NCBI RefSeq assembly: GCF_004217215.1
Contig: NZ_SHKP01000008.1
Coordinates: 248,001 to 312,000 of the forward strand
Direction of reading: 5' to 3'
Source: Rivibacter subsaxonicus
Lineage (GTDB): Bacteria > Pseudomonadota > Gammaproteobacteria > Burkholderiales > Burkholderiaceae_C
DNA: 64,000 nt
This document shows, piece after piece, positions 1 to 64,000 of this stretch; position 1 is the stretch's first letter, and each line of letters starts with the position of its first letter. The notes under the pieces were generated by a model, which was not told the DNA's origin, made no database searches, and worked only from the letters and a program-made list of their open reading frames with translations. The position numbers and the translations under genes are program-made.

Positions 1-642
1 GTACGCGCCCAGCAGGTGCTGCTGGCCGGCAACGTCTACCTGCCGGAGTTCGGCCCTGCCCTGGCGCCGGGCCTGAGCGCCCGCATCATGCCGGTCGGCA
101 CCTACATCGTCTGCAGCGAGCCGCTCGGCCGCGAGCGTTGCGATGCGCTGATCCCGTCGCGCTCGGCGGTCTGCGATACCAACTTCGTGCTCGACTACTT
201 CAGGCCGACGCGCGACCACCGCCTGCTCTACGGCGGCCGCGTCAGCTACTCGTCGGTGACGCCGATGAACCTCGCCGACAGCATGCGCCGGCGCATGGTC
301 GGCTCCTTCCCGCAGCTCGAGGACGTGAAGATCGAGCATGCCTGGGGCGGCTTCGTCGACATCTCGATGAACCGCGCGCCCGATTTCGGGCGCCTGCCCG
401 CGGCCGGTGCATCGAAGGGATCGGCCGCCTCCAGCGTCTACTACCTGCAGGGCTTCTCGGGCCACGGGCTGGCGCTGACCGGCCTGGCCGGCAAGCTGGT
501 GGCCGAGGCGATGGCCGGCGACGCGAGTCGCTTCGACACCTTCGCGCGCCTGCGCCATCGCCCCTTTCCCGGCGGCCGGTTGTTGCGCACCCCGGCGCTG
601 GTGCTCGGCATGGCGTACTACCGGCTCAAGGACGCGCTGTGA
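1..642 (+). CDS. puuB: FAD-dependent gamma-glutamylputrescine oxidoreductase, C-terminal part
   Basis: This is the C-terminal ~213 residues of a DadA/PuuB-type FAD amine oxidase; the reading frame is open to the left edge, so the gene starts outside the window. The family oxidises gamma-glutamylputrescine to the gamma-glutamyl aldehyde with release of ammonia and H2O2. Visible support is the C-terminal FAD-contact segment YYLQGFSGHGLALTGLAGKL, typical of this family, and the preceding beta-strand segment ending GGFVDISMNRAPDFGRL. The genes that follow (puuD, puuA, polyamine importer, puuC) make the gamma-glutamyl substrate more likely than glycine or D-alanine, which are alternative substrates within the DAO fold. 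The stop lies 112 bp before puuD. Confidence 0.85.
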   Translation, partial: VRAQQVLLAGNVYLPEFGPALAPGLSARIMPVGTYIVCSEPLGRERCDALIPSRSAVCDTNFVLDYFRPTRDHRLLYGGRVSYSSVTPMNLADSMRRRMVGSFPQLEDVKIEHAWGGFVDISMNRAPDFGRLPAAGASKGSAASSVYYLQGFSGHGLALTGLAGKLVAEAMAGDASRFDTFARLRHRPFPGGRLLRTPALVLGMAYYRLKDAL

Positions 643-754
643 GGTCCGGCTTCTCCCCTGCAAACCTCGGACCGCGTGGCATGCCGCTTGCTGCCACGCT
701 GTTCGACCTGCCCCGCGCGAACGGCGCCCCCGCTCGCTTCGCGTCGCAAGCATC

Positions 755-1561
755 ATGACCCCAGCAGTACCCTCCCCCTCCACCACCCGGCGTCCGCTGG
801 TGCTGGTGCCGGCCTGCAACCGCTTGGTCGGGGCCCATCCCTTCCACATCGCCGGCCAGAAATACATCGACGCGGTGCGCCTGGCCGGCTGCCTGCCGCT
901 GGTGGTGCCGGCAGCACAGCCACACGAGGTCGACGAGTTGCTCGACCTGGCCGACGGCGTGTTCCTGACCGGCTCGCCGAGCAACGTCCATCCGCGCCAC
1001 TTCGACGAGGTGGTGCACGACCCGGCGCTGCCGCTCGATCCAAGGCGCGACGACTGGACCCTGCCGCTGATCCCGCGCGCGCTCGAGCGCGGCATCCCGC
1101 TGTTCGCGATCTGCCGCGGCTTCCAGGAAGCCAACGTCGCGCTCGGCGGCGCCCTGCACCAGGCGGTGCAGGAACAGCCCGGGCTGATGGACCATCGCTC
1201 GAGGGACGGCGACCCGGTCGACCTGCAGTACGGCCCGGTCCACCCGGTCATGGTCGAGCCGGGCGGCGTGCTCGAGACGCTGCTCGGGCACATGGAATTT
1301 CCGGTCAACAGCCTGCACGGACAGGGCATCAAGCGCCTTGCGCCGGGTCTGCGCGTCGAGGCACGCGCACCCGACGGCCTGGTCGAGGCCTTCAGCCAGC
1401 CGGCCGCCAACGGCTTCAACCTTGCGGTGCAGTGGCACCCCGAATGGCAGGCCCAGAGCAACCCCATCTCGGTCAAGCTTCTGCGAGCCTTCGGCGACGC
1501 CTGCCGCACCTTTCGCGAGCGCAACCGCGAGTCGGTCCGTGAACGACCGCGCGTACCCTAG
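755..1561 (+). CDS. puuD: Gamma-glutamyl-GABA hydrolase (class I glutamine amidotransferase fold)
   Basis: 268 residues, peptidase C26 family. It hydrolyses gamma-glutamyl-GABA to glutamate and GABA, the last step of the glutamylated putrescine route, in the cytoplasm. The nucleophile is Cys120 in FAICRGFQE, and the His-Glu pair is His228/Glu230 in QWHPEW; all three triad residues are present. The early NRLVGAHPFHIAGQKYIDA stretch is characteristic of PuuD/SpuA. The length is near the family norm of about 255. It is preceded by puuB and followed by puuA, so it probably belongs to one polyamine transcript. The closest known arrangement is spuA at the head of the Pseudomonas spu cluster. Confidence 0.93.
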   Translation: MTPAVPSPSTTRRPLVLVPACNRLVGAHPFHIAGQKYIDAVRLAGCLPLVVPAAQPHEVDELLDLADGVFLTGSPSNVHPRHFDEVVHDPALPLDPRRDDWTLPLIPRALERGIPLFAICRGFQEANVALGGALHQAVQEQPGLMDHRSRDGDPVDLQYGPVHPVMVEPGGVLETLLGHMEFPVNSLHGQGIKRLAPGLRVEARAPDGLVEAFSQPAANGFNLAVQWHPEWQAQSNPISVKLLRAFGDACRTFRERNRESVRERPRVP

Positions 1562-1590
1562 GTCGTCGACGTCCTCATCCCAGAGCGCGC

Positions 1591-1608
1591 GCGTCCGCAT
1601 TCGGACGC
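1591..1608. other. Small hairpin between puuD and puuA
   Basis: A perfect 7-bp inverted repeat, gcgtccg (1591-1597) and cggacgc (1602-1608), with a catt loop, lies 27 bp before the puuA start codon. There is no T-run on either side, so it is not a convincing terminator. It may be an mRNA-stabilising or processing stem between the two genes. Confidence 0.35.
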
Positions 1609-1635
1609 CGCTGGCGACAACACTAGAGGTGACTT

Positions 1636-3003
1636 ATGGTGGTCCGCGACAACTTCACATTCAGCGAACTCGAGAACTGGCTCAACGAGAACCGGGTGAC
1701 CGAGATCGAGTGCCTGGTGCCCGACCTCACCGGCGTGGCGCGCGGCAAGATCCTGCCGCGCGTCAAGTTCACGGAGGACCGCGGCATGCGCCTGCCCGAG
1801 GCGACCGTGGCGATGGGCGTGACCGGCGAGTTTCCCGAGGAGGGGCCGTACTACGACGTGATCAGCCCCAACGACATGGACATGCACCTGCAGGCCGATC
1901 CGTCGACGGTGCGCATCGTGCCCTGGGCGACCGACCCGACCGCGCAGGTGCTGCACGACTGCTACGACCGCAACGGCAAGCTGGTGCCCTTCGCGCCGCG
2001 CTCGGTGCTGCGCCGCATCTGCGGCCTGTTCGATGCCGAGGGCTGGGACCCGGTGGTCGCGCCCGAACTCGAGTTCTACCTGGTCGCACGCAACACCGAT
2101 CCGAACCAGCCGCTGCAACCGCCGATCGGCCGCAGCGGCCGCGCCGAGACCTCGCGCCAGGCTTACTCGATCGACGCCGTCAACGAGTTCGACCCGCTGT
2201 TCGAAGACGTCTACGAGTACTGCGAGAAGATGGGCCTCAACGTCGACACGCTGATCCACGAGATCGGTGCCGGCCAGATGGAGATCAACTTCTTCCACGC
2301 CGCGCCGCTCGGCCTGGCCGACGAGGTCTTCTTCTTCAAGCGCACGCTGCGCGAGGCGGCGATGCGCCACGGCATGTTCGCCACCTTCATGGCCAAGCCG
2401 ATCGCCGGCGAGCCGGGCAGCGCGATGCACGTGCACCAGAGCGTGGTCAGCAAGCTGACCGGCAAGAACATCTTCAGCAACCCGGACGGCACGCCGAGCA
2501 AGGAGTTCTTCTGGTACATCGGCGGGCTGCAGAAGCACATCCCATCGGCGATGGCGATCTTCGCGCCCTACGTCAACAGCTACCGCCGCCTGGCGCGCAA
2601 CACGGCCGCGCCGATCAACATCCAGTGGGGCACCGACAACCGCACCGTCGGCATCCGCTCGCCGGTGGCCGGGCCCGAGGCACGGCGCATCGAGAACCGC
2701 GTGATCGGCGCCGATGCCAACCCCTACGTGGCGCTGGCGGCGACGCTGGCCTGTGGCTACCTCGGCATCAAGAACCGGATCGAACCGAGCGCGGAGTGCA
2801 AGGGCGACGCCTACCTCGGCGAATACCAGCTGCCGCGCAGCCTGGGCGAGGCACTCGACCTGCTGCGCGCCGACAAGGAACTCGCCTCGGTGCTCGGCGA
2901 GGAGTTCGTCACCGTCTACACCGAGGTCAAGGAGATCGAGTACTCGGAGTTCATGACGGTGATCTCGCCGTGGGAGCGCGAGCACCTGCTGCTGCACGTA
3001 TGA
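1636..3003 (+). CDS. puuA: Gamma-glutamylputrescine synthetase (glutamine synthetase family)
   Basis: 455 residues, full length for the GS-like gamma-glutamylpolyamine synthetases (PuuA/SpuB/SpuI). It uses ATP to join glutamate to putrescine, the entry step of the pathway. The GS beta-grasp domain occupies about residues 10-110 (CLVPDLTGVARGKILPR). The catalytic domain follows with the metal and glutamate motif GAGQMEINFFH, the ATP-loop segment KPIAGEPGSAMHVHQS and the glutamate-binding NIQWGTDNRTVGIRSP. The adenylylation-loop signature of housekeeping GlnA is absent. The start is supported by an agaggt Shine-Dalgarno 7 bp upstream. A second GS-like gene of the same type lies at 13381, as in Pseudomonas spuB/spuI. 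Confidence 0.92.
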   Translation: MVVRDNFTFSELENWLNENRVTEIECLVPDLTGVARGKILPRVKFTEDRGMRLPEATVAMGVTGEFPEEGPYYDVISPNDMDMHLQADPSTVRIVPWATDPTAQVLHDCYDRNGKLVPFAPRSVLRRICGLFDAEGWDPVVAPELEFYLVARNTDPNQPLQPPIGRSGRAETSRQAYSIDAVNEFDPLFEDVYEYCEKMGLNVDTLIHEIGAGQMEINFFHAAPLGLADEVFFFKRTLREAAMRHGMFATFMAKPIAGEPGSAMHVHQSVVSKLTGKNIFSNPDGTPSKEFFWYIGGLQKHIPSAMAIFAPYVNSYRRLARNTAAPINIQWGTDNRTVGIRSPVAGPEARRIENRVIGADANPYVALAATLACGYLGIKNRIEPSAECKGDAYLGEYQLPRSLGEALDLLRADKELASVLGEEFVTVYTEVKEIEYSEFMTVISPWEREHLLLHV

Positions 3004-3029
3004 GCGATGACGCTCGGCTTCGCCGTCGC

Positions 3030-3097
3030 ATGAACGATGAACCGAGCCGCCATTCATGGTTCATTGGCAGGCGTGTAGCGCCGCCTTCATCATTCAT
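3030..3097. repeat. Short inverted-repeat element in front of the aminotransferase gene
   Basis: The termini atgaacgatgaa (3030-3041) and ttcatcattcat (3086-3097) are inverted copies matching at 11 of 12 positions. A nested inverted pair, atgaacc (3037-3043) and ggttcat (3058-3064), lies inside. The element fills most of the gap between puuA and the next gene. It has the size and symmetry of a small palindromic repeat, but I cannot tell how often it occurs elsewhere. Confidence 0.4.
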
Positions 3098-3109
3098 CAG
3101 AGAGATCCA

Positions 3110-4486
3110 ATGAGAACCACCGCCCAATGGCAGGCCGCCGACGCCAGCCATTTCCTGCACCCCTTCACCGACTTCGGCGCGCTTGCCAGGAAGGGCTCGC
3201 GCATCATCACCAAGGCCGAGAACATCTATCTCACCGACAGCGAGGGCCAGCGCATCCTCGACGCGATGAGCGGCCTGTGGTGCGTCAATGTCGGCTACGG
3301 CCAGCAGGCGCTGATCGATGCCGCGACCCGGCAGTTGAAGGAATTGCCGTTCTACAACGCCTTCTTCCAGACCGCGACGCCGCCGGCGATCGAGCTGGCC
3401 GAGCTGCTGGCCGAGGTCACGCCGCCGCAGTTCCAGCATGTGTTCTTCGCCGGCTCCGGCTCGGAGGGCAACGACACCATCGTGCGCATGGTCCGCCGCT
3501 ACTGGGACATCCTCGGCCAGCCCGAGCGCCAGGTGATCATCAGCCGCAAGAACGGTTACCACGGCTCGACGATGGCCGGCGCCTCGCTCGGCGGCATGAG
3601 CTACATGCACGCGCAGGGCGGGCTGCCGATTCCGAACATCACGCACATCGACCAGCCCTACTGGTACGAGAACGGCCGGCCGCAGGGCTTGAGCCGCGAG
3701 GACTTCGGCAAGGTGGCCGCCGGCTGGCTCGAGCAGAAGATCCTCGAGGTAGGGCCGGAGAAGGTGGCCGCCTTCATCGGCGAGCCGATCCAGGGCGCCG
3801 GCGGCGTGATCGTGCCGCCCGAGACCTACTGGCCCGAGATCCAGCGCATCTGCGACAAGTACGGGATCCTGCTCGTCAGCGACGAGGTGATCTGCGGCTT
3901 CGGCCGCACCGGCAACTGGTGGGGCTGCGAGACCATGGGCTTCAGGCCCGACCTGATGACCTTCGCCAAGGGCGTGACCTCGGGCTACATCCCGCTCGGG
4001 GGCGTGATGGTCGGCGACCGCGTCGCCAAGGTGCTCATCGAGCAAGGCGGCGACTTCAACCACGGCTACACCTACAGCGGCCACCCGGTGGCCTGCGCGG
4101 TGGCGCTGGCCAACATCAAACTCATTCGCGAACTCAAGCTGGTCGAGCAGGTTCGCGAGAACACCGGCCCCTACCTGGCCGCGCAGTTCAAGGCGCTCGA
4201 GGACCACCCGCTGGTCGGCGAGCAGCAGACCAAGGGCCTGATGGGCGCGCTGCTGCTGGTCAAGGACAAGGCCCAGGGCACGCCCTTTGCTTCAGAGCTC
4301 GAGGTCGGCATGGTCTGCCGCGGCCACTGCTTCGGCAACGGGCTGATCATGCGTGCGGTCGGTGACCGCATGATCATCGCGCCGCCGCTGGTGATCACGC
4401 GGGCCCAGGTCGACGAGATGATGGCGCTGATCCGGCGTGCGCTCGACCTGACGCTGACAGATGTCCGCGCCAAGGGTTGGCTCTGA
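3110..4486 (+). CDS. spuC: Putrescine/omega-amine:pyruvate aminotransferase (class III, PLP)
   Basis: 458 residues from the ATG at 3110. An in-frame ATG at 3056 exists but would code through the inverted-repeat leader, and 3110 has gagag just upstream. Fold-type I class III transaminase: FAGSGSEGND (113-122) for PLP phosphate, SDEVICGFGRTG (257-268) with the PLP-ring Asp258, and Schiff-base Lys287 in TFAKGVTSG. The family transfers the amino group of putrescine or other omega-amines to pyruvate or 2-oxoglutarate. Its position between puuA and the polyamine importer matches spuC of Pseudomonas, and it would give an aminotransferase route beside the glutamylated route. Exact donor specificity cannot be read from sequence. 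Confidence 0.85.
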   Translation: MRTTAQWQAADASHFLHPFTDFGALARKGSRIITKAENIYLTDSEGQRILDAMSGLWCVNVGYGQQALIDAATRQLKELPFYNAFFQTATPPAIELAELLAEVTPPQFQHVFFAGSGSEGNDTIVRMVRRYWDILGQPERQVIISRKNGYHGSTMAGASLGGMSYMHAQGGLPIPNITHIDQPYWYENGRPQGLSREDFGKVAAGWLEQKILEVGPEKVAAFIGEPIQGAGGVIVPPETYWPEIQRICDKYGILLVSDEVICGFGRTGNWWGCETMGFRPDLMTFAKGVTSGYIPLGGVMVGDRVAKVLIEQGGDFNHGYTYSGHPVACAVALANIKLIRELKLVEQVRENTGPYLAAQFKALEDHPLVGEQQTKGLMGALLLVKDKAQGTPFASELEVGMVCRGHCFGNGLIMRAVGDRMIIAPPLVITRAQVDEMMALIRRALDLTLTDVRAKGWL

Positions 4487-4556
4487 TCGCCGGCCCGTCG
4501 GCGCGACGATTGAATTGAAGACGTTCCCTGCAAACTTCAAACACGGAGAAGACTCG

Positions 4557-5678
4557 ATGAAGCACATGTCGTTGCGCCGCGCCGCCGGCATCCTGGGCCT
4601 GGTCGCCGCGGCCGGCCTGCTGGCCACCGCGCCCGCTCGTGCCGAGGAAGAGAAGGTTCTCAACGTCTACAACTGGTCGGACTACATCGCCGAGGACACG
4701 CTGAAGAACTTCGAGAAGGAAACCGGCATCAAGGTTCGCTACGACAACTTCGACAACAACGAGATCGTCCACGCCAAGCTGGTGGCGGGCAAGACCGGCT
4801 ACGACGTCGTCGTGCCCTCTTCCTACTGGGCCAAGCTGCAGGCCGACGGCGGGCTGCTGCAGAAGCTCGACAAGTCGAAGCTGCCCAACATGAAGAACCT
4901 CGACCCGGCGCTGCAGGAACAACTGGCCAAGCTCGATCCGGGCAACCAGTTCCAGTCCAACTGGCTGTGGGGTTTCACCACGGTCGGCATCAACGTCGAC
5001 AAGGTCAAGGCCGCGCTCGGCAGCATGCCGATGCCCGACAACGTCTGGGACCTGGTCTTCAAGCCCGAGTACATCAGCAAGCTGCAGGGCTGCGGTGTGA
5101 GCTTCCTCGACTCGGCCACCGAAGTGGTGCCGGCCGCGCTGCACTACCTCGGCAAGCCGCCCTACTCGCGCAACCCGGCCGACTACGCCGGCGTCGCGCC
5201 GCTGCTCAAGAGCATCCGCCCCTACGTGACGCTGTTCAGCTCCTCGGGCTACATCAACGACATGGCCAACGGCTCGATCTGCCTGGCACTGGGCTGGTCG
5301 GGCGACATCAACATCGCGCGCCAGCGCGCGATCGACGGCAAGACCGGCCAGAAGATCGAGGCGCTGATCCCCAAGACCGGCGGCATCCTGTTCTTCGACG
5401 TGATGGTGGTGCCGGTCGACGCGCCGCACCCGGACAACGCGCACAAGTTCATCAACTACATGATGCGTCCCGAGGTCGCGGCCGGCCTGACCAACAAGGT
5501 CTTCTATGCCAACCCGGTGGCCGACTCCAAGAAGCACATCAAGCCCGAGGTCGCCAACAACCCGACGGTGTTCCCGCCGCCGGCGGTGATGGCGACGATG
5601 AAGGCGCCGGATGCGATCAACAACGACATCCGCCGCACGATGACGCGCATCTACACGCAGTTCAAGACCGGCCTCTGA
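4557..5678 (+). CDS. potF: Polyamine ABC transporter, periplasmic binding protein
   Basis: 373 residues. The chosen start at 4557 gives a clean signal peptide (MKHMSLRRAAGILGLVAAAG, hydrophobic core, APARA then EE at about residue 27) and has a ggagaag Shine-Dalgarno; the upstream in-frame ATG at 4461 overlaps the previous gene. The mature protein begins LNVYNWSDYIAEDTLKNFEK, the hallmark opening of PotD/PotF/SpuD/SpuE proteins. FLDSATEVVPAALHYLGKPP further supports the PotF/SpuD group. It delivers putrescine or spermidine from the periplasm to the PotG-H-I membrane complex encoded directly downstream. Choosing putrescine over spermidine would need a structural comparison of the binding pocket. 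Confidence 0.92.
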   Translation: MKHMSLRRAAGILGLVAAAGLLATAPARAEEEKVLNVYNWSDYIAEDTLKNFEKETGIKVRYDNFDNNEIVHAKLVAGKTGYDVVVPSSYWAKLQADGGLLQKLDKSKLPNMKNLDPALQEQLAKLDPGNQFQSNWLWGFTTVGINVDKVKAALGSMPMPDNVWDLVFKPEYISKLQGCGVSFLDSATEVVPAALHYLGKPPYSRNPADYAGVAPLLKSIRPYVTLFSSSGYINDMANGSICLALGWSGDINIARQRAIDGKTGQKIEALIPKTGGILFFDVMVVPVDAPHPDNAHKFINYMMRPEVAAGLTNKVFYANPVADSKKHIKPEVANNPTVFPPPAVMATMKAPDAINNDIRRTMTRIYTQFKTGL

Positions 5679-5736
5679 GCGGAACGCGTTCCACGGCCGG
5701 GACCACCGGGTCACGGCGCCAACCCTGGGAAGCCTC

Positions 5737-6843
5737 ATGAGCAGCACGCAGCCGGCGTACTTGCAGATTCGCGACGTGGTCAAGGACTTCGGCGGCGGTG
5801 CCGTCGCGGTCAACCACGTCAGCATCGACATCGCCAAGGGCGAGATCTTCGCGCTGCTCGGCTCCAGCGGCTGCGGCAAGACCACGCTGCTGCGCATGCT
5901 GGCCGGATTCGAGACGCCGAGCTCGGGCCGCATCGTCCTCAACGGCCAGGACCTCGCCGGCCTGCCGCCCTACGAGCGGCCGATCAACATGATGTTCCAG
6001 TCCTACGCGCTGTTCCCGCACCTCTCGGTGTGGGACAACATCGCGTTCGGGCTCAGGCGCGACGGCATGGCCGGCGACCAGGTCGGTGCCCGCGTCGAGG
6101 CGATGCTCAAGCTGGTGCAGCTCGGCAAGTTCGCCAAGCGCAAGCCGCACCAGCTCTCCGGCGGCCAGCAGCAACGGGTCGCGCTGGCGCGCAGCCTGGC
6201 CAAGAGCCCGCAGCTGCTGCTGCTCGACGAGCCGCTCGGCGCGCTCGACAAGAAGCTGCGCGAGGAAACCCAGATCGAGCTGGTCAACATCATCGAGGAC
6301 GTCGGCGTCACCTGCGTGATGGTGACCCACGACCAGGAAGAGGCGATGACGATGGCCTCGCGCATCGCGGTGATGAGCGAGGGCCGCATCCTGCAGGTCG
6401 GCGCCCCGGGCGACATCTACGAGACGCCGGCCACCCGCTTCGTGGCCGACTTCATCGGCAACGTCAACCTGATGGACGGCACGCTGGTCGAGGACCACCC
6501 CGACCGTGTCGTCATTCAGTGCGCCGACTGCACCCACTACGTCGGCCACGGCATCACCGGCACCGAGGGCATGCCGGTGTCGGTGGCGCTGCGGCCCGAG
6601 AAGATCCGCATCTCGCGCCACGAGCCGGCCGACGGCCACGCGCCGCACAACCGCCTGCAGGCCAAGGTGCGCGAGCTGAGCTACTTCGGCAGCTTCACCG
6701 TCTACCAGCTCGAGACCGCCAGCGGCCGTCGCCTCAAGGTCAGCCAGAGCAACGTCGAGCGCCATCCGCAGGACCAGCTCAGCTGGGATGACACCGCCTG
6801 GGCGAGTTGGACGCCTCAGTCGCAGGTCGTGCTGACGCAGTAG
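5737..6843 (+). CDS. potG: Polyamine ABC transporter, ATPase subunit
   Basis: 368 residues, CUT1/PotA-PotG type ATPase that energises polyamine import at the inner membrane. Walker A is GSSGCGKTT (42-50), the Q-loop is FQSYALFPH, the ABC signature is LSGGQQQRVAL (140-150) and Walker B is LLLLDEPLGALD (160-171). The C-terminal ~120 residues form a TOBE-type regulatory domain (VALRPEKIRIS). The start has a gggaag ribosome site. The gene sits 58 bp after the binding protein and 40 bp before the first permease, so one importer operon is evident. A PotA designation would be equally acceptable by sequence alone; the PotF-like partner favours PotG. Confidence 0.93.
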   Translation: MSSTQPAYLQIRDVVKDFGGGAVAVNHVSIDIAKGEIFALLGSSGCGKTTLLRMLAGFETPSSGRIVLNGQDLAGLPPYERPINMMFQSYALFPHLSVWDNIAFGLRRDGMAGDQVGARVEAMLKLVQLGKFAKRKPHQLSGGQQQRVALARSLAKSPQLLLLDEPLGALDKKLREETQIELVNIIEDVGVTCVMVTHDQEEAMTMASRIAVMSEGRILQVGAPGDIYETPATRFVADFIGNVNLMDGTLVEDHPDRVVIQCADCTHYVGHGITGTEGMPVSVALRPEKIRISRHEPADGHAPHNRLQAKVRELSYFGSFTVYQLETASGRRLKVSQSNVERHPQDQLSWDDTAWASWTPQSQVVLTQ

Positions 6844-6883
6844 CCGGACCGAGACACTCCGCGACGCCGACGCCGACGCCCCA

Positions 6884-7858
6884 ATGGCCGCCCTGCCCTC
6901 CTCGACCCCGGTGCCGTTGCCCGCCAGCTCCGCCAGCACGCGCCGCGCGCCGGCCTGGTGGCGCGGTCGCAGCGCGGTGATCGGCATTCCGTACCTCTGG
7001 CTGCTGGTCTTCTTCCTGGCGCCGTTCCTGATCGTGCTGAAGATCAGCGTCTCCGAGATGGAGAACGTGAGCTTCAAGAACCTGATCGCGATCCAGGACG
7101 GCGTGGTGACGCTGTCGCTCAAGTTCAGCAACTACCTGTTCCTGCTGCAGGACGAGCTCTACTTCGCGACCTACCTGTCGAGCCTGAAGTACGCCGCGGT
7201 GACCACGCTGCTGTGTCTGCTGATCGGCTATCCCTTCGCCTACTTCATGGCGCGCGCCCGACCCAGCCTGCAGCCGGCGCTGCTGATGGCGGTGATGCTG
7301 CCGTTCTGGACCTCCTTCCTGCTGCGCGTCTACGCCTGGAAGGGCCTGCTCGGCGAGAACGGCTGGGTCGCCAACGCGCTGGAGCTGCTGCGCATCGATC
7401 ACCTGCTGCTTGCCGCCAGCCTGATCCCCTCGCTCGGCAAGTTCATGAACTCGCCGTTCTCGTTGGTGGTGGGCATGGTCTACACCTACCTGCCCTTCAT
7501 GATCCTGCCGCTCTACGCCAACCTCGCCAAGCTCGACCTGCGCCTGCTCGAGGCCGCGGCCGACCTCGGCGCGACGCCGGCGACGGCGTTCTGGAAGGTC
7601 ACGGTGCCGCTGTCCAAGGCCGGCATCATCGCCGGCTCGATGCTGGTGTTCATTCCCTGCATCGGCGAGTTCGTCATTCCCGAACTGCTCGGCGGCCCGC
7701 GCACGTTGATGATCGGCCGCGTGCTGTGGGACGAGTTCTTCAGCAACAACGACTGGCCGATGGCCTCGGCGGTGGCGGTCGTGATGATCCTGCTGATCCT
7801 GGTGCCGCTGGCGATCTTCAATCGCTACCAGGCCGAAGCGCAGGAGGCACGCCGATGA
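6884..7858 (+). CDS. potH: Polyamine ABC transporter, permease subunit 1
   Basis: 324 residues, binding-protein-dependent permease of the PotB/PotH class with six predicted membrane segments. These include the first helix at about residues 35-55 (IGIPYLWLLVFFLAPFLIVL). The EAA loop that docks on the ATPase is visible as EAAADLGATPATAFWKVTVP, with the conserved Gly. The N-terminal ~30 residues are Pro/Ser/Ala-rich and low complexity, so a later start is possible. Its TGA overlaps an ATG (ATGA at 7855-7858) that opens a 38-codon ORF leading to potI. Confidence 0.92.
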   Translation: MAALPSSTPVPLPASSASTRRAPAWWRGRSAVIGIPYLWLLVFFLAPFLIVLKISVSEMENVSFKNLIAIQDGVVTLSLKFSNYLFLLQDELYFATYLSSLKYAAVTTLLCLLIGYPFAYFMARARPSLQPALLMAVMLPFWTSFLLRVYAWKGLLGENGWVANALELLRIDHLLLAASLIPSLGKFMNSPFSLVVGMVYTYLPFMILPLYANLAKLDLRLLEAAADLGATPATAFWKVTVPLSKAGIIAGSMLVFIPCIGEFVIPELLGGPRTLMIGRVLWDEFFSNNDWPMASAVAVVMILLILVPLAIFNRYQAEAQEARR

Positions 7859-7971
7859 GCGCACTTGGCGAGGGGCCCCGCCCAGCGGGGATCGACACAG
7901 CGCGATCGGCGTTGGTGCCCGACACACCGGTCGCACGCGCTTGCACGGCCGTCCGGAGGGCGCCGCGATGA
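7855..7971 (+). other. 38-codon ORF bridging potH and potI
   Basis: The ORF begins MSALGEGPRPAG and overlaps potH by ATGA (7855-7858) and the chosen potI start by ATGA (7968-7971). The same beginning, atgagcgc plus cac or ccac, occurs at both ends of the segment. This could be a coupling leader peptide, or simply an insertion that duplicated the potI start. I see no recognisable domain. Whether it is translated is unknown. Confidence 0.25.
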
Positions 7972-8831
7972 GCGCCCACAAGACGCTGTTCGACGCGCGC
8001 TTCGCGCATGGCTTCAGCCGCTTCTGGCTCGGCGCCGGCTTCCTGTTCCTGTACCTGCCGATCGTCTCGCTGGTGATCTTCTCGTTCAACGACTCGGCGT
8101 TGCCGAGCGTCTGGAACGGCTTCACGCTCAAGTGGTACGCGGCGCTGCGCACCGACACCGAGATGCTGACCGGCCTCTGGCTCAGCCTGAAGATCGCTTT
8201 CTTCACCGCCTGCGGCTCGGTGGTGCTCGGCACGCTGGCGGCCTTCGCGCTGGTCAAGTACCGGCGCTTTCGCGGCCGCACGCTGTTCTCGGGCATGGTC
8301 AATGCGCCGCTGGTGATGCCGGAGGTGATCGTCGGGCTGTCGCTGCTGCTGTTCCTGGTGTCGGTGCAGCGCGCGCTCGGCTTCCCCGAACGCGGCATGC
8401 TGACCATCTGGCTCGGCCATATGCTGCTCGGCATGGCCTACGCCGCGGTGGTGGTGCAGGCCCGGCTGCAGGACCTGAACCCCTCGCTCGAAGAAGCGGC
8501 GCAGGACCTCGGGGCGCGTCCCTGGCAGGTGTTCTACCTCGTCACGCTGCCGATGATCTCGCAGTCGCTGGCCTCGGCCTGGCTGCTGACCTTCACGCTC
8601 TCGCTCGACGACGTCGTGCTCTCGGCCTTCCTTTCCGGCCCCGGCTCGACCACGTTGCCGCTGGTGATCTTCTCGCGTGCCCGCCTCGGCGTGAACCCGA
8701 GCGTCAACGCGATGGCCACCGTGATCATCGTCGTGGTCGCCATCGGCGTGCTGACCACCAGCTACCTGATCGCCCGCGCCGAGCGCGAACGCCAGCGCCA
8801 GATCGCGCAGGCCCAGCGCGCCGGCGGCTGA
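7968..8831 (+). CDS. potI: Polyamine ABC transporter, permease subunit 2
   Basis: 287 residues from the ATG at 7968, chosen because a ggaggg Shine-Dalgarno sits just before it; an in-frame ATG at 7941 would add nine residues. PotC/PotI-class permease with six membrane helices (first at about residues 20-40, LFLYLPIVSLVIFSFNDS). The FNDS segment is a strong family mark, and the EAA loop is EEAAQDLGARPWQVFYLVTLP. The family motif LSLDDVVLSAFLSGPGSTTLP is also present. It pairs with PotH to form the channel. It is the last gene of the importer; the porin gene follows after 57 bp. Confidence 0.93.
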   Translation: MSAHKTLFDARFAHGFSRFWLGAGFLFLYLPIVSLVIFSFNDSALPSVWNGFTLKWYAALRTDTEMLTGLWLSLKIAFFTACGSVVLGTLAAFALVKYRRFRGRTLFSGMVNAPLVMPEVIVGLSLLLFLVSVQRALGFPERGMLTIWLGHMLLGMAYAAVVVQARLQDLNPSLEEAAQDLGARPWQVFYLVTLPMISQSLASAWLLTFTLSLDDVVLSAFLSGPGSTTLPLVIFSRARLGVNPSVNAMATVIIVVVAIGVLTTSYLIARAERERQRQIAQAQRAGG

Positions 8832-8888
8832 GGCCACGAATCCGATCCTGAATCCATACAAGCAACCGCAAAGAGAGGAGCGAGCCGA

Positions 8889-10382
8889 ATGAAGCACTGG
8901 AAACTGAGCGCACTGGCGCTGGCACTGGGGGCCGCGTTCCCGGGCCTGGCGCTGGCGCAGACCACCAACGACGAGTTGTTGAAGGAACTGCGCGAGCTCA
9001 AGGCGCGGGTCGGCCAGCTCGAGCAGAAGCTCAAGGAGGCCGAGACCAAGGCGGCGACCGCCCCTGCGGCTGCGGCCGCTGCAGCTGCCGCTGCCGGCGC
9101 CGCCGGTTCGGCCCAGTGGGGCATGACGCCGGAGCAGGTGCAGGAGTTCAACCGCATCGCCGTCAAGACCGAGGCCACCGAGGACAACCTCGAGGCTTGG
9201 GGCCTGAAGGGCCTGACCATCAGCGGCTACATGGATCCGGCCTACATCTACAACCAGCGCCAGAGCCGCTCCGGCTTCCAGTTCCTCAACAGCGTCGGCG
9301 ACGACGGCTACAACTACGACAACTCCTATTTCGGTACCGCGATGATCGATTTCCAGAAGGAAACCGAGAGCGGCACCAAGTGGCGCCTGACGCTGGCGCC
9401 CAACCGCGGCGCCGGCGCGGTGTTCGACGGCAGCTCGATCGTGCACGAGGCCAGCGTCTCGATCCCGCTGACCGACCTGCAGACCCGCATGATCGCCGGC
9501 CAGATCCCCGACTGGTCGGGCTACGAGTACCTGCCGGCGACGCAGAACAAGCTGATCACCCACAACCTGCTGTTCGACTTCACGCTGCCGACCGCCTACA
9601 CCGGCGCCGGCCTCGAGGTCACGCGCGGCAAGTGGCTCGTCAAGGGCATGCTGGCCAACATGAACTCCAGCAAGAACCCGCAGGGCGAAAGCTCGCCGGT
9701 GTTCGCCTACCGCGTCGACTACTCGCGCGGCGAGTTCCAGGGCTTCGGTTTCGCCGGCGTGCACGGCAAGGCGGCCAACTTCAGCGAGAACGTGCTGACC
9801 CCGGAGATCATCGACCCGATCACCGGTGACGTGCTCGATCCGGGCGGCGAGGTCGTGTCGCAGCGCAACTCGCACCTGGACCTGTTCGAGTTCGACGCCT
9901 ACTTCATCCGTGGCGACTGGACGGTGCAGGGCCAGCTCAGCCTCGGTCGCCAGCGCCGCGCATCGATCACCGCCGACCCGGTGACCGGCGCGTTGCGCGA
10001 CGCCGAGTGGTACGGCGCCTCGGCGCTGGCGGCCTACAAGTTCACGCCGCGCCTCGAGGGCATCGTGCGCGGCGACTACCTGCACAACCGCAAGAACGGC
10101 GGCGGCCTGCTCGGCTTCACCGCCAGCGACGACCGCAACGGCATCGGCCCCGGCTGGAGCTACGACGAGACACTGGGCACCTGGTTCCAGGCCGACCCCG
10201 AGCGCGGCGTCAACCGCACCGCGGTCACGCTGGGGCTGAGCTATCTGTTCAACCTGAACACCACCTTCAAGGCCGAGTACCGCTTCGACCAGGCCAGCGA
10301 GGCGGTCTTCCTCGATGTCAAGAGCGGCAGCTACAAGCGCTCGAACAACCTGCTCGGCGCCTCGGTCGTCGTGTTCTTCTGA
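8889..10382 (+). CDS. Outer-membrane porin-like protein, probably DUF3138 family
   Basis: 497 residues with a signal peptide ending near ALAQ (residues 1-24). A short coiled coil follows (ELLKELRELKARVGQLEQKL, about 28-50), then an Ala-rich linker (about 58-75), then a long domain of alternating beta strands. The chain ends in SVVVFF, the aromatic C-terminus expected of BAM-inserted barrels. I recognise the organisation as that of Burkholderiales DUF3138 proteins, whose function is unassigned. It sits between the polyamine importer and puuC in the same direction with a gagagg ribosome site, so it may be the outer-membrane entry for polyamines or their breakdown products. That is an inference from position. 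A terminator follows. Confidence 0.7.
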   Translation: MKHWKLSALALALGAAFPGLALAQTTNDELLKELRELKARVGQLEQKLKEAETKAATAPAAAAAAAAAAGAAGSAQWGMTPEQVQEFNRIAVKTEATEDNLEAWGLKGLTISGYMDPAYIYNQRQSRSGFQFLNSVGDDGYNYDNSYFGTAMIDFQKETESGTKWRLTLAPNRGAGAVFDGSSIVHEASVSIPLTDLQTRMIAGQIPDWSGYEYLPATQNKLITHNLLFDFTLPTAYTGAGLEVTRGKWLVKGMLANMNSSKNPQGESSPVFAYRVDYSRGEFQGFGFAGVHGKAANFSENVLTPEIIDPITGDVLDPGGEVVSQRNSHLDLFEFDAYFIRGDWTVQGQLSLGRQRRASITADPVTGALRDAEWYGASALAAYKFTPRLEGIVRGDYLHNRKNGGGLLGFTASDDRNGIGPGWSYDETLGTWFQADPERGVNRTAVTLGLSYLFNLNTTFKAEYRFDQASEAVFLDVKSGSYKRSNNLLGASVVVFF

Positions 10383-10427
10383 CCGAACCCGCGCGCCGGG
10401 CCTCAGGGTCCGGAGCCCGCACGGCGA

Positions 10428-10457
10428 GCGGGGGCCACGAGGCCCCCGCCGCGTTTT
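10428..10457 (+). terminator. Rho-independent terminator after the porin gene
   Basis: A 9-bp perfect stem gcgggggcc (10428-10436) and ggcccccgc (10441-10449), with loop acga, is followed by cgcgtttt. It lies 45 bp after the porin stop, so transcription of the puuB-to-porin group probably ends or is reduced here. The puuC-gabT group would then need its own promoter in the 95 bp that remain. Confidence 0.7.
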
Positions 10458-10552
10458 CGAATCATGAGCCCCGGTCGCTGCATGGGCACCAGGGTCATGT
10501 GCAGCGCGACGCACCGGCGCTGCGCGATCATGTGCCTGAAGGAGCCTCGTCC

Positions 10553-12058
10553 ATGAGCACATCCACCCCCGCCAAGGCCGCCATCGACTGGCGCGCCCGC
10601 GCCACCGAGGCACGCATCGATGGCCGCTGCCTGATCGGCGGCAAGCGCGTCGACGCCGCCGAACAGTTCGAGAAGCGCTCGCCGATCGACGGCCGCGTGC
10701 TGGGCGCGATCGCGCGCGGCGGCAACGTCGAGATCGACGCCGCCGTGGCCAGCGCGCGTGTCGCCTTCAGCGATGGCCGCTGGGCCCACAAGCCGCCAGC
10801 CGCGCGCAAGCGCGTGCTGCAGCGCTTTGCCGAACTGATCCTTGTCCACAGGGAAGAACTCGCGCTGCTCGAGACCCTCGACATGGGCAAGCCGATCAGG
10901 TACGCGCTGAGCGTCGACGTCGCCTCCACCGCCAGCTGCATCCAGTGGTACGCCGAGGCGATCGACAAGGTCTACGACGAGATCGCACCGACCGGCCGCA
11001 ATGCGCTGGCGCTGATCACGCGCGAGCCGATGGGCGTCATCGGGGCGATCGTGCCCTGGAACTACCCGATGATCATGGCCTCGTGGAAGCTCGGGCCGGC
11101 GCTGGCCACCGGCAACAGCGTGGTGCTCAAGCCGAGCGAGAAGAGCCCGCTGACCGCGCTGCGGCTGGCCGAGATCGCGCTCGAGGCCGGCCTGCCCGAG
11201 GGCGTGTTCAACGTCGTGCCGGGCTTCGGGCACGAGGCCGGCGAGGCGCTGGCGCTGCACCCGGGCGTCGACGCGATCGGCTTCACCGGCAGCACGCGGG
11301 TCGGCCGCAAGATGCTCGAGTACAGCAGCCGCAGCAACTTGAAGCGCGTCTTCAACGAACTCGGTGGCAAGAGCGCCTTCGTCGTCTTCCCTGACTTCGA
11401 CGATCTCGACCGCTGCGCGCAGACGCTGGCCGGCTCAATCTTCTTCAACCAGGGCGAGAGCTGCAACGCGCCCTCGCGCCTGTTCGTGCACGAGAGCATT
11501 GCCGACGACTTCGCGAAGAAGCTGGCGGCCGAGGCACCCAAGTACCAGCCGGCCGACCCGCTCGACGCCAAGACCGTGATGGGCGCGCTGGTCGACGAGA
11601 CGCAGCTGCGCACCGTGATGGGCTACATCGAGTCCGGCAGCGCCGAGGGCGCGTCGGTGCTGGCCGGCGGCCGCCAGGCGCGCAGCGAGACCGGTGGCTA
11701 CTACGTCGAGCCAACCATCTTCGACGGCGTGCGCAACGACATGAAGATCGCGCGCGAGGAGATCTTCGGCCCGGTGCTGTCGATGATCCGCTTCAAGGAC
11801 GAGGCGGACGCCGTGCGCATGGCCAACGACTCGGCCTACGGCCTGCAGGCCAGCGTCTGGAGCAGCCATATCGACCGCGCCCACCGCGTGGCGCGCGCGC
11901 TGCACGCCGGCACCGTGCACGTGAACCAGTACGACGAAGACGACATCACCGTGCCCTTCGGCGGCGTCAAGCAGAGCGGCAACGGCCGCGACAAGTCGCT
12001 GCACGCCTTCGAGAAATACACCGAGCTGAAGACCACCTGGCTGCGCATCAACGGCTGA
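10553..12058 (+). CDS. puuC: Gamma-glutamyl-gamma-aminobutyraldehyde dehydrogenase
   Basis: 501 residues from the ATG at 10553, with an aaggagcc ribosome site. NAD(P)-dependent aldehyde dehydrogenase superfamily. The Rossmann part carries VPWNYPMIMASWKLGPALA and GFTGSTRVGRKM, the general base is Glu269 in NELGGKSAF, and the nucleophile is Cys304 in NQGESCNAPSR. In the PuuC group it oxidises gamma-glutamyl-gamma-aminobutyraldehyde to gamma-glutamyl-GABA, the substrate of PuuD. This group also accepts other aminoaldehydes, so betaine or aminobutyraldehyde oxidation is possible. It is followed after 28 bp by gabT. Confidence 0.88.
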   Translation: MSTSTPAKAAIDWRARATEARIDGRCLIGGKRVDAAEQFEKRSPIDGRVLGAIARGGNVEIDAAVASARVAFSDGRWAHKPPAARKRVLQRFAELILVHREELALLETLDMGKPIRYALSVDVASTASCIQWYAEAIDKVYDEIAPTGRNALALITREPMGVIGAIVPWNYPMIMASWKLGPALATGNSVVLKPSEKSPLTALRLAEIALEAGLPEGVFNVVPGFGHEAGEALALHPGVDAIGFTGSTRVGRKMLEYSSRSNLKRVFNELGGKSAFVVFPDFDDLDRCAQTLAGSIFFNQGESCNAPSRLFVHESIADDFAKKLAAEAPKYQPADPLDAKTVMGALVDETQLRTVMGYIESGSAEGASVLAGGRQARSETGGYYVEPTIFDGVRNDMKIAREEIFGPVLSMIRFKDEADAVRMANDSAYGLQASVWSSHIDRAHRVARALHAGTVHVNQYDEDDITVPFGGVKQSGNGRDKSLHAFEKYTELKTTWLRING

Positions 12059-12086
12059 GCCTGTTGCCGCGCTTGAGGAGTACGCC

Positions 12087-13376
12087 ATGAACCACTCGAA
12101 GAACGAACAACTGATGGCCCGCAAGGCCGCCGCCACCCCGCGCGGCATCGGCGTGATGGCGAGCTTCTTCGCCGATCGTGCGCAGGGCAGCGAGCTGTGG
12201 GATGTCGAAGGCCGCCGCTTCATCGACTTTGCCGGCGGCATCGCGGTGATGAACGTCGGCCACGGGCACCCGAAGGTGGTGGCCGCGGTGCAGGCCCAGC
12301 TCGAACGCTTCAGCCACACCTGCTACCAGGTCGTTCCGTACGAGAGCTACATCGCGCTGGCCGAGAAGCTCAACCAGCTCACGCCGGGCACGCATGCCAA
12401 GAAGACCTGCTTCTTCTCGACCGGTGCCGAGGCCATCGAGAACGCGATCAAGATCGCGCGTGCCCACACCAAGCGCTCGGGCGTGATCGCCTTTGGCGGC
12501 GCCTTCCACGGCCGCTCGATGTTCGCGGTCGCTTTGACCGGCAAGGTCGTGCCCTACAAGCTCGGCTTCGGACCCTTCCCGCCCGAGATCTACCACGCGC
12601 CCTTCCCGGCCGAGGGTACCGACCTGGCGATGGTGCAGAAGGCGATCGAGCACATCTTCAAGACCGAGATCGAGCCGGCCCGGGTCGCCGCGATCATCTT
12701 CGAGCCGGTGCAGGGCGAAGGCGGCTTCAACGCGATCACCACCGCGGCGGTTCAGTGGCTGCGCGAGTTGTGCGACGAGCACGGCATCGTGCTGATCGCC
12801 GACGAGGTGCAGACCGGCTTCGGTCGCACCGGCAAGCTGTTCGCGATGCAGCACTTCTTCGACTCGACCGGCGTGGTGCCCGACCTGATGACGATCGCCA
12901 AGTCGATGGCGGCCGGCACGCCGCTGTCGGCCGTGACCGGCAAGGCCGAGATCATGGATGCCCCGGCGCCCGGCGGCCTCGGCGGCACCTACGCCGGCAA
13001 CCCGCTGGCGATTGCCGCCGCGCATGCGGTGATCGAGGTGATGCAGGAGGAACAGCTGCCGCAGCGCGGCGCCCAGCTCGGCCTGCGCCTCAAGGCCACG
13101 CTCGAGGCGATGCGCCCGCAGGTGCCGCAGATCGTCGATGTGCGCGGGCTCGGCGCGATGGTCGCGGTCGAGTTCAACCGCGCCGGCTCCGATGAACCCG
13201 ACGCCGACTTCACCAAGCGCGTCCAGGCCGAGGCGCTGGCGCGCGGCCTGATCCTGCTCAGCTGCGGCGTCAACGGCAACGTGCTGCGCTTCCTGTTCCC
13301 GCTGACGATCGAGCTTGAGATCTTCGACGAGGCCCTCGCCATCCTGCAGGCTGCCCTGGTGGCAGCACGGACCTGA
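12087..13376 (+). CDS. gabT: 4-aminobutyrate (GABA) aminotransferase
   Basis: 429 residues, class III PLP transaminase of the GabT/PuuE group. It converts GABA and 2-oxoglutarate to succinate semialdehyde and glutamate, draining the product of PuuD. Motifs are STGAEAIENAIKIAR (111-125) for phosphate binding, EPVQGEGGF (206-214), ADEVQTGFGRTG (238-249) and Schiff-base Lys272 in TIAKSMAAG. It starts after a ttgagga ribosome site and ends 4 bp before the second glutamine-synthetase-like gene, so the two are cotranscribed. No succinate semialdehyde dehydrogenase (gabD) is seen in the window. Confidence 0.92.
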   Translation: MNHSKNEQLMARKAAATPRGIGVMASFFADRAQGSELWDVEGRRFIDFAGGIAVMNVGHGHPKVVAAVQAQLERFSHTCYQVVPYESYIALAEKLNQLTPGTHAKKTCFFSTGAEAIENAIKIARAHTKRSGVIAFGGAFHGRSMFAVALTGKVVPYKLGFGPFPPEIYHAPFPAEGTDLAMVQKAIEHIFKTEIEPARVAAIIFEPVQGEGGFNAITTAAVQWLRELCDEHGIVLIADEVQTGFGRTGKLFAMQHFFDSTGVVPDLMTIAKSMAAGTPLSAVTGKAEIMDAPAPGGLGGTYAGNPLAIAAAHAVIEVMQEEQLPQRGAQLGLRLKATLEAMRPQVPQIVDVRGLGAMVAVEFNRAGSDEPDADFTKRVQAEALARGLILLSCGVNGNVLRFLFPLTIELEIFDEALAILQAALVAART

Positions 13377-13380
13377 ACCG

Positions 13381-14751
13381 ATGCTCGACCCTCAAGACGC
13401 CGGCCCGCACCACCGCATCGACGCCGGCTACCTCGAAGCCACCCGCGAGTCGCTCGCCTCGCAGGGCGTGCACACGCTGCTGGTGCAGTTCACCGACGTC
13501 CATGGCACGGCCAAGGGCAAGTTCGTGCCGCTGGCCCAGATCGGCACCGTGCTCAGGACCGGTGCCGGCTTTGCCGGCCCGTCGATCTGGGGCACCGCGC
13601 TGCCGCGCACCGGGCCGCGCTCCGAGTACTACGCGCGCGGCGACACCCGCACGCTGCGCGCGCTGCCGTGGATGCCGGGCGTGGCGCTGATCGTCGGCAA
13701 CGGCTTCGTCGACCGAGCGCCCTTCGACGCCTGCCCGCGCCAGGTGCTGCGGCGCGCCACCGCGCGGCTGGCCGAGCGTGGCTGGATGCTCTCCACCGGC
13801 ATCGAGCCCGAGTTCTTCCTGCTCAGGCGGGGCGAAGGCGGCCGCTACGAGCCCTTCGACGGTGCCGACCGCCTCGACAAGCCAAGCTACGACCTGAAGA
13901 GCCTGCCGCGCCAACTGCCCTTCCTGCACGCGCTGCGCGCTGCGCTCGAGGCGGCCGGGCTCGAGGTCGAGCAGATCGACCATGAAGACGCGCATGGCCA
14001 GTTCGAGCTGAACTTCCGCTTCGACGAGGCGCTGCGCAGCGCCGACAACCTGATGCTGTTCAAGCTCGCCGCCCATGCGCTGGCCGAGCAGCAGGGCGCG
14101 GTGTTCTCGATGATGCCCAAGCCCTTTGCCAACCAGCCGGGCAGCGGGCTGCATTTCCACGTCTCGCTGTGGCGCGGCGGCCAGGGTCTGTTTGCCGGCG
14201 AGGGTGGCCGACTCTCCAAGCTGGCCGAGCACTTCATCGCAGGCGTGCTGGCACACAGCGCGGCGCTGTCGGCGCTGGCCGCGCCCACCGTCAACAGCTA
14301 CAAGCGGCTGGTGGTCGGCGAGTCGCTGTCGGGCACGACCTGGGCGCCGGCCTACGTGGCGCATGGCCCGAACAACCGCACCGCGATGATCCGCACGCTG
14401 GGCGATCGCTTCGAGTGGCGCACGCCCGACGCCGCGGCCAACCCCTATCTGGCCACGGCCGGCCTGATCGCCGCCGGCCTCGACGGCATCGACCGCGAAC
14501 TGCCGCTGCCGCCGGCCTGCGAAGACGATCTGTTCGCACTGCCGCTGGCGGCTATCCGCAGCCGGGGCATCGGCCTGCTGCCGCAGTCGCTGGGCGAGGC
14601 GGTCGATGCGCTCGAGGCCAGCGAAGTGATGCACGGCGCGCTCGGCGACACGTTGCACGCCGAGTTCGTGCGCCTCAAGCGCGCCGAGTGGATCGAGTAC
14701 GCCCGCCACGTCAGCGACTGGGAACATGCGCGCTATGGCGCGCTGTTCTGA
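13381..14751 (+). CDS. Second glutamine-synthetase-like gamma-glutamylamine ligase
   Basis: 456 residues from the ATG 4 bp after gabT; the in-frame ATG at 13315 would lie inside gabT. GS family: an N-terminal beta-grasp with VQFTDVHGTAKGKFVPL, then LSTGIEPEFFLL, the metal motif EDAHGQFELNF, the segment MPKPFANQPGSGLHFHVSLW and the glutamate-binding AHGPNNRTAMIRT. It is more divergent than the puuA product at 1636. This group (GlnT/SpuI-like) glutamylates amines other than ammonia; neighbours suggest a polyamine or related monoamine. A role in ammonia assimilation is unlikely because the GlnA regulatory signature is missing. Substrate unresolved. Confidence 0.8.
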   Translation: MLDPQDAGPHHRIDAGYLEATRESLASQGVHTLLVQFTDVHGTAKGKFVPLAQIGTVLRTGAGFAGPSIWGTALPRTGPRSEYYARGDTRTLRALPWMPGVALIVGNGFVDRAPFDACPRQVLRRATARLAERGWMLSTGIEPEFFLLRRGEGGRYEPFDGADRLDKPSYDLKSLPRQLPFLHALRAALEAAGLEVEQIDHEDAHGQFELNFRFDEALRSADNLMLFKLAAHALAEQQGAVFSMMPKPFANQPGSGLHFHVSLWRGGQGLFAGEGGRLSKLAEHFIAGVLAHSAALSALAAPTVNSYKRLVVGESLSGTTWAPAYVAHGPNNRTAMIRTLGDRFEWRTPDAAANPYLATAGLIAAGLDGIDRELPLPPACEDDLFALPLAAIRSRGIGLLPQSLGEAVDALEASEVMHGALGDTLHAEFVRLKRAEWIEYARHVSDWEHARYGALF

Positions 14752-14760
14752 CATGCCGGC

Positions 14761-15684
14761 ATGTCGCGGCTAGGCCGGGCCGCACCGCCGCCCTGGTGGG
14801 CCTACGCGGCGCTCGCCGCCAGCATGGCGCTGGTCGGCAGCTACGTCGGCCTGTCGCGCACGCTGGTGGCGGTGTTCCCGGTGCTGCTGCTGGCCTGGCT
14901 GCGCTTCGGCATCGCGGCCGTGGCGATGCTGCACTGGCTGCCGCGCGCGCCGGGCGAGGCGCCGCTGTCGCGCCATGACCGCGTGCTGCTGTTCTGGGAG
15001 AGTTTCCTCGGCAATTTCCTGTTCTCGATCTGCATGCTCTACGGCGTCAAGCTCACCTCGGCGCTGGCGGCGAGCATCACGATGGCGGCGATCCCGGCCG
15101 CGGTCGCGCTGCTGTCCTGGGCCTTCCTGCGCGAGCGCATCGGCCGCGCGCAGCTGGCCGGCATCGGCTGCGCGGTGGCCGGCATCGCGCTGCTGGCCCT
15201 TGCCGGTCACGGCGACGCTGCCGGTGGCGGCGGCTCGCTGCTCGGACAGGCCCTGCTGCTGGCCGCGGTGTTCTGCGAGGCCAGCTACGTGGTGATCGGC
15301 AAGCGGCTGACCGGCAGCGTCTCGCCCAAGCGCATCAGCGCGATCGTCAATCTCTGGGGCCTGGCGCTGGTCACGCCCTTCGGCCTGTGGCAGGCGCTGA
15401 GCTTCGACTTCGCCGGCGTGACGCCGCCGCTGTGGACGCTGCTGCTGTTCTATTCGATTGCCGCCAGCATGGTCACGGTCTGGCTCTGGATGACCGGGCT
15501 GCGCCATGTGCCGGCGGCCTCGGCCGGGGTGTTCACCGTGATGCTGCCGGTCGGCGCGGCGGCGGTCGGCGTTCTGGTGCTGGGCGAGCCGGCCGGCTGG
15601 CTGCACGGCGCGGCCTTCGCGCTGGCGCTGGCCGGCGTGGTGCTGGCGACGCGGTCAGGCGCGGCCGCGTCGGTTCACCCCTGA
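14761..15684 (+). CDS. EamA-family (DMT) transporter
   Basis: 307 residues with about ten hydrophobic helices arranged as two EamA repeats (roughly residues 15-140 and 160-300). LSWAFLRERIGRAQLAGIGC ends the first repeat and LGEPAGWLHGAAFALALAGV ends the second. These inner-membrane carriers usually export amino acids, metabolites or drugs. The start is 9 bp after the second GS-like gene, so it is probably the last gene of the puuC-gabT transcript. Export of a polyamine-derived amine or amino acid is plausible but unproven. The next gene is convergent. Confidence 0.85.
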   Translation: MSRLGRAAPPPWWAYAALAASMALVGSYVGLSRTLVAVFPVLLLAWLRFGIAAVAMLHWLPRAPGEAPLSRHDRVLLFWESFLGNFLFSICMLYGVKLTSALAASITMAAIPAAVALLSWAFLRERIGRAQLAGIGCAVAGIALLALAGHGDAAGGGGSLLGQALLLAAVFCEASYVVIGKRLTGSVSPKRISAIVNLWGLALVTPFGLWQALSFDFAGVTPPLWTLLLFYSIAASMVTVWLWMTGLRHVPAASAGVFTVMLPVGAAAVGVLVLGEPAGWLHGAAFALALAGVVLATRSGAAASVHP

Positions 15685-15706
15685 GCACCGGCCCGCGCCC
15701 TTGGCG

Positions 15707-16108
15707 CTACTTCCACTCGTAGAGCTGCGAACGCGTCGCACCCTGCGCGTCGAGTTCGTACTCGTAGACGCAGGCGATGCTGTTGAGTCCGGCCCACTTG
15801 GGCGAGGCCGTCTGCACGTACACCGCGCCCCGGTAGCTCGCCGAGCCGTCCTTCTTCAGTGTTCCGACGCCCTGCCCGACCCAGGTGGCGGCGTCGCCCT
15901 CGGCGCTCATCACGATGCCCTGGCCCTCGCCGTACAGCGTGCCATCGGGGCGCAGCCGGGACCAGTAGGTGCCGGTCTCGCTGGTCCCCACGCCGAGCAG
16001 CGTGCCCTGGGTGCGGAAGCTGGTCTCCATCTTCGGGCCGCCGTCGCTGGGCAGCACCCGCTGCGAAATGACCTGGCCCTTGCTTTCACCGATGCGTTCA
16101 CCAAGCAT
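15707..16108 (-). CDS. Conserved hypothetical protein, 133 residues
   Basis: The start at 16108 gives MLGERIGESKGQVISQRVLP; a longer frame begins at 16165 but lacks the conserved opening. I recognise this as a small conserved bacterial protein without assigned function. It has a repeating beta-strand pattern (GTLLGVGTSETGTYWSRLRP, LYGEGQGIVMSAEGDAATW, SYRGAVYVQTA), a Glu in the closing VYEYELD segment, and a C-terminal QLYEWK. It has no signal peptide and no cysteine cluster. It is transcribed toward the EamA gene and lies 89 bp downstream of dusA, with which it may share a transcript. Confidence 0.75.
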   Translation of the reverse strand: MLGERIGESKGQVISQRVLPSDGGPKMETSFRTQGTLLGVGTSETGTYWSRLRPDGTLYGEGQGIVMSAEGDAATWVGQGVGTLKKDGSASYRGAVYVQTASPKWAGLNSIACVYEYELDAQGATRSQLYEWK

Positions 16109-16197
16109 GATCGTCCCCTCGTGCCATGGCCGTGCGGACGAGGGCGGCACCCGGGCCGGGGCCATGTCAGTTCAACTTAGCCCGCGCACCGGGAAGA

Positions 16198-17220
16198 TCA
16201 ACCGGTCGAGGTCTCGGCCAGTGCCTGCCGCATCGCCTCGGCCGCGCGCTGCTGCACGGCGCGCGGCGACTCCCCACGCAGCCGGTGGTCGGACCAGACC
16301 TGACGCCACCGGCGCGCACCCGGCACCCCGTTCCACAGACCCATCGCGTGGCGCATCGCGCTCATCCAGGGCTGTCCGGCGCGATGCAGCGAGTCGAGGT
16401 GTGCAACCCAGGCCTCCTCGACAGCCGATCGCGAAGCGGCGGTCGCCGGCGCGTGCCCGGCGCCGAGGAAGCCCGCATCCCATACGGCCAGCGCCCACGG
16501 CTCGTGATAGGCATGGCGGCCGAGCATCACGCCGTCCACATGCTGCAGGTGCTCGGCAATCTGCACATCGGTCGTGACGCCGCCGTTGAGCACGATCGCG
16601 AAGTCCGGGAAGTCGCGCTTGAGCCGGTAGACCATCTCGTAGCGCAGCGGCGGGATCTCGCGGTTCTCCTTCGGGCTCAGGCCCTTGAGCCAGGCGTTGC
16701 GGGCGTGGACGATGAAGACGCGGCAGCCACCCTCGGCCACGGTGCCGACGAAGTCGCGCACGAACTCGTAGCTCTCGCCCTGGTCGATGCCGATGCGGTG
16801 CTTCACGGTCACCGGCAGCGCCACCGCATCGACCATCGCCTTGACGCAGTCGCGCACCAGCGCCGGCTCGGCCATCAGGCAGGCGCCGAAGGCACCGCGC
16901 TGCACGCGCTCGCTCGGGCAGCCGCAGTTGAGGTTGATCTCGTCATAGCCCCATTGCGCGCCCAGCCGCGCCGCATGTGCCAGGTCGGCCGGCTCGCTGC
17001 CGCCGAGTTGCAGAGCCACCGGATGCTCCACATCGTGGAAGTCGAGATGGCGCGCCACGTCGCCGTGGATCAGTGCGCCGGTCGTCACCATCTCGGTGTA
17101 GAGCAGCGTGCGCTGCGTCAGCAGGCGATGGAAGACGCGGCAGTTGCGGTCAGTCCACTCCATCATCGGCGCGACCGAGAGGCGCCAGCCGGGAAACTTC
17201 TTCTGTGTGGTGTCGGTCAT
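16198..17220 (-). CDS. dusA: tRNA-dihydrouridine synthase A
   Basis: 340 residues from the ATG at 17220 (MTDTTQKKFPGWRLSVAPMM). The reading frame continues upstream but the conserved start of the TIM barrel (APMMEWTDRNCRVFHRLL) fixes this choice. FMN-dependent reduction of uridine to dihydrouridine in the D-loop, at positions 20/20a for the DusA class. The flavin and substrate site is seen as LQLGGSEPADL, INLNCGCPSERVQRGAFGAC (catalytic Cys in the GAFGAC part) and VKHRIGID; the C-terminal part is LNGGVTTD plus DGVMLGRHAY. Length matches DusA. Single-gene unit or with the small gene downstream. Confidence 0.95.
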   Translation of the reverse strand: MTDTTQKKFPGWRLSVAPMMEWTDRNCRVFHRLLTQRTLLYTEMVTTGALIHGDVARHLDFHDVEHPVALQLGGSEPADLAHAARLGAQWGYDEINLNCGCPSERVQRGAFGACLMAEPALVRDCVKAMVDAVALPVTVKHRIGIDQGESYEFVRDFVGTVAEGGCRVFIVHARNAWLKGLSPKENREIPPLRYEMVYRLKRDFPDFAIVLNGGVTTDVQIAEHLQHVDGVMLGRHAYHEPWALAVWDAGFLGAGHAPATAASRSAVEEAWVAHLDSLHRAGQPWMSAMRHAMGLWNGVPGARRWRQVWSDHRLRGESPRAVQQRAAEAMRQALAETSTG

Positions 17221-17417
17221 CGCGATCGATCGTCGGGCGGGAACGGGGCGCTGTGAGGCCAGCGCGCCCTCGACTGCGGGCAGCGCGAACTCGCATTCTC
17301 CCCGTGCCGCCCTTGCATTCTTCGAGGCCGCCCGCGACGACGCTTCGGCATAGCTGCCGCGAACCGCCACAAGGCACGCCAGCGTGCTCAGGTCGACGCA
17401 GGGAACTGGGTCAAGCC

Positions 17418-18482
17418 TCAAGCAGGCGGACTCGATGCCCGGGCGATGGCCGGTGGCGACTCTGAGGGGTTCGGTAGCGAGCGGCGGCGTAGGACGGTGG
17501 GCGAGCAACCGAACCAGCGCCGACAACTGCGGGTGAGCGCCGCCTGCTCCGAATAGCCCAGCAGCAAGGCCAGTTGGGTCAGGCTGAAGGCGCCCGATTG
17601 CGCCACCAGTTCAAGGAAGCGGTCGCGCCGGACCTCGTCCAGGAGATCCTTGAATTGATGGCCTTCGGCCAGCAGGCGGCGTTGCAGCGTCTTTGGGTGA
17701 ATTGCCAGGTCGTCGGCAATGACCGGCAGGGTCGCGGACTGGCTGTCCAGGAATCGGCGGATCAGCAGCCGGACCCGATCGGAGAACAGTTGCTGCGGCG
17801 AGCCAAAGCATTCCTCGATGTAGGTCTGTGCCATCTGCTGCAGCAGCGGGTTGTGTTCGGGCAGCGGGATGGCAAGGTCGCTGGCCGCGATCCGGATACC
17901 GGCGACCGGCGTGTCGAACTGGCATTCGCAGCCCAGCACCTCGGCGTAGCGCCGCAGCGAACCGAGGCGGCTGTGTGGCACTAACGCCAGCAACGGCCGG
18001 ACCCGGCCCTGCGTCACCAAGCGCAGCACCTGGACGATGAACCCGAGTGACTGCTCGACGATCTGCGCGCGGGCCGTCAATTGCCGCACCGCGATCTCGA
18101 ATGTCAGGTCGACCAGATGTCGGTCCGATGCGACGGGCGCGACCGCGAAGTGAATCTCGGGGCTCAGGACGAAAAGATGGCGCGAGCCAGCGAGCAGCGC
18201 CTGCTCGAGCGTCGGCGCGTGGCGCATCAGCGCGGTCAGCGGGCCGAGGACGCCTGACTGCTGCGCCTGGATGAGCCTGAGGCCCAGGTCCGGGCAATTC
18301 GCGGTGCTCGCCGTGTGCTCCAGGACCCGGATGCACGCAATGAACGAGATGAAACTGTCCGGGTTCTTCAGCGCCTCCAGCGACAGGCCGACGCGCTTCA
18401 ACTCATGCGCCGGGTCGGCGCCGATCGATCGCGCCAACTTCTCATAGCCATGCAGAACCGTGGTGCGAACGAGCGATGTCAT
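17418..18482 (-). CDS. AraC-family transcriptional regulator (OruR-like)
   Basis: 354 residues. The N-terminal ~190 residues match the arabinose-binding-type domain of OruR/ArgR-like AraC regulators (GYEKLARSIGADPAHELKRV start, ALLAGSRHLFVLSPEI). The C-terminal AraC double helix-turn-helix lies at about 240-335 with LPVIADDLAIHPKTLQRRLL and FSLTQLALLLGYSEQAALTR. The last 17 residues are a loose Ser/Pro/Ala tail. It is divergent from the beta-helix/cytochrome pair with 220 bp between start codons. Two 17-bp direct repeats there have the spacing of AraC half sites, so it is the likely regulator of that pair and probably of itself. The effector is unknown. Confidence 0.88.
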   Translation of the reverse strand: MTSLVRTTVLHGYEKLARSIGADPAHELKRVGLSLEALKNPDSFISFIACIRVLEHTASTANCPDLGLRLIQAQQSGVLGPLTALMRHAPTLEQALLAGSRHLFVLSPEIHFAVAPVASDRHLVDLTFEIAVRQLTARAQIVEQSLGFIVQVLRLVTQGRVRPLLALVPHSRLGSLRRYAEVLGCECQFDTPVAGIRIAASDLAIPLPEHNPLLQQMAQTYIEECFGSPQQLFSDRVRLLIRRFLDSQSATLPVIADDLAIHPKTLQRRLLAEGHQFKDLLDEVRRDRFLELVAQSGAFSLTQLALLLGYSEQAALTRSCRRWFGCSPTVLRRRSLPNPSESPPAIARASSPPA

Positions 18483-18517
18483 CCGGTGTCAGGCGCGCTG
18501 AGTTCTTACCCTGATGT

Positions 18518-18545
18518 CTTTTACCCTTATGTCCTTAAGAGTCAA
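18518..18545 (-). promoter_or_regulatory. Candidate sigma70 promoter of the AraC-family gene
   Basis: On the minus strand TTGACT (18545-18540) and TAAAAG (18523-18518) are separated by 16 bp, and the -10 lies about 35 bp from the regulator start codon. The -35 falls inside the first 17-bp direct repeat, as expected for autorepression. Seen directly; promoter activity is inferred. Confidence 0.45.
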
Positions 18546-18566
18546 GCAAATGTCCTTTGAAGTCAA
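18529..18566 (+). promoter_or_regulatory. Two 17-bp direct repeats: candidate AraC-type operator
   Basis: ATGTCCTTAAGAGTCAA (18529-18545) and ATGTCCTTTGAAGTCAA (18550-18566) match at 14 of 17 positions and are separated by gcaa, a 21-bp period of two helix turns. AraC itself uses 17-bp half sites at 21-bp spacing at araI1-I2. A partial third copy, atgtctttt, starts at 18514. The repeats lie 47 bp from the regulator start and 137 bp from the beta-helix gene start. Confidence 0.6.
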
Positions 18567-18702
18567 GGGCTCAAGTGACGAGTGTCGCACCATTGCCCTT
18601 GTTCAGATGCCGCACTGGCGCCGGCGAGCCATGTTCCCGGCGGACGGTCTGTGCAAGCTGGCCATTCGACATCCACTCATCGACGTTCTCCGGAGATCAA
18701 GC

Positions 18703-20121
18703 ATGCGTTTCGCTCGGACCCTGCCCTCGGCCTTGCTGGTGGCCATGACTCTGGTGGCCTGTGGCGGCAGTGACAGCGACACGCCGGCAGCGCCCGCAGC
18801 GCCGGTTGCCCCCGTTGTTCAGGGAACGGTCGTGACCGCGGCCCAGATGAACGACATCGACCTGAACGCGATCTTCCAGGCAGCCAAGGAAGGCGACACC
18901 ATCACCTTGCCGGCCGGCAAGTACAGCTTCAAGGGTCCTCTGCAGATCACCAACAAGAAGCGCATCACGATCCTGGGTGCCGGCAACGGCACGGACCCGA
19001 CGTCCAACACCATCCTGTCCTTCGCCAAGGCGTTGACGCAGAACGGCATGGACACCTCGGGCCTGGAGACGGCGGTGTTCCGCAAGTTCGCCATCGAGGA
19101 CGCATCGGGCAACGGCATCTTCGTCAACCAGTCGCGTGACATCGTCATGGACACCCTGCGCGCCGAGTGGACGATCAACCCCTTCGGCACGTCCAGGATG
19201 GCCTATGGCCTGTATCCGGTCAGTAGCGACAACATCAAGATCGTCAACAGCAAGGTGGTCGGCACGCGCGATGCCGGCGTCTATGTCGGCCAGTCGACCA
19301 ACATCCTGGTGGCCGGCAACGAAGTGGCCAACAACGTGGCCGGCGTGGAGATCGAGAACTCGCACAACGCGATCGTCGAGAACAACCTGGTGCACGACAA
19401 CACCGGTGGCATCCTGATCTTTGCGTTGAAGGCGCCTCCCCGGTTCAAGGACACCAAGAACATCCTGGTGCGCAACAACACCATCGTCGACAACAACACG
19501 CCGCCGTTCGCCAATGCAACGGGGCTGGTGCTGACCATTCCGCCGGGCACCGGCGTGATGGTGCTGGCATCGCAGAACGTCGAGATCACCGGCAACATCA
19601 TCAGCCGCCACCAGACCACGGGCGTCCTGCTGATCACGGCCTACGCGGCCGGCGAGCAGGACACCAGCGGCACATTGGACAGCCAGGGCAAGCCGTACGA
19701 CAACTTCGGCCGCGGCGCCTACGTCCACCACAACACGATCTCGGACTTCGGCTACAACCCAGGCGGTGCGTTTGCCCAGCCATCGAGCGCAGGCGGGCTG
19801 CAGGACTTCGCCGACCCCTTCATGGCAGGCTACAAGAGCTTCCCGGCAGTCATGTGGGATGGCATCGTCGATCCGGCAACCGGCACCGGCGTCGATCTGT
19901 CCACCGGCTACCCGATCGGTGGCGACTACACCGGCAACCAGAAGATCTGCTCAAAGAGCAACGGCGTGACACCGCCTGCCGCCAGTGTCGGCGTGAGCTA
20001 CGAGAACCTCGCCCTGAACCTGTTCGGCATGCTGACCGGCACGGCAAGCTTCGACTTCCCGAACCCGACCCGCATGGATTGCACGATCACGCTGCCCCCC
20101 GTGACCGGCTATCCGTCCTGA
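18703..20121 (+). CDS. Parallel beta-helix repeat lipoprotein, paired with a diheme cytochrome
   Basis: 472 residues from the ATG at 18703 (cggag ribosome site); the open frame to 18514 would cross the operator. Lipoprotein signal peptide with lipobox LVAC and Cys20, followed by a Ser/Asp/Pro/Ala linker. Right-handed beta-helix turns of about 22 residues are clear at residues 177-237 (NIKIVNSKVVG, NILVAGNEVANN, NAIVENNLVHDNTGGI) and recur later (NILVRNNTIVDN, NVEITGNIISRH). I recognise the family that occurs as a two-gene pair with the SO2930-type diheme cytochrome (TIGR03805/TIGR03806 pair), which is the next gene. Its function is unknown. It is probably anchored in the outer or inner membrane, facing the periplasm or the outside. 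No catalytic motif of a polysaccharide lyase could be identified. Confidence 0.85.
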   Translation: MRFARTLPSALLVAMTLVACGGSDSDTPAAPAAPVAPVVQGTVVTAAQMNDIDLNAIFQAAKEGDTITLPAGKYSFKGPLQITNKKRITILGAGNGTDPTSNTILSFAKALTQNGMDTSGLETAVFRKFAIEDASGNGIFVNQSRDIVMDTLRAEWTINPFGTSRMAYGLYPVSSDNIKIVNSKVVGTRDAGVYVGQSTNILVAGNEVANNVAGVEIENSHNAIVENNLVHDNTGGILIFALKAPPRFKDTKNILVRNNTIVDNNTPPFANATGLVLTIPPGTGVMVLASQNVEITGNIISRHQTTGVLLITAYAAGEQDTSGTLDSQGKPYDNFGRGAYVHHNTISDFGYNPGGAFAQPSSAGGLQDFADPFMAGYKSFPAVMWDGIVDPATGTGVDLSTGYPIGGDYTGNQKICSKSNGVTPPAASVGVSYENLALNLFGMLTGTASFDFPNPTRMDCTITLPPVTGYPS

Positions 20122-20190
20122 TCCATCACGTCCGAGCCGAGCGCAGGGCCCATCGGTGGTGGGCCCCTGCGCCGAACCGAAAGTCATCCC

Positions 20191-21429
20191 ATGCCAGCCA
20201 AGTCGCTGATTCGAAGCCTGCAGTGGGGCCTCAGCTCTGCCCTGAGTGCCCTGATCCTGGCCGCCTGCGGCGGCGGTGACAGCGACACGCCAGGCGCGCC
20301 CCCCGCACCGCCCGCGGCGACCCTGCCGGTCGTGTTCCGCGCGGCCGAGGCGCCGCCCAAACTGTCGCAATGGAATGCAGTGCGCAGCGACGGCAGCAAG
20401 CTGTCGCACCACACCGCCGTAGTCCCCTATGACCTGTCCTCCGCCCTGTTCAGTGACTACGCGCTGAAGATGCGCGGGCTGTACGTGCCGGCCGGCAAGA
20501 AGATCAACTACACGACCACGGGCACGCTCGACTTCCCGGTAGGCACCGCGATCTACAAGACCTTCTACTTTCCCAGGGCCCAGGGGACCGATCCAGCCAA
20601 CTACCTGCCGGTCGGCAAGGCGAGCATCAGTCCGCAGGGCAGCACCATCGACCTGACCACGCATCGCCTGATCGAGACCCGCATCCTGGTGCTGGAGGCC
20701 AGCGGCCAATGGACCGGAACAACCTACGTCTGGGACGCTGACCAGAAGGACGCGTCGCTGAACACCAGCGGCAAGTACGTGGAGATGGAGTTGGTCGCGC
20801 CGGTCGGCGCCCCTGAGAAGTTCACCTATGTGGTGCCCAACGCGCAGACCTGTCAGAAGTGCCATGCCACCGAATCGGGTGGTTCGGGTCCGACGCTGCC
20901 GATCGGACCGAAGGTGCGCAATCTGAACAAGGACTATGAATACGCCAAGGGCGTCGTTCAGAACCAGCTCGTCCACCTGGACGAACTGCAACTGCTGGCC
21001 AGCTTCCCGGGCCTGTCGGGTGCACCGGTCAACGTCGACTGGGCCGATACCGCCAAGTCGCTGGGCGACCGTGCCAAGGCCTATCTGGATGTGAACTGCG
21101 CGCATTGCCACAACGGCAAGGGCAACGCATCCCAGTCGGGACTTAGGCTGACCCATGAGGACATCGGCTCCTCGGCCACGAACCTCTGGGGCGTCTGCAA
21201 GAAGCCGCTGGCCTATGCCGGAACCGGCCTGCCGGGCTACACCTATGACATCAACCCGGGCAGCCCCGAATCGTCCATCCTGCTGTACCGCATGGCCCAT
21301 ACAGAGGCCGGCCAAACCATGCCGGTGGTCGGGCGCCAGACGGTTCACAAGGAAGCCACGTCGATGGTGAGCGACTGGATCCGGCAACTCAGCTCGGCTC
21401 CGTCCGCGCTGACCGCCTGCTCCGAGTAA
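20191..21429 (+). CDS. SO2930-family diheme c-type cytochrome lipoprotein
   Basis: 412 residues. Lipobox LAAC with Cys26, then GGGDSDTPG, nearly the same linker as in the upstream beta-helix protein. Two c-heme motifs, CQKCH (221-225) and CAHCH (303-307), with a probable distal ligand in the C-terminal TMPVVGR segment. The N-terminal ~190 residues (LSQWNAVR, PYDLSSALFSDYALKMRGLY, FPVGTAIYKTFYF) are the conserved non-heme domain of this family. Known members form a two-gene pair with the beta-helix protein, and the function is undescribed. The gene follows its partner by 69 bp in the same direction. A role in periplasmic electron transfer to or from a substrate held by the beta-helix protein is inference. 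Confidence 0.87.
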   Translation: MPAKSLIRSLQWGLSSALSALILAACGGGDSDTPGAPPAPPAATLPVVFRAAEAPPKLSQWNAVRSDGSKLSHHTAVVPYDLSSALFSDYALKMRGLYVPAGKKINYTTTGTLDFPVGTAIYKTFYFPRAQGTDPANYLPVGKASISPQGSTIDLTTHRLIETRILVLEASGQWTGTTYVWDADQKDASLNTSGKYVEMELVAPVGAPEKFTYVVPNAQTCQKCHATESGGSGPTLPIGPKVRNLNKDYEYAKGVVQNQLVHLDELQLLASFPGLSGAPVNVDWADTAKSLGDRAKAYLDVNCAHCHNGKGNASQSGLRLTHEDIGSSATNLWGVCKKPLAYAGTGLPGYTYDINPGSPESSILLYRMAHTEAGQTMPVVGRQTVHKEATSMVSDWIRQLSSAPSALTACSE

Positions 21430-21694
21430 TTCGGTCGCCCGGACCGGCTGCTGCGCGAGGGCTGCGCCGTGGGCGTGACCCTCGCGTCAGCGTCGGAGGC
21501 CGGCCACCACCGGCGGCATCCGCAACCACACGGTCAACGCAACCGGCGCCGAACCGGGCCGTCACATCGGCAAGCTGGCGGCGCTGCGGCTGCCGTGGCC
21601 GCAAACACCGTCTGCCATGGCCACGCTGAGCGCTGAAGACCCTCGTTGAGCGAGCCGTTGCGGCACGCCCGCGCCAATGAAGGCGCGGCGAACC

Positions 21695-22195
21695 CTACTC
21701 GCGCCCGGCCGTCGCCATCGCGCTGTCGGCGCGCCAGACCCGGTAACGCAGCTCGACCCCGTCCGGCACGAACACCACCACCGGGATCTTCGGGTTGTAG
21801 CGCAGCAGCCCGGCCTCGGCCCTGCCGTGCGGGGTGCGCAGGTTCGCGCGCACGAACTCCTCGCGCTTGGGCATGTCCGGCGGGCAGGCCATCATCGTCG
21901 AGGCTCCACCACCGACCGGGCCGACCACGAAGTAGTCGAAGCCCCAGCCCTGCGCCGTCTTGGTAGTGACGGTGCCGCCCATCATGTGGCGGTTGCAGTC
22001 GACCTGCAGGGTCTTGCCGACGATCAGCTCGAGCCGGTGCTCGTCGGGCTTGTCGACCTCGGGCAGGCGGATGACGAAGCGCTGCTGTCCGGCCTTCGCG
22101 GCCGGGAATGGCTTCAGGTCGTCGGTCGCGGCACCGGCAACACCCTGGACGGCCAGCCCGAGCAACATGCCCAGGCCACAGATCACCTTCTTCAT
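21695..22195 (-). CDS. eco: Ecotin, periplasmic serine protease inhibitor
   Basis: 166 residues from the ATG at 22195, with a signal peptide cut near GVAGA-ATDD (about residue 22). Ecotin is a dimeric periplasmic inhibitor of trypsin-fold proteases. The family landmarks are all visible: LELIVGKTLQVDCNRHMMGG, WGFDYFVVGPV, the reactive loop STMMAC with P1 Met101 (as in E. coli ecotin), GLLRYNPKIPVVVFVPDGVE and the C-terminal YRVWRA dimer arm. The disulphide pair is Cys67/Cys104. It lies downstream of an alpha/beta hydrolase with 31 bp between them. Ecotin protects against host or predator proteases; here the attacker is unknown. Confidence 0.95.
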   Translation of the reverse strand: MKKVICGLGMLLGLAVQGVAGAATDDLKPFPAAKAGQQRFVIRLPEVDKPDEHRLELIVGKTLQVDCNRHMMGGTVTTKTAQGWGFDYFVVGPVGGGASTMMACPPDMPKREEFVRANLRTPHGRAEAGLLRYNPKIPVVVFVPDGVELRYRVWRADSAMATAGRE

Positions 22196-22226
22196 CGACG
22201 CTGCTCCGTTGTCGTGAGCCTCGACT

Positions 22227-23132
22227 CTATCCGGCGCCGAAGGCTCCCGCGCGCAGCGCCGTCTCGTGGATTCGGTCGACGAAACGCGGCCACAGCGGTG
22301 CCGGCAGGTCATGGCCCATGCCGGGGATCATGTCCAGTTGAGCACCGCCGATCGCCTGTGCCAGCTGCGAGCCGTTGGCCGGTGGCACCAGCGGGTCGGC
22401 CGCACCGTGGATCACGCTGGTCGGCACCTTGATGCGTGCCAGCAGCGGCGTGCGATCGCCATCGCCGGCAATGGCGGTGAGCTGGCGCGCGACACCGGCC
22501 GCCGAGCGCGGGCCGGCACGTTGCACCACGCCATGCAGGAAGGCGCGCAGCTCCGGCTCCGGCGCCGGATATTGCGGGCTGCCGATCAGGCGGAACAGCT
22601 TCACGTAGTGCTCGACGATGTCTTCTGCGCTGCCCGAGGCCGGACGCGACAGCAACGCACCGCGCACCCTGGCGCTGGCCTGCGGCAAGTGGCGCGCGCC
22701 GGAACTGGTCATCATCAGCGTCAGGCTGCGAACCTTCTGCGGATGCTCGGCCGCGAGGCGCTGGGCCACCATGCCGCCCATCGAGGCGCCCCAGACATGC
22801 GCACTCGAAATGCCGAGTGCCGTCAGCAGGGCCGCGCCGTCGGCGGCCATGTCGCGCAAGGTGTAGGGCGCGCTCACCGGAAGGCGCAGTGCGTAGCGCA
22901 GGCCCTGCCACACCACGTTGGGCGTGCCGAGTTCATCGAAGCGCTGCGACAGCCCGATGTCGCGGTTGTCGAAACGGATCACCCGGAAGCCGCGCGCCGC
23001 CAGCTGCTCGACCAGGCCCTCGCGCCAGGCGACGAGCTGCATGCCCAGGCCCATGATCAGCAGCAAGGGCTCGCCGTCGGCTGGCCCGTCGATCTGCACC
23101 TCGAGGCGGGTGCCGCCGGCCTGAACCTGCAT
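22227..23132 (-). CDS. Alpha/beta hydrolase
   Basis: 301 residues, an alpha/beta hydrolase of the esterase/thioesterase-like group close to proteins annotated as PHB depolymerase- or haloalkane-like hydrolases. Oxyanion region LLLIMGLGMQL, nucleophile elbow GASMGG with Ser117, catalytic acid in IHGAADPLVPPANG and His in IPGMGHDLP. There is no signal peptide, so it is cytoplasmic. It starts 7 bp after the next hydrolase gene ends and lies beside a wax ester synthase, suggesting an ester or neutral lipid substrate, but I cannot name it. The early FDNRDIGLSQRF segment is shared with many cofactor-free esterases. Confidence 0.85.
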   Translation of the reverse strand: MQVQAGGTRLEVQIDGPADGEPLLLIMGLGMQLVAWREGLVEQLAARGFRVIRFDNRDIGLSQRFDELGTPNVVWQGLRYALRLPVSAPYTLRDMAADGAALLTALGISSAHVWGASMGGMVAQRLAAEHPQKVRSLTLMMTSSGARHLPQASARVRGALLSRPASGSAEDIVEHYVKLFRLIGSPQYPAPEPELRAFLHGVVQRAGPRSAAGVARQLTAIAGDGDRTPLLARIKVPTSVIHGAADPLVPPANGSQLAQAIGGAQLDMIPGMGHDLPAPLWPRFVDRIHETALRAGAFGAG

Positions 23133-23139
23133 CGGAGGA

Positions 23140-23982
23140 TCAGGCCGCGTTGCTTGCCTGGGCGGTCTCGGGCCGCGCCGGCCCGTGATCCATCAGCCAG
23201 CGCAGCGCCGCCGGGCGGTCGAAACGGCGCCAGCGCCTGGGGTCCTGCGCCAGCCGGTCCAGCATCGCGTAGAGCGCGAGCGGATTGACGCCAAGCCCGG
23301 TGTGGCTCGCGACGACCTCGATGTTCTCGGTGTGCGGCGCCGCCTCGTTGAGGCTGCAGGGCCAGGACACGATGCCGTCGCTGCGCGAGTAGATCGAGGT
23401 CGTCGGCACCGTCGGCGCCACGTGCAACTGCGCGCGCAGTTCGTGCTCGTCGTCGAGCTTCTGCCGGCTCACCAGCTCGTAGAAGCGCCAGGCGTTGTTG
23501 GCGCGCGGCGGCCCCGCGAAGGGCGTGCCAAGCGTGACCACGCAGCGCACCTCGGCCGGCAGCAGCTTGGCGACCTCGCGGGCGTAGACGCCACCCAGGC
23601 TCCAGCCGATCAGGCTGACCGGGCGGCCATGGCGCTCGTGCAGTTCGCGCACATGCTCGACGCAGCCGCGCAGCACACCCTGACGTGGCCCGAAGTTGAA
23701 GCCGAAGTTCCAGGGCTGCGGCGCATAGCCGAGCTGGCGCAGCAGGTTGCGCAGCGGCAGCGTCGAGACATCGTTGGCGCCGAGGCCGGGGAAGACCAGC
23801 ACCGGGTGGCCATCGCCGCGCCCCAACTGGCGCAGCCACGGTGCCGACAACCACAGTGCCGCCAGCTCCCAGGGCGCGCGCGCCTCCATCATCAGCAGCA
23901 ATGGCGACGGCGCCTTGACCTCGGCCGGAACGGTGCGGGCGGAGCGGTTGAACAGGCTCATCGACGACAGGGTTTGTGGCAT
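23140..23982 (-). CDS. Lipase/esterase-like alpha/beta hydrolase
   Basis: 280 residues. VLVFPGLGAND (61-71) forms the oxyanion strand, GWSLGG (126-131) holds the nucleophile Ser128, SRSDGIVSW gives the likely Asp, and ASHTGLGVNP gives the His. The shape resembles triacylglycerol-lipase-like enzymes with a short N-terminal helical region (LLLMMEARAPWELAALWL). It has no classical signal peptide. It lies between the WS/DGAT gene and another hydrolase, both in the same direction, which fits turnover of storage esters. The substrate is not determined. Confidence 0.82.
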   Translation of the reverse strand: MPQTLSSMSLFNRSARTVPAEVKAPSPLLLMMEARAPWELAALWLSAPWLRQLGRGDGHPVLVFPGLGANDVSTLPLRNLLRQLGYAPQPWNFGFNFGPRQGVLRGCVEHVRELHERHGRPVSLIGWSLGGVYAREVAKLLPAEVRCVVTLGTPFAGPPRANNAWRFYELVSRQKLDDEHELRAQLHVAPTVPTTSIYSRSDGIVSWPCSLNEAAPHTENIEVVASHTGLGVNPLALYAMLDRLAQDPRRWRRFDRPAALRWLMDHGPARPETAQASNAA

Positions 23983-23991
23983 GAGCGGATG

Positions 23992-25668
23992 CTAGCGGCC
24001 CACGCCTGCAACCAATGGTGAGCGCGGCTTGCGGCGCGACTTCGTTCGCGCTTCTTCGGCAACTGATTTCGCCGTCGACTTCTGCGCCCTCTTCCTCGCC
24101 ACCGGCGCTGGCTGCCCCTTGGCCAGCTGCCGCTGAGCCAGCTTCAACAACTCGGCATGGCTGGTGTGGATCGCCTCGGCAAAGGTGGCGACGTCGGGCA
24201 TCGCCTTGGCGCAGGCCATCAGCCCGAAGTCGAGCGCGCCGGCGTAGGTCTGGACCGTGATGTTGAGCGCCACGCCGTGGACGACGATCGAGCTCGGGTG
24301 ATTGGTCAGCATGCGGCCGCCGGCCATGTAGAGCGGGACCAAGGGGCCCGGCACGTTGGAGATCACGACGTTGGCCAGCGGGGGAATGCGGTCGGCCAGC
24401 CTGCCTCGACCGTAGAGTGCGGTCAGCCCGGTCAGCAGCCAGGGCACGCCGAGGGTCGGGAAATCGGTCGGCATCACGCTCTTGAGGTTGAGCAGCGCGG
24501 TCTTCATGGCCGCGGTCGCCTCCTTGATGTGAGCCACGCGACGGGCCGGCGTACTCAGATGGGTACCGAGACTGACCACCGACATCGAGGCCTGGTTGCT
24601 GGCGCTGGTGTCGCCCTTAGCCCGCAGCGAGACCGGCACCGCGGCGATCAGCGGCGCCTTGGGCAGCGCGTCATGGGCCTGCAGATAGCTGCGCAGCGCG
24701 CCGCTGCAGATCGCGAGCACCACGTCGTTGAGCGTGGCGTCGAAGGCCTGGCGCAGCAGCTTGAGTTCGGCCAGCGGCAGGCTGACCGTCGCGAAGGCGC
24801 GCTTGCGGCCGACGGTCGCGTTGAACGGCGTGCGCGGCGCGATGGTGAGGTTGCGCGTGCTGCCGGCGAGCGCCCGTCCCTTGGCGTCGCGGACCTCGAT
24901 CCCTTCGATCCACTTGTGCGCCGCGCGGGTGGCGGCCTCGAGCATCGCGTCGCGCGCGCTGGCGGCGCCGTCGAGTGCACTGCTGGCCGCCTTCTGACCG
25001 AGCGCGCCACCGACCGCCTTGGCGGTGCCGGGCAGTGCCTTGGCCAGATCGACGACCTGGCGCATCTGGTAGGCGAGCGCGCCACCGAGCTGCTGGGCCA
25101 GGCCCTGCCGCGCGCTCCTGGGCAGCACGATCGGTGCATCGAGCTGGCGCCCCGTGGCCTGCAGGTCGAGGGTGGCCTGCGCCAGCGCCACCGCGGCCTG
25201 GCCGTCGACGGCCGCGTGGTGCAGCTTGGTGTACAGGCCGAACACCGACGAGCCATCGGCCAGCGGCTTGAAGCCGCTCAGCACGTAGAAGCGCCAAAGT
25301 GGCCGGTCGCGCTCGAGCAGGACGGAGTGAAGCTTGGAGACCAGTGCCTCGGCCTCGGCCATGCCATTGCTGCCTCGTGCCAGCCGCGGCAACTTGACCG
25401 CGGTCACGTGCTTGTCGAAATCGACGCGGGCCGAAACCCACGAGGGCGTGGCCAGGTTCAGCGGCAGCGCCAGCAGCTTGCGCCCGAGCGGCGCCGCCAG
25501 GTGCGCGCGCGCCATCATGTGCTTGCGCACATCGGCCACGAAGTCGCCGCGGTAGCCCGGCGGCAGTGCGAAGGTATGGAGTGCGCCCACGTGCATGGGC
25601 ATCTGCGGCGTCTCGAGGTAGAGAAAGGCCGCGTCGAGGCCGCTCAGTGGTACCGGCAAGTTCGCCAT
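23992..25668 (-). CDS. Wax ester synthase / diacylglycerol acyltransferase (WS/DGAT)
   Basis: 558 residues from MANLPVPLSGLDAAFLYLET at 25668, the conserved family opening; the longer frame to 25716 is less likely. The active-site motif HHAAVDG is at residues 150-156 with catalytic His151. Other landmarks are SICSGALRSY-like (AICSGALRSY), SLRAKGDTSASNQASM and the conserved VISNVPGP. The enzyme esterifies fatty alcohols or diacylglycerol with acyl-CoA to make wax esters or triacylglycerol at the membrane face. The C-terminal ~40 residues are Lys/Arg/Ala-rich and probably disordered. It heads a small group with two hydrolases 9 bp and more downstream. Confidence 0.9.
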   Translation of the reverse strand: MANLPVPLSGLDAAFLYLETPQMPMHVGALHTFALPPGYRGDFVADVRKHMMARAHLAAPLGRKLLALPLNLATPSWVSARVDFDKHVTAVKLPRLARGSNGMAEAEALVSKLHSVLLERDRPLWRFYVLSGFKPLADGSSVFGLYTKLHHAAVDGQAAVALAQATLDLQATGRQLDAPIVLPRSARQGLAQQLGGALAYQMRQVVDLAKALPGTAKAVGGALGQKAASSALDGAASARDAMLEAATRAAHKWIEGIEVRDAKGRALAGSTRNLTIAPRTPFNATVGRKRAFATVSLPLAELKLLRQAFDATLNDVVLAICSGALRSYLQAHDALPKAPLIAAVPVSLRAKGDTSASNQASMSVVSLGTHLSTPARRVAHIKEATAAMKTALLNLKSVMPTDFPTLGVPWLLTGLTALYGRGRLADRIPPLANVVISNVPGPLVPLYMAGGRMLTNHPSSIVVHGVALNITVQTYAGALDFGLMACAKAMPDVATFAEAIHTSHAELLKLAQRQLAKGQPAPVARKRAQKSTAKSVAEEARTKSRRKPRSPLVAGVGR

Positions 25669-25736
25669 GCTGTCTCCCGCCTCCAGTGGCGGAGTCATGC
25701 TAGCCGGCGCCCGCACGCGGCGGGCCGGGGTTTGCG

Positions 25737-26387
25737 CTAGCGACTAGGCGGCATGGCGCCGGGCGCAGCATTCCCTGCCGCCGCCACCGGACCGCCACCG
25801 GCTTCGGCCGTCGGCGACTGCGGATTCGGCAGGCGATGCGCGATGCCCTTGTGGCAGTCGATGCAGGTCTTGCTGCGGTCGGCCAGGTAGGTCGAGTGCA
25901 TGGCCTGCGCGCGCGGGCTCTGGCGCGTGAAGTCCATGTGCTCGTAGTTGTGGCAGTTGCGGCACTCGAGCGAATCGTTGGCCCTGAAGCGAGCCCACTC
26001 GTGCTGGGCCAGCGTGAGTCGATGGGCCTCGAACTTCTCGGGCGTGTTCACCGTGCCGAAGATCTTGGCCCAGACCTCCTTGGAGGCCTGCATCTTGCGC
26101 GCCATCTTGCTGGTCCAGCGATGCGGCACGTGGCAGTCGGAGCACAGCGCGCGCACGCCGGTGCGGTTGCTGTAGTGGATCGTGCTCTTGAGGTCGGCGT
26201 AGACGTTGTCGCGCATCTCGTGGCAGCCGGTGCAGAAGGCCTCGGTGTTGGTCGCCTCCATCGCCGTGTTGAAGGCGCCCCAGAACACGATGCCGGCGAC
26301 GAAGCCGCCGATCGTGAGAAAGCCCAGGCTGTAGTGCAGGCTCGGACGATTGATCGTCTTCCAGTAGCGTTTGATCAGCAACCACAT
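25737..26387 (-). CDS. napC: NapC-type tetraheme quinol dehydrogenase
   Basis: 216 residues. One N-terminal membrane helix (about 19-40, [19 protein letters not shown]) anchors a periplasmic domain with four CxxCH motifs at residues 52, 82, 142 and 175. It oxidises membrane quinol and passes electrons to NapB and NapA. The C-terminal ~25 residues after the last heme are a Pro/Ala/Gly tail. It is the last gene of the nap operon, 12 bp after napB. The length is slightly above that of typical NapC proteins because of the tail. Confidence 0.95.
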
Positions 26388-26399
26388 GGTGGCGCCCCG

Positions 26400-26879
26400 C
26401 TACTTCTTCTTGGGCGCCGGCGCGGCGTCACGGGCACGCATCACGGCGGTGGCGTCCTTGAAGTCGTTGACCACCAGCGCCTTGCCTTCGACCTGCGTGA
26501 CGTGGCATTGCAGGCAGAAGTAGCGGCGCGGCGAGATCTCGGCCAGCACGTTGCCCGAGCGATCCATGTAGTGGGTGACGCTGAGCGGCACCGCCTGCGT
26601 CTCGGCGGTGCGCTCGCGGGCGTGGCAGAACAGGCAGCGGTTGAAGTTCTTGTCGAGCTGGTAGCCGTCGATCTTGTGCGGGATCGTCGGCGGTTGCATC
26701 GCGAAGGCGCGACCGCGCCGCTGGTCGCGGTTCTCGACCGGAGGCATCGGCGGCGGCGAGGTCGGCTCGCCGACCGGTGTGGCCCCGCGCATCGCGTCGA
26801 CCAGCGGCGCCGCATGCGCCGGCAGCAGCGTACCCAGCAGACAGGCGGCCAGCACCATCCATGCAAAGCGGAGTCTCAT
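26400..26879 (-). CDS. napB: Periplasmic nitrate reductase, diheme cytochrome c subunit
   Basis: 159 residues with a signal peptide (hydrophobic core AWMVLAACLLGTLLPAHA). Heme motifs CLFCH (82-86) and CLQCH (122-126); distal ligands are likely in PPTIPH and VTHYMD. NapB carries electrons from NapC to NapA in the periplasm. The C-terminus after residue 145 is Lys/Ala-rich. It sits 9 bp after napA and 12 bp before napC. Confidence 0.95.
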   Translation of the reverse strand: MRLRFAWMVLAACLLGTLLPAHAAPLVDAMRGATPVGEPTSPPPMPPVENRDQRRGRAFAMQPPTIPHKIDGYQLDKNFNRCLFCHARERTAETQAVPLSVTHYMDRSGNVLAEISPRRYFCLQCHVTQVEGKALVVNDFKDATAVMRARDAAPAPKKK

Positions 26880-26888
26880 GGCGGCCTC

Positions 26889-29399
26889 CTACGCGGTCTT
26901 GCGCGCCGGCACGATCTTGACCGCGCACTTCTTGAAGTCGGTCTGCAGCGAGATTGGATCGGTGGCGTCGAGCGTGACCTTGTTGATCAGCTGGCTGGCG
27001 TCGAACCAGGGCACGAAGACCAGGCCGCGCGGCGGCTTGTCGCGGCCACGGGTCTCGACCCGGGTGCGCATGCTGCCGCGCCGCGAGACCACGTCGACCG
27101 CGTCGCCGCGCCGCACGCCCAGCGCCTTGGCGTCGTCCGGGTGCATGAAGCAGACCGCGTTGGGGAAGGACTTGTGCAGTTCGGGCACGCGCCGCGTCAT
27201 CGATCCGGAGTGCCAGTGCTCGAGCACGCGCCCGGTGGAGAGCCAGTACGGGTACTCCTTGTCGGGCGACTCGGCCGCCGGCTCGTAGGGCAGCGCGAAG
27301 ATGATCGCCTTGCCATCCGAATGGCCGTAGAACTGCACGCCGGTGCCGGTCTTCACATACGGGTCCTCGCCCTCCATGTAGCGACGCCGGGTCTCCTTGC
27401 CGTTGACCACCGGCCAGCGCAGGCCGCGCGTCTGGTGGTACATCTCGAAGGGCGCCAGGTCGTGGCCATGGCCGCGACCGAAGGCGGCGTACTCCTCGAA
27501 CAGGCCCTTCTGCACGTAGAAGCCGAAGGCCTTGGACTCGTCGTTGGCGTAGCCGGCCTGGATCTGCGAGACCGGGAAGCTGTCGACCTTGCCGTTGCGG
27601 TATAGCACTTCGAACAGGGTCTTGCCCTTCAGGTCGGGCCGCTTGGCCAGCAACTCGGCCGGCCAGACCTCGTCGGTCGTGAAGCGCTTGCTGAACTCCA
27701 TCAGCTGCCACAGGTCGGATTTCGCCTCGCCCGGCGCCGGCACCAGTTGGTGCCAGAACTGGGTGCGCCGCTCGGCGTTGCCGTAGGCGCCCTCCTTCTC
27801 GACCCACATCGCCGAAGGCAGGATCAGGTCGGCCGAGATCGCGGTGACGGTGGGATAGACCTCGGAGACGACGACGAAGTTCTCCGGATTGCGGTAGCCG
27901 GGCAGGCCTTCCTCGTTGAGGTTGGCCGCCGCCTGCATGTTGTTGTTGACCTGGACCCAGTAGGCGTTGAGCTTGCCATCCTTGAGCATGCGGTTCTGCA
28001 GCACCGCATGGAAGCCGGGCGTGGCGGGAATCGTGCCCTCGGGCAGCTTCCAGATCTCTTCGGTGTGGGCCCGGTGCTTGGGGTTGGCGACCACCATGTC
28101 GGCCGGCAGCCGATGCGAGAAGGTACCGACCTCGCGCGCCGTGCCGCAGGCCGAAGGCTGCCCGGTCAGCGAGAACGGCGTGCTGCCGGCCTGGGCGATC
28201 TTGCCGGTCAGCAGATGGATGTTGTAGACCATGTTGTTGCACCAGACGCCGCGCGTGTGCTGGTTGAAACCCATGGTCCAGAAGGACATCACCTTGGTCT
28301 TCGGGTTCGCGTAGAGCTCGGCCAGCGCCTCGAGCTGCTTCTTGGGCACGCCGCTGAGCTTGGCCGTGCTGTCGAGGTCGTACTTGGAGACGAAGGCCGC
28401 GAACTCGGCATAGCTCATCGGCGTCGCGCCGCCCGGATTGGCCGCGTTCTTGGCCGCCTTCTGCAGCGGGTGTTCGGGACGCAGGCCGTAGCCGATGTCG
28501 TCGTTGCCGCGCTGGAACTGGGTGTGCTTGTCGACGAAGGCCTTGTTGACGCGCCCGGTCTTGATGATGTGGTGCGCGATGTAGTTGAGGATCGCGAGGT
28601 CGGTCTGCGGCTCGAAGGTCAGCTTGAGATCGGCCAGGTCGTAGGAGCGATGCTCGAAGGTCGACAGCACCGCGACCTTGACGCCGGGAGTGCCCAGGCG
28701 CCGGTCGGTGACGCGGGTCCAGAGAATCGGGTGCATCTCGGCCATGTTGGCGCCCCACAGCACGAAGGCGTCGGCGGCCTCGATGTCGTCGTAGCAGCCC
28801 ATCGGCTCGTCGGCGCCGAAGGTGCGCATGAAGCCGGCCACCGCCGAGGCCATGCAGTGGCGCGCGTTCGGGTCGAGGTTGTTGGTGCGAAAGCCGCCCT
28901 TCATCAGCTTGAGCGCGGCATAGCCTTCCCAGATCGTCCACTGGCCGGAGCCGAACATGCCGACCGCGGTCGGCCCCTTGGCCTTGAGCACGCGCTTGAA
29001 CTGCTCGGCCATCACGTCGAAGGCCTTGTCCCAGCTGACGCGCTCGAACTCGCCGTCCTTGGCGTACTGGCCGTTCTTCATGCGCAGCAGCGGCGTGGTG
29101 AGCCGATCGCCGCCGTACATGATCTTGGAGAGGAAGTAGCCCTTGACGCAGTTCAGGCCCTTGTTGACCGGGGCCTCCATGTCGCCGTGGGTGGCAACCA
29201 CGCGGTCGTCCTTGACCGCCACCATCACCCCGCAGCCCGTCCCGCAGAAGCGGCATGGCGCCTTCGACCACTTGAGCTGGGTGGCGCCGGCATCGGTGGT
29301 GATGTTCTGCGCCACGCCCGGCAGCGGGATGCCGGCCACCGCCGCCGCGGTGGCGGCAGCGGATTGCTTAATGAAGATCCGTCGTGCCGTCGTCGCCAT
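26889..29399 (-). CDS. napA: Periplasmic nitrate reductase catalytic subunit
   Basis: 836 residues, the usual NapA length. It carries a twin-arginine signal (ARRIFIKQ, residues 5-12), so it is exported folded by Tat. The [4Fe-4S] cluster is bound by Cys49, Cys52, Cys56 and Cys84 in the CRFCGTGC and NCVKG segments. The Mo-bisMGD ligand is Cys182 in ARHCMASA, a Cys as in respiratory NapA and not the Ser or Asp of other DMSO-reductase members. The C-terminal domain ends [20 protein letters not shown], typical of NapA. It reduces nitrate to nitrite with electrons from NapB/NapC. It overlaps the 3' end of napD by 32 bp, which suggests translational coupling. Confidence 0.97.
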
Positions 29400-29697
29400 C
29401 GGGTATCTCCTCGTTCATTCGAGCCAGAGATTCGGCGTGCTGGTAGACCAGCACCGCCGAGATCACGCCGTCGATGCCTTGCAGCTCCGCGACGCGGGCC
29501 ATGATCTGCTTGGCGCTCGGCGCCTCGAGCGTGACGACGAGCTTGCCGGTCGGTCCCGTCGCGTGCAGTTCGGCGCCCGGCACCGCGGCGATCGCGCGAC
29601 TCACGCGCTGCAGATGGCGCGGCAAGGCGTGCAGCACCAGGCTCGTGATGTGGAGTTCGCCGAAGTCTTCGATCGGCGCGTGCGAGGTGGAGCGCAT
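29368..29697 (-). CDS. napD: NapA maturation chaperone
   Basis: 109 residues, a ferredoxin-fold chaperone that binds the NapA twin-arginine signal before export. The family pattern is seen in [30 protein letters not shown] and [12 protein letters not shown]. It lies 8 bp after napE, and its 3' end runs 32 bp into napA. It is somewhat longer at both ends than the E. coli protein. Confidence 0.92.
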
Positions 29698-29705
29698 CGC
29701 GGCCT

Positions 29706-29864
29706 TCAGCGGATCGGTGGCCCGGCGAAGAGCTGGATCATCCAGACCGCGAAGCCGTAGCCGGCAACGATGATGACGCTGAGCACCGGCGCCATCACGA
29801 CGGTCAGGAACAGGAAGCTGCGCAACTCTTCCTTCTTCCGCATCTCGGGCGATGTCTCTGCCAC
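29706..29864 (-). CDS. napE: NapE small membrane protein, GTG start
   Basis: 52 residues, begins with GTG at 29864 behind a ggagg Shine-Dalgarno 7 bp away. The N-terminus is charged (AETSPEMRKKEELRSFLFL), followed by one membrane helix (about residues 18-44, ending IIVAGYGFAVWMIQLF) and a short GPPIR tail. The layout and the FAVWMIQ ending match NapE of Paracoccus/Ralstonia-type nap operons, where it is the first gene. Its role is not settled in the family. It is the first gene of napEDABC here; no napF, napG or napH is present. Confidence 0.85.
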   Translation of the reverse strand: MAETSPEMRKKEELRSFLFLTVVMAPVLSVIIVAGYGFAVWMIQLFAGPPIR

Positions 29865-29894
29865 TGAGAACCTCCGTCCATCGAAGACGGAATG

Positions 29895-29923
29895 GTTCTA
29901 GCAGCGGCAGCGGGGCGCGTCAA
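29895..29923 (-). promoter_or_regulatory. Candidate sigma70 promoter of napEDABC
   Basis: On the minus strand TTGACG (29923-29918) and TAGAAC (29900-29895) are exactly 17 bp apart, which places the transcript start about 24 nt before napE. This is the only promoter-like pair in the 76-bp gap between the hydrolase gene and napE. No FNR-type TTGAT-N4-ATCAA site is visible in the gap. Confidence 0.55.
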
Positions 29924-29930
29924 CGCGCCC
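29913..29930. other. Hairpin overlapping the nap -35 element
   Basis: A perfect 7-bp stem gggcgcg (29913-29919) / cgcgccc (29924-29930) with loop tcaa. It lies just after the upstream hydrolase gene ends but has no T-run, so it is a weak terminator. Its loop is part of the candidate nap -35 element. Confidence 0.45.
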
Positions 29931-29940
29931 GATCCCGTCC

Positions 29941-31062
29941 CTAGTTCAGCTCGCGCAGCGGGTGTGCGTGCGCCGGCCACGGGCTGGCGAAGAAGGCAGC
30001 CAGTTCAGCGGCATCGATGTCCTCGACCCGGGCCGGATTCCAGCGCGGAGCATGGTCCTTGTCGACTGCGAGCGCGCGGATGCCTTCGATCGTCTCGCTC
30101 CGTGCCACCGGTCGCAGCGCAAAGCAATGGCGGACCAGGTCGCGTTCGAGCCGCAGGTCCTCGGCCAGGGTCAGGTCGCGGGCGCGCCGCACCAGTTCGA
30201 GCGTGACCGCCATCATCAGCGGCGAGCGCTGCTGCAGCGTGACCAGCGTCTGCTGCGCGAAATCGGATGTGTCGGCGCGCAGCGACTCGATGATCGCCGC
30301 CAGCGTCGGCGCGGCGAAGTGGCGATCGATCGCGGCGACATGCGCCATCAGCTTCGGCGCGGTCGACGCCACAGCATGCGCCTTGACGGCCGCGAGCGCG
30401 GCAGCGGCCGATTCGATCGGCTGGTCGGCCAGGACCTCGACCAACATCGGCAGTTGCGCCGACGCAATCTGCACGTCGGCCAGGCCGACCGCGATCGCCT
30501 CGGCCGCGTTCAGCACCGCGCCGGTCAGCGCGAGGTACTCGCCCATCGATCCGGCCAGGCGCGAGAGGAACCAGCCGCCGCCGACGTCGGGGAACAGGCC
30601 AATGTGCGTCTCCGGCATCGCCAGCTTGCTGTGCTCGGTGACCACGCGCAGCGCAGCGCCCTGGCTGATCCCCATGCCACCGCCCATGCAGATGCCGTCC
30701 ATCAGCGCGATGCAGGGCTTGGGATAGCAATGGATCAGGTGGTTCAGCGCGTACTCCTCGCTGAAGAAGTCCTCGATGCGCGGATCGCCGGCGAGTGCAG
30801 CCTGGTGGAAGAAGCGGATGTCGCCGCCGGCGCAGAAGGCCGGCGCCTTGCCCTCGCGCCCGGCGCCGCGCACCAGCACCGCGGCCACCGTCTCGTCGTG
30901 CCGCCAGTGCAGCAGCAGCGCGGTGAGGTCGCGGATCATCGGCAGCGACAGTGCGTTGAGCGCCTGCGGCCGGTTGAGCGTGATCAGGCCGAGTTGGCCG
31001 CGCAGCTCGGCGCGGATGTGCCCCTCGCTGACGAGCGTTAGCAGGACGGTGTTGGCGTTCAT
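29941..31062 (-). CDS. 3-hydroxyisobutyryl-CoA hydrolase-like (enoyl-CoA hydratase family)
   Basis: 373 residues from the ATG at 31062; an open frame continues far upstream but that part is antisense or out-of-frame to the transporter. Crotonase fold with the long C-terminal extension of the HIBYL-CoA hydrolase group. The oxyanion segment is FCAGGDIRFF and GICMGGGMGISQGA, and the catalytic region is PETHIGLFPDVGGGWFLSR. In valine catabolism the enzyme releases 3-hydroxyisobutyrate. Its start overlaps the transporter stop by ATGA, so the two are coupled. A plain enoyl-CoA hydratase is a less likely alternative because of the length. Confidence 0.85.
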   Translation of the reverse strand: MNANTVLLTLVSEGHIRAELRGQLGLITLNRPQALNALSLPMIRDLTALLLHWRHDETVAAVLVRGAGREGKAPAFCAGGDIRFFHQAALAGDPRIEDFFSEEYALNHLIHCYPKPCIALMDGICMGGGMGISQGAALRVVTEHSKLAMPETHIGLFPDVGGGWFLSRLAGSMGEYLALTGAVLNAAEAIAVGLADVQIASAQLPMLVEVLADQPIESAAAALAAVKAHAVASTAPKLMAHVAAIDRHFAAPTLAAIIESLRADTSDFAQQTLVTLQQRSPLMMAVTLELVRRARDLTLAEDLRLERDLVRHCFALRPVARSETIEGIRALAVDKDHAPRWNPARVEDIDAAELAAFFASPWPAHAHPLRELN

Positions 31063-31985
31063 GGGCGGATGTCCCTGGCAAGCAATTCGACAGAGCGGCC
31101 CCGGCCGGCCACGAGCGCCAGCGCCTCGTTGGCAATCAGCGCGCCAAGCACCAGCAGGCCGCCGAACAGCGTGGCGCGGGTCGGCACCTCGCCGGCACCG
31201 AGCCAAACCCAGGCCACCCCGAACAGCACCTCGAGCAGGCACAGCAGCGCGATCTCCGGCGCCGGCAGCACCCGCGCCAATCGCACCGCCAGCAGGCAGG
31301 GGATGGCGAGCTGGAACACGCCCAGGAAGGCGAGCAAGGAGATGTCGCGCGCCGAGGCTTGCAGCGGCCAGGCCAGCGGCAGCGTGACCAGCGCCGAGAT
31401 CACGGCGCCGATGAGGACCGCCGGCAGCATGTCGACGGCCTCCGAGTCCGCATCCCGCGCGCTGCTGCCAACGTGCTGCAACAGCGTCCAGTTGATCGCC
31501 CCGGCAATGGGGACCGCAAGTGCCACCAGCACGCCGCCGAGTTCGGCGCCGCCCTCCATCGCCTTGTGGCCGAACATCCAGCCGATGCCGATGCCGGCCA
31601 CCGCGATCGCGGACCAGGTCCGCGTCGGCAGGCGGTGATGCAGGAAGAAGCGCGCGAACAGCGCCGTCAGCAGCGGCCCGATCGCCATCGTCACCAGCAC
31701 CGCCGCGACCGTGGTCAGCGTGATCGCGACCATGAACGCGGTGTACATCACCGCCCAGCACAGCCCCGACCACCACAGCACTGCGGGCGCCGAGCGCAAC
31801 TCGGTCCATAGCCGCGGTCCGCACAAGCAACCCAGGCCGATCGCCAGCGCCAACGCGTTGAAGGCGCTGCGCCAGAACGTCACCTCGAAGCTGGCCGCCG
31901 ACTCCAAATGGCGCGTCACGACCCCGGCCACGCTCCACAGGAGCGTTACCAGGATCATCAGCGCGACGGCGCGGCGGTGGGTCAT
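31059..31985 (-). CDS. EamA-family (DMT) transporter
   Basis: 308 residues from MTHRRAVALMILVTLLWSVA at 31985, with about ten membrane helices in two EamA repeats. LSVAGVVTRHLE-type first helix, FLHHRLPTRTWSAIAVAGIG closing the first repeat and LEVLFGVAWVWLGAGEVPTR in the second. The cargo is unknown. It overlaps the 3-hydroxyisobutyryl-CoA hydrolase-like gene by 4 bp. It is downstream of typA, with two hairpins in the 125-bp gap, so it probably has its own promoter. Confidence 0.82.
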   Translation of the reverse strand: MTHRRAVALMILVTLLWSVAGVVTRHLESAASFEVTFWRSAFNALALAIGLGCLCGPRLWTELRSAPAVLWWSGLCWAVMYTAFMVAITLTTVAAVLVTMAIGPLLTALFARFFLHHRLPTRTWSAIAVAGIGIGWMFGHKAMEGGAELGGVLVALAVPIAGAINWTLLQHVGSSARDADSEAVDMLPAVLIGAVISALVTLPLAWPLQASARDISLLAFLGVFQLAIPCLLAVRLARVLPAPEIALLCLLEVLFGVAWVWLGAGEVPTRATLFGGLLVLGALIANEALALVAGRGRSVELLARDIRP

Positions 31986-31997
31986 CGGGATTGAAGA

Positions 31998-32082
31998 GGG
32001 CCGCAAAGCGGCCCGCAAAAGCTTCTGAAGGAGCCACCCGCTTGGCGGGGGGGCTGGGGGTGCCCAACGTTCATCGGGCACC
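31998..32082 (-). terminator. Two hairpins after typA
   Basis: Reading the minus strand, the first stem is ggtgccc/gggcacc (32059-32065 with 32076-32082). The second is gggccgc/gcggccc (31998-32004 with 32008-32014, loop aaa), followed by TCTTC. Both lie between the typA stop and the DMT transporter start. The second resembles a weak intrinsic terminator. Confidence 0.45.
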
Positions 32083-32110
32083 GAAAGCGCGCAAAGCGTG
32101 TGACGGCCGT

Positions 32111-33931
<1,821 letters not shown>

Positions 33932-33946
33932 GCTCTTCTTGCTCTC

Positions 33947-34969
33947 TCAGGCGCCAGCCGGGGCCTGTACTGCGAACGCGGCCGCGACGGCCGGCTCAAG
34001 ATTCGGGCCGATCAAGGCCTGGACTTCGATCGGGCTCAGGAGTCGATCTGGAATGAGTTCGCCGGCGGCGACGTGGGCCATGCCCAGCAACGCGGTCGGC
34101 TCGGGGCCGCCCGGCACCCGCACGGGTGCCGGTCCGTAGACGCGCACGGCGGCCCGGTCGGGCTCGGCCGGCACGCGCCGCCGCAGGCCGGTCAGGAAGC
34201 GGGCCGCCTCGCTGGCGTCGAGCACGATCTGCGGCCAGTCGGCGAGCAGCACGTCGGGCGACAGCAGCAGTTGCTCGCGCGCGCTGCCTTCGTCGAGCGC
34301 GGCCAGCGCTTCGAGCGTGATGGCGTGTTCGAGGTTCAACGCGCCGCTGGCGGTGCGCCTGAGCGCCGACAGGTGGGCGCCGCAGCCGAGCCGCTCGCCG
34401 ATGTCCTCGGCCAGCGTGCGGATGTAGGTGCCCTTGCTGCAACGAACGTCGATCACGAGGCGCTCGGCCTGCCACTCGACGATGGCGATCGAGTGAATCG
34501 TGATGCGGCGCGGCGCGCGCTCGACTTCGATGCCGGCGCGGGCGTACTTGTAGAGCGCCTTGCCGTCGACCTTGAGCGCGCTGTGCATCGGCGGCACCTG
34601 GTCGATGGTGCCGGTGAAGGCGGCGCAGGCGGCGTCGATCGCGGCGCGGTCCAGGCCATCGACCGGGCGGTCCTGCAGGATCTCGCCCTCGGCGTCGCCT
34701 GTGCTCGTGCTGCGGCCGAGATGCAGCGTGGCGCGGTAGCTCTTGTCGGCGTCCAGGCTGACCTGGGAAAACTTGGTGGCGGCACCAAAGCACAGCGGCA
34801 GCAGTCCGCTGGCCAGCGGATCGAGCGTCCCGGTGTGGCCGGCCTTCTCGGCGCGCAACAGCCACTTGGCCTTCTGCAACGCATCGTTGCTCGACAGGCC
34901 GACCGGCTTGTCGAGCAGCAGCACGCCGTGCAGGGCACGACGCTGGATGCGTTGACGGGGGGCGCGCAT
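33947..34969 (-). CDS. truB: tRNA pseudouridine-55 synthase
   Basis: 340 residues. Makes pseudouridine 55 in the T-loop of tRNAs. The catalytic Asp50 lies in the invariant [15 protein letters not shown]; other motifs are [32 protein letters not shown] and [14 protein letters not shown]. The C-terminal PUA-like domain carries [20 protein letters not shown]. It starts 6 bp after rbfA. Residues beyond 315 form a short extension ending AVQAPAGA. Confidence 0.97.
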
Positions 34970-34975
34970 GAACTA

Positions 34976-35368
34976 CTACTTGCTCTCGTCGGTCGACGGC
35001 TCGTCGCTGTCGAGCGCGCGGGTGGCGTTGGCCTTGGCGATCAGCGCGTTCATGTCGGACGCGCGCTCGGTGGTGCGATCGAAACTGAAGTGCAGCGTCG
35101 GCACGGTATGGATCTGCAGCCGCTTGAACAGCCCGTTGCGCAGGAAGCCGGCGGCCTCGTTGAGCGCCTCCTCGCAGGCGGCCGGATCGCCGACCAGCAC
35201 CGAGAAGAACACCTTGGCATGCGCGTAGTCGGGCGTGACCTCGACCGCGCTGATCGTGCACATGCCGATGCGCGGATCCTTGAGCTCGCGGATCAGCTCG
35301 GCCAGATCGCGCTGGATCTGGTCGGCGACGCGAAAGCTGCGGTTGGGAATGGAACGCTTGTGCTTCAT
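34976..35368 (-). CDS. rbfA: Ribosome-binding factor A
   Basis: 130 residues from the ATG at 35368 ([20 protein letters not shown]). KH-fold factor for 30S maturation. Family motifs are [35 protein letters not shown] and the C-terminal [17 protein letters not shown]. The start is 88 bp downstream of infB, with a terminator-like hairpin between, and the stop is 6 bp before truB. The Ser/Asp/Glu-rich last ~15 residues are likely unstructured. Confidence 0.96.
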
Positions 35369-35400
35369 GGTGGGTGCTCCTGCGCGGCCCTCAAACGACA

Positions 35401-35431
35401 AACCCCGCCTCCTTGCATCGGAGGCGGGGTT
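35401..35431 (-). terminator. Terminator-like hairpin between infB and rbfA
   Basis: A 12-bp perfect stem, aaccccgcctcc (35401-35412) with ggaggcggggtt (35420-35431), loop ttgcatc. On the transcribed minus strand it is followed by ttgtcgtttg, a broken T-run. A second palindrome, cgcttgcc/ggcaagcg (35432-35448), lies immediately before it. Within an operon this should reduce, not stop, rbfA expression. Confidence 0.65.
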
Positions 35432-35456
35432 CGCTTGCCGGGCAAGCGCCGCCTCT

Positions 35457-38423
35457 TTACAGCGAGCGGGCGACTTCCTTGATCTCGAAGACCTCCAACA
35501 GATCACCTTCCTTGATGTCGTTGTAGTTCTTGAGCTTGATGCCGCACTCGAAGCCTTCCTTGACCTCGCGCACGTCGTCCTTGAGGCGGCGCACCGAGTC
35601 GATGTCGCCGGTGTAGATGACCACGTTCTCGCGCAGCAGGCGGAAGCGCGCATTGCGCCGCACCAGGCCCGAGGTGACCATGCAACCGGCGACGGTGCCG
35701 ATGTTGGAGGCGACGAACACGGTGCGGATCTCCGCCGTGCCGAGCATCTCCTCGCGCTGCTCCGGCGCCAGCATGCCGCCCATCGCCGCCTTGATCTCGT
35801 CGACCGCGTCGTAAATGATGTTGTAGTAGCGGATGTCGACGTCGTTGCCCTCGGCCAGCTTGCGCGCCAGCACGTCGGCCCGCACGTTGAAGCCGACGAT
35901 GACCGCCTTGGAGGCGATCGCCAGGTTGACGTCGCTCTCGCTGATGCCACCGACTGCCGCGTGCACGATCTGCACCTTGACCTCGTCGGTGCTGAGCTTG
36001 AGCAGCGAGGACGCGAGCGCCTCCTGCGAACCCTGCACGTCGGCCTTGATGATCAGCGGCAGCGTCTGCGCGGCGCCGGCACCCATGTTCTCGAACATGT
36101 TCTCGAGCTTGGAAGCCTGCTGGCGCGCCAGCTTGACGTCGCGGTACTTGCCCGAGCGGAAGGTCGCCACCTCGCGCGCACGGCGCTCGTCGGGCAGCAC
36201 CATGAACTCGTCGCCGGCACCCGGCACCTCGGTCAGGCCCTGGATCTCGACCGGGATCGACGGACCGGCCTCGAGGCACGGCTTGCCGTTCTCGTCGAGC
36301 ATCGCTCGCACCTTGCCGTAGGTTCCGCCGGCCAGCACGATGTCGCCGCGCTTGAGCGTGCCCGACTGCACCAGTACCGTCGCGACCGGGCCGCGGCCCT
36401 TGTCGAGCTTGGCCTCGATCACGATGCCCTTGGCCGGCGCCGCTTCCGGCGCCTTGAGTTCGAGCACCTCGGCCTGCAGCAGCAGTTGCTCGAGCAGGGC
36501 GTCGATGCCCTCGCCGGTGCGCGCCGAGACCGGAACGAAGGGCGAATCGCCACCGAACTCCTCGGGCACCACCTGCTCGGCCACCAGCTCGCCGCGCACG
36601 CGCTCGAGATTGGAGTCGGGCTTGTCGATCTTGTTGATCGCCACCACGATCGGCACCCCGGCCGCCTTGGCGTGGTGGATCGCTTCCTTGGTCTGCGGCA
36701 TCACGCCGTCGTCGGCAGCCACCACCAGGATCACGATGTCGGTCGCCTTGGCGCCGCGCGCGCGCATCGCCGTGAAGGCCTCGTGGCCCGGCGTGTCGAG
36801 GAAGGTGATCACGCCACGCGGCGTCTCGACGTGATAGGCGCCGATGTGCTGCGTGATGCCGCCCGCCTCGCCGGCCGCGACGCGGCTGGTGCGGATGTAG
36901 TCGAGCAGCGAGGTCTTGCCGTGGTCGACGTGACCCATGACGGTGACCACCGGCGGACGCGGCAGCGCTTCGCCGGCAGCGGCGTCGCTCTGCTCCTCGA
37001 GCAGGAAGGCATCGGGATCGTCGAGCTTGGCGGCAAAGGCCTTGTGGCCCATGTCCTCGACGAGGATCATGGCCGTTTCCTGATCGAGCTGCTGGTTGAT
37101 CGTGACCATCTGGCCCAGCTTCATCAGCTGCTTGATCACCTCGCTGGCCTTGACGCTCATCTTGTGGGCGAGGTCGGCCACCGAGATCGTCTCGGGCACG
37201 TGCACCTCATGGACCTGGGCCTCGGCCGGCGCCACGAAGGAGCTTTCGCCGCGCTCGCCACGGCGACCACCGCGCGGGGCCTTCCAGCCGTCGCGGCCAC
37301 CACCGGCGCCCGGACGGCCACGCGCCGCGGCGCGCTTCTTGGCCGCATCGTCGGCCCAGCTCGACGAGAGCTTCTCGCTCTTGACGGCCTTCTTGTCGCC
37401 CGGCTTGGCGGCAGCACCTGCCGTCGCGCCCGGCGCGCCCGGCTTGGCGGTCGGCTTGTGGATCGTGCCCTTGATGCCTTCGGCAGGCTTCACTTCCTCG
37501 GGCTTCTTGGCGACCATCACGCCGCGCTTGGGGCCGGCCATCATGGCGCGGATCGCCGCGGCCTCGGACTCGGCGGCCTTGCGACGCTTCTCGATCTCGC
37601 CCAGCTTCTGGGCTTCCTCGGCGGCGATGTCGGCGGCGCGAACCACGCGCACGGTCGGCTTCGGTGCCACCGGTTCGGCGGCCGGGACCGCAACCACCGG
37701 CGCAGCCGGGGGCGCGACCGGCGCCGGCGCCGGTTCGGCCACAGGCTCGGCAGCGGGTGCAGCAGCGGCTGCGGCTGCGGCCGCACTCTTGCCGGTCTTG
37801 CGCTTGCCGGCCGCGTTGAGCGCCGCGGTGGCCGCGTCGGCGGCGGCACGACCGCTGGGGGCGGCAGGCGCCTCGGCAGCGGCTGCAGCCGCTGCGGCAG
37901 CAGCCTCGGCCGCCGCGCGTTCGGCCGCAGCCGCTGCGGCAGCCGCCGCTTCGGCAGCGGCCCGCTCCTGCTGGGCCTCGCGTTCGCGCTTCTGCTGCGC
38001 GATGGCCTCTTCCTCGCGTCGCAAGGCCTCGGCCTGCCGATTGGCCTCGTCCTCGCGACGCTGCAGGTCGGCCTCGTCGATCGTCGACTCGACCACCGCC
38101 TCGTCACCGGCGGGCGCTGCCTCGTCGCGCTTGATGAAGGTGCGCTTCTTGCGGACCTCAACCTGGATCGTGCGTGCCTTGCCCGAGGCGTCGGCCTGCT
38201 TGATCTCGGAGGTCGACTTCTTGGTCAGCGTGATCTTCTTGCGCTCGGCACTGCCGGTGCCGTGGGCATGGCGCAGGTAGTCGAGCAGCCGCTCCTTGTC
38301 GCCCTCGCTCAGCGCGTCATCGGTCGAGGCCTTGACGACGCCGGCGGACTGCAGCTGTTCGAGCAGGGTCGCGGCCGGGCGATTGAGCTCGGCGGCAAGT
38401 TGGGCGACGGTGGTCACGGCCAT
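35457..38423 (-). CDS. infB: Translation initiation factor IF-2
   Basis: 988 residues, at the long end for IF-2. The N-terminal IF2N domain is at 1-55 ([20 protein letters not shown]). A very Ala-, Glu- and Pro-rich linker of about 240 residues follows (about 110-400), with a second IF2-type module (about 405-465, [20 protein letters not shown]). The GTPase starts with G1 GHVDHGKT at 497-504, then DTPGHEAF and NKIDKP. The C-terminal part binds fMet-tRNA. It delivers initiator tRNA to the 30S subunit. It lies 50 bp after nusA. Confidence 0.97.
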
Positions 38424-38473
38424 TGGTGGGGATCCTGTATTTCGTGCGTGCGGGGTGACGAGCGGCGGCCAGA

Positions 38474-39952
38474 TCAGACGGTGAACCAGTGTTCACGGGC
38501 CTTCATGATCAACGCCTTGGCCTGCGCCTCGTCGACACCGGTCATCTCGGTCAGTTCGTCGACCGCGAGGTCGGCCAGGTCGTCGCGCGAATGCACGCCG
38601 CCATCGGCCAACCGGGCGATCAGGTCGGGATTGATGCCTTCGAGGTCGCGCAGGTCCTGCGAGACCTCTTCGACCTTCTCTTCCTTGGCAATCTCCATCG
38701 TCAGCAGCGCGTCCTTGGCACGGGTGCGCAGCTCGTTGACGGTGTCCTCGTCGAAGCTCTCGATCTCGAGCATCTCGGACAACGGCACGTAGGCCACTTC
38801 CTCGAGGCTGGTGAAGCCTTCGGCGATCAGGATGTCGGCCACCTCGGCATCGACGTCGAGCTTGTCGACGAAGATCGCGCGAATCGAGTCGCTCTCGGTA
38901 GCCTGCTTGGACGCCGATTCCTCGGCGGTCATGATGTTGATGCGCCAGCCGGTCAGCTCGGAGGCTAGGCGCACGTTCTGACCGCCACGGCCGATCGAGA
39001 TCGCGAGGTTCTCCTCGTCGACGACCACGTCCATCGCGTGCTTTTCCTCGTCGACGACGATCGAGCTCACGTTGGCCGGCGCCAGCGCGCCGATCACGAA
39101 CTGCGCCGGGTCCTCGGACCACAGCACGATGTCGACGCGCTCGCCGGCCAGCTCGTTGGTGACCGCGGTCACACGCGAGCCGCGCACGCCGACGCAGGTG
39201 CCGATCGGATCGACCCGCTTGTCGTGCGAGACGACGGCGATCTTGGCGCGGCTGCCCGGGTCGCGGGCGCAGCTCTTGATCTCGAGCAGGCCCTGCTCGA
39301 TCTCCGGCACTTCCTGCGCGAACAGCTCGATCATGAAACCCGGAGCACTGCGCGAGAGCAGGATCTGCGGGCCTCGCAGCGTCGGGTCGACCTCTGCGAT
39401 GTAGGCGCGAACGCGGTCACCGGTACGCAGGTTTTCCTTCGGGATCATCTCGCTGCGGCGCAGCCGACCCTCGACGCGACCGCTCTCGACCACCAAGTCG
39501 CCCTTGTCCAGGCGCTTGACGGTGCCGACGAAGATCTTGTCGCCGCGCGACAGGAAGTCGTTGAGGAGCTGCTCGCGCTCGGCGTCGCGGATCTTCTGCA
39601 GGATCACCTGCTTGGCGGCCTGGGCACCGATGCGGCCGATCGGCACCGAGTCGACCGACTTCTCGATGAAGTCGCCTTCTTCCAGGTCGGAGAGTTCCTC
39701 GCGCGCCTCGCTCAGCAGCTCTTCGGAATCGGGGTTCTGCAGGCCGGCGGAATCAGGCACCACCAGCCAGCGGCGATAGGTCTCGTACTCGCCGGTTTCG
39801 CGGTCGATCGTGACGCGGATGTCCACCTCGCCGCCATGCAGCTTCTTCGTCGCCGAGGCGAGCGCGAGCTCGACGGCACCGAACACCACCTCGCGGTCCA
39901 CGCTCTTCTCGCGCGAGATCGCATCCACCAGCATCAACAGTTCGCGGTTCAT
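38474..39952 (-). CDS. nusA: Transcription termination/antitermination factor NusA
   Basis: 492 residues. NusA N-terminal RNAP-binding domain (1-125, [20 protein letters not shown]), S1 domain (about 135-200), KH1 and KH2 (about 205-345, with [19 protein letters not shown] and [19 protein letters not shown]) and two C-terminal helical repeats (about 365-490). These repeats are the proteobacterial form. It controls pausing, termination and antitermination. It overlaps rimP by ATGA (39949-39952). A terminator-like hairpin in the rimP leader offers a place for NusA autocontrol. Confidence 0.97.
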
Positions 39953-40503
39953 TCTTCGAGACCTCCGATTTCCTGCGCAGGCACCTGGGCCTGCGGCTGC
40001 GCGCCGGGCTTCGTGGCCCTGCGCCCCTTGAAATCCACCACCGGCACCAGTCGCGCCTCGCGGATCTCATCGAGCGTGAAGCCCAGCACCTGCTCTTCCT
40101 TGCCATCGTGGAAGACCAGCTCCCACTGACCGTCGGCCGCGCCCTCGCGCAGCCGGCCGTCGTATTTCTTGCGCCCCTGGAACGGCAGCTTCAGCGTCAG
40201 CGCCACCTGCTCGCCGGCAAAGCGGGCGAAATGCTCGGGCTTGGTCAGCGGCCGGTCCAGGCCGGGCGACGAGACCTCGAGCCGGGCGTAGTCGACGCCT
40301 TCGACCTCCAGCACATACTGCAACTGCCGGGTGACGACCTCGCAGTCATCGACCGTCACGAACTCCGAGGGCCCGCTCGGGTAGACCGCTCCGGGCAGCC
40401 GGTCGATGTAGGCACGCAGCAGCCCCTGCGAGCTGCGCTCGCAGTCCACCAGCTCGTACCCGAGCCCGGTGACGGTCTTCTCGACGGCGGCTTGCCAATT
40501 CAT
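39949..40503 (-). CDS. rimP: Ribosome maturation factor RimP
   Basis: 184 residues from the ATG at 40503; the open frame to 40731 crosses the leader and the promoter and is not coding. Assists late 30S assembly. Family segments are [20 protein letters not shown], the central [23 protein letters not shown] (marker SSPGLDRPL) and [20 protein letters not shown]. It is the first gene of the rimP-nusA-infB-rbfA-truB-typA transcript. The tail after residue 165 is Pro/Gln/Ala-rich. Confidence 0.95.
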
Positions 40504-40567
40504 CGTTCGTAGCGCGGCAATGGAATCCGGAACAGTTTTCGAGATGCGGTATGAAAACGCTTCGACC

Positions 40568-40595
40568 AAAAAAAAAGGGCTGGAATCTCCCGCCC
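40568..40595 (-). terminator. Terminator-like hairpin in the rimP leader (candidate attenuator)
   Basis: On the minus strand a stem of gggc...gccc plus an inner gga/tcc (40577-40595, one mismatch) is followed directly by nine T residues (40576-40568). It lies downstream of the candidate rimP promoter and 65 bp before the rimP start codon, so it sits in the leader of the mRNA. Confidence 0.6.
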
Positions 40596-40619
40596 GATCA
40601 ATGATTTGGTGAAAGCGGG

Positions 40620-40648
40620 ATTGTACCGTGTCGGCGCCGTAGCGGCAA
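40620..40648 (-). promoter_or_regulatory. Sigma70 promoter of the rimP-nusA-infB operon
   Basis: On the minus strand TTGCCG (40648-40643) and TACAAT (40625-40620) are separated by exactly 17 bp. The predicted start near 40612 gives a leader of about 110 nt to rimP. This is the best promoter match noted in the window. Confidence 0.7.
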
Positions 40649-40763
40649 GCCGCCCGACTGTCAAGGTGACGGGGCGGCGCCCCCTGCGTGCCAGAATCGC
40701 GCGCTGTTCGACGCCCCGCCGCACATCGCACGCGACGGCCGGGCTTTCTGATACGGAGACACC

Positions 40764-41561
40764 ATGGGATTCCTCGCCGGCAAACGGTTGCTGATCACCG
40801 GACTGCTGTCCAACCGCTCGATCGCCTATGGCATCGCCCGCGCCTGCCATCGCGAAGGCGCCGAACTGGCCTTCAGCTATGTCGGCGAGCGCTTCAAGGG
40901 CCGCATCACCGAGTTTGCCGCCGAGTTCGGCTCGAGCCTGATTTTCGACTGCGATGTGGCCGATGACGCCCAGATCGAAGCCCTGTTCGCCGACCTGGCC
41001 AAGACTTGGCCCACTTTCGACGGCTTCGTCCACTCGATCGGCTTTGCGCCGCGCGAGGCGATCGCAGGAGACTTCCTGGACGGGCTGTCGCGCGAGGCCT
41101 TCCGCATCGCGCACGACATCTCGGCCTACAGCTTCCCGGCGCTGGCCAAGGCGGCGGCACCGATGCTCACGCCCAAGGCCGCGCTGCTGACGCTGAGCTA
41201 CCTCGGTTCCGACCGGGTCGTGCCCAACTACAACACCATGGGCCTTGCCAAGGCCTCGCTCGAGGCCAGCGTGCGCTACCTGGCCAGCAGCCTCGGCCCC
41301 AAGGGCGTGCGGGTCAACGGCATCTCGGCCGGCCCGATCAAGACGCTGGCAGCTGCCGGCATCAAGGGCTTTGGCGAGATCCTGAAGGTGGTCGAGACCA
41401 GTGCGCCGCTGCGCCGCAACGTCACGATCGACGACGTCGGCAACGTCGCCGCCTTCCTGCTCAGCGACCTGGCGGCCGGCGTGACCGCCGAGATCACCTA
41501 TGTCGATGCCGGCTTCAGCCAGGTGATGAGCGGCATGGGCTGGGCCAGCGCCGAGAGTTGA
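40764..41561 (+). CDS. fabI: Enoyl-[acyl-carrier-protein] reductase (NADH)
   Basis: 265 residues, short-chain dehydrogenase fold. Reduces the enoyl-ACP double bond, the last step of each fatty-acid elongation cycle, and is the triclosan target. The start [20 protein letters not shown] carries the FabI-type NAD-binding motif. Catalytic Tyr146, Tyr156 and Lys163 align in number with the E. coli enzyme ([17 protein letters not shown]). [16 protein letters not shown] is another clear mark. It is divergent from rimP with 260 bp between and convergent with the decarboxylase. An RBS (ggaga) precedes the start. Confidence 0.97.
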
Positions 41562-41578
41562 GCCCCAAGCGCAGCAGG

Positions 41579-41606
41579 ACAAACGGCGCCCGCGGGCGCC
41601 GTTTGT
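41579..41606. terminator. Bidirectional terminator between fabI and the decarboxylase gene
   Basis: A 13-bp perfect inverted repeat, acaaacggcgccc (41579-41591) and gggcgccgtttgt (41594-41606), with the 2-nt centre gc. It sits 17 bp after the fabI stop and 18 bp after the stop of the convergent gene, so it can serve both. Confidence 0.75.
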
Positions 41607-41624
41607 CATTTGGGGCGGGACCGC

Positions 41625-43886
41625 TCAGTTCGCCCGCACGCAGTCCACGTAGTAGCGCTTGACGCCCGCCTCGTCGACCTCCTCGACCAGGCCGTGGACG
41701 TCGGTGTCGAAACCCGGGAAGCGGGCGTTGAACTCGCGCGTGAAGCGCAGGTAGTCGACGATCCGCTTGTTGAAGCGCTCGCCCGGGATCAGCAGCGGGA
41801 TGCCGGGCGGGTACGGCGTCAGCAGCGAGGTGGCGATGCGGCCCTCGAGCGCGTCGATGGCGACCCGTTCGGTCTGGCGGTGGGCGATGTGGGCGTAGGC
41901 ATCGCTCGGCTTCATCGCCGGGTGGATGTCGGACAGGTACATCTCGGTCGTCAGGCGGGCGATGTCGCCCTCGGCATAGGCCTCGTGGATCGCCTGGCAG
42001 AGGTCGCGCAGGCCCAGCCGCTCGTACTTGGGATGGGCCGCCACGAACTCCGGCAGGATGCGCCACAGCGGCTGGTTGCGGTCGTAGTCGTCCTTGAACT
42101 GCTGCAGCGCGGTGACCAGCGTGTTCCAGCGGCCCTTGGTGATGCCGATCGTGAACATGATGAAGAAGGAGTAGAGCCCCGTCTTCTCGACCACCACGCC
42201 ATGCTCGGCCAGGAACTTGGTGACGATGCTGGCCGGGATGCCGGTCTTGGCGAACTTGCCCGACATGTCCAGGCCCGGCGTGATGATCGTGCTCTTGATC
42301 GGGTCGAGCATGTTGAAGCCCGGCGCCATGTCGCCGAAGCCATGCCACTTGTCGCTGGCCTTGAGCATCCAGTCGGAGGCTTCGCCGACACCGTCGGCGG
42401 CCAGCTTGTCCGGGCCCCAGACCTTGAACCACCAGTCCTTGCCGAACTCCTTCTCGACCTTGCGCATCGCGCGCCGGAACTCGAGCGCTTCCTTCAGGCT
42501 CTCGTCGACCAGCGCGGTGCCGCCGGGCGGCTCCATCATCGCCGCCGTCACGTCGCAGCTGGCGATGATCGCGTACTGCGGCGAGGTCGAGGTGTGCATC
42601 AGGTAGGCCTCGTTGAAGAGGTGACGGTCGAGCTTGACCGTCTGCGAGTCCTGCACCAGCACCTGCGAGGCCTGGCTGATGCCGGCCAGCAGCTTGTGGG
42701 TGCTCTGCGTCGCGTAGACCATCGCCTCCTTCGGCCGCACGCGGTACTTGCCCATCGCGTGGTAGCCGCCATAGAACTTGTGGAAGGCGGCATGCGGCAG
42801 CCAGGCCTCGTCGAAATGCAGCGTGTCGACATAACCGTCGAGCATGCTCTTGATGGTCTCGGTGTTGTAGAGCACGCCGTCGTAGGTGCTCTGCGTCAGC
42901 GTCATGATGCGCGGCCGCACCGCCTTGGCATCGACGCCGGCCAGCAGCGGGTTGGCGGCGATCTTCTTGCGGATCGTCTCCTGCTCGAACTCGCTCTGAG
43001 GGATCGGGCCGATGATCCCGTAGTGGTTGCGCGTAGGTGTGAGGAACACCGGCACCGCGCCGGTCATGATGATCGAGTGGAGGATGCTCTTGTGGCAGTT
43101 GCGGTCGACCACCACCACGTCGCCCGGCGCCACCGTGTGGTGCCAGACCATCTTGTTGCTGGTGCTGGTGCCGTTGGTGACGAAGAAGCAGTGGTCGGCG
43201 TTGAAGATGCGCGCCGCGTTGCGCTCGCTTTGCGCCACCGGGCCGGTGTGGTCGAGCAGCTGGCCGAGCTCCTCGACCGCGTTGCAGACGTCGGCGCGCA
43301 GCATGTTCTCGCCAAAGAACTGGTGAAACATCTGGCCGACCGGGCTCTTCAGGAAGGCCACGCCGCCACTGTGGCCGGGGCAGTGCCAGGAGTAGGAACC
43401 GTCCTGCGCGTAGTCCATCAGCGCCTTGAAGAACGGCGGCGCCACCGCGTCGAGATAGCTGCGCGCCTCGCGGATGATGTGGCGCGCCACGAACTCCGGC
43501 GTGTCCTCGAACATGTGGATGAAGCCGTGCAGCTCGCGCAGGATGTCGTTCGGGATGTGCTGCGAGGTGCGCGTCTCGCCGTAGAGGTAGATCGGGATGT
43601 CCGGGTTGCGCAGCCGGATCTCCTCGATGAACTTGCGCAGGTTCAGCACCGCCGGGTCATCCTCGGGGCCGGCGGTGAACTCCTCGTCGTCGATCGACAG
43701 GATGAAGGCGCTGGCGCGGCTCTGCTGCTGCGCGAACTGGCTCAGGTCACCGTAGCTGGTAGCGCCGAGGATCTCGAAGCCTTCCTTCTGGATCGCGTCG
43801 GCCAGCGCGCGAATGCCGAGACCGGAGGTGTTCTCGGAGCGGAAATCCTCGTCGATGATGACGATCGGGAAGCGAAAGCGCTGCAT
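41625..43886 (-). CDS. Arg/Lys/Orn decarboxylase, PLP fold type I
   Basis: 753 residues from MQRFRFPIVIIDEDFRSENT at 43886. Domain order is an N-terminal response-regulator-like wing (1-130), the PLP domain (about 150-560) with WHCPGHSGGVAF (168-179), TNGTSTSNKMV and Schiff-base Lys398 in QSTHKLLAGISQ, and the C-terminal domain (PYPPGIPLLIPGERF). The family decarboxylates arginine, lysine or ornithine; the length and the DVHGLVEE ending resemble the biodegradative arginine decarboxylase group but do not settle the substrate. It can produce agmatine, cadaverine or putrescine, which the polyamine genes at the left end could use. Upstream there is 156 bp to the divergent NfeD gene. Confidence 0.9.
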   Translation of the reverse strand: MQRFRFPIVIIDEDFRSENTSGLGIRALADAIQKEGFEILGATSYGDLSQFAQQQSRASAFILSIDDEEFTAGPEDDPAVLNLRKFIEEIRLRNPDIPIYLYGETRTSQHIPNDILRELHGFIHMFEDTPEFVARHIIREARSYLDAVAPPFFKALMDYAQDGSYSWHCPGHSGGVAFLKSPVGQMFHQFFGENMLRADVCNAVEELGQLLDHTGPVAQSERNAARIFNADHCFFVTNGTSTSNKMVWHHTVAPGDVVVVDRNCHKSILHSIIMTGAVPVFLTPTRNHYGIIGPIPQSEFEQETIRKKIAANPLLAGVDAKAVRPRIMTLTQSTYDGVLYNTETIKSMLDGYVDTLHFDEAWLPHAAFHKFYGGYHAMGKYRVRPKEAMVYATQSTHKLLAGISQASQVLVQDSQTVKLDRHLFNEAYLMHTSTSPQYAIIASCDVTAAMMEPPGGTALVDESLKEALEFRRAMRKVEKEFGKDWWFKVWGPDKLAADGVGEASDWMLKASDKWHGFGDMAPGFNMLDPIKSTIITPGLDMSGKFAKTGIPASIVTKFLAEHGVVVEKTGLYSFFIMFTIGITKGRWNTLVTALQQFKDDYDRNQPLWRILPEFVAAHPKYERLGLRDLCQAIHEAYAEGDIARLTTEMYLSDIHPAMKPSDAYAHIAHRQTERVAIDALEGRIATSLLTPYPPGIPLLIPGERFNKRIVDYLRFTREFNARFPGFDTDVHGLVEEVDEAGVKRYYVDCVRAN

Positions 43887-44042
43887 GGCCAGGGGCTCCG
43901 AGGGCGGGCGGGGGAAGTCGGAAAGCGCGCAAGTGTAGGGCCGTCGTCGGCACCGCGGCGTGACATCCTGCCAAGCGACCACCCGGACACCGCGACGTAG
44001 ACTTGTGTACCGTATCTGGGCGCTGTGCGCGGAGTGAGGCCG

Positions 44043-44483
44043 ATGAGCGTTTCGTATCCGACGATCTGGTGGGTCATCGCCGGCCTGCTGGTGGCGGCCG
44101 AACTCTTCAGCACGACCTTCTACATGCTGGTGCTGGCGCTGGGCGCCGCCGCTGGCGCGATCGCGGCCCACTTCGGCCTGTCGCTGCCGGCGCAGATCGT
44201 GGTCTTCTGCCTGGTCGGCGGGGGCGGCACCGCGCTCTGGCATTTCAAGCGCGCCCGCGCACCGCGCTCGGCCCCGGTTGCCTCCAACCGCGATGCACAG
44301 ATGGACATCGGCGGACGCGTGCGGGTCGAGCGCTGGGAGGCCGACCGCAGCAGCGCGGTGCTGTACCGCGGTGCCACCTGGACCGCGCGCCTGCGCGCCG
44401 ACGGTCCGGCCGAGCCCGGCGAACACGAGATCGTCGCCGTCGAAGGCAACCACCTGATCGTGGCCCGCGCGCAGCCGCGCTGA
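44043..44483 (+). CDS. NfeD-family membrane protein
   Basis: 146 residues from the ATG at 44043 (MSVSYPTIWWVIAGLLVAAE). Two to three membrane helices in the first ~75 residues, then a C-terminal OB-fold (about 85-145: QMDIGGRVRVERWEADRSS, ATWTARLRA, VAVEGNHLIVA). These short NfeD proteins lack the protease domain and act with SPFH proteins in membrane organisation. The SPFH gene follows in the same direction after 49 bp, as is usual for this pair. Alternative start at 44025 would add six residues. Confidence 0.9.
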   Translation: MSVSYPTIWWVIAGLLVAAELFSTTFYMLVLALGAAAGAIAAHFGLSLPAQIVVFCLVGGGGTALWHFKRARAPRSAPVASNRDAQMDIGGRVRVERWEADRSSAVLYRGATWTARLRADGPAEPGEHEIVAVEGNHLIVARAQPR

Positions 44484-44532
44484 GGCAGCGGCATCGCCCG
44501 CCCCTTCCTTCCCTCACTCGTCGAAAGCCTGC

Positions 44533-45468
44533 ATGGAAGTCGCCCTCGTCCTTGCGTTCATCACCATCGTCTTCGTCGCGCTGACGATCAAGACCGTGCC
44601 GCAGCAGCATGCCTGGATCGTCGAGCGGCTCGGCCGCTACGAGCGCACGCTGACGCCGGGCCTGAAGTTCGTGATCCCCTTCATCGAGCGCGTGGCCTAC
44701 AAGCATTCGCTGAAGGAGATCCCGCTCGACGTGCCGAGCCAGGTCTGCATCACGCGCGACAACACCCAGCTGCAGGTCGACGGCATCCTGTTCTTCCAGA
44801 TCACCGACCCGATGCGGGCCAGCTACGGCTCGTCGAACTACATCCTCGCGATCACCCAGCTGGCGCAGACAACGCTGCGCAGCATCATCGGCAAGATGGA
44901 GCTCGACAAGACCTTCGAGGAGCGCGCCACCATCAATCAGGCCATCGTCAGCGCACTCGACGAGGCCGCGCTCAACTGGGGCGTCAAGGTGCTGCGCTAC
45001 GAGATCAAGGACCTGACGCCGCCGGCCGCGATCCTGCACTCGATGCAGGCCCAGATCACCGCCGAGCGCGAGAAGCGCGCGCTGATCGCCGCCTCCGAGG
45101 GCCGGCGCCAGGAACAGATCAACATCGCCACCGGCCAGCGCGAGGCCTTCATCGCGCGCTCCGAGGGCGAGAAGCAGGCCGAGATCAACAAGGCCCAGGG
45201 CGAGGCGGCCGCGATCGAGGCGGTGGCCACGGCCACCGCCGAGGCGATCCGCAAGATCGCCGCCGCCATCGAGCAGCCGGGCGGGACGCAGGCGGTGCAG
45301 TTGAAGGTGGCCGAGAAGGCGGTCGAGGCCTACGCCCAGCTGGCGCGGCAGAACAACACGATGATCGTGCCCGGTAACATGAGCGAAGTGAGCACGCTGA
45401 TCGGCACCGCGATGGCGCTGATGAGGCACGGCGGCTCGACGCCAACGACGAAACCGACGACTCCTTAA
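44533..45468 (+). CDS. qmcA: SPFH/Band 7 membrane protein, stomatin-like
   Basis: 311 residues, paraslipin type. N-terminal membrane helix (about 2-22, VALVLAFITIVFVALTI), then the SPFH domain (IVERLGRYERTLTPGLKFVI, VDGILFFQITDP, TLRSIIGKMELDKTFEERAT), and a coiled-coil region (about 175-250) rich in Glu, Ala and Arg. It ends in MRHGGSTPTTKPTTP. Such proteins form ring scaffolds in the inner membrane that modulate FtsH-type proteolysis. It forms a unit with NfeD upstream and is followed by tRNA-Ser. Confidence 0.93.
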   Translation: MEVALVLAFITIVFVALTIKTVPQQHAWIVERLGRYERTLTPGLKFVIPFIERVAYKHSLKEIPLDVPSQVCITRDNTQLQVDGILFFQITDPMRASYGSSNYILAITQLAQTTLRSIIGKMELDKTFEERATINQAIVSALDEAALNWGVKVLRYEIKDLTPPAAILHSMQAQITAEREKRALIAASEGRRQEQINIATGQREAFIARSEGEKQAEINKAQGEAAAIEAVATATAEAIRKIAAAIEQPGGTQAVQLKVAEKAVEAYAQLARQNNTMIVPGNMSEVSTLIGTAMALMRHGGSTPTTKPTTP

Positions 45469-45512
45469 GTTCGACCTGCCTCGCCAAGGCGGGCCGTGCG
45501 ACATCGCTCGGC

Positions 45513-45518
45513 TAGAAT
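45513..45518 (+). promoter_or_regulatory. Candidate -10 element of the tRNA-Ser gene
   Basis: TAGAAT lies 29 bp before the mature tRNA 5' end, a suitable distance. No convincing -35 is visible at 16-18 bp, so only the -10 is proposed. Confidence 0.35.
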
Positions 45519-45546
45519 CTTAGTCTTTGCTCGATTGCATTCCCGT

Positions 45547-45637
45547 GGAGGGATGGATGAGCGGTTTAAGTCGCACGCCTGGAAAGCGTGTGTGGGTTAA
45601 CAGCCCACCGCGGGTTCGAATCCCGCTCCCTCCGCCA
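45547..45637 (+). tRNA. tRNA-Ser (anticodon GGA)
   Basis: 91 nt with an encoded CCA. Acceptor stem ggaggga (45547-45553) pairs with tccctcc just before the discriminator G and CCA. The anticodon stem cacgc/gcgtg encloses ctggaaa, so the anticodon is GGA (reads UCC/UCU). The long variable arm (tgtgggttaacagcccac) is typical of class II tRNA-Ser, and the T arm is gcgggttcgaatcccgc. A terminator follows. The sequence is complete and should be functional. Confidence 0.95.
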
Positions 45638-45642
45638 AGCAC

Positions 45643-45667
45643 AACGCCCCGCTCGACGGGGCGTTTT
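45643..45667 (+). terminator. Rho-independent terminator after tRNA-Ser
   Basis: The 9-bp stem aacgccccg (45643-45651) / cggggcgtt (45657-45665), loop ctcga, is followed by tt and ttgct. It lies 5 bp after the tRNA CCA end. Confidence 0.8.
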
Positions 45668-45711
45668 GCTTGGTGGTGGGGGTTGGGTGAGAAGCCGCGC
45701 CCGGGTTCGCT

Positions 45712-45790
45712 CACTTCAAGTCCGGGGGACTTGAAGTGGACGCGACGCAGTCGCGGGCCTGCAGGGCCGAGTGATCCGCCCAAGCGGATC
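45712..45790. other. Cluster of consecutive hairpins after tRNA-Ser
   Basis: Three perfect hairpins in 79 bp. Stem 1 is 12 bp, cacttcaagtcc (45712-45723) with ggacttgaagtg (45727-45738), loop ggg. Stem 2 is cgcgac (45741-45746) with gtcgcg (45750-45755). Stem 3 is gatccgc (45773-45779) with gcggatc (45784-45790), loop ccaa. The first is followed by no T-run. No ORF covers the stretch. It may be a structured RNA, a repetitive extragenic element or a remnant of a mobile element. Confidence 0.55.
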
Positions 45791-45860
45791 GCGAGCAGGA
45801 CCGCTCCCTGAGCCAAGCACCAACCCGCCCGACGGGGCGTTCTGCCTCGTGGCGGGTGCC

Positions 45861-46346
45861 TCAGCGCGCCGGGCAGCCCAGGCCGATGCAGCGGCGGACC
45901 TCGCCGCTCATCGGATCGACGCGCAGGTTCATGCGGGCACGATCGCCGCGAATATCGGCCTCCCAGTGCGGATCGTCGTAGTCGAGGTCGGAGATGTCGC
46001 CAAGCTTCAGGTCTTCGAGCGCACGCGCGACCTGCGATGCCATCTTGCCGTTGGGCGGCGGCCGTACGTCGCTGTTCCACTCGGCGTTCGATCGCCGCTC
46101 CTGCCCGCTGCGCGGGTCGACATAGATCTCGCGGCAGCGTCGGCTGCTCGGTTCGCACACCACCACCTCCCAGCGACCATCGTCGATCTCGGCCGACACG
46201 ACGACGCCAGGATTGCTCTTCTCGACCCCCTGCAGGATCTCGGACAGCGGCTTGCTGCCGGCCGGCGGGCGCTCGGCGGCAGCGCCGCCAGCCACGGCCA
46301 GCAGCAGTGCGCCCAGCAGCCAGGGAATCGATCGTTGAATCAGCAT
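45861..46346 (-). CDS. Secreted PepSY-like protein with two repeats
   Basis: 161 residues from the ATG at 46346, signal peptide (IPWLLGALLLAVAGGAAA, about residues 7-24). Two similar halves, each with a helix followed by strands: LSEILQGVEKSNPGVVVSAE ... GRWEVVVCEPSSRRCREIYVDP, and ASQVARALEDLKLGDISDLD ... HWEADIRGDRARMNLRVDP. The pattern 'strand E-V/I-x-V ... R-V-D-P-x-S-G' is that of PepSY domains, which occur in peptidase-inhibitor and sensor contexts. Four Cys may form disulphides. No partner is apparent; the next gene downstream is tRNA-Ser on the opposite strand. Confidence 0.75.
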   Translation of the reverse strand: MLIQRSIPWLLGALLLAVAGGAAAERPPAGSKPLSEILQGVEKSNPGVVVSAEIDDGRWEVVVCEPSSRRCREIYVDPRSGQERRSNAEWNSDVRPPPNGKMASQVARALEDLKLGDISDLDYDDPHWEADIRGDRARMNLRVDPMSGEVRRCIGLGCPAR

Positions 46347-46451
46347 GCGGAACTCCTCGGGGTGATTGCTGCATGACGGCCACCCTGGCCGAACATTGGC
46401 CGCGAGCCTAGCGGCGGGCCAGCAGCGCACCAATCCCCTGCCTCCGCGGCG

Positions 46452-46913
46452 TCAGCCGCGAACTTCGCGCCGCTGTCGCCGCCACTCCCACGGTGGCACC
46501 GGCCCGGCGTCCTGCCACAGCCCGCGCCGTTCGCCGCGCGCGAGTTCCTGGTCATCGCGCAGTTCCGGGTCGCGGGCGTAGCGTTCGTAGACCCACGCCA
46601 TGCCCGCGCGCACCTGCTCGGCGTTGGCATCGACACCACCGCATCGAACCCGCGCCACCGTCCGTCCGTAGCGATCGAGCGCCTGCGCCCTCACCTGCGC
46701 CTCGCGGCCGAAGCACAGGGCGGCCAGGTGGGCCCGGCTGCGGGCGCCGAAGGCCTGCGCCTTCTCCGGTGCATCGATCTCGGCCAGCCGCAGCCGCAGC
46801 GTCTGTGGTGTCGCGTCGGGGGCGGCGCGACAGCGGGCGCTGAGCGTGTCGCCATCGCTCACGCCCACGACCAGGCACAGCAGCAGGCTGCCGCCCGTGA
46901 TCAGTACAGGCAT
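46452..46913 (-). CDS. Thermonuclease (SNase) family protein
   Basis: 153 residues with a short hydrophobic N-terminus (LITGGSLLLCLVVGVS), so probably exported or membrane-anchored. The staphylococcal nuclease fold is shown by VSDGDTLSARC, LRLRLAEIDAPEKAQAFG (Ca-binding Asp and catalytic Arg region) and DRYGRTVARV; the second Arg/Glu pair sits near AGMAWVYERYA. It would cleave DNA or RNA nonspecifically, for nutrient or defence purposes. The ATG is at 46913. It is 105 bp from the PepSY-like gene, in the same direction. Confidence 0.85.
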   Translation of the reverse strand: MPVLITGGSLLLCLVVGVSDGDTLSARCRAAPDATPQTLRLRLAEIDAPEKAQAFGARSRAHLAALCFGREAQVRAQALDRYGRTVARVRCGGVDANAEQVRAGMAWVYERYARDPELRDDQELARGERRGLWQDAGPVPPWEWRRQRREVRG

Positions 46914-46969
46914 TCTTCATCCCCAACGACCCGCGCACCCGGTCTTGGCCGGACGTCGCGGCAACCAAC

Positions 46970-46996
46970 AAAGAAAAGGGGCGCCGAAGCGCCCCT
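46970..46996 (-). terminator. Rho-independent terminator after the branched-chain binding-protein gene
   Basis: 8-bp stem aggggcgc (46977-46984) / gcgcccct (46989-46996) with loop cgaa, which is ttcg on the transcribed minus strand, followed by tttctttg (46976-46970). It is 17 bp after the stop of the binding-protein gene. Confidence 0.8.
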
Positions 46997-47013
46997 CTTT
47001 CAAGCCGCGGAAC

Positions 47014-48147
47014 TCAGTTCAGCGCGACCTTCTTGCCGTCCTTGTACGTGTACAGGGTCATGGCCGGGTTCTTCAGTTCACCGTCGGCCTCGAAGGCCAC
47101 GTTGGCGGTGACACCCTTGTAGTTGGTCTCAAACAGCTTCGGGCCGTAGACCTTCGGGTCGACCGAGTTGGCGCGCTTCATCGCGTCGACCAGAACCATC
47201 GTCGCGTCGTAGACGTACGGCGAATAGATCTGGAACTGACCAGGGAACTTGGCGTCGTACTTGGCCCTCCAGGCCTTGCCGTTGGGCATCTTCTCGAGCG
47301 AAGCGCCACCTTCGGCACAGACCACGTTGCCAAGCGCCTTGGCGCCGGCCGACAGTTCAGCCAGCTTCGGCGTGCAGATGCCGTCGCCGCCGAAGAACTT
47401 GACGTTGCTCATGCCCAACTGGTCCATCTGGCGCAGCATCGGGCCGGCCTGCGGGTCCATGCCGCCGTAGAACACGCCGTCCGGCTTCTTGGACTTGATG
47501 GCGGTCAGGATCGCCATGAAGTCGGTCGCCTTGTCGGTGGTGTACTGCTCGTCGACGATGTTGATGCCGCGTGCCTGCGCCGTCTTCTTGAAGACCTCGG
47601 CCACGCCCTGGCCGTAGGCGGTGCGGTCGTCGATGATCGCAACGTTCTTGAGCTTCAGGTTGTTGGCAGCGTGCAGCGCGAGACCGGCGCCGAGCGCGTT
47701 GTCGTTGGCCAGCACGCGGAAGGCCGTCTTGTAGCCTTGCTGCGAGTACTTCGGGTTGGTCGCCGACGGCGTGATCTGCGGAATGCCGCAGTCGTTGTAG
47801 ATCTTCGAAGCCGGGATCGTGGTGCCCGAGTTCAGGTGACCGACCACGCCGGCAACCTTGGCATCGCACAGCTTCTGGGCAGCGGCGGTGCCTTGCTTCG
47901 GGTCGGCTCCGTCATCTTCGGCCAGCAGTTCGAACTTGATCTTCTTGCCGCCGATCACCAGGTTCTGGGAATTCAGTTCCTCGACCGCCAGGCGGGCGCC
48001 GTTCTCGTTGTCCTTGCCGTAGTGGGCCTGGGCGCCGGAGACCGGGCCGACGTGGCCGAGCTTGACCACTTGCACGTCCTGCGCCGATGCGGCGCCGGCA
48101 ATGCCCAGCAGGGCAGCGGCAACGATCACATTCACTTTTGCTTGCAT
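47014..48147 (-). CDS. Branched-chain amino acid ABC transporter, periplasmic binding protein
   Basis: 377 residues from the ATG at 48147, with a ggagg ribosome site. Signal peptide ends AGAASA-QDVQ (about residue 22). Periplasmic type I binding-protein fold (LivJ/LivK). Family landmarks are VKLGHVGPVSGAQAHYGKDN, LNSGTTIPASKIYNDCGIPQ, DRTAYGQGVAEVFK and the C-terminal AFEADGELKNPAMTLYTYKD. It binds Leu/Ile/Val or related acids. No permease or ATPase genes lie in the window, so it is an orphan subunit. The in-frame extension to 48306 is not coding. Confidence 0.93.
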   Translation of the reverse strand: MQAKVNVIVAAALLGIAGAASAQDVQVVKLGHVGPVSGAQAHYGKDNENGARLAVEELNSQNLVIGGKKIKFELLAEDDGADPKQGTAAAQKLCDAKVAGVVGHLNSGTTIPASKIYNDCGIPQITPSATNPKYSQQGYKTAFRVLANDNALGAGLALHAANNLKLKNVAIIDDRTAYGQGVAEVFKKTAQARGINIVDEQYTTDKATDFMAILTAIKSKKPDGVFYGGMDPQAGPMLRQMDQLGMSNVKFFGGDGICTPKLAELSAGAKALGNVVCAEGGASLEKMPNGKAWRAKYDAKFPGQFQIYSPYVYDATMVLVDAMKRANSVDPKVYGPKLFETNYKGVTANVAFEADGELKNPAMTLYTYKDGKKVALN

Positions 48148-48379
48148 GGATTGACCTCCAAAGTAGGCGAATAGTTGAGCGGAAATATTGTCCTCAACGC
48201 AGCGAACGTTACTCGAAAACAAGCACGCCGCAGCGATGCGAAACCCGGGGTTAACACCGTCGTCTGAATCCGACCGGCCAAACGCGCCGCGGTTCCCCGA
48301 CGTCACTGTCTAGCAAGCGGCGGGCCGCGGACCATCGCCCGAGCGCCGATCCGGCGCGCTGCCGACGGCGCATCCGCGC

Positions 48380-48799
48380 TCAGCGCCGTCGCGCCACTTC
48401 CTGCTCCACCACCTGGGCGAGCAACTCGCGCAGGGCCGTCGCAAGTTCGTCGCGGGCCTCGGCGACGACCGTCTGCGCCGCCCGCTCTAGCACCGGCGCC
48501 AGGATCTCGCGCAGCCGGGACTCGATCACCAGGTCGACCTGGCGCTGGAGTTCGGGCAGCAGGCGCTGCACCAGTTGTTCCTCGTCGAACCCGGCCTCTG
48601 CCAGCTGCACGGCCACCGCCTCGACGACCTCCAGACCCGGTTCGACCGCTCCGGGCACGGGCGACCCGGCTGCAACCGTACTGCCGTCCTCGCCCGCCGG
48701 CGCGGGCAGCTCGAAGGCGTCGATGACCTCGGTCAGCGTCGGCACCGCCGACGGCGGCAGGCGGCGCGGGCCGGGCTGCGAAGGCGTGGAATCCACCAT
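48380..48799 (-). CDS. Hypothetical protein downstream of holC
   Basis: 139 residues. Pro/Ala/Gly-rich N-terminal part (1-60, no structure evident), then a helical part (about 60-139) with acidic and basic heptads: EVVEAVAVQLAEAGFDEEQL, LLPELQRQVDLVIESRLREI, VVAEARDELATALRELLAQV. No signal peptide, cysteine or known domain. It is the third gene of a pepA-holC-unknown unit, 6 bp after holC. The Pro-rich start plus helix pattern recalls small hypothetical genes that follow holC in other Burkholderiales. The function is unknown. Confidence 0.7.
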   Translation of the reverse strand: MVDSTPSQPGPRRLPPSAVPTLTEVIDAFELPAPAGEDGSTVAAGSPVPGAVEPGLEVVEAVAVQLAEAGFDEEQLVQRLLPELQRQVDLVIESRLREILAPVLERAAQTVVAEARDELATALRELLAQVVEQEVARRR

Positions 48800-48805
48800 C
48801 CGGGG

Positions 48806-49267
48806 TCAGCCGCCGCGATCGGGCTGGCCGGCCGCGCCGGCGCGATCGTGATGAAGCAGCGTGTAGCCGCGATCGGCGTAGTGCTTCCAGCGTTGGCGCC
48901 CGGCCAGGCGCTCCTCGGCCGCGTCGCCGACCACCTCGATCAGCCGCTCGAAGCTCTCGAAGCCTACGGCCACCTCGGGGCCGAGGTTGACCAGGACAGG
49001 GACCGCGGGCGCATCGGCCGCGTGCTCGACCAGCCAGATCGGCGTCGCCGCGCGCTGGGCCGGCGTCGGCTGCGCGCCGGCGGGCAGCCGCACATGGGCA
49101 ACGAAGGCCAGCGGGTCGAAGCTCCAGAGTGCCCGGTCGAGTTCGGCCAGGCTTGAGGCTTCGCCGGTGACCGCGATCCGGGCCCCGCCGCGCTGCGCCT
49201 TGCGCAGCAAGCGGCAGGCGTAGGCCAGGCGATCGCCGACGCCGGTGTGGAACGTCACCTCGGTCAT
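48806..49267 (-). CDS. holC: DNA polymerase III subunit chi
   Basis: 153 residues. Chi bridges the clamp loader (via psi) and single-strand binding protein. Recognised from TEVTFHTGVGDRLAYACRLL, RKAQRGGARIAVTGEAS, FVAHVRLPAGA, IWLVEHAAD and the C-terminal RWKHYADRGYTLLHHDR. It lies 30 bp after pepA, an order conserved in many proteobacteria, and before the hypothetical gene. Length is normal. Confidence 0.9.
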   Translation of the reverse strand: MTEVTFHTGVGDRLAYACRLLRKAQRGGARIAVTGEASSLAELDRALWSFDPLAFVAHVRLPAGAQPTPAQRAATPIWLVEHAADAPAVPVLVNLGPEVAVGFESFERLIEVVGDAAEERLAGRQRWKHYADRGYTLLHHDRAGAAGQPDRGG

Positions 49268-49297
49268 CGTGATCCCCGCCGCCGCCGCCGCTCCCGC

Positions 49298-50758
49298 TCA
49301 GCCGGCCAGCGACAGCAGGAAGTGGGTCAGCAGCGGCACCGGGCGGCCGGTACCGCCCTTGGCCGCGCCGGACTTCCAGGCCGTGCCGGCGATGTCGAGG
49401 TGGGCCCAACGGTACTTGGTGGCGTACTTGCTGAGGAAGCGCGCCGCGGTGATCGAGCCACCGGCGCGACCGCCGACGTTGCCCATGTCGGCGAAGTTGC
49501 TCTTGAGACCTTCGTCGTAGTCCTCGTCGAGCGGCATGCGCCAGGCCGGGTCGAGTCCGGCGTCGCCCGCGGCGAGCAGGCCGGCGGCCAGCTTGTCGTC
49601 GGCGCTGAACAGGCCCGAGCGATGGTGGCCGAGCGCGATCACGCAGGCGCCGGTCAGCGTGGCGATGTCGACCACCGCCTGCGGCTTGAAGCGCTCGGCG
49701 TAGGTCAGCGCATCGCACAGGATGAGCCGGCCCTCGGCGTCGGTGTTGAGGATCTCGATGGTCTGGCCCGACATCGAGGTCACCACGTCGCCCGGCTTGA
49801 CGGCGCGGCCGCTCGGCATGTTGTCGCACGAGGGAATCAGGCCGACCACGTTCAGCTTGAGCTTGAGTTCGCCGATGGCACGGAAGGTGCCCAGCACGCT
49901 GGCGGCGCCACCCATGTCGAACTTCATCTCGTCCATCTCGGCCGAGGGCTTGATCGAGATGCCGCCGGTGTCGAAGGTGATGCCCTTGCCGACCAGCACC
50001 ACCGGCGCCTGGCTCTTGGCCGCACCGTCATGGCGCAGCACGATGAACTTCAACGGCTCGTCGGAGCCCTGCGCCACGGCGAGGAAGGCCCCCATGCCGA
50101 GCTTCTCGACCGCCTTGCGGTCGAGCACCTCGACCTTGAATCCGTACTGCTTGGCCAGTTCGCGGGCGCGATCGGCCAGATGCGAGGGCGTCGCGTGGTT
50201 GGCCGGACGGTTGCCGCACTCGCGCGCCAGCGCGACGCCGGATGCGATCGCCTCGCCGCGGCTCAGGCCCTGCTGCGCGGCCTTGAGCGAGCCCGCCGCC
50301 ACCAGCAGCGAGACCTTCTTCAGCGCCGCGTCGGCCGGCGCGCTCGGCTTGGTGTGGCGATACACGTAGGTCGCATCGCCGACCGCGGCCACCAGGGCCT
50401 CGGCATGCGCGGCCTCGGGTGCCGCCAGGCCTGCATGCAGCACCGCCGCGTGCTTGGCCCCGCCCTGCTTCAGCGCAGCCAGCGCCGCGCCGACGGCCGA
50501 CTTGAAGGCCTTGGCGCTGCCGTCGGCCGCCACCGCGAACACCAGCCGCGGTGCCTTGACGCCGGCCGGACGATGCACGTACAGCGCGCGGCCGGCCTTG
50601 AGCGCCAGGTCGTCCGAGGCCAGCGCCTCCTTCAGCAGCGCGGCCAGCGGCGCGTCCAGGCGCTGGCTCTTGGCCTCGCCGGCGAGCACCACGACGAGCG
50701 CGTCGCAGGCAATCTTGGAAGGCGCATCGGCGCCGGCACTGAGGGCACGGAAATCCAT
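49298..50758 (-). CDS. pepA: Leucyl aminopeptidase (M17)
   Basis: 486 residues. Cytosolic two-metal peptidase that removes N-terminal residues and, in E. coli, also acts as a DNA-binding cofactor in recombination. The catalytic C-terminal domain (about 170-486) shows [20 protein letters not shown] with the metal-binding Lys/Asp residues and [18 protein letters not shown] with the second metal set. The N-terminal domain (1-160) carries the less conserved macrodomain-like part. It is divergent from lptF with only 37 bp between start codons and precedes holC. Confidence 0.97.
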
Positions 50759-50795
50759 CGTCGGGTCCTTATACGATCTCTAGAATAAGCCGCAG

Positions 50796-51923
50796 ATGTT
50801 ATTCGATTCCACTCTCCGCCGAGACCTCTCGCGCAGCTTCGGGGCGACCCTGATCGTGATCCTGACCATCGTCATCACGATGTTCATGATCCGCACGCTC
50901 GGCCAGGCCGCCGGTGGTTCGGTCGACCCGCGCGACGTCGCGCTGCTGCTCGGCTACATCACGCTGGAGAACCTGCCGACGATGCTCAGCCTGTCGCTGT
51001 TCATCGCGGTCGTCACGACGCTGACGCGGATGTACCGCGACAGCGAGATGGTGATCTGGTTCGCCAGCGGCGTGAGCCTGATGCGCTTCCTGCGCCCGGT
51101 GCTGCGGCTGGCGATGCCGGTGATCGTCATCATCACGCTGCTGGCCTTCGTCGTCTGGCCCTGGGGCAACCGACAGGTCGCCGAGCTCAAGGACCGCTAC
51201 CAGCGGCGCTCGGACCTGGCCCGCATCGCGCCCGGCCAGTTCCAGACCTCGAGCGACGGCAAGCGCGTGTTCTTCATCGACAAGGACACCGGCGACGGCA
51301 GCAACGCGCGCAACGTCTTCCTGCTCGAGCGAAATGCCGATGGCGAGTCGGTCACCTCGGCGCGCAGCGGCCGCGTCGTGGTCGAAGGCAACGACCGCTT
51401 CGTCGAACTCGAACGTGGTCAGCGCAGCGAGCTGAACCCGGTCACGCTCGAGCGCCGCCAGGCCAGCTTCGACAGCTACCGGGCGATCGTCGGCGAGCGC
51501 CTGGTCAGCCCCAACGAGAACCTGCCGCCAAAGGCGCTGGGCACGATCGCGCTGCTGCTCGATCCCACGCCGCGCCACCAGGCCGAGCTGGTCTGGCGCA
51601 CTGGCCTGGCGCTCGGCGCCTTCAACCTGGTGCTGCTCGGCATCGGACTGTCGGCCGGCAACCCGCGCCGCGCCAGCAGCTGGAACCTGCTCTATTCGCT
51701 GCTCGCCTTCGTCGTCTACTTCAACCTGCTCAACCTCAGTCAGGCCTGGGTCGCGAGCGGCCGCCTCGGGCCGTGGACGACGCTGCTCCTGGTGCACGGG
51801 CTGACCCTGGCCGGAGCGCTGGCACTGCTGTGGTGGCGCGAGCGTGGCACGGCACTGTCGCTGCGTCGCAGACGCATGCCGGTACCGGCCGCCGGCGACG
51901 CAGCCACGCCGGCGGCGCGCTGA
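50796..51923 (+). CDS. lptF: LPS export ABC transporter permease LptF
   Basis: 375 residues. Inner-membrane subunit of the LptB2FG complex, which extracts lipopolysaccharide and passes it to LptC/A. Three N-terminal helices, a beta-jellyroll periplasmic domain (about 140-270) and three C-terminal helices. Starts LFDSTLRRDLSRSFGATLIV; LENLPTMLSLSLFIAVVTTL is a strong family mark. It is followed after 13 bp by lptG. The last ~25 residues are basic and Pro/Ala-rich. Confidence 0.95.
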   Translation: MLFDSTLRRDLSRSFGATLIVILTIVITMFMIRTLGQAAGGSVDPRDVALLLGYITLENLPTMLSLSLFIAVVTTLTRMYRDSEMVIWFASGVSLMRFLRPVLRLAMPVIVIITLLAFVVWPWGNRQVAELKDRYQRRSDLARIAPGQFQTSSDGKRVFFIDKDTGDGSNARNVFLLERNADGESVTSARSGRVVVEGNDRFVELERGQRSELNPVTLERRQASFDSYRAIVGERLVSPNENLPPKALGTIALLLDPTPRHQAELVWRTGLALGAFNLVLLGIGLSAGNPRRASSWNLLYSLLAFVVYFNLLNLSQAWVASGRLGPWTTLLLVHGLTLAGALALLWWRERGTALSLRRRRMPVPAAGDAATPAAR

Positions 51924-51936
51924 GGACCGACGGCCG

Positions 51937-53076
51937 ATGCGCACCGTCCGACGCCTGCTCTACAGCGAGATCCTGGGGGCGGTGCTGTTCGTCACCGTCG
52001 CCTTCCTGGCACTGTTCTACTTCATCGATTTCGTCGAGGAGATCGATGACGTCGGCCAAGGCAGCTACAGCGTGGCCAAGGCCGCGCTCTATTGCCTGAT
52101 GCTGGTCCCCGGCCATCTCTACGAGCTGCTGCCGATCGCGGTGCTGATCGGCTCCATCTACGCGATGGCCAAGCTGGCCCAGTCCTCCGAGTTCACGATC
52201 CTGCGCACCGCCGGGCTCGGCCCGGGGCGCGCGCTGTCGCTGCTGGCCGTGCTCGGCATCGGCTTCGGCGCGCTCAGCTTCGCGCTCGGCGACGTCGTCG
52301 CACCCTGGTTCGACCAGCACGCCAACCAGTTGCGCAACAACGCGCGGCGCGGCGACCCGGTCGCACCGGCCGGCGCCCAGACCGCCGGCGCCGGCGCCTG
52401 GCTCAAAGATCGGCGCGAAGCGCCGGCCGGTGCGATGCCGCCGGGCGAGCGCCTCGACACGATCCGCGTCGGCCGCGTGCTGGCCAACGGCACGCTCGAG
52501 GACGTGCAACTCTTCGAGTTCGATGCCGACGGCCAGTTGCTCACCCGGGTGCAGGCCACCGGCGCGAGCGTCGACGGCAGGCGCCTGCGCCTAGTCGACG
52601 CCCAGGTGGCGCGCTGGCGCGCCGACGCCGACGGCAACCTGCCGGCGATCGAACAACTGGCCCAACTCGACTGGCCGAGCACGCTGACGCCGGCGGTGGT
52701 GGCGGCGGCGGTGTCGCCGGTGAAGAGCATGTCCACGCTCAACCTCTATCGCTACACCAGCCACCTGTCCGACAACGAACAGGCGGCGCAACGGCACGAG
52801 ATCCAGTTCTGGAAGAAGGCGCTCAACCCGCTGGCGCCGCTGGTGATGCTGGCGCTGGCGCTGCCCTTCGCCTACCTGCACGGGCGCTCGGGCGGGGTCA
52901 GCCTCAAGGTCTTCGGCGGCATCCTGCTCGGCATCAGCTTCGTGCTGCTCAACAACGTCTCGACCCATCTCGGACTCCTGCGCGACTGGACGCCCTGGAT
53001 CGCGGCCGCCGCGCCGAGCGTGCTCTACCTGATGATGTCGATGGCGGCCTTCAGTTGGCTGGTGAGAAACCGATGA
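51937..53076 (+). CDS. lptG: LPS export ABC transporter permease LptG
   Basis: 379 residues from MRTVRRLLYSEILGAVLFVT at 51937; the longer open frame begins inside lptF. Second permease of LptB2FG, six helices with a large periplasmic jellyroll (about 145-275). The marks LVPGHLYELLPIAVLIGSIY and FWKKALNPLAPLVMLALALP are typical. lptF and lptG form one unit. Its ATGA end (53073-53076) is repeated at the start of the next gene, 74 bp downstream. Confidence 0.95.
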   Translation: MRTVRRLLYSEILGAVLFVTVAFLALFYFIDFVEEIDDVGQGSYSVAKAALYCLMLVPGHLYELLPIAVLIGSIYAMAKLAQSSEFTILRTAGLGPGRALSLLAVLGIGFGALSFALGDVVAPWFDQHANQLRNNARRGDPVAPAGAQTAGAGAWLKDRREAPAGAMPPGERLDTIRVGRVLANGTLEDVQLFEFDADGQLLTRVQATGASVDGRRLRLVDAQVARWRADADGNLPAIEQLAQLDWPSTLTPAVVAAAVSPVKSMSTLNLYRYTSHLSDNEQAAQRHEIQFWKKALNPLAPLVMLALALPFAYLHGRSGGVSLKVFGGILLGISFVLLNNVSTHLGLLRDWTPWIAAAAPSVLYLMMSMAAFSWLVRNR

Positions 53077-53163
53077 GCGCCGCACGGCCGCTCCGAATGC
53101 GCTCGTTCCCCCACGGGGGGACGGCGCGCAGCGCCTTGGGGGCAGCATGAGCGCCGCCGCACG
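53073..53163 (+). repeat. 74-bp insert between duplicated start motifs, lptG to cbiX
   Basis: atgagcgccgcacg occurs at 53073-53086 (the lptG stop) and, with a 3-bp gap, again at 53147-53163 (the next gene start). The sequence between is GC-rich with stems such as tcccccacgggggga and a gcgcgcagcgcc stretch. It looks like a short repetitive element inserted at a former ATGA gene overlap. Confidence 0.45.
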
Positions 53164-53566
53164 CACGCCCTCCTCCCCTGGCATCCTGCTGTTCGCCCAC
53201 GGCGCGCGCGACCCGAACTGGGCGCTGCCCTTCGAGGCGGTGGCCGCGCGGGTACGCGCGCTGCGGCCTGGCGCGCAAGTTCGGCTGGCATTTCTTGAGC
53301 TGATGAGCCCCGGGCTGGCCCAGGCTGGCGAGGAGTTGGTCGCCGCCGGTTGCGTCGAGATCACCGTCGTGCCGCTGTTCCTAGGCGCCGGCGGCCATGT
53401 GCGCAAGGATCTCCCAGCGCTGGTGCAAGCCCTGGCCACGGCGCACCCCGGCGTGCAGGTCCGCCTGCGCAGCGCCGTCGGCGAGGACCCGATCGTCATC
53501 GAGGCCCTGGCCGCTGCGGCCGCGCAGGATCCGACACCCGCCTTCTTGCCCGCCGCCACGCCATGA
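53147..53566 (+). CDS. Sirohydrochlorin chelatase-like (CbiX-short/SirB)
   Basis: 139 residues, the short single-domain form. Inserts Fe or Co into sirohydrochlorin for siroheme or cobalamin. The first His of the metal site is in ILLFAHGARDPNW, the second in LFLGAGGHVRKDLPAL, with an ALRPGAQVRLAFLELMSPGL strand between. Only one half of the ferrochelatase-like fold is present, so it must dimerise. It overlaps cysB by ATGA (53563-53566); siroheme is the cofactor of sulfite reductase, a CysB target, so the pairing is functional. Metal specificity is unknown. Confidence 0.85.
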   Translation: MSAAARTPSSPGILLFAHGARDPNWALPFEAVAARVRALRPGAQVRLAFLELMSPGLAQAGEELVAAGCVEITVVPLFLGAGGHVRKDLPALVQALATAHPGVQVRLRSAVGEDPIVIEALAAAAAQDPTPAFLPAATP

Positions 53567-54516
53567 ACCTGCACCAGTTTCGCTTCGTCCAGGAAGCGGC
53601 CCGCCGCAACCTCAACCTGACCGAGACGGCCAAGGCGCTGTTCACCTCGCAGCCCGGCGTCAGCAAGGCGATCCTGGAACTCGAGGAGGAACTCGGCGTC
53701 GACATCTTCGTGCGCCACGGCAAGCGCCTCAAGCGCATCACCGAGCCCGGGCTCGAGGTGCTCAAGGCGATCGAGGTGATCCTGCGCGAGGTCGCCAACC
53801 TCAAGCGCATCGGCGAGGAGTTCAGCCAGCAGGACACGGGAACCCTCTCCATCGCCACCACCCACACCCAGGCCCGCTATGTGCTGCCACAGCCGGTGGT
53901 GGCGCTGCGTGCGCGCTTTCCGAAAGTCGCGGTCAGCCTGCACCAAGGCACGCCCGAGCAGGTCGCGCAGATGGTGCTCGACGGCCAGGCCGACGTCGGC
54001 CTGGCAACCGAATCGCTGGCCGCCTTCGAAGGCCTGGTCACGCTGCCCTGCTACGAGTGGCAGCACATGGTGGTGCTGCCGGCTGCGCACGCGCTGGCCG
54101 GCGTCGAGCGCCTCGGCCTCGACGCGCTGGCGCGCGAACCGATCGTCACCTATCACGCCTCGTTCACCGGCCGCACCCGCATCGACCAGGCCTTCGCCGT
54201 CAAGGGACTCACGCCGAACGTGGTGCTGGAGGCGATCGACTCCGACGTCATCAAGACCTACGTCAAGCTCGGCCTCGGCATCGGCATCGTGGCCGAGATG
54301 GCGGTACGCGACGACCCCGCCTTCGCGCCTGGCGGCGAGCTCGTCGCGCGGCCCGCGGCGCAGCTCTTCGGCCACAACGTGGCTCGCCTGGCCTTCAAGC
54401 GCGGCGCCTATCTGCGTCATTTCGTCTACGCCTTCGCCGAACTCCTTAGCGACCGGCTCGATCGCGGCCTGATCGAGCGCGTGATGGCGGGTCACGGCGA
54501 GCACTTCGATCTTTGA
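53563..54516 (+). CDS. cysB: LysR-type regulator of sulfur assimilation, CysB-like
   Basis: 317 residues from MNLHQFRFVQEAARRNLNLT. Winged HTH at about 3-62 (LTETAKALFTSQPGVSKAIL) and effector domain (about 90-300) with TLSIATTHTQARYVLP, the CysB/Cbl sulfate/O-acetylserine-site segment, TEVTF... here LVTLPCYEWQHMVVLPA and ITYHASFTGR-like IVTYHASFTGRTRID. It activates sulfate import and cysteine synthesis genes with N-acetylserine as inducer. It overlaps the chelatase gene. A Cbl-type paralogue is the alternative. Confidence 0.92.
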   Translation: MNLHQFRFVQEAARRNLNLTETAKALFTSQPGVSKAILELEEELGVDIFVRHGKRLKRITEPGLEVLKAIEVILREVANLKRIGEEFSQQDTGTLSIATTHTQARYVLPQPVVALRARFPKVAVSLHQGTPEQVAQMVLDGQADVGLATESLAAFEGLVTLPCYEWQHMVVLPAAHALAGVERLGLDALAREPIVTYHASFTGRTRIDQAFAVKGLTPNVVLEAIDSDVIKTYVKLGLGIGIVAEMAVRDDPAFAPGGELVARPAAQLFGHNVARLAFKRGAYLRHFVYAFAELLSDRLDRGLIERVMAGHGEHFDL

Positions 54517-54564
54517 GGCCAGCCGGCCGGGCGATCATCGGACGCACTCTCGGAGGACACGGCG

Positions 54565-55836
54565 TTGGACCTCAAGGACATCGGAACGCTCGTCACGGCC
54601 CTCGGCGTGCTGCTCGGCGCCGTGATCGGCGTGCTCAAGTACCTGTCGTTCCGCGACAAGCAGCTCGCGGCCCAGACGGCGTTCCGCACGGTGGTCGATT
54701 CGCTGTCCTCGTCGGTTGAAGGCCAGCGCCTGGGTGGCGCGATCCTGCTGCGGCGATTCTTCGATCCGAAAACCGAACTCGGCGAAGGCAGGATGCCGTA
54801 TGCCCGCGAGGCCGTCGACGTGATCGTCGCGCTGCTGCGCGAAACCGAGCCCGGAAACTTCCAGAAGCTGCTCGCCGACGGGCTGCTCTACGCCCCGTCT
54901 CTCGAAGGCGCGGACCTGCAGCGCACCAACCTGCAGAACGCGTACCTGGGTCGCAAGGACGGCGGCAAGGCGCCGAAGCTGAGTCGCGCCGACTTCTACC
55001 GTGCGGACCTCTCCGCGGCTTCGCTGAAGGGCGCGGATGCGTCGCGCGCCGTCTTCTACCAGGCACGCCTGCACAACACGATCTTCAGGGGGGCCGACCT
55101 GCGCGAGGCCATGTTCTTCGGGGCGGACCTGCTCGGTGCCGAGTTCAAGGGCGCCCGGCTGACGGGCGCCAACTTCGATCACGCGCGCAACGTCCCGCCG
55201 CAGATTGCAGAGCTCGTCGACAAGACGGGGGTCTACAACGGGCCAGAGGTCTTCGAGGCGTCGACCCAATCGCGCGCGGCAGATCGTCCGCAGATCTTCC
55301 TGAGCAAGCCAGGAACGCTGAGCGTGCTGCAGCAGGAGTTCGTGCGCCAGGTGACGACCTTCCTCGACGCTGAGCAGATCGATGTGGCGACCGTCGACCG
55401 CAGCGACTATCCGAATGTCGGCGCCGTCTCGGAAGTCCGGCGCGTGCTGAGCGGTTGCTCGGGCGCGCTGGTGCTCGGCTTTCGGCAGCTCGAAGTGAGC
55501 AAGGGCGTCTGGCGCGCCGGCACCGAGGAAGCGCGGGAGGTGGAGCACGTGGCCCTGCCGACGACCTGGAACCACGTGGAAGCCGGCATGGCCGCGATGG
55601 CGGGACTGCCGACGCTGTTCCTGGTCGAGCGCGGCGTGATCGACGGCGTCTTCGCGCTGGGCGACGTCGGCCACGTGATCACCGATGTGGACCTGGCCCG
55701 GCCAAACCACCCCGAGATCCGCAGACGCGTCGCGGCATGGTGCAACTCGGTGCGCGAAGCAGGCCCGGCGTCGACCCGGCACCAGCCTCCAGGGCCCCCT
55801 CCCGATCCCAACCCGTTGCAGCAAGCTCGTTCATGA
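54565..55836 (+). CDS. Membrane-anchored pentapeptide-repeat protein with TIR-like C-terminal domain
   Basis: 423 residues, TTG start at 54565 with a strong cggagga ribosome site. One N-terminal membrane helix (about 7-26), a helical stretch (30-105), then pentapeptide repeats (about 107-206: LEGADLQRTNLQNAYL, LSRADFYRADLSAASLKGAD, FRGADLREAMFFGADLLGAE). The C-terminal domain (about 242-378) is alpha/beta: IFLSKPG first strand, CSGALVLGF middle strand, and TTWNHVEAGMAAMAGLPTLF with Glu339 in the place of the active-site Glu of TIR-like NAD-processing domains. I infer a TIR or related nucleotide-binding domain from this pattern only. Its stop overlaps the aminotransferase start by 4 bp. The function is unknown; immune or stress effector is a candidate. 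Confidence 0.65.
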   Translation: MDLKDIGTLVTALGVLLGAVIGVLKYLSFRDKQLAAQTAFRTVVDSLSSSVEGQRLGGAILLRRFFDPKTELGEGRMPYAREAVDVIVALLRETEPGNFQKLLADGLLYAPSLEGADLQRTNLQNAYLGRKDGGKAPKLSRADFYRADLSAASLKGADASRAVFYQARLHNTIFRGADLREAMFFGADLLGAEFKGARLTGANFDHARNVPPQIAELVDKTGVYNGPEVFEASTQSRAADRPQIFLSKPGTLSVLQQEFVRQVTTFLDAEQIDVATVDRSDYPNVGAVSEVRRVLSGCSGALVLGFRQLEVSKGVWRAGTEEAREVEHVALPTTWNHVEAGMAAMAGLPTLFLVERGVIDGVFALGDVGHVITDVDLARPNHPEIRRRVAAWCNSVREAGPASTRHQPPGPPPDPNPLQQARS

Positions 55837-57020
55837 CCGCCACCAAGCCTCGCCTCACCAGCCGCCTGCCGGCCGTCGGCACCACGATCTTCAGCACCAT
55901 GAGCGCGCTGGCGCAGCAGCATGGTGCGGTCAACCTCGGCCAGGGCTTCCCCGACTTCGACTGCGACCCGCGCCTGGTCGACCTGGTCACGGCCGCGATG
56001 GCGGCCGGCCACAACCAGTACCCGCCGATGCCCGGCGTTGCGGCGCTGCGCGAGGCGGTCGCCGCCAAGATCGAGCGTCTCTACGGCCACCGCTACGACC
56101 CCGATCGCGAGATCACCATCACCGCCGGTGCCACGCAGGCCATCCTGAGCTCGATCCTGGCCCTGGTGCATCCGGGCGACGAGGTGATCGTGCTCGAGCC
56201 CTGCTACGACAGCTATGGCCCGGCCATCGCGCTGGCCGGCGGCATCATGGTGCCGGTGGCGCTGACGCCGGGCAGCTTCAGTCCGGACTTCGCGGCGATC
56301 GCCTCGGCGCTGACGCCGCGCACCCGCGCGATCATCGTCAACACCCCGCACAACCCGAGCGGCGCGACCTGGAGCGCGGAGCAGATACGCGCGCTCGAGG
56401 CGCTGCTGGCCCCGACCGACGTGATCCTGATCGCCGACGAGGTCTACGAGCACATGGTCTTCGACGGCGCGGCGCACCAGAGCGCCTCCCGCTTCGCGAG
56501 CCTGGCCGCGCGCAGCGTCGTGATCTCGAGCTTCGGCAAGACCTTCCACGTCACCGGCTGGAAGGTCGGAACCGTCGCGGCACCGGCCGAGCTGACGGCC
56601 GAGTTCCGCAAGGTGCACCAGTTCAATGTGTTTACCGTGAACACGCCGATGCAGCACGCGCTGGCGGCCTACCTGAGCGACCCGGCGCCCTACGAGACGC
56701 TGCCCGACTTCTACGCCGCCAAGCGCGATCACTTTCGCGCCGGGCTGGCCCGGAGGACGCCCTTCGAACTGCTGCCGGCCAGCGGCACCTACTTCCAGTG
56801 TGTTCGCTACGGCGGCCTGCCCGAGCCGATGGCCTCGATGCGCGAGCAGGACTTCTGCCGCTGGCTCACGACCGAGATCGGCGTGGCCGCCATTCCGCTG
56901 TCGGCCTTCTATGCCGAGGGATTCGAGCAACAGCTGGTGCGCTTCTGCTTTGCCAAACGCGAGGCCACGCTCGACAGCGCACTGGAACGGCTGGCCACGC
57001 TGGGCGACCGGCGCTCCTAG
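55833..57020 (+). CDS. Methionine-type aminotransferase, PLP fold type I
   Basis: 395 residues from MTATKPRLTSRLPAVGTTIF, the aspartate/kynurenine aminotransferase (YbdL) group. PLP-site motifs are NLGQGFPDFDCDPRLV, GATQAILSSI, NTPHNPSGATW, ADEVYEHMVFDG, and Schiff-base Lys in SSFGKTFHVTGWKVG. YbdL acts on methionine and aromatic amino acids with a keto acid acceptor. It shares ATGA with the TIR-like gene upstream, so the two are translationally linked or simply packed. It is convergent with fimV. Confidence 0.9.
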   Translation: MTATKPRLTSRLPAVGTTIFSTMSALAQQHGAVNLGQGFPDFDCDPRLVDLVTAAMAAGHNQYPPMPGVAALREAVAAKIERLYGHRYDPDREITITAGATQAILSSILALVHPGDEVIVLEPCYDSYGPAIALAGGIMVPVALTPGSFSPDFAAIASALTPRTRAIIVNTPHNPSGATWSAEQIRALEALLAPTDVILIADEVYEHMVFDGAAHQSASRFASLAARSVVISSFGKTFHVTGWKVGTVAAPAELTAEFRKVHQFNVFTVNTPMQHALAAYLSDPAPYETLPDFYAAKRDHFRAGLARRTPFELLPASGTYFQCVRYGGLPEPMASMREQDFCRWLTTEIGVAAIPLSAFYAEGFEQQLVRFCFAKREATLDSALERLATLGDRRS

Positions 57021-57041
57021 TCCCGCGGCAGCGCGGCGGGA

Positions 57042-59039
57042 CTAGCGCGTCCGCCCGGCCTCGGAAGGCTGGTCGTCGTCGCCGAGCTCTTCGATCGTCG
57101 TGCTGCGAAACGCCACCGGCGCGGCAGCCGCTTCGACCGCGCTCGGCAGCGGCAGGTCCAGCGGCAGGTCGACATGAAGTGCCTGCTGCGCGCCCGGCTG
57201 CGCCGGGACGGCCGCCGTCGCCGTCAGCCGTTCGACGACCGGCTCCCTCCATTCGAGGCTGATCGGTTCGAGCTCATCGCCGATCGGCAGCAACAGGTCG
57301 ACACCACTGCGGGTGTCGATCGGCTCGCCTTCGGCCAGCTCGCGTGCCACCGAGTACAGCAGCATCAGTTCGCGGTACGCCGGCAGCTCGAAGCTCTCGC
57401 TCGCCTGAGGTTCACCCTCGGGTCGCGCCAGCGTGAGCTGCAACACTTCGAGCGCACGCGACGGGGTCGGCCACAGCGCCTGCAACCGGCCGATCACCGA
57501 CGGATAGTCCTCCAGCGCGCGGCCGTCGTTGAGATCGAGTTCCCAGTCCGGCGCATAGGCGCTGAAGCGCATGTTGAAGCGCTCGCGCACGCGCTCGTAC
57601 TCACGCCGGTTGCCGCGCTTGCGATAGAGCTCGAGCAGCTTCAGGTACGGCAGCGGGCTCGTTCCCGAAGTACTGCGCAGGTGCCCCATCAGCAGGTCGA
57701 TCGCGGCCTCTTCCTGGCCAAGCACGATGAAGAACTCGGCCTGCTGCTCGAGATCGATCAGCTCTTCGGCCGAGACCGCTCGCCGGGCCGGCTCGCTGCT
57801 CTGGAGAGTGGCCACCGGCGGCGACGACCGCGGCAGCACCTGGGTGGTCTCGGCGTCGAACTCGCCAGCCCGGGTTGCCGCTGAACGCACGGCGGGAGCC
57901 TCGGCGGCCTCGAGTGCCGCCGTCGGCAACGAAGCCGGCGCGAAGGCGATCGCCTCGGCGGTGTCGACCTCGGTGCTGCGCTCGCGCTCCCGCGTCGCGT
58001 CGCCGAGCCAGGCGGCCGCGGCGCGGTCCTGGATGCGCAGCCGCCACAGCCAGACAAGGCCGAGCAGCAGCATGCCGATCAGGAACAGCAACATGAACAC
58101 CAGCGGGTTCGAGAAACGCGCGGCCTCGGCCGACTGCACCTGCGCCTGCAGACCACGCATGGTCTGCTGGGTTTGCGCGGTCTCGGCACGCAGCCGTTGC
58201 AGGGAGGCCTCGAGCTGCTCGACCCGGGTCCGGTCCTTCCGGGCCTGCTCGGCGGCGCTGGCCGCTTCTGCGACCTGGCGCGCCTCGGCCTCCGCACTGG
58301 CAGCAGCCTCGGCGGCCAGGCTCGACTCACGCTCCTGGCGCGGCGCCGGACGCGCGCTGCGATCGAGCGGCGTCAACTGCAGCCGCGGGCCCGAGGGAGC
58401 CGCTGCGGCAGTGCGCGACCCGGGCCGCGCGCCGGCCGCGGCAGGTGCCGCAGGCACGCCCCCCGTGGCTGCCAGCGTGCCTCGATCGTCGCTGGCCGCT
58501 GCACGCCGCGCCCGACGCACAGCGGGCTGCGCTGGCGCCACCGCCGCGGGCGCCACCGCACGCGCCGCCTCGTTCGGCCCGGTGGCGCGCGACGCAACGC
58601 CGGCGGTCGCGCCGACCGGCGGGGTGAACAAGGGCGGATCGGCAAACAGCGTGAAGCGACGCGCAACCTTGGACTGGCACCCGAGCGCCAACTCGACCGT
58701 CACGTAGGGTTCGTCGATGCGCGTATTGGTGAGCACGCGCAGCACCCGCTCGCTGGCACCCGGCAGCGCCGGCTCGAGCGCGAGGCTGACGACGCCCGGC
58801 TGCTGCCGGTTGTCGCCGAAGTGGATGTCGGCGCTGATGCACTCGGTGCTGAGCGTCTCGCTGTCGTCGAGGCGAATCGGGATCGACAGGTCGAGCGGCT
58901 GGCCCAGCGTCGCCTGGCTCGGCAACTGGCCTAGACCGAGTGCATGAACATGACCAACGGCAATACAGGCCAACGCCGCCAACAGGGGCTTCAGTCGATG
59001 GTGCGGTGCTGCTGCGCGTTGACCGGGCGGGCGATTCAT
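57042..59039 (-). CDS. FimV-like large membrane protein
   Basis: 665 residues from the ATG at 59039 (MNRPPGQRAAAPHH); 59075 is possible, but a -10-like TAGAGT covers it. Signal peptide-like segment near 15-35, then a beta-rich periplasmic domain (about 35-150, LGLGQLPSQATLGQPLDLSI), Ala/Arg-rich linker, coiled coil (about 230-320, EQLEASLQRLRAETAQTQQT) and a membrane helix (about 340-365, LVFMLLFLIGMLLLGLVWLW). The cytoplasmic part includes an acidic C-terminal region (EELIDLEQQAEFFIVLGQEE, TPR-like). FimV proteins affect polar localisation and twitching. No pilus genes are seen in the window. Confidence 0.83.
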   Translation of the reverse strand: MNRPPGQRAAAPHHRLKPLLAALACIAVGHVHALGLGQLPSQATLGQPLDLSIPIRLDDSETLSTECISADIHFGDNRQQPGVVSLALEPALPGASERVLRVLTNTRIDEPYVTVELALGCQSKVARRFTLFADPPLFTPPVGATAGVASRATGPNEAARAVAPAAVAPAQPAVRRARRAAASDDRGTLAATGGVPAAPAAAGARPGSRTAAAAPSGPRLQLTPLDRSARPAPRQERESSLAAEAAASAEAEARQVAEAASAAEQARKDRTRVEQLEASLQRLRAETAQTQQTMRGLQAQVQSAEAARFSNPLVFMLLFLIGMLLLGLVWLWRLRIQDRAAAAWLGDATRERERSTEVDTAEAIAFAPASLPTAALEAAEAPAVRSAATRAGEFDAETTQVLPRSSPPVATLQSSEPARRAVSAEELIDLEQQAEFFIVLGQEEAAIDLLMGHLRSTSGTSPLPYLKLLELYRKRGNRREYERVRERFNMRFSAYAPDWELDLNDGRALEDYPSVIGRLQALWPTPSRALEVLQLTLARPEGEPQASESFELPAYRELMLLYSVARELAEGEPIDTRSGVDLLLPIGDELEPISLEWREPVVERLTATAAVPAQPGAQQALHVDLPLDLPLPSAVEAAAAPVAFRSTTIEELGDDDQPSEAGRTR

Positions 59040-59230
59040 GCGTCTTGTTGGTCCAAGCTCAAATGACTCTAGCATGAAGGCAGTGCGCGGCCGGCCCGGA
59101 TCCGGGCACCGCGCGACGTGCTGTAGAGCGTCCGCCACGGGCCCGACGCGGTGCGCGTGACGCATGACACAATTCTTCGCGACAGCCCCCCGCCCGCGGG
59201 GTCAACGCGGCCTCAACAACACCCGAAGCC

Positions 59231-60010
59231 ATGAGTTCCGAATTGCGAACCGAGCGCCGCGAGCACTGCCTCGTGCTCACGATCAGCGACCCCGGGGCAC
59301 GCAACGCGCTGTCGCCGCAGATCTCGGCGGCCGCGGTCGAGGCGCTCGGCGTGGCCGAGGGCGACCCCGAGATCCGCAGCGTCGTGCTGACCGGCGATGG
59401 CGCGCACTTCAGCGCCGGCGGCAATCTGCAGCGGCTCACGCGCAATCGCGAACTCGGGCCCGATACGCAGCGCCGCAGCATCGATGCCCTGCACCAGTTC
59501 GTCGAGGCACTGCGTGCCTTCCCAAAGCCGGTGATCGCCGCCGTCGAAGGTGCTGCCGCCGGCGCCGGCTTCTCGCTGGTGCTGGCCTGCGATCTGGCCG
59601 TCGCCGCCGAGGATGCGCGCTTCTCGATGGCCTACGGTCGCGTCGGCCTCTCGCCCGATGGCGGCGGCAGCTGGCAACTGGCGCGCGCCCTGCCGCGCCC
59701 GCTGGTGATGCAGAGCATCCTGTTCGGCGAGACGCTGACGGCGCAGCAATTGCTGGCCTTCGGTCTTGTCAATGAGGTGACAGCGCCGGGCCAGGCTCTC
59801 GCGCATGCTCTGGCCAGTGCAGCCCGGATCGCGCAATGCGCACCGAACGCGGTGGCGAGCGCCAAGGAACTGGTCAATCGCGCGCGTGACGGCGGACTCA
59901 CCGATCACCTTGCCCTCGAGCGCAGCCACTTCGTCGAGAACCTGTTCCATGCCAACGCCGGCGAAGGCCTGCGTGCCTTCTTCGACAAGCGCGCCCCGAA
60001 TTTCCGCTGA
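59231..60010 (+). CDS. Enoyl-CoA hydratase/isomerase
   Basis: 259 residues, crotonase fold. The oxyanion segment is HFSAGGNLQRL, the second is AVEGAAAGAGFSLVLACDLA, and the catalytic Glu region is RFSMAYGRVGLSPDGGGSWQ. It hydrates or isomerises acyl-CoA double bonds; the exact chain is unknown. It starts 191 bp from fimV and ends exactly next to the histidine phosphatase (TGA then ATG), so the pair is coupled. Confidence 0.9.
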   Translation: MSSELRTERREHCLVLTISDPGARNALSPQISAAAVEALGVAEGDPEIRSVVLTGDGAHFSAGGNLQRLTRNRELGPDTQRRSIDALHQFVEALRAFPKPVIAAVEGAAAGAGFSLVLACDLAVAAEDARFSMAYGRVGLSPDGGGSWQLARALPRPLVMQSILFGETLTAQQLLAFGLVNEVTAPGQALAHALASAARIAQCAPNAVASAKELVNRARDGGLTDHLALERSHFVENLFHANAGEGLRAFFDKRAPNFR

Positions 60011-60727
60011 ATGACCCGCTACCAAGCCCCCACCCGCCGCCGGCTCTACCTGATGCGGCATGGCTCGGTCGACTACTTCCGCGCTGACGGCAGCCCGGTG
60101 CCACCCGACACCGTGCCGCTCAACGCCGAGGGCGAGCAACAGGCCGACGCCGCCGGCGCCCTGTTTGCCGACAGCGGCGTTCGCTTCGACCGCGTGCTCG
60201 TCAGCGGCCTGCCGCGCACGGTCCAGACCGCGCAGCGGGTGCTGGCCGCGGCCGGCCAGCAACTGGTGCTCGATACCGAACCCGAGTTGCAGGAGATCCG
60301 CGGCGGGCGGCTGGCCGACATCGCGCCGGAACAGGTCGCGCAAGCCTTTCTCGGTGCCTTCGGCGGCGCCGGCGCGGGCGCCGAACACGAGCGCTTTCTC
60401 GGCGGCGAGTCGGTGGCCGAACTGCTCGACCGGGCCTTGCCAGCCTTCGAGCGCTGGCGCGCGCGGGCCGACTGGCAATGCGCGCTGGTGGTGCTGCACG
60501 GCGGCGTCAACCGCGCGCTGCTGTCCAACCTGCTGGCCGGCGGCCGTGCCTTCTTCGGCGCGCTCGAGCAGCAGCCGGCCTGCATCAACGTGATCGATCT
60601 CGGCGACGACCACGCGGTCGTGCGCGCGATCAACCTGGCGCCGACCCAGTGGCTGCAGGCACGCGAGCAGCGCACCACGATGGAGAAGCTGCTCGCGCTC
60701 TACCAGCGTGGCATCGCGCCGCTCTGA
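60011..60727 (+). CDS. Histidine phosphatase family protein
   Basis: 238 residues, phosphoglycerate-mutase-like. The phosphohistidine RHG motif is LYLMRHGSVDYF at the N-terminus, followed by NAEGEQQADAAG, DRVLVSGLPRTVQTAQRVL and the second His in LVVLHGGVNRALL. It may act on a small phosphorylated metabolite (GpmB/CobC-like); the substrate is unknown. It follows the hydratase with no gap, and its 3' end is convergent with the aldolase gene. Confidence 0.87.
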   Translation: MTRYQAPTRRRLYLMRHGSVDYFRADGSPVPPDTVPLNAEGEQQADAAGALFADSGVRFDRVLVSGLPRTVQTAQRVLAAAGQQLVLDTEPELQEIRGGRLADIAPEQVAQAFLGAFGGAGAGAEHERFLGGESVAELLDRALPAFERWRARADWQCALVVLHGGVNRALLSNLLAGGRAFFGALEQQPACINVIDLGDDHAVVRAINLAPTQWLQAREQRTTMEKLLALYQRGIAPL

Positions 60728-60799
60728 GCGCCGTGGTCCCCGACGCTTGCCGCCTGGCGGCAGCGCTTCCCCCGTGGGAGCGCAGGCCGGCGGCCGGCC

Positions 60800-61573
60800 T
60801 CAGCTGCGGTAGCTCGGATCGATCCGATCCAGCCGCCGCAGCAGACCCGGCCAGGTCAACTCGCCCGGACCCATGCCGCGCGTGACCGTGCGTGCCTGCG
60901 AGGCGGCACCTTCGATGATGCGCGGGTCGACCCGGGTCAGTTCGCCGCCGGCCTGGGCCCGCACCTGGATCGCGCAGCAGGCCTCGAAGAAGTACATCGC
61001 GACCCAGGCATCGGCCACGCTGCGACCCACCGTGAGCAGCCCGTGGTTGCGCAGCATCAGGTAGGTCTTGTCGCCGAGGTCGGCCACCAGCCGCGGCTTC
61101 TCGTCGTCGCGCAGCGCCACGCCCTCGTAGTCGTGATAGCCCAGGCTCGACAGCACGAAGATCGACTGCTGCGAGATCGGCAGCAGCCCGCCCTTCTGCG
61201 CCGAGACCGCGACGCCGTTGAGCGTGTGGGTGTGCAGCACGCACTGCGCGTCGTCGCGCGCCGCGTGCACCGCGCTGTGGATCGTGAAGCCGGCCGGGTT
61301 GACCGGGAACGGCGAATCGTCGAGCTTGTTGCCATGCAGGTCGATCTTGACCAGCGAGGACGCGGTGATCTCGTCGAAGGTCAGCCCGTAGGGGTTGATC
61401 AGGAAGTGATGGTCGCTGCCCGGCACGCGCGCCGTGATGTGGGTGAAGACCAGGTCGTCCCACTTGAACAGCGCCACCAGCCGGTAGGCCGCGGCGAGGT
61501 CGACGCGAGTGCGCCACTCCTCGGCGCTGACCTCGGACTGGCGCGAGGGAATGAGCAGATCGGGTGCGTTCAT
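60800..61573 (-). CDS. Class II aldolase/adducin-family protein
   Basis: 257 residues from the ATG at 61573. Zinc-site His residues are in CVLHTHTLNGVAV and in LMLRNHGLLTVGRSVADAWV; the active Glu-type residue is in SPFPVNPAGFTIHSAVHAAR. The fold covers fuculose-phosphate aldolase, ribulose epimerase and many uncharacterised members; no sugar kinase or isomerase lies nearby, so the substrate is open. It is divergent from the Crp/Fnr gene, with 109 bp between start codons, and convergent with the phosphatase. Confidence 0.88.
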   Translation of the reverse strand: MNAPDLLIPSRQSEVSAEEWRTRVDLAAAYRLVALFKWDDLVFTHITARVPGSDHHFLINPYGLTFDEITASSLVKIDLHGNKLDDSPFPVNPAGFTIHSAVHAARDDAQCVLHTHTLNGVAVSAQKGGLLPISQQSIFVLSSLGYHDYEGVALRDDEKPRLVADLGDKTYLMLRNHGLLTVGRSVADAWVAMYFFEACCAIQVRAQAGGELTRVDPRIIEGAASQARTVTRGMGPGELTWPGLLRRLDRIDPSYRS

Positions 61574-61651
61574 CGCGATGTCTCCTGGTTCACGGCGCCC
61601 ACGCTTGAGCCCACGGACCGGCTCGGGCGCGAGGTGGACAATAGGCTTCGA

Positions 61652-61667
61652 ACAATAACGCCGTTGT
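61652..61667. promoter_or_regulatory. Possible operator between the aldolase and the Crp/Fnr gene
   Basis: ACAA (61652-61655) and TTGT (61664-61667) form an inverted pair separated by 8 bp, 15 bp before the Crp/Fnr start. ACAATA also occurs at 61638-61643 and 61652-61657. It may be an autoregulatory site of the Crp-type regulator. Weak evidence. Confidence 0.25.
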
Positions 61668-61682
61668 CGCCCCAGAGACATC

Positions 61683-62387
61683 ATGCCGAACCCCGCACTG
61701 ACCATCGAAGAACAGCACCACGTCGACACCGGTCCCTGGTTCAGCAAGCTGTCGCCGGGCCTGCGCGGCGCGATCCTGGCACGTGCCGTCGTGCGCCGCC
61801 TGCCCGACGGGGCCTCGCTGGCCTCGCGCGGAACGATCGCCGAGGACTGGTGCGGCGTGGCCAAGGGCGCGGTGCGCATCAGCTCGGTATCGCTGTCCGG
61901 CAAGCAGATCGCGCTCACCTACTGCGAACCCGGCGTCTGGTTCGGCGACATCGCGCTCTTCGACGGCCTGCCGCGCACCCACGATGCCGATGCGCATGGC
62001 GAGACCACGCTGCTGACGGTGCGCAAGGCCGACTTCAAGCACCTGCTGTCGCAGCACACCGAGCTCTACGAGGCGCTGCTGCGCCTGAACTGTCGCCGCC
62101 TGCGGCTGATGTTCGATGTCATCGAGGACCTCAACACCAAGCCGCTGGCCTCGCGCCTGGCCAAGCAGATCCTGCTGCTGGCGCGCAGCTACGGCATCGC
62201 GCAGGGCGAGGAGATCCGCATCGGCCTGCAACTGGCGCAGGAAGACATGGCGCAGCTGCTGGGCGCGTCGCGCCAGCGCGTGAACCAGGAACTCAAGGGC
62301 TTCGAGCGCGACGGCGCGGTGCGCGTGGAGCCGACCCGGCTGGTCGTGCTCTCGCGCGAGAAGCTGATGGCGATCGCCGAACGATAG
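61683..62387 (+). CDS. Crp/Fnr-family transcriptional regulator
   Basis: 234 residues. Cyclic-nucleotide-binding beta-roll at about 20-125 (GTIAEDWCGVAKGAVRISSV, YCEPGVWFGDIALFDGLPRT). The winged HTH (about 160-228) includes LAQEDMAQLLGASRQRVNQE. There are no cysteines in the N-terminal Fnr pattern, so it is not an oxygen-sensing FNR. The ligand is unknown (cAMP or another small molecule). It is divergent from the aldolase gene and 49 bp upstream of the phosphotransferase gene, so either may be its target. Confidence 0.88.
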   Translation: MPNPALTIEEQHHVDTGPWFSKLSPGLRGAILARAVVRRLPDGASLASRGTIAEDWCGVAKGAVRISSVSLSGKQIALTYCEPGVWFGDIALFDGLPRTHDADAHGETTLLTVRKADFKHLLSQHTELYEALLRLNCRRLRLMFDVIEDLNTKPLASRLAKQILLLARSYGIAQGEEIRIGLQLAQEDMAQLLGASRQRVNQELKGFERDGAVRVEPTRLVVLSREKLMAIAER

Positions 62388-62436
62388 GTCCCGCCGCGCG
62401 GCGGGCAGCAACCAGAGCAACGGAGACAGCAAGCAG

Positions 62437-63543
62437 ATGGATGCCTTTACCGGAACCCGCCCCGTGGCCGACGGACACCGTTTCGACACCGAAGCGCTGG
62501 CGGTCTACCTGCAACAGCACCTCGCCGGCTTTGCCGGCCCGCTGACCGTCGAGCAGTTCAAGGGCGGGCAGTCGAACCCGACCTACAAGCTCGTCACGCC
62601 GGACCGCGCCTACGTGATGCGTGCCAAGCCCGGCCCGGCGGCCAAGCTGCTGCAGAGCGCGCACGCGATCGACCGCGAGTACCGGGTGATGGACGGCCTG
62701 GCCGGCAGCGATGTGCCGGTGCCGAAAATGCACCTACTGTGCGAGGACGAATCGATCATCGGCCGCGCCTTCTACGTGATGGGCTTCGTCGAGGGCCGCG
62801 TGCTGTGGAACCAGGCGCTGCCTGACTTCAGCAACGCGCAGCGGGCCGAGATCTACGACGAGATGAACCGCGTGATCGCGGCGCTGCACAGCACCGACTT
62901 CCGTTCCCGCGGCCTGGCCGACTACGGCAAACCGGGCAACTACTTCGAGCGCCAGATCGGGCGCTGGAGCAAGCAGTACCTGGCCTCGACGGCGACCGAG
63001 CCGGGCGCCGAGCCAGCGCCGATCGAGGCGATGCAGCGCCTGATGGAGTGGCTGCCAGCCAACATCCCGGCCAGCGCGCGCGACGAGTCGCAGGTCAGCA
63101 TCGTCCACGGTGACTACCGGCTCGACAACCTGGTGTTCCACCCCACCGAGCCGCGCGTGCTGGCGGTGCTCGACTGGGAGCTCAGCACCCTCGGCCATCC
63201 CCTGGCCGACTTCAGCTACCACTGCATGAGCTGGCACATCCCGCCCGGATCGTTCCGCGGCATCGGCGGGCTCGACGTGGCCGCGCTCGGCATACCGAGC
63301 GAGGCCGACTACATCCGTCGCTATTGCACGCGCACCGGCCGCGACCAGGCCAGCGTTGACGCTTTGGTGACGGACTGGAACTTCTACATGGCCTACAACC
63401 TGTTCCGTATCGCCGGCATCCTGCAGGGCATTGCCCGGCGGGTCGTCGACGGTACGGCATCGAGCGCGCAGGCCAAGGCGGCCGGCGCCGGCGCCCGGCC
63501 GCTGGCCGAGCTGGGCTGGGCCTTCGCCCAGCGCGGTCGCTGA
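62437..63543 (+). CDS. Phosphotransferase family protein (APH-like, ACAD10/11-type partner)
   Basis: 368 residues with the aminoglycoside/choline kinase fold: FKGGQSNPTYKLVTP (P-loop-like), VMRAKPGPAAKLL, the catalytic HGDYRLDNLVFHP (Asp-containing loop) and VLAVLDWELSTLGHPLADFS (metal loop). It resembles the N-terminal kinase part of eukaryotic ACAD10/ACAD11, and the acyl-CoA dehydrogenase that follows 30 bp later resembles the other part. Such pairs act on 4-hydroxyacyl-CoA in fatty-acid or levulinate catabolism. That assignment is an inference from family and context. It is preceded by the Crp/Fnr gene. Confidence 0.82.
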   Translation: MDAFTGTRPVADGHRFDTEALAVYLQQHLAGFAGPLTVEQFKGGQSNPTYKLVTPDRAYVMRAKPGPAAKLLQSAHAIDREYRVMDGLAGSDVPVPKMHLLCEDESIIGRAFYVMGFVEGRVLWNQALPDFSNAQRAEIYDEMNRVIAALHSTDFRSRGLADYGKPGNYFERQIGRWSKQYLASTATEPGAEPAPIEAMQRLMEWLPANIPASARDESQVSIVHGDYRLDNLVFHPTEPRVLAVLDWELSTLGHPLADFSYHCMSWHIPPGSFRGIGGLDVAALGIPSEADYIRRYCTRTGRDQASVDALVTDWNFYMAYNLFRIAGILQGIARRVVDGTASSAQAKAAGAGARPLAELGWAFAQRGR

Positions 63544-63573
63544 CGCAAGCACACAGGCACGAGGAGCCACGCC

Positions 63574-64000
<427 letters not shown>

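Follow-up and report, generated by a model that had tools for sequence, protein, structure and literature searches.

A conserved pair of direct repeats at a 21-bp period as the predicted class II operator of an AraC-type regulator divergent from a beta-helix/diheme cytochrome operon

What is the role of two near-identical repeats that lie between an AraC-type regulator gene and a divergent beta-helix gene in Rivibacter subsaxonicus? The pair sits in the 220-bp gap between these genes, within the stretch of 64,000 nucleotides analysed here (the window, to which all coordinates refer unless stated). The regulator (354 aa, 17418-18482, minus strand) carries an N-terminal PF12625 domain (Arabinose_bd; 110.9 bits against a gathering score of 27.6) and PF12833 (HTH_18; 55.7 bits against a cut-off of 33.6), which places an AraC-family gene directly beside the putative operator. 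On the other side lie a beta-helix lipoprotein-like gene (18703-20121, plus strand; TIGR03805, 265.6 bits) and an SO2930-family diheme c-type cytochrome gene (20191-21429, plus strand; TIGR03806, 342.6 bits), the presumed first and second targets. The list of open reading frames opens the beta-helix frame at 18514; we place its start at 18703, because by eye this ATG is preceded by a ribosome-binding-site-like stretch and followed by a lipoprotein-type signal-peptide-like start. Within their signal-peptide regions (window 18742-18804 and G000:C5:268248-268310), the beta-helix gene and the cytochrome gene have 63 bp in common at 79% DNA identity, suggesting that the export signal has been exchanged or duplicated. 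An ecotin-type serine protease inhibitor gene (21695-22198, minus strand) is found just past the cytochrome gene. In the portion consulted of one study (PMC4837345), SO_2930 is mentioned once, in a table of Shewanella cytochromes.

Copy 1 (ATGTCCTTAAGAGTCAA, 18529-18545, plus strand), with the core TGTC-N7-GTCAA at 18530-18545, would be the promoter-distal half-site, and copy 2 (ATGTCCTTTGAAGTCAA, 18550-18566, plus strand), with the same core at 18551-18566, the promoter-proximal one. The tandem 17-bp repeats described in an earlier note on this DNA are borne out by the sequence: the copies are identical at 14 of 17 positions, are separated by a 4-bp spacer (GCAA) and recur with a period of 21 bp, and both end, as that note had it, in AGTCAA, whose complement TTGACT is read at 18545-18540 on the minus strand. 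The two copies are real, but the start at 18514 given there adds a third, partial ATGTC and no third full site. We rejected a third site at 18514, where ATGTC alone matches within what looks like a 15-bp local duplication. This near-perfect tandem duplication, TTACCCTGATGTCTT / TTACCCTTATGTCCT (18506-18520 / 18521-18535; 13 of 15 positions by eye), begins to the left of copy 1, runs into it (18506-18535 in all) and is the source of the third ATGTC.

When the 220-bp intergenic region was dinucleotide-shuffled 5000 times, a pair matching at 14 of 17 positions arose in one shuffle with a spacing of 21 and in 10 with any spacing of 17-40. Across the whole 64-kb window there are 33 such pairs at spacings 17-40, three of them at 21, compared with 1-11 at spacings 17-40 in each of 20 shuffled windows. 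Because of this excess, repetition alone is weak evidence, and conservation elsewhere decides.

Relatives of the regulator were collected from the same family, in which 125 of 150 genomes gave a match at E <= 0.001 and the best six non-self matches were 42-50% identical, and from named contigs, which supplied eight loci: seven in metagenome bins (Burkholderiales, other betaproteobacteria and Pseudomonadota) and the eighth, at 29% identity, in a Caballeronia isolate. Another regulator, 63% identical, adjoins the beta-helix gene in G165 (L046). With duplicates removed (L065 = L004/L044; L066 = L005; L070 = L006; L043 = L009/L085; L046 = L083), the close set consists of the window and 11 loci at 42-63% identity to its protein. 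The earlier note had named homologous loci without the repeats as the observation that would count against its reading; the exact pair is kept in nine of these 12 closest loci (window, L046, L064, L065, L066, L067, L068, L069 and L043), where the unit TGTC-N7-G[TA][CT]AA (once with AGTC) occurs twice at exactly 21 bp and both units read away from the regulator gene. The other three (L006/L070, L007 and L008; L006-L008 at 42-45% identity) hold one strong copy and a degenerate distal one; taken together as a 21-bp pair, the two outscore every one of 100 shuffles in L007 and in L008, and 98 of them in L006.

The first gene rightward in the nine loci is a beta-helix gene in four, a DedA-type gene (VTT domain) in four and an acyl-CoA synthetase gene in one, where a carboxyltransferase gene comes next. 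Because this gene differs among the pair-bearing loci, it is the regulator that the site accompanies, whichever operon is the target. In L066-L069, from Rhodoferax and related bins, regulator and operator precede the DedA-type gene (followed in L066 by PLP-dependent decarboxylase-like and TauE-like genes), and it seems that the target was exchanged while the operator was kept. Approached from the target, TIGR03805 scores above its cut-off in 15 of 399 family genomes; four of these loci (window, G007, G122 and G165) have the regulator next door by tblastn and the same four have the pair, and neither regulator nor pair was found within about 3.9 kb around each of the remaining 11.

The strict pattern TGTC-N7-GTYAA-N5-TGTC-N7-GTCAA was searched in 399 family genomes with its reversal as control. 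It occurs at 10 places in nine genomes, and the reversed pattern in none of the 399. Six of the 10 have a divergent PF12625 regulator on one side and, on the other, a beta-helix gene (G000, G007 and G165) or a BKACE (beta-keto acid cleavage) gene (G107, G339 and G205); the Pfam run covered the regulators of the window, G107, G339 and G205 and the enzymes of G107 and G205, while the regulators of G007 and G165 are tblastn matches and the enzyme of G339 was judged from its sequence. Three others fall inside coding-looking open frames (G133 twice, G273; read by sequence), and one (G003) adjoins an AraC-family gene without a PF12625 hit. At L081, L082 and L084 the operator is likewise flanked by a BKACE gene and by a PF12625 regulator with 29-32% identity to that of the window. 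In the window's own genome, up to three mismatches gave eight matches including the window site, against five for the reversed control, and the window site alone was exact; we claim no wider regulon for this reason. At E <= 1e-60, with at most five candidates per genome scored among the matches listed, the search for orthologues elsewhere in the order found one in a single genome of the 399 drawn, the window's own, a draw that says little because the six genomes with close matches are all missing from it.

The direction of action is indicated by an alignment of 12 exact-pair loci, namely the nine pair-bearing close loci with L081, L082 and L084; it excludes the loci with one strong copy (L006/L070, L007 and L008) as well as L071, a partial match at 29% identity. 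Outside the pattern used for picking the sequences lay 102 of its 120 columns, and two of these 102 are invariant, an A 59 bases and a T 63 bases from the first T. The effective sample is smaller than 12, since L067-L069 are alike and a single 37-base site is common to L081 and L082. The two bases are positions 2 and 6 of CACCAT (18588-18593, plus strand), the candidate -10 element of a rightward promoter. Positions 2 and 6 are the two most conserved bases of the sigma-70 -10 element. The -35 slot, CAAGGG (18564-18569, plus strand), would overlap the end of copy 2 as the -35 of pBAD overlaps araI2; it is a poor -35 consensus, as may be expected of an activator-dependent promoter. Judging by the position of the -10 element, transcription would start at 18600 (+/- 1-2, plus strand), which would leave about 103 nt up to the ATG of the beta-helix gene.

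With the strong copy as the point of reference, the same slot reads TAGCAT in L006, CAGAAT in L007 and CAAAAT in L008, all loci outside the alignment. Among 24 more distant loci (L010-L033), the A and T stand in the exact slot in 11, a count that includes L030, which adjoins L082 and belongs to its site, and L026, which is without a supported pair; several other distant loci show, by eye, a like hexamer shifted by 1-2 bases. A consensus scan of both strands of 18470-18720 found no sigma-70-type promoter, a result that is expected if the promoter is activator-dependent, yet gives no support either.

The half-site mechanism of AraC-type regulators is already known from textbooks. In E. coli, TAGC is found at offsets 0 and 21, CTGACG at 34 and TACTGT at 58-63, with araC and araB divergent; the TAGC motifs belong to the AraC half-sites araI1 and araI2, and CTGACG and TACTGT are the -35 and -10 of pBAD. 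The araI1-I2/pBAD region shares with the window the direct repeats with a period of 21, their orientation, the divergent regulator gene and a -10 at 58-63 from copy 1, whereas the bases differ (TAGC/TCCATA there, TGTC/GTCAA here). At the level of sequence the register of the -10 is the same to the base, and, as in a class II operator, two direct half-sites recur at a 21-bp period with the proximal one over the -35 slot and the candidate -10 at a fixed distance. The shared GCACCAT had been seen before the comparison with pBAD was made, and the agreement in register is a check and not a blind prediction. The AraC half-site geometry put forward in the earlier note is supported: the 4-N7-5 unit, the 21-bp period, the orientation and the distance to the -10 all agree with E. 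coli, and the note's second repeat, placed toward the beta-helix gene, corresponds to copy 2 as the promoter-proximal half-site.

We consider it very probable that the pair is the class II AraC-type operator of the divergent regulator and serves to activate the rightward beta-helix/diheme cytochrome operon. Each TGTC-N7-GTCAA unit would be occupied by a single subunit if the regulator binds as a dimer, or by a single monomer if two bind, and the two helix-turn-helix motifs of the bound protein would read TGTC and GTCAA, which lie about a turn of the helix from each other. The rightward promoter would be weak, with copy 2 overlapping its -35 slot; the regulator together with its inducer would touch RNA polymerase there and switch the operon on, and it is possible that occupation of copy 1 would, as a side effect, lower transcription of the regulator's own gene. 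Binding, dimerisation, activation and the need for an inducer are what we infer here, beside the observed sequence, geometry, conservation with the regulator and -10 register.

Autorepression is not exclusive of activation and could accompany it. That it is the main function, with the regulator on copy 1 covering its own -35 and the beta-helix operon controlled otherwise, we regard as improbable. A possible leftward -35, TTGACT (18540-18545, minus strand), does lie inside copy 1, a possible -10, TAAAAG (18523-18518, minus strand), follows 16 bp downstream, and copy 1 lies 12-80 bases from the regulator start codon in the seven loci measured. However, TTGAC is not conserved, since TTAAC stands in its place at four of the nine close loci with the pair and at two of the three BKACE loci; in L067-L069 copy 1 and the start codon are no more than 12-16 bases apart, a leader too short for a -10 and a start site; and the conserved -10 lies on the opposite side, toward the target. 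As for the earlier note, its candidate araC-gene promoter contains the TTGACT that it named but is weak, the scan of 18470-18720 having found no sigma-70-type promoter on either strand, and its suggestion of autorepression through the -35 in copy 1 is weakened by the lack of conservation and by the short leaders of L067-L069.

That note had also offered tandem -35 elements, in which a duplicated part of the leftward promoter would account for the repeats with no regulator binding. AGTCAA, the complement of TTGACT, indeed ends each repeat, but TGTC, 11 bp away, is conserved at least as well as GTCAA and would be left unexplained, the 21-bp spacing and the orientation are conserved, the -35 bases vary, and the consensus scan was empty. 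We rejected the tandem -35 reading on the conservation of TGTC and the want of a consensus promoter, and hold it to be very unlikely. It is just as hard to believe that the pair is the operator of a different regulator, such as another AraC-family protein, and stands here by chance: the AraC-family neighbour of the G003 match has no PF12625 hit, and more distant PF12625 regulators share the code, making cross-talk conceivable, but the site tracks the adjacent regulator rather than the target operon, and the genome has no exact copy besides the window site. The class II operator of the adjacent regulator remains our preferred reading.

The same code seems to extend to more distant regulators. 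The nine loci provide 18 half-sites, and a weight matrix made from these was applied to the upstream regions of 27 homologues outside the training set. In 19 of the 27, 21 bp was the best spacing (L031 among them with a negative score). The mean best pair score over the 27 was 11.3 at 21 bp against at most 0.6 at every other spacing of 16-40. On the reverse strand, used as a control, 21 bp was best in five of 27, its mean of -3.6 still being the highest among the control spacings; the near-palindromic nature of the unit may account for this. Set against 100 shuffles, the pair outscored every one of them in 19 of the 27 loci, a set not identical to the 19 in which 21 bp is best. Eight of the 27 do not prefer 21 bp; in two of them, L021 and L033, the true upstream region was possibly missed because the match begins at residues 55 and 36, respectively. 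Some distant members (L010, L012 and L013) have TGGC in place of TGTC.

In a draw of PF12625 regulators across the phylum, 30 loci were scored, one of them the window's own (L111). Of the 29 others, four (L095, L104, L112 and L116) scored 8 or more with 21 bp as their best spacing, and most were without a pair. L104, from another family of the same class, reaches 32.7; L104 and L116 begin like the window protein, while L095 and L112 score weakly, and L100 has a start much like the window protein yet no pair. At L098, near a PF12625 regulator, the same half-sites form a strong pair (score 28.4) with a spacing of 22 bp in place of 21. A code general to all PF12625 proteins was rejected, since only four of 29 non-window loci reach this score at 21 bp, and the code seems to belong to a clade of PF12625 and not to the whole domain family. 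It is likely that this clade, many of whose members begin like M-T-x-L-V-R, shares one code, TG[TG]C-N7-G-N-[CT]-A-A or a near variant, present in two copies at a 21-bp period and pointing toward the divergent target, with the A and T of the -10 at 59 and 63 (shifted by 1-2 bp in some), and that the code stayed fixed while the targets were swapped (beta-helix/cytochrome, DedA-type, acyl-CoA synthetase or BKACE genes).

Among known regulators, GliR (PA3027) of Pseudomonas aeruginosa offers a likeness: in the part of its description that was consulted, it is an AraC-type activator divergent from the operon it activates, and full activation takes two motifs, one overlapping the -35 (PMC8151288). 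Its motifs, YYGGCGHTDTYSGMC and GGAYAWCGCCG, differ from that of the window, the term 'direct repeat' is absent from its main text as far as consulted (PMC8151288), and the GliR model scores 76.9 against 570 bits on the window protein, below cut-off. The best NCBIfam model for the window regulator, that of QhpR-type AraC regulators (NF049968), covers residues 51-332 with 162.8 bits; QhpR identity is not called, as this falls short of the 250-bit cut-off. Of the proteins with a solved structure, VirS of Mycobacterium tuberculosis (PDB 8rcx, 8rcw) is nearest in sequence (E 3.2e-57 over residues 3-332), a likeness of protein sequence alone, its organism and its target being others.

In the open-licence literature, consulted mostly at listing level, no description was found of the operator, of the regulator-operator pair or of the clade-wide code, nor anything joining QhpR with AraC or OruR with direct repeat, or dealing with 21-bp direct repeats. 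The TIGR03805/TIGR03806 gene pair thereby gains a candidate regulator, a candidate operator and a predicted start site. A reporter driven from the predicted promoter could offer a route to the inducing compound, and hence to the pathway. Moreover, if the code holds true across the clade, the targets of many orphan AraC-type regulators would become readable from sequence.
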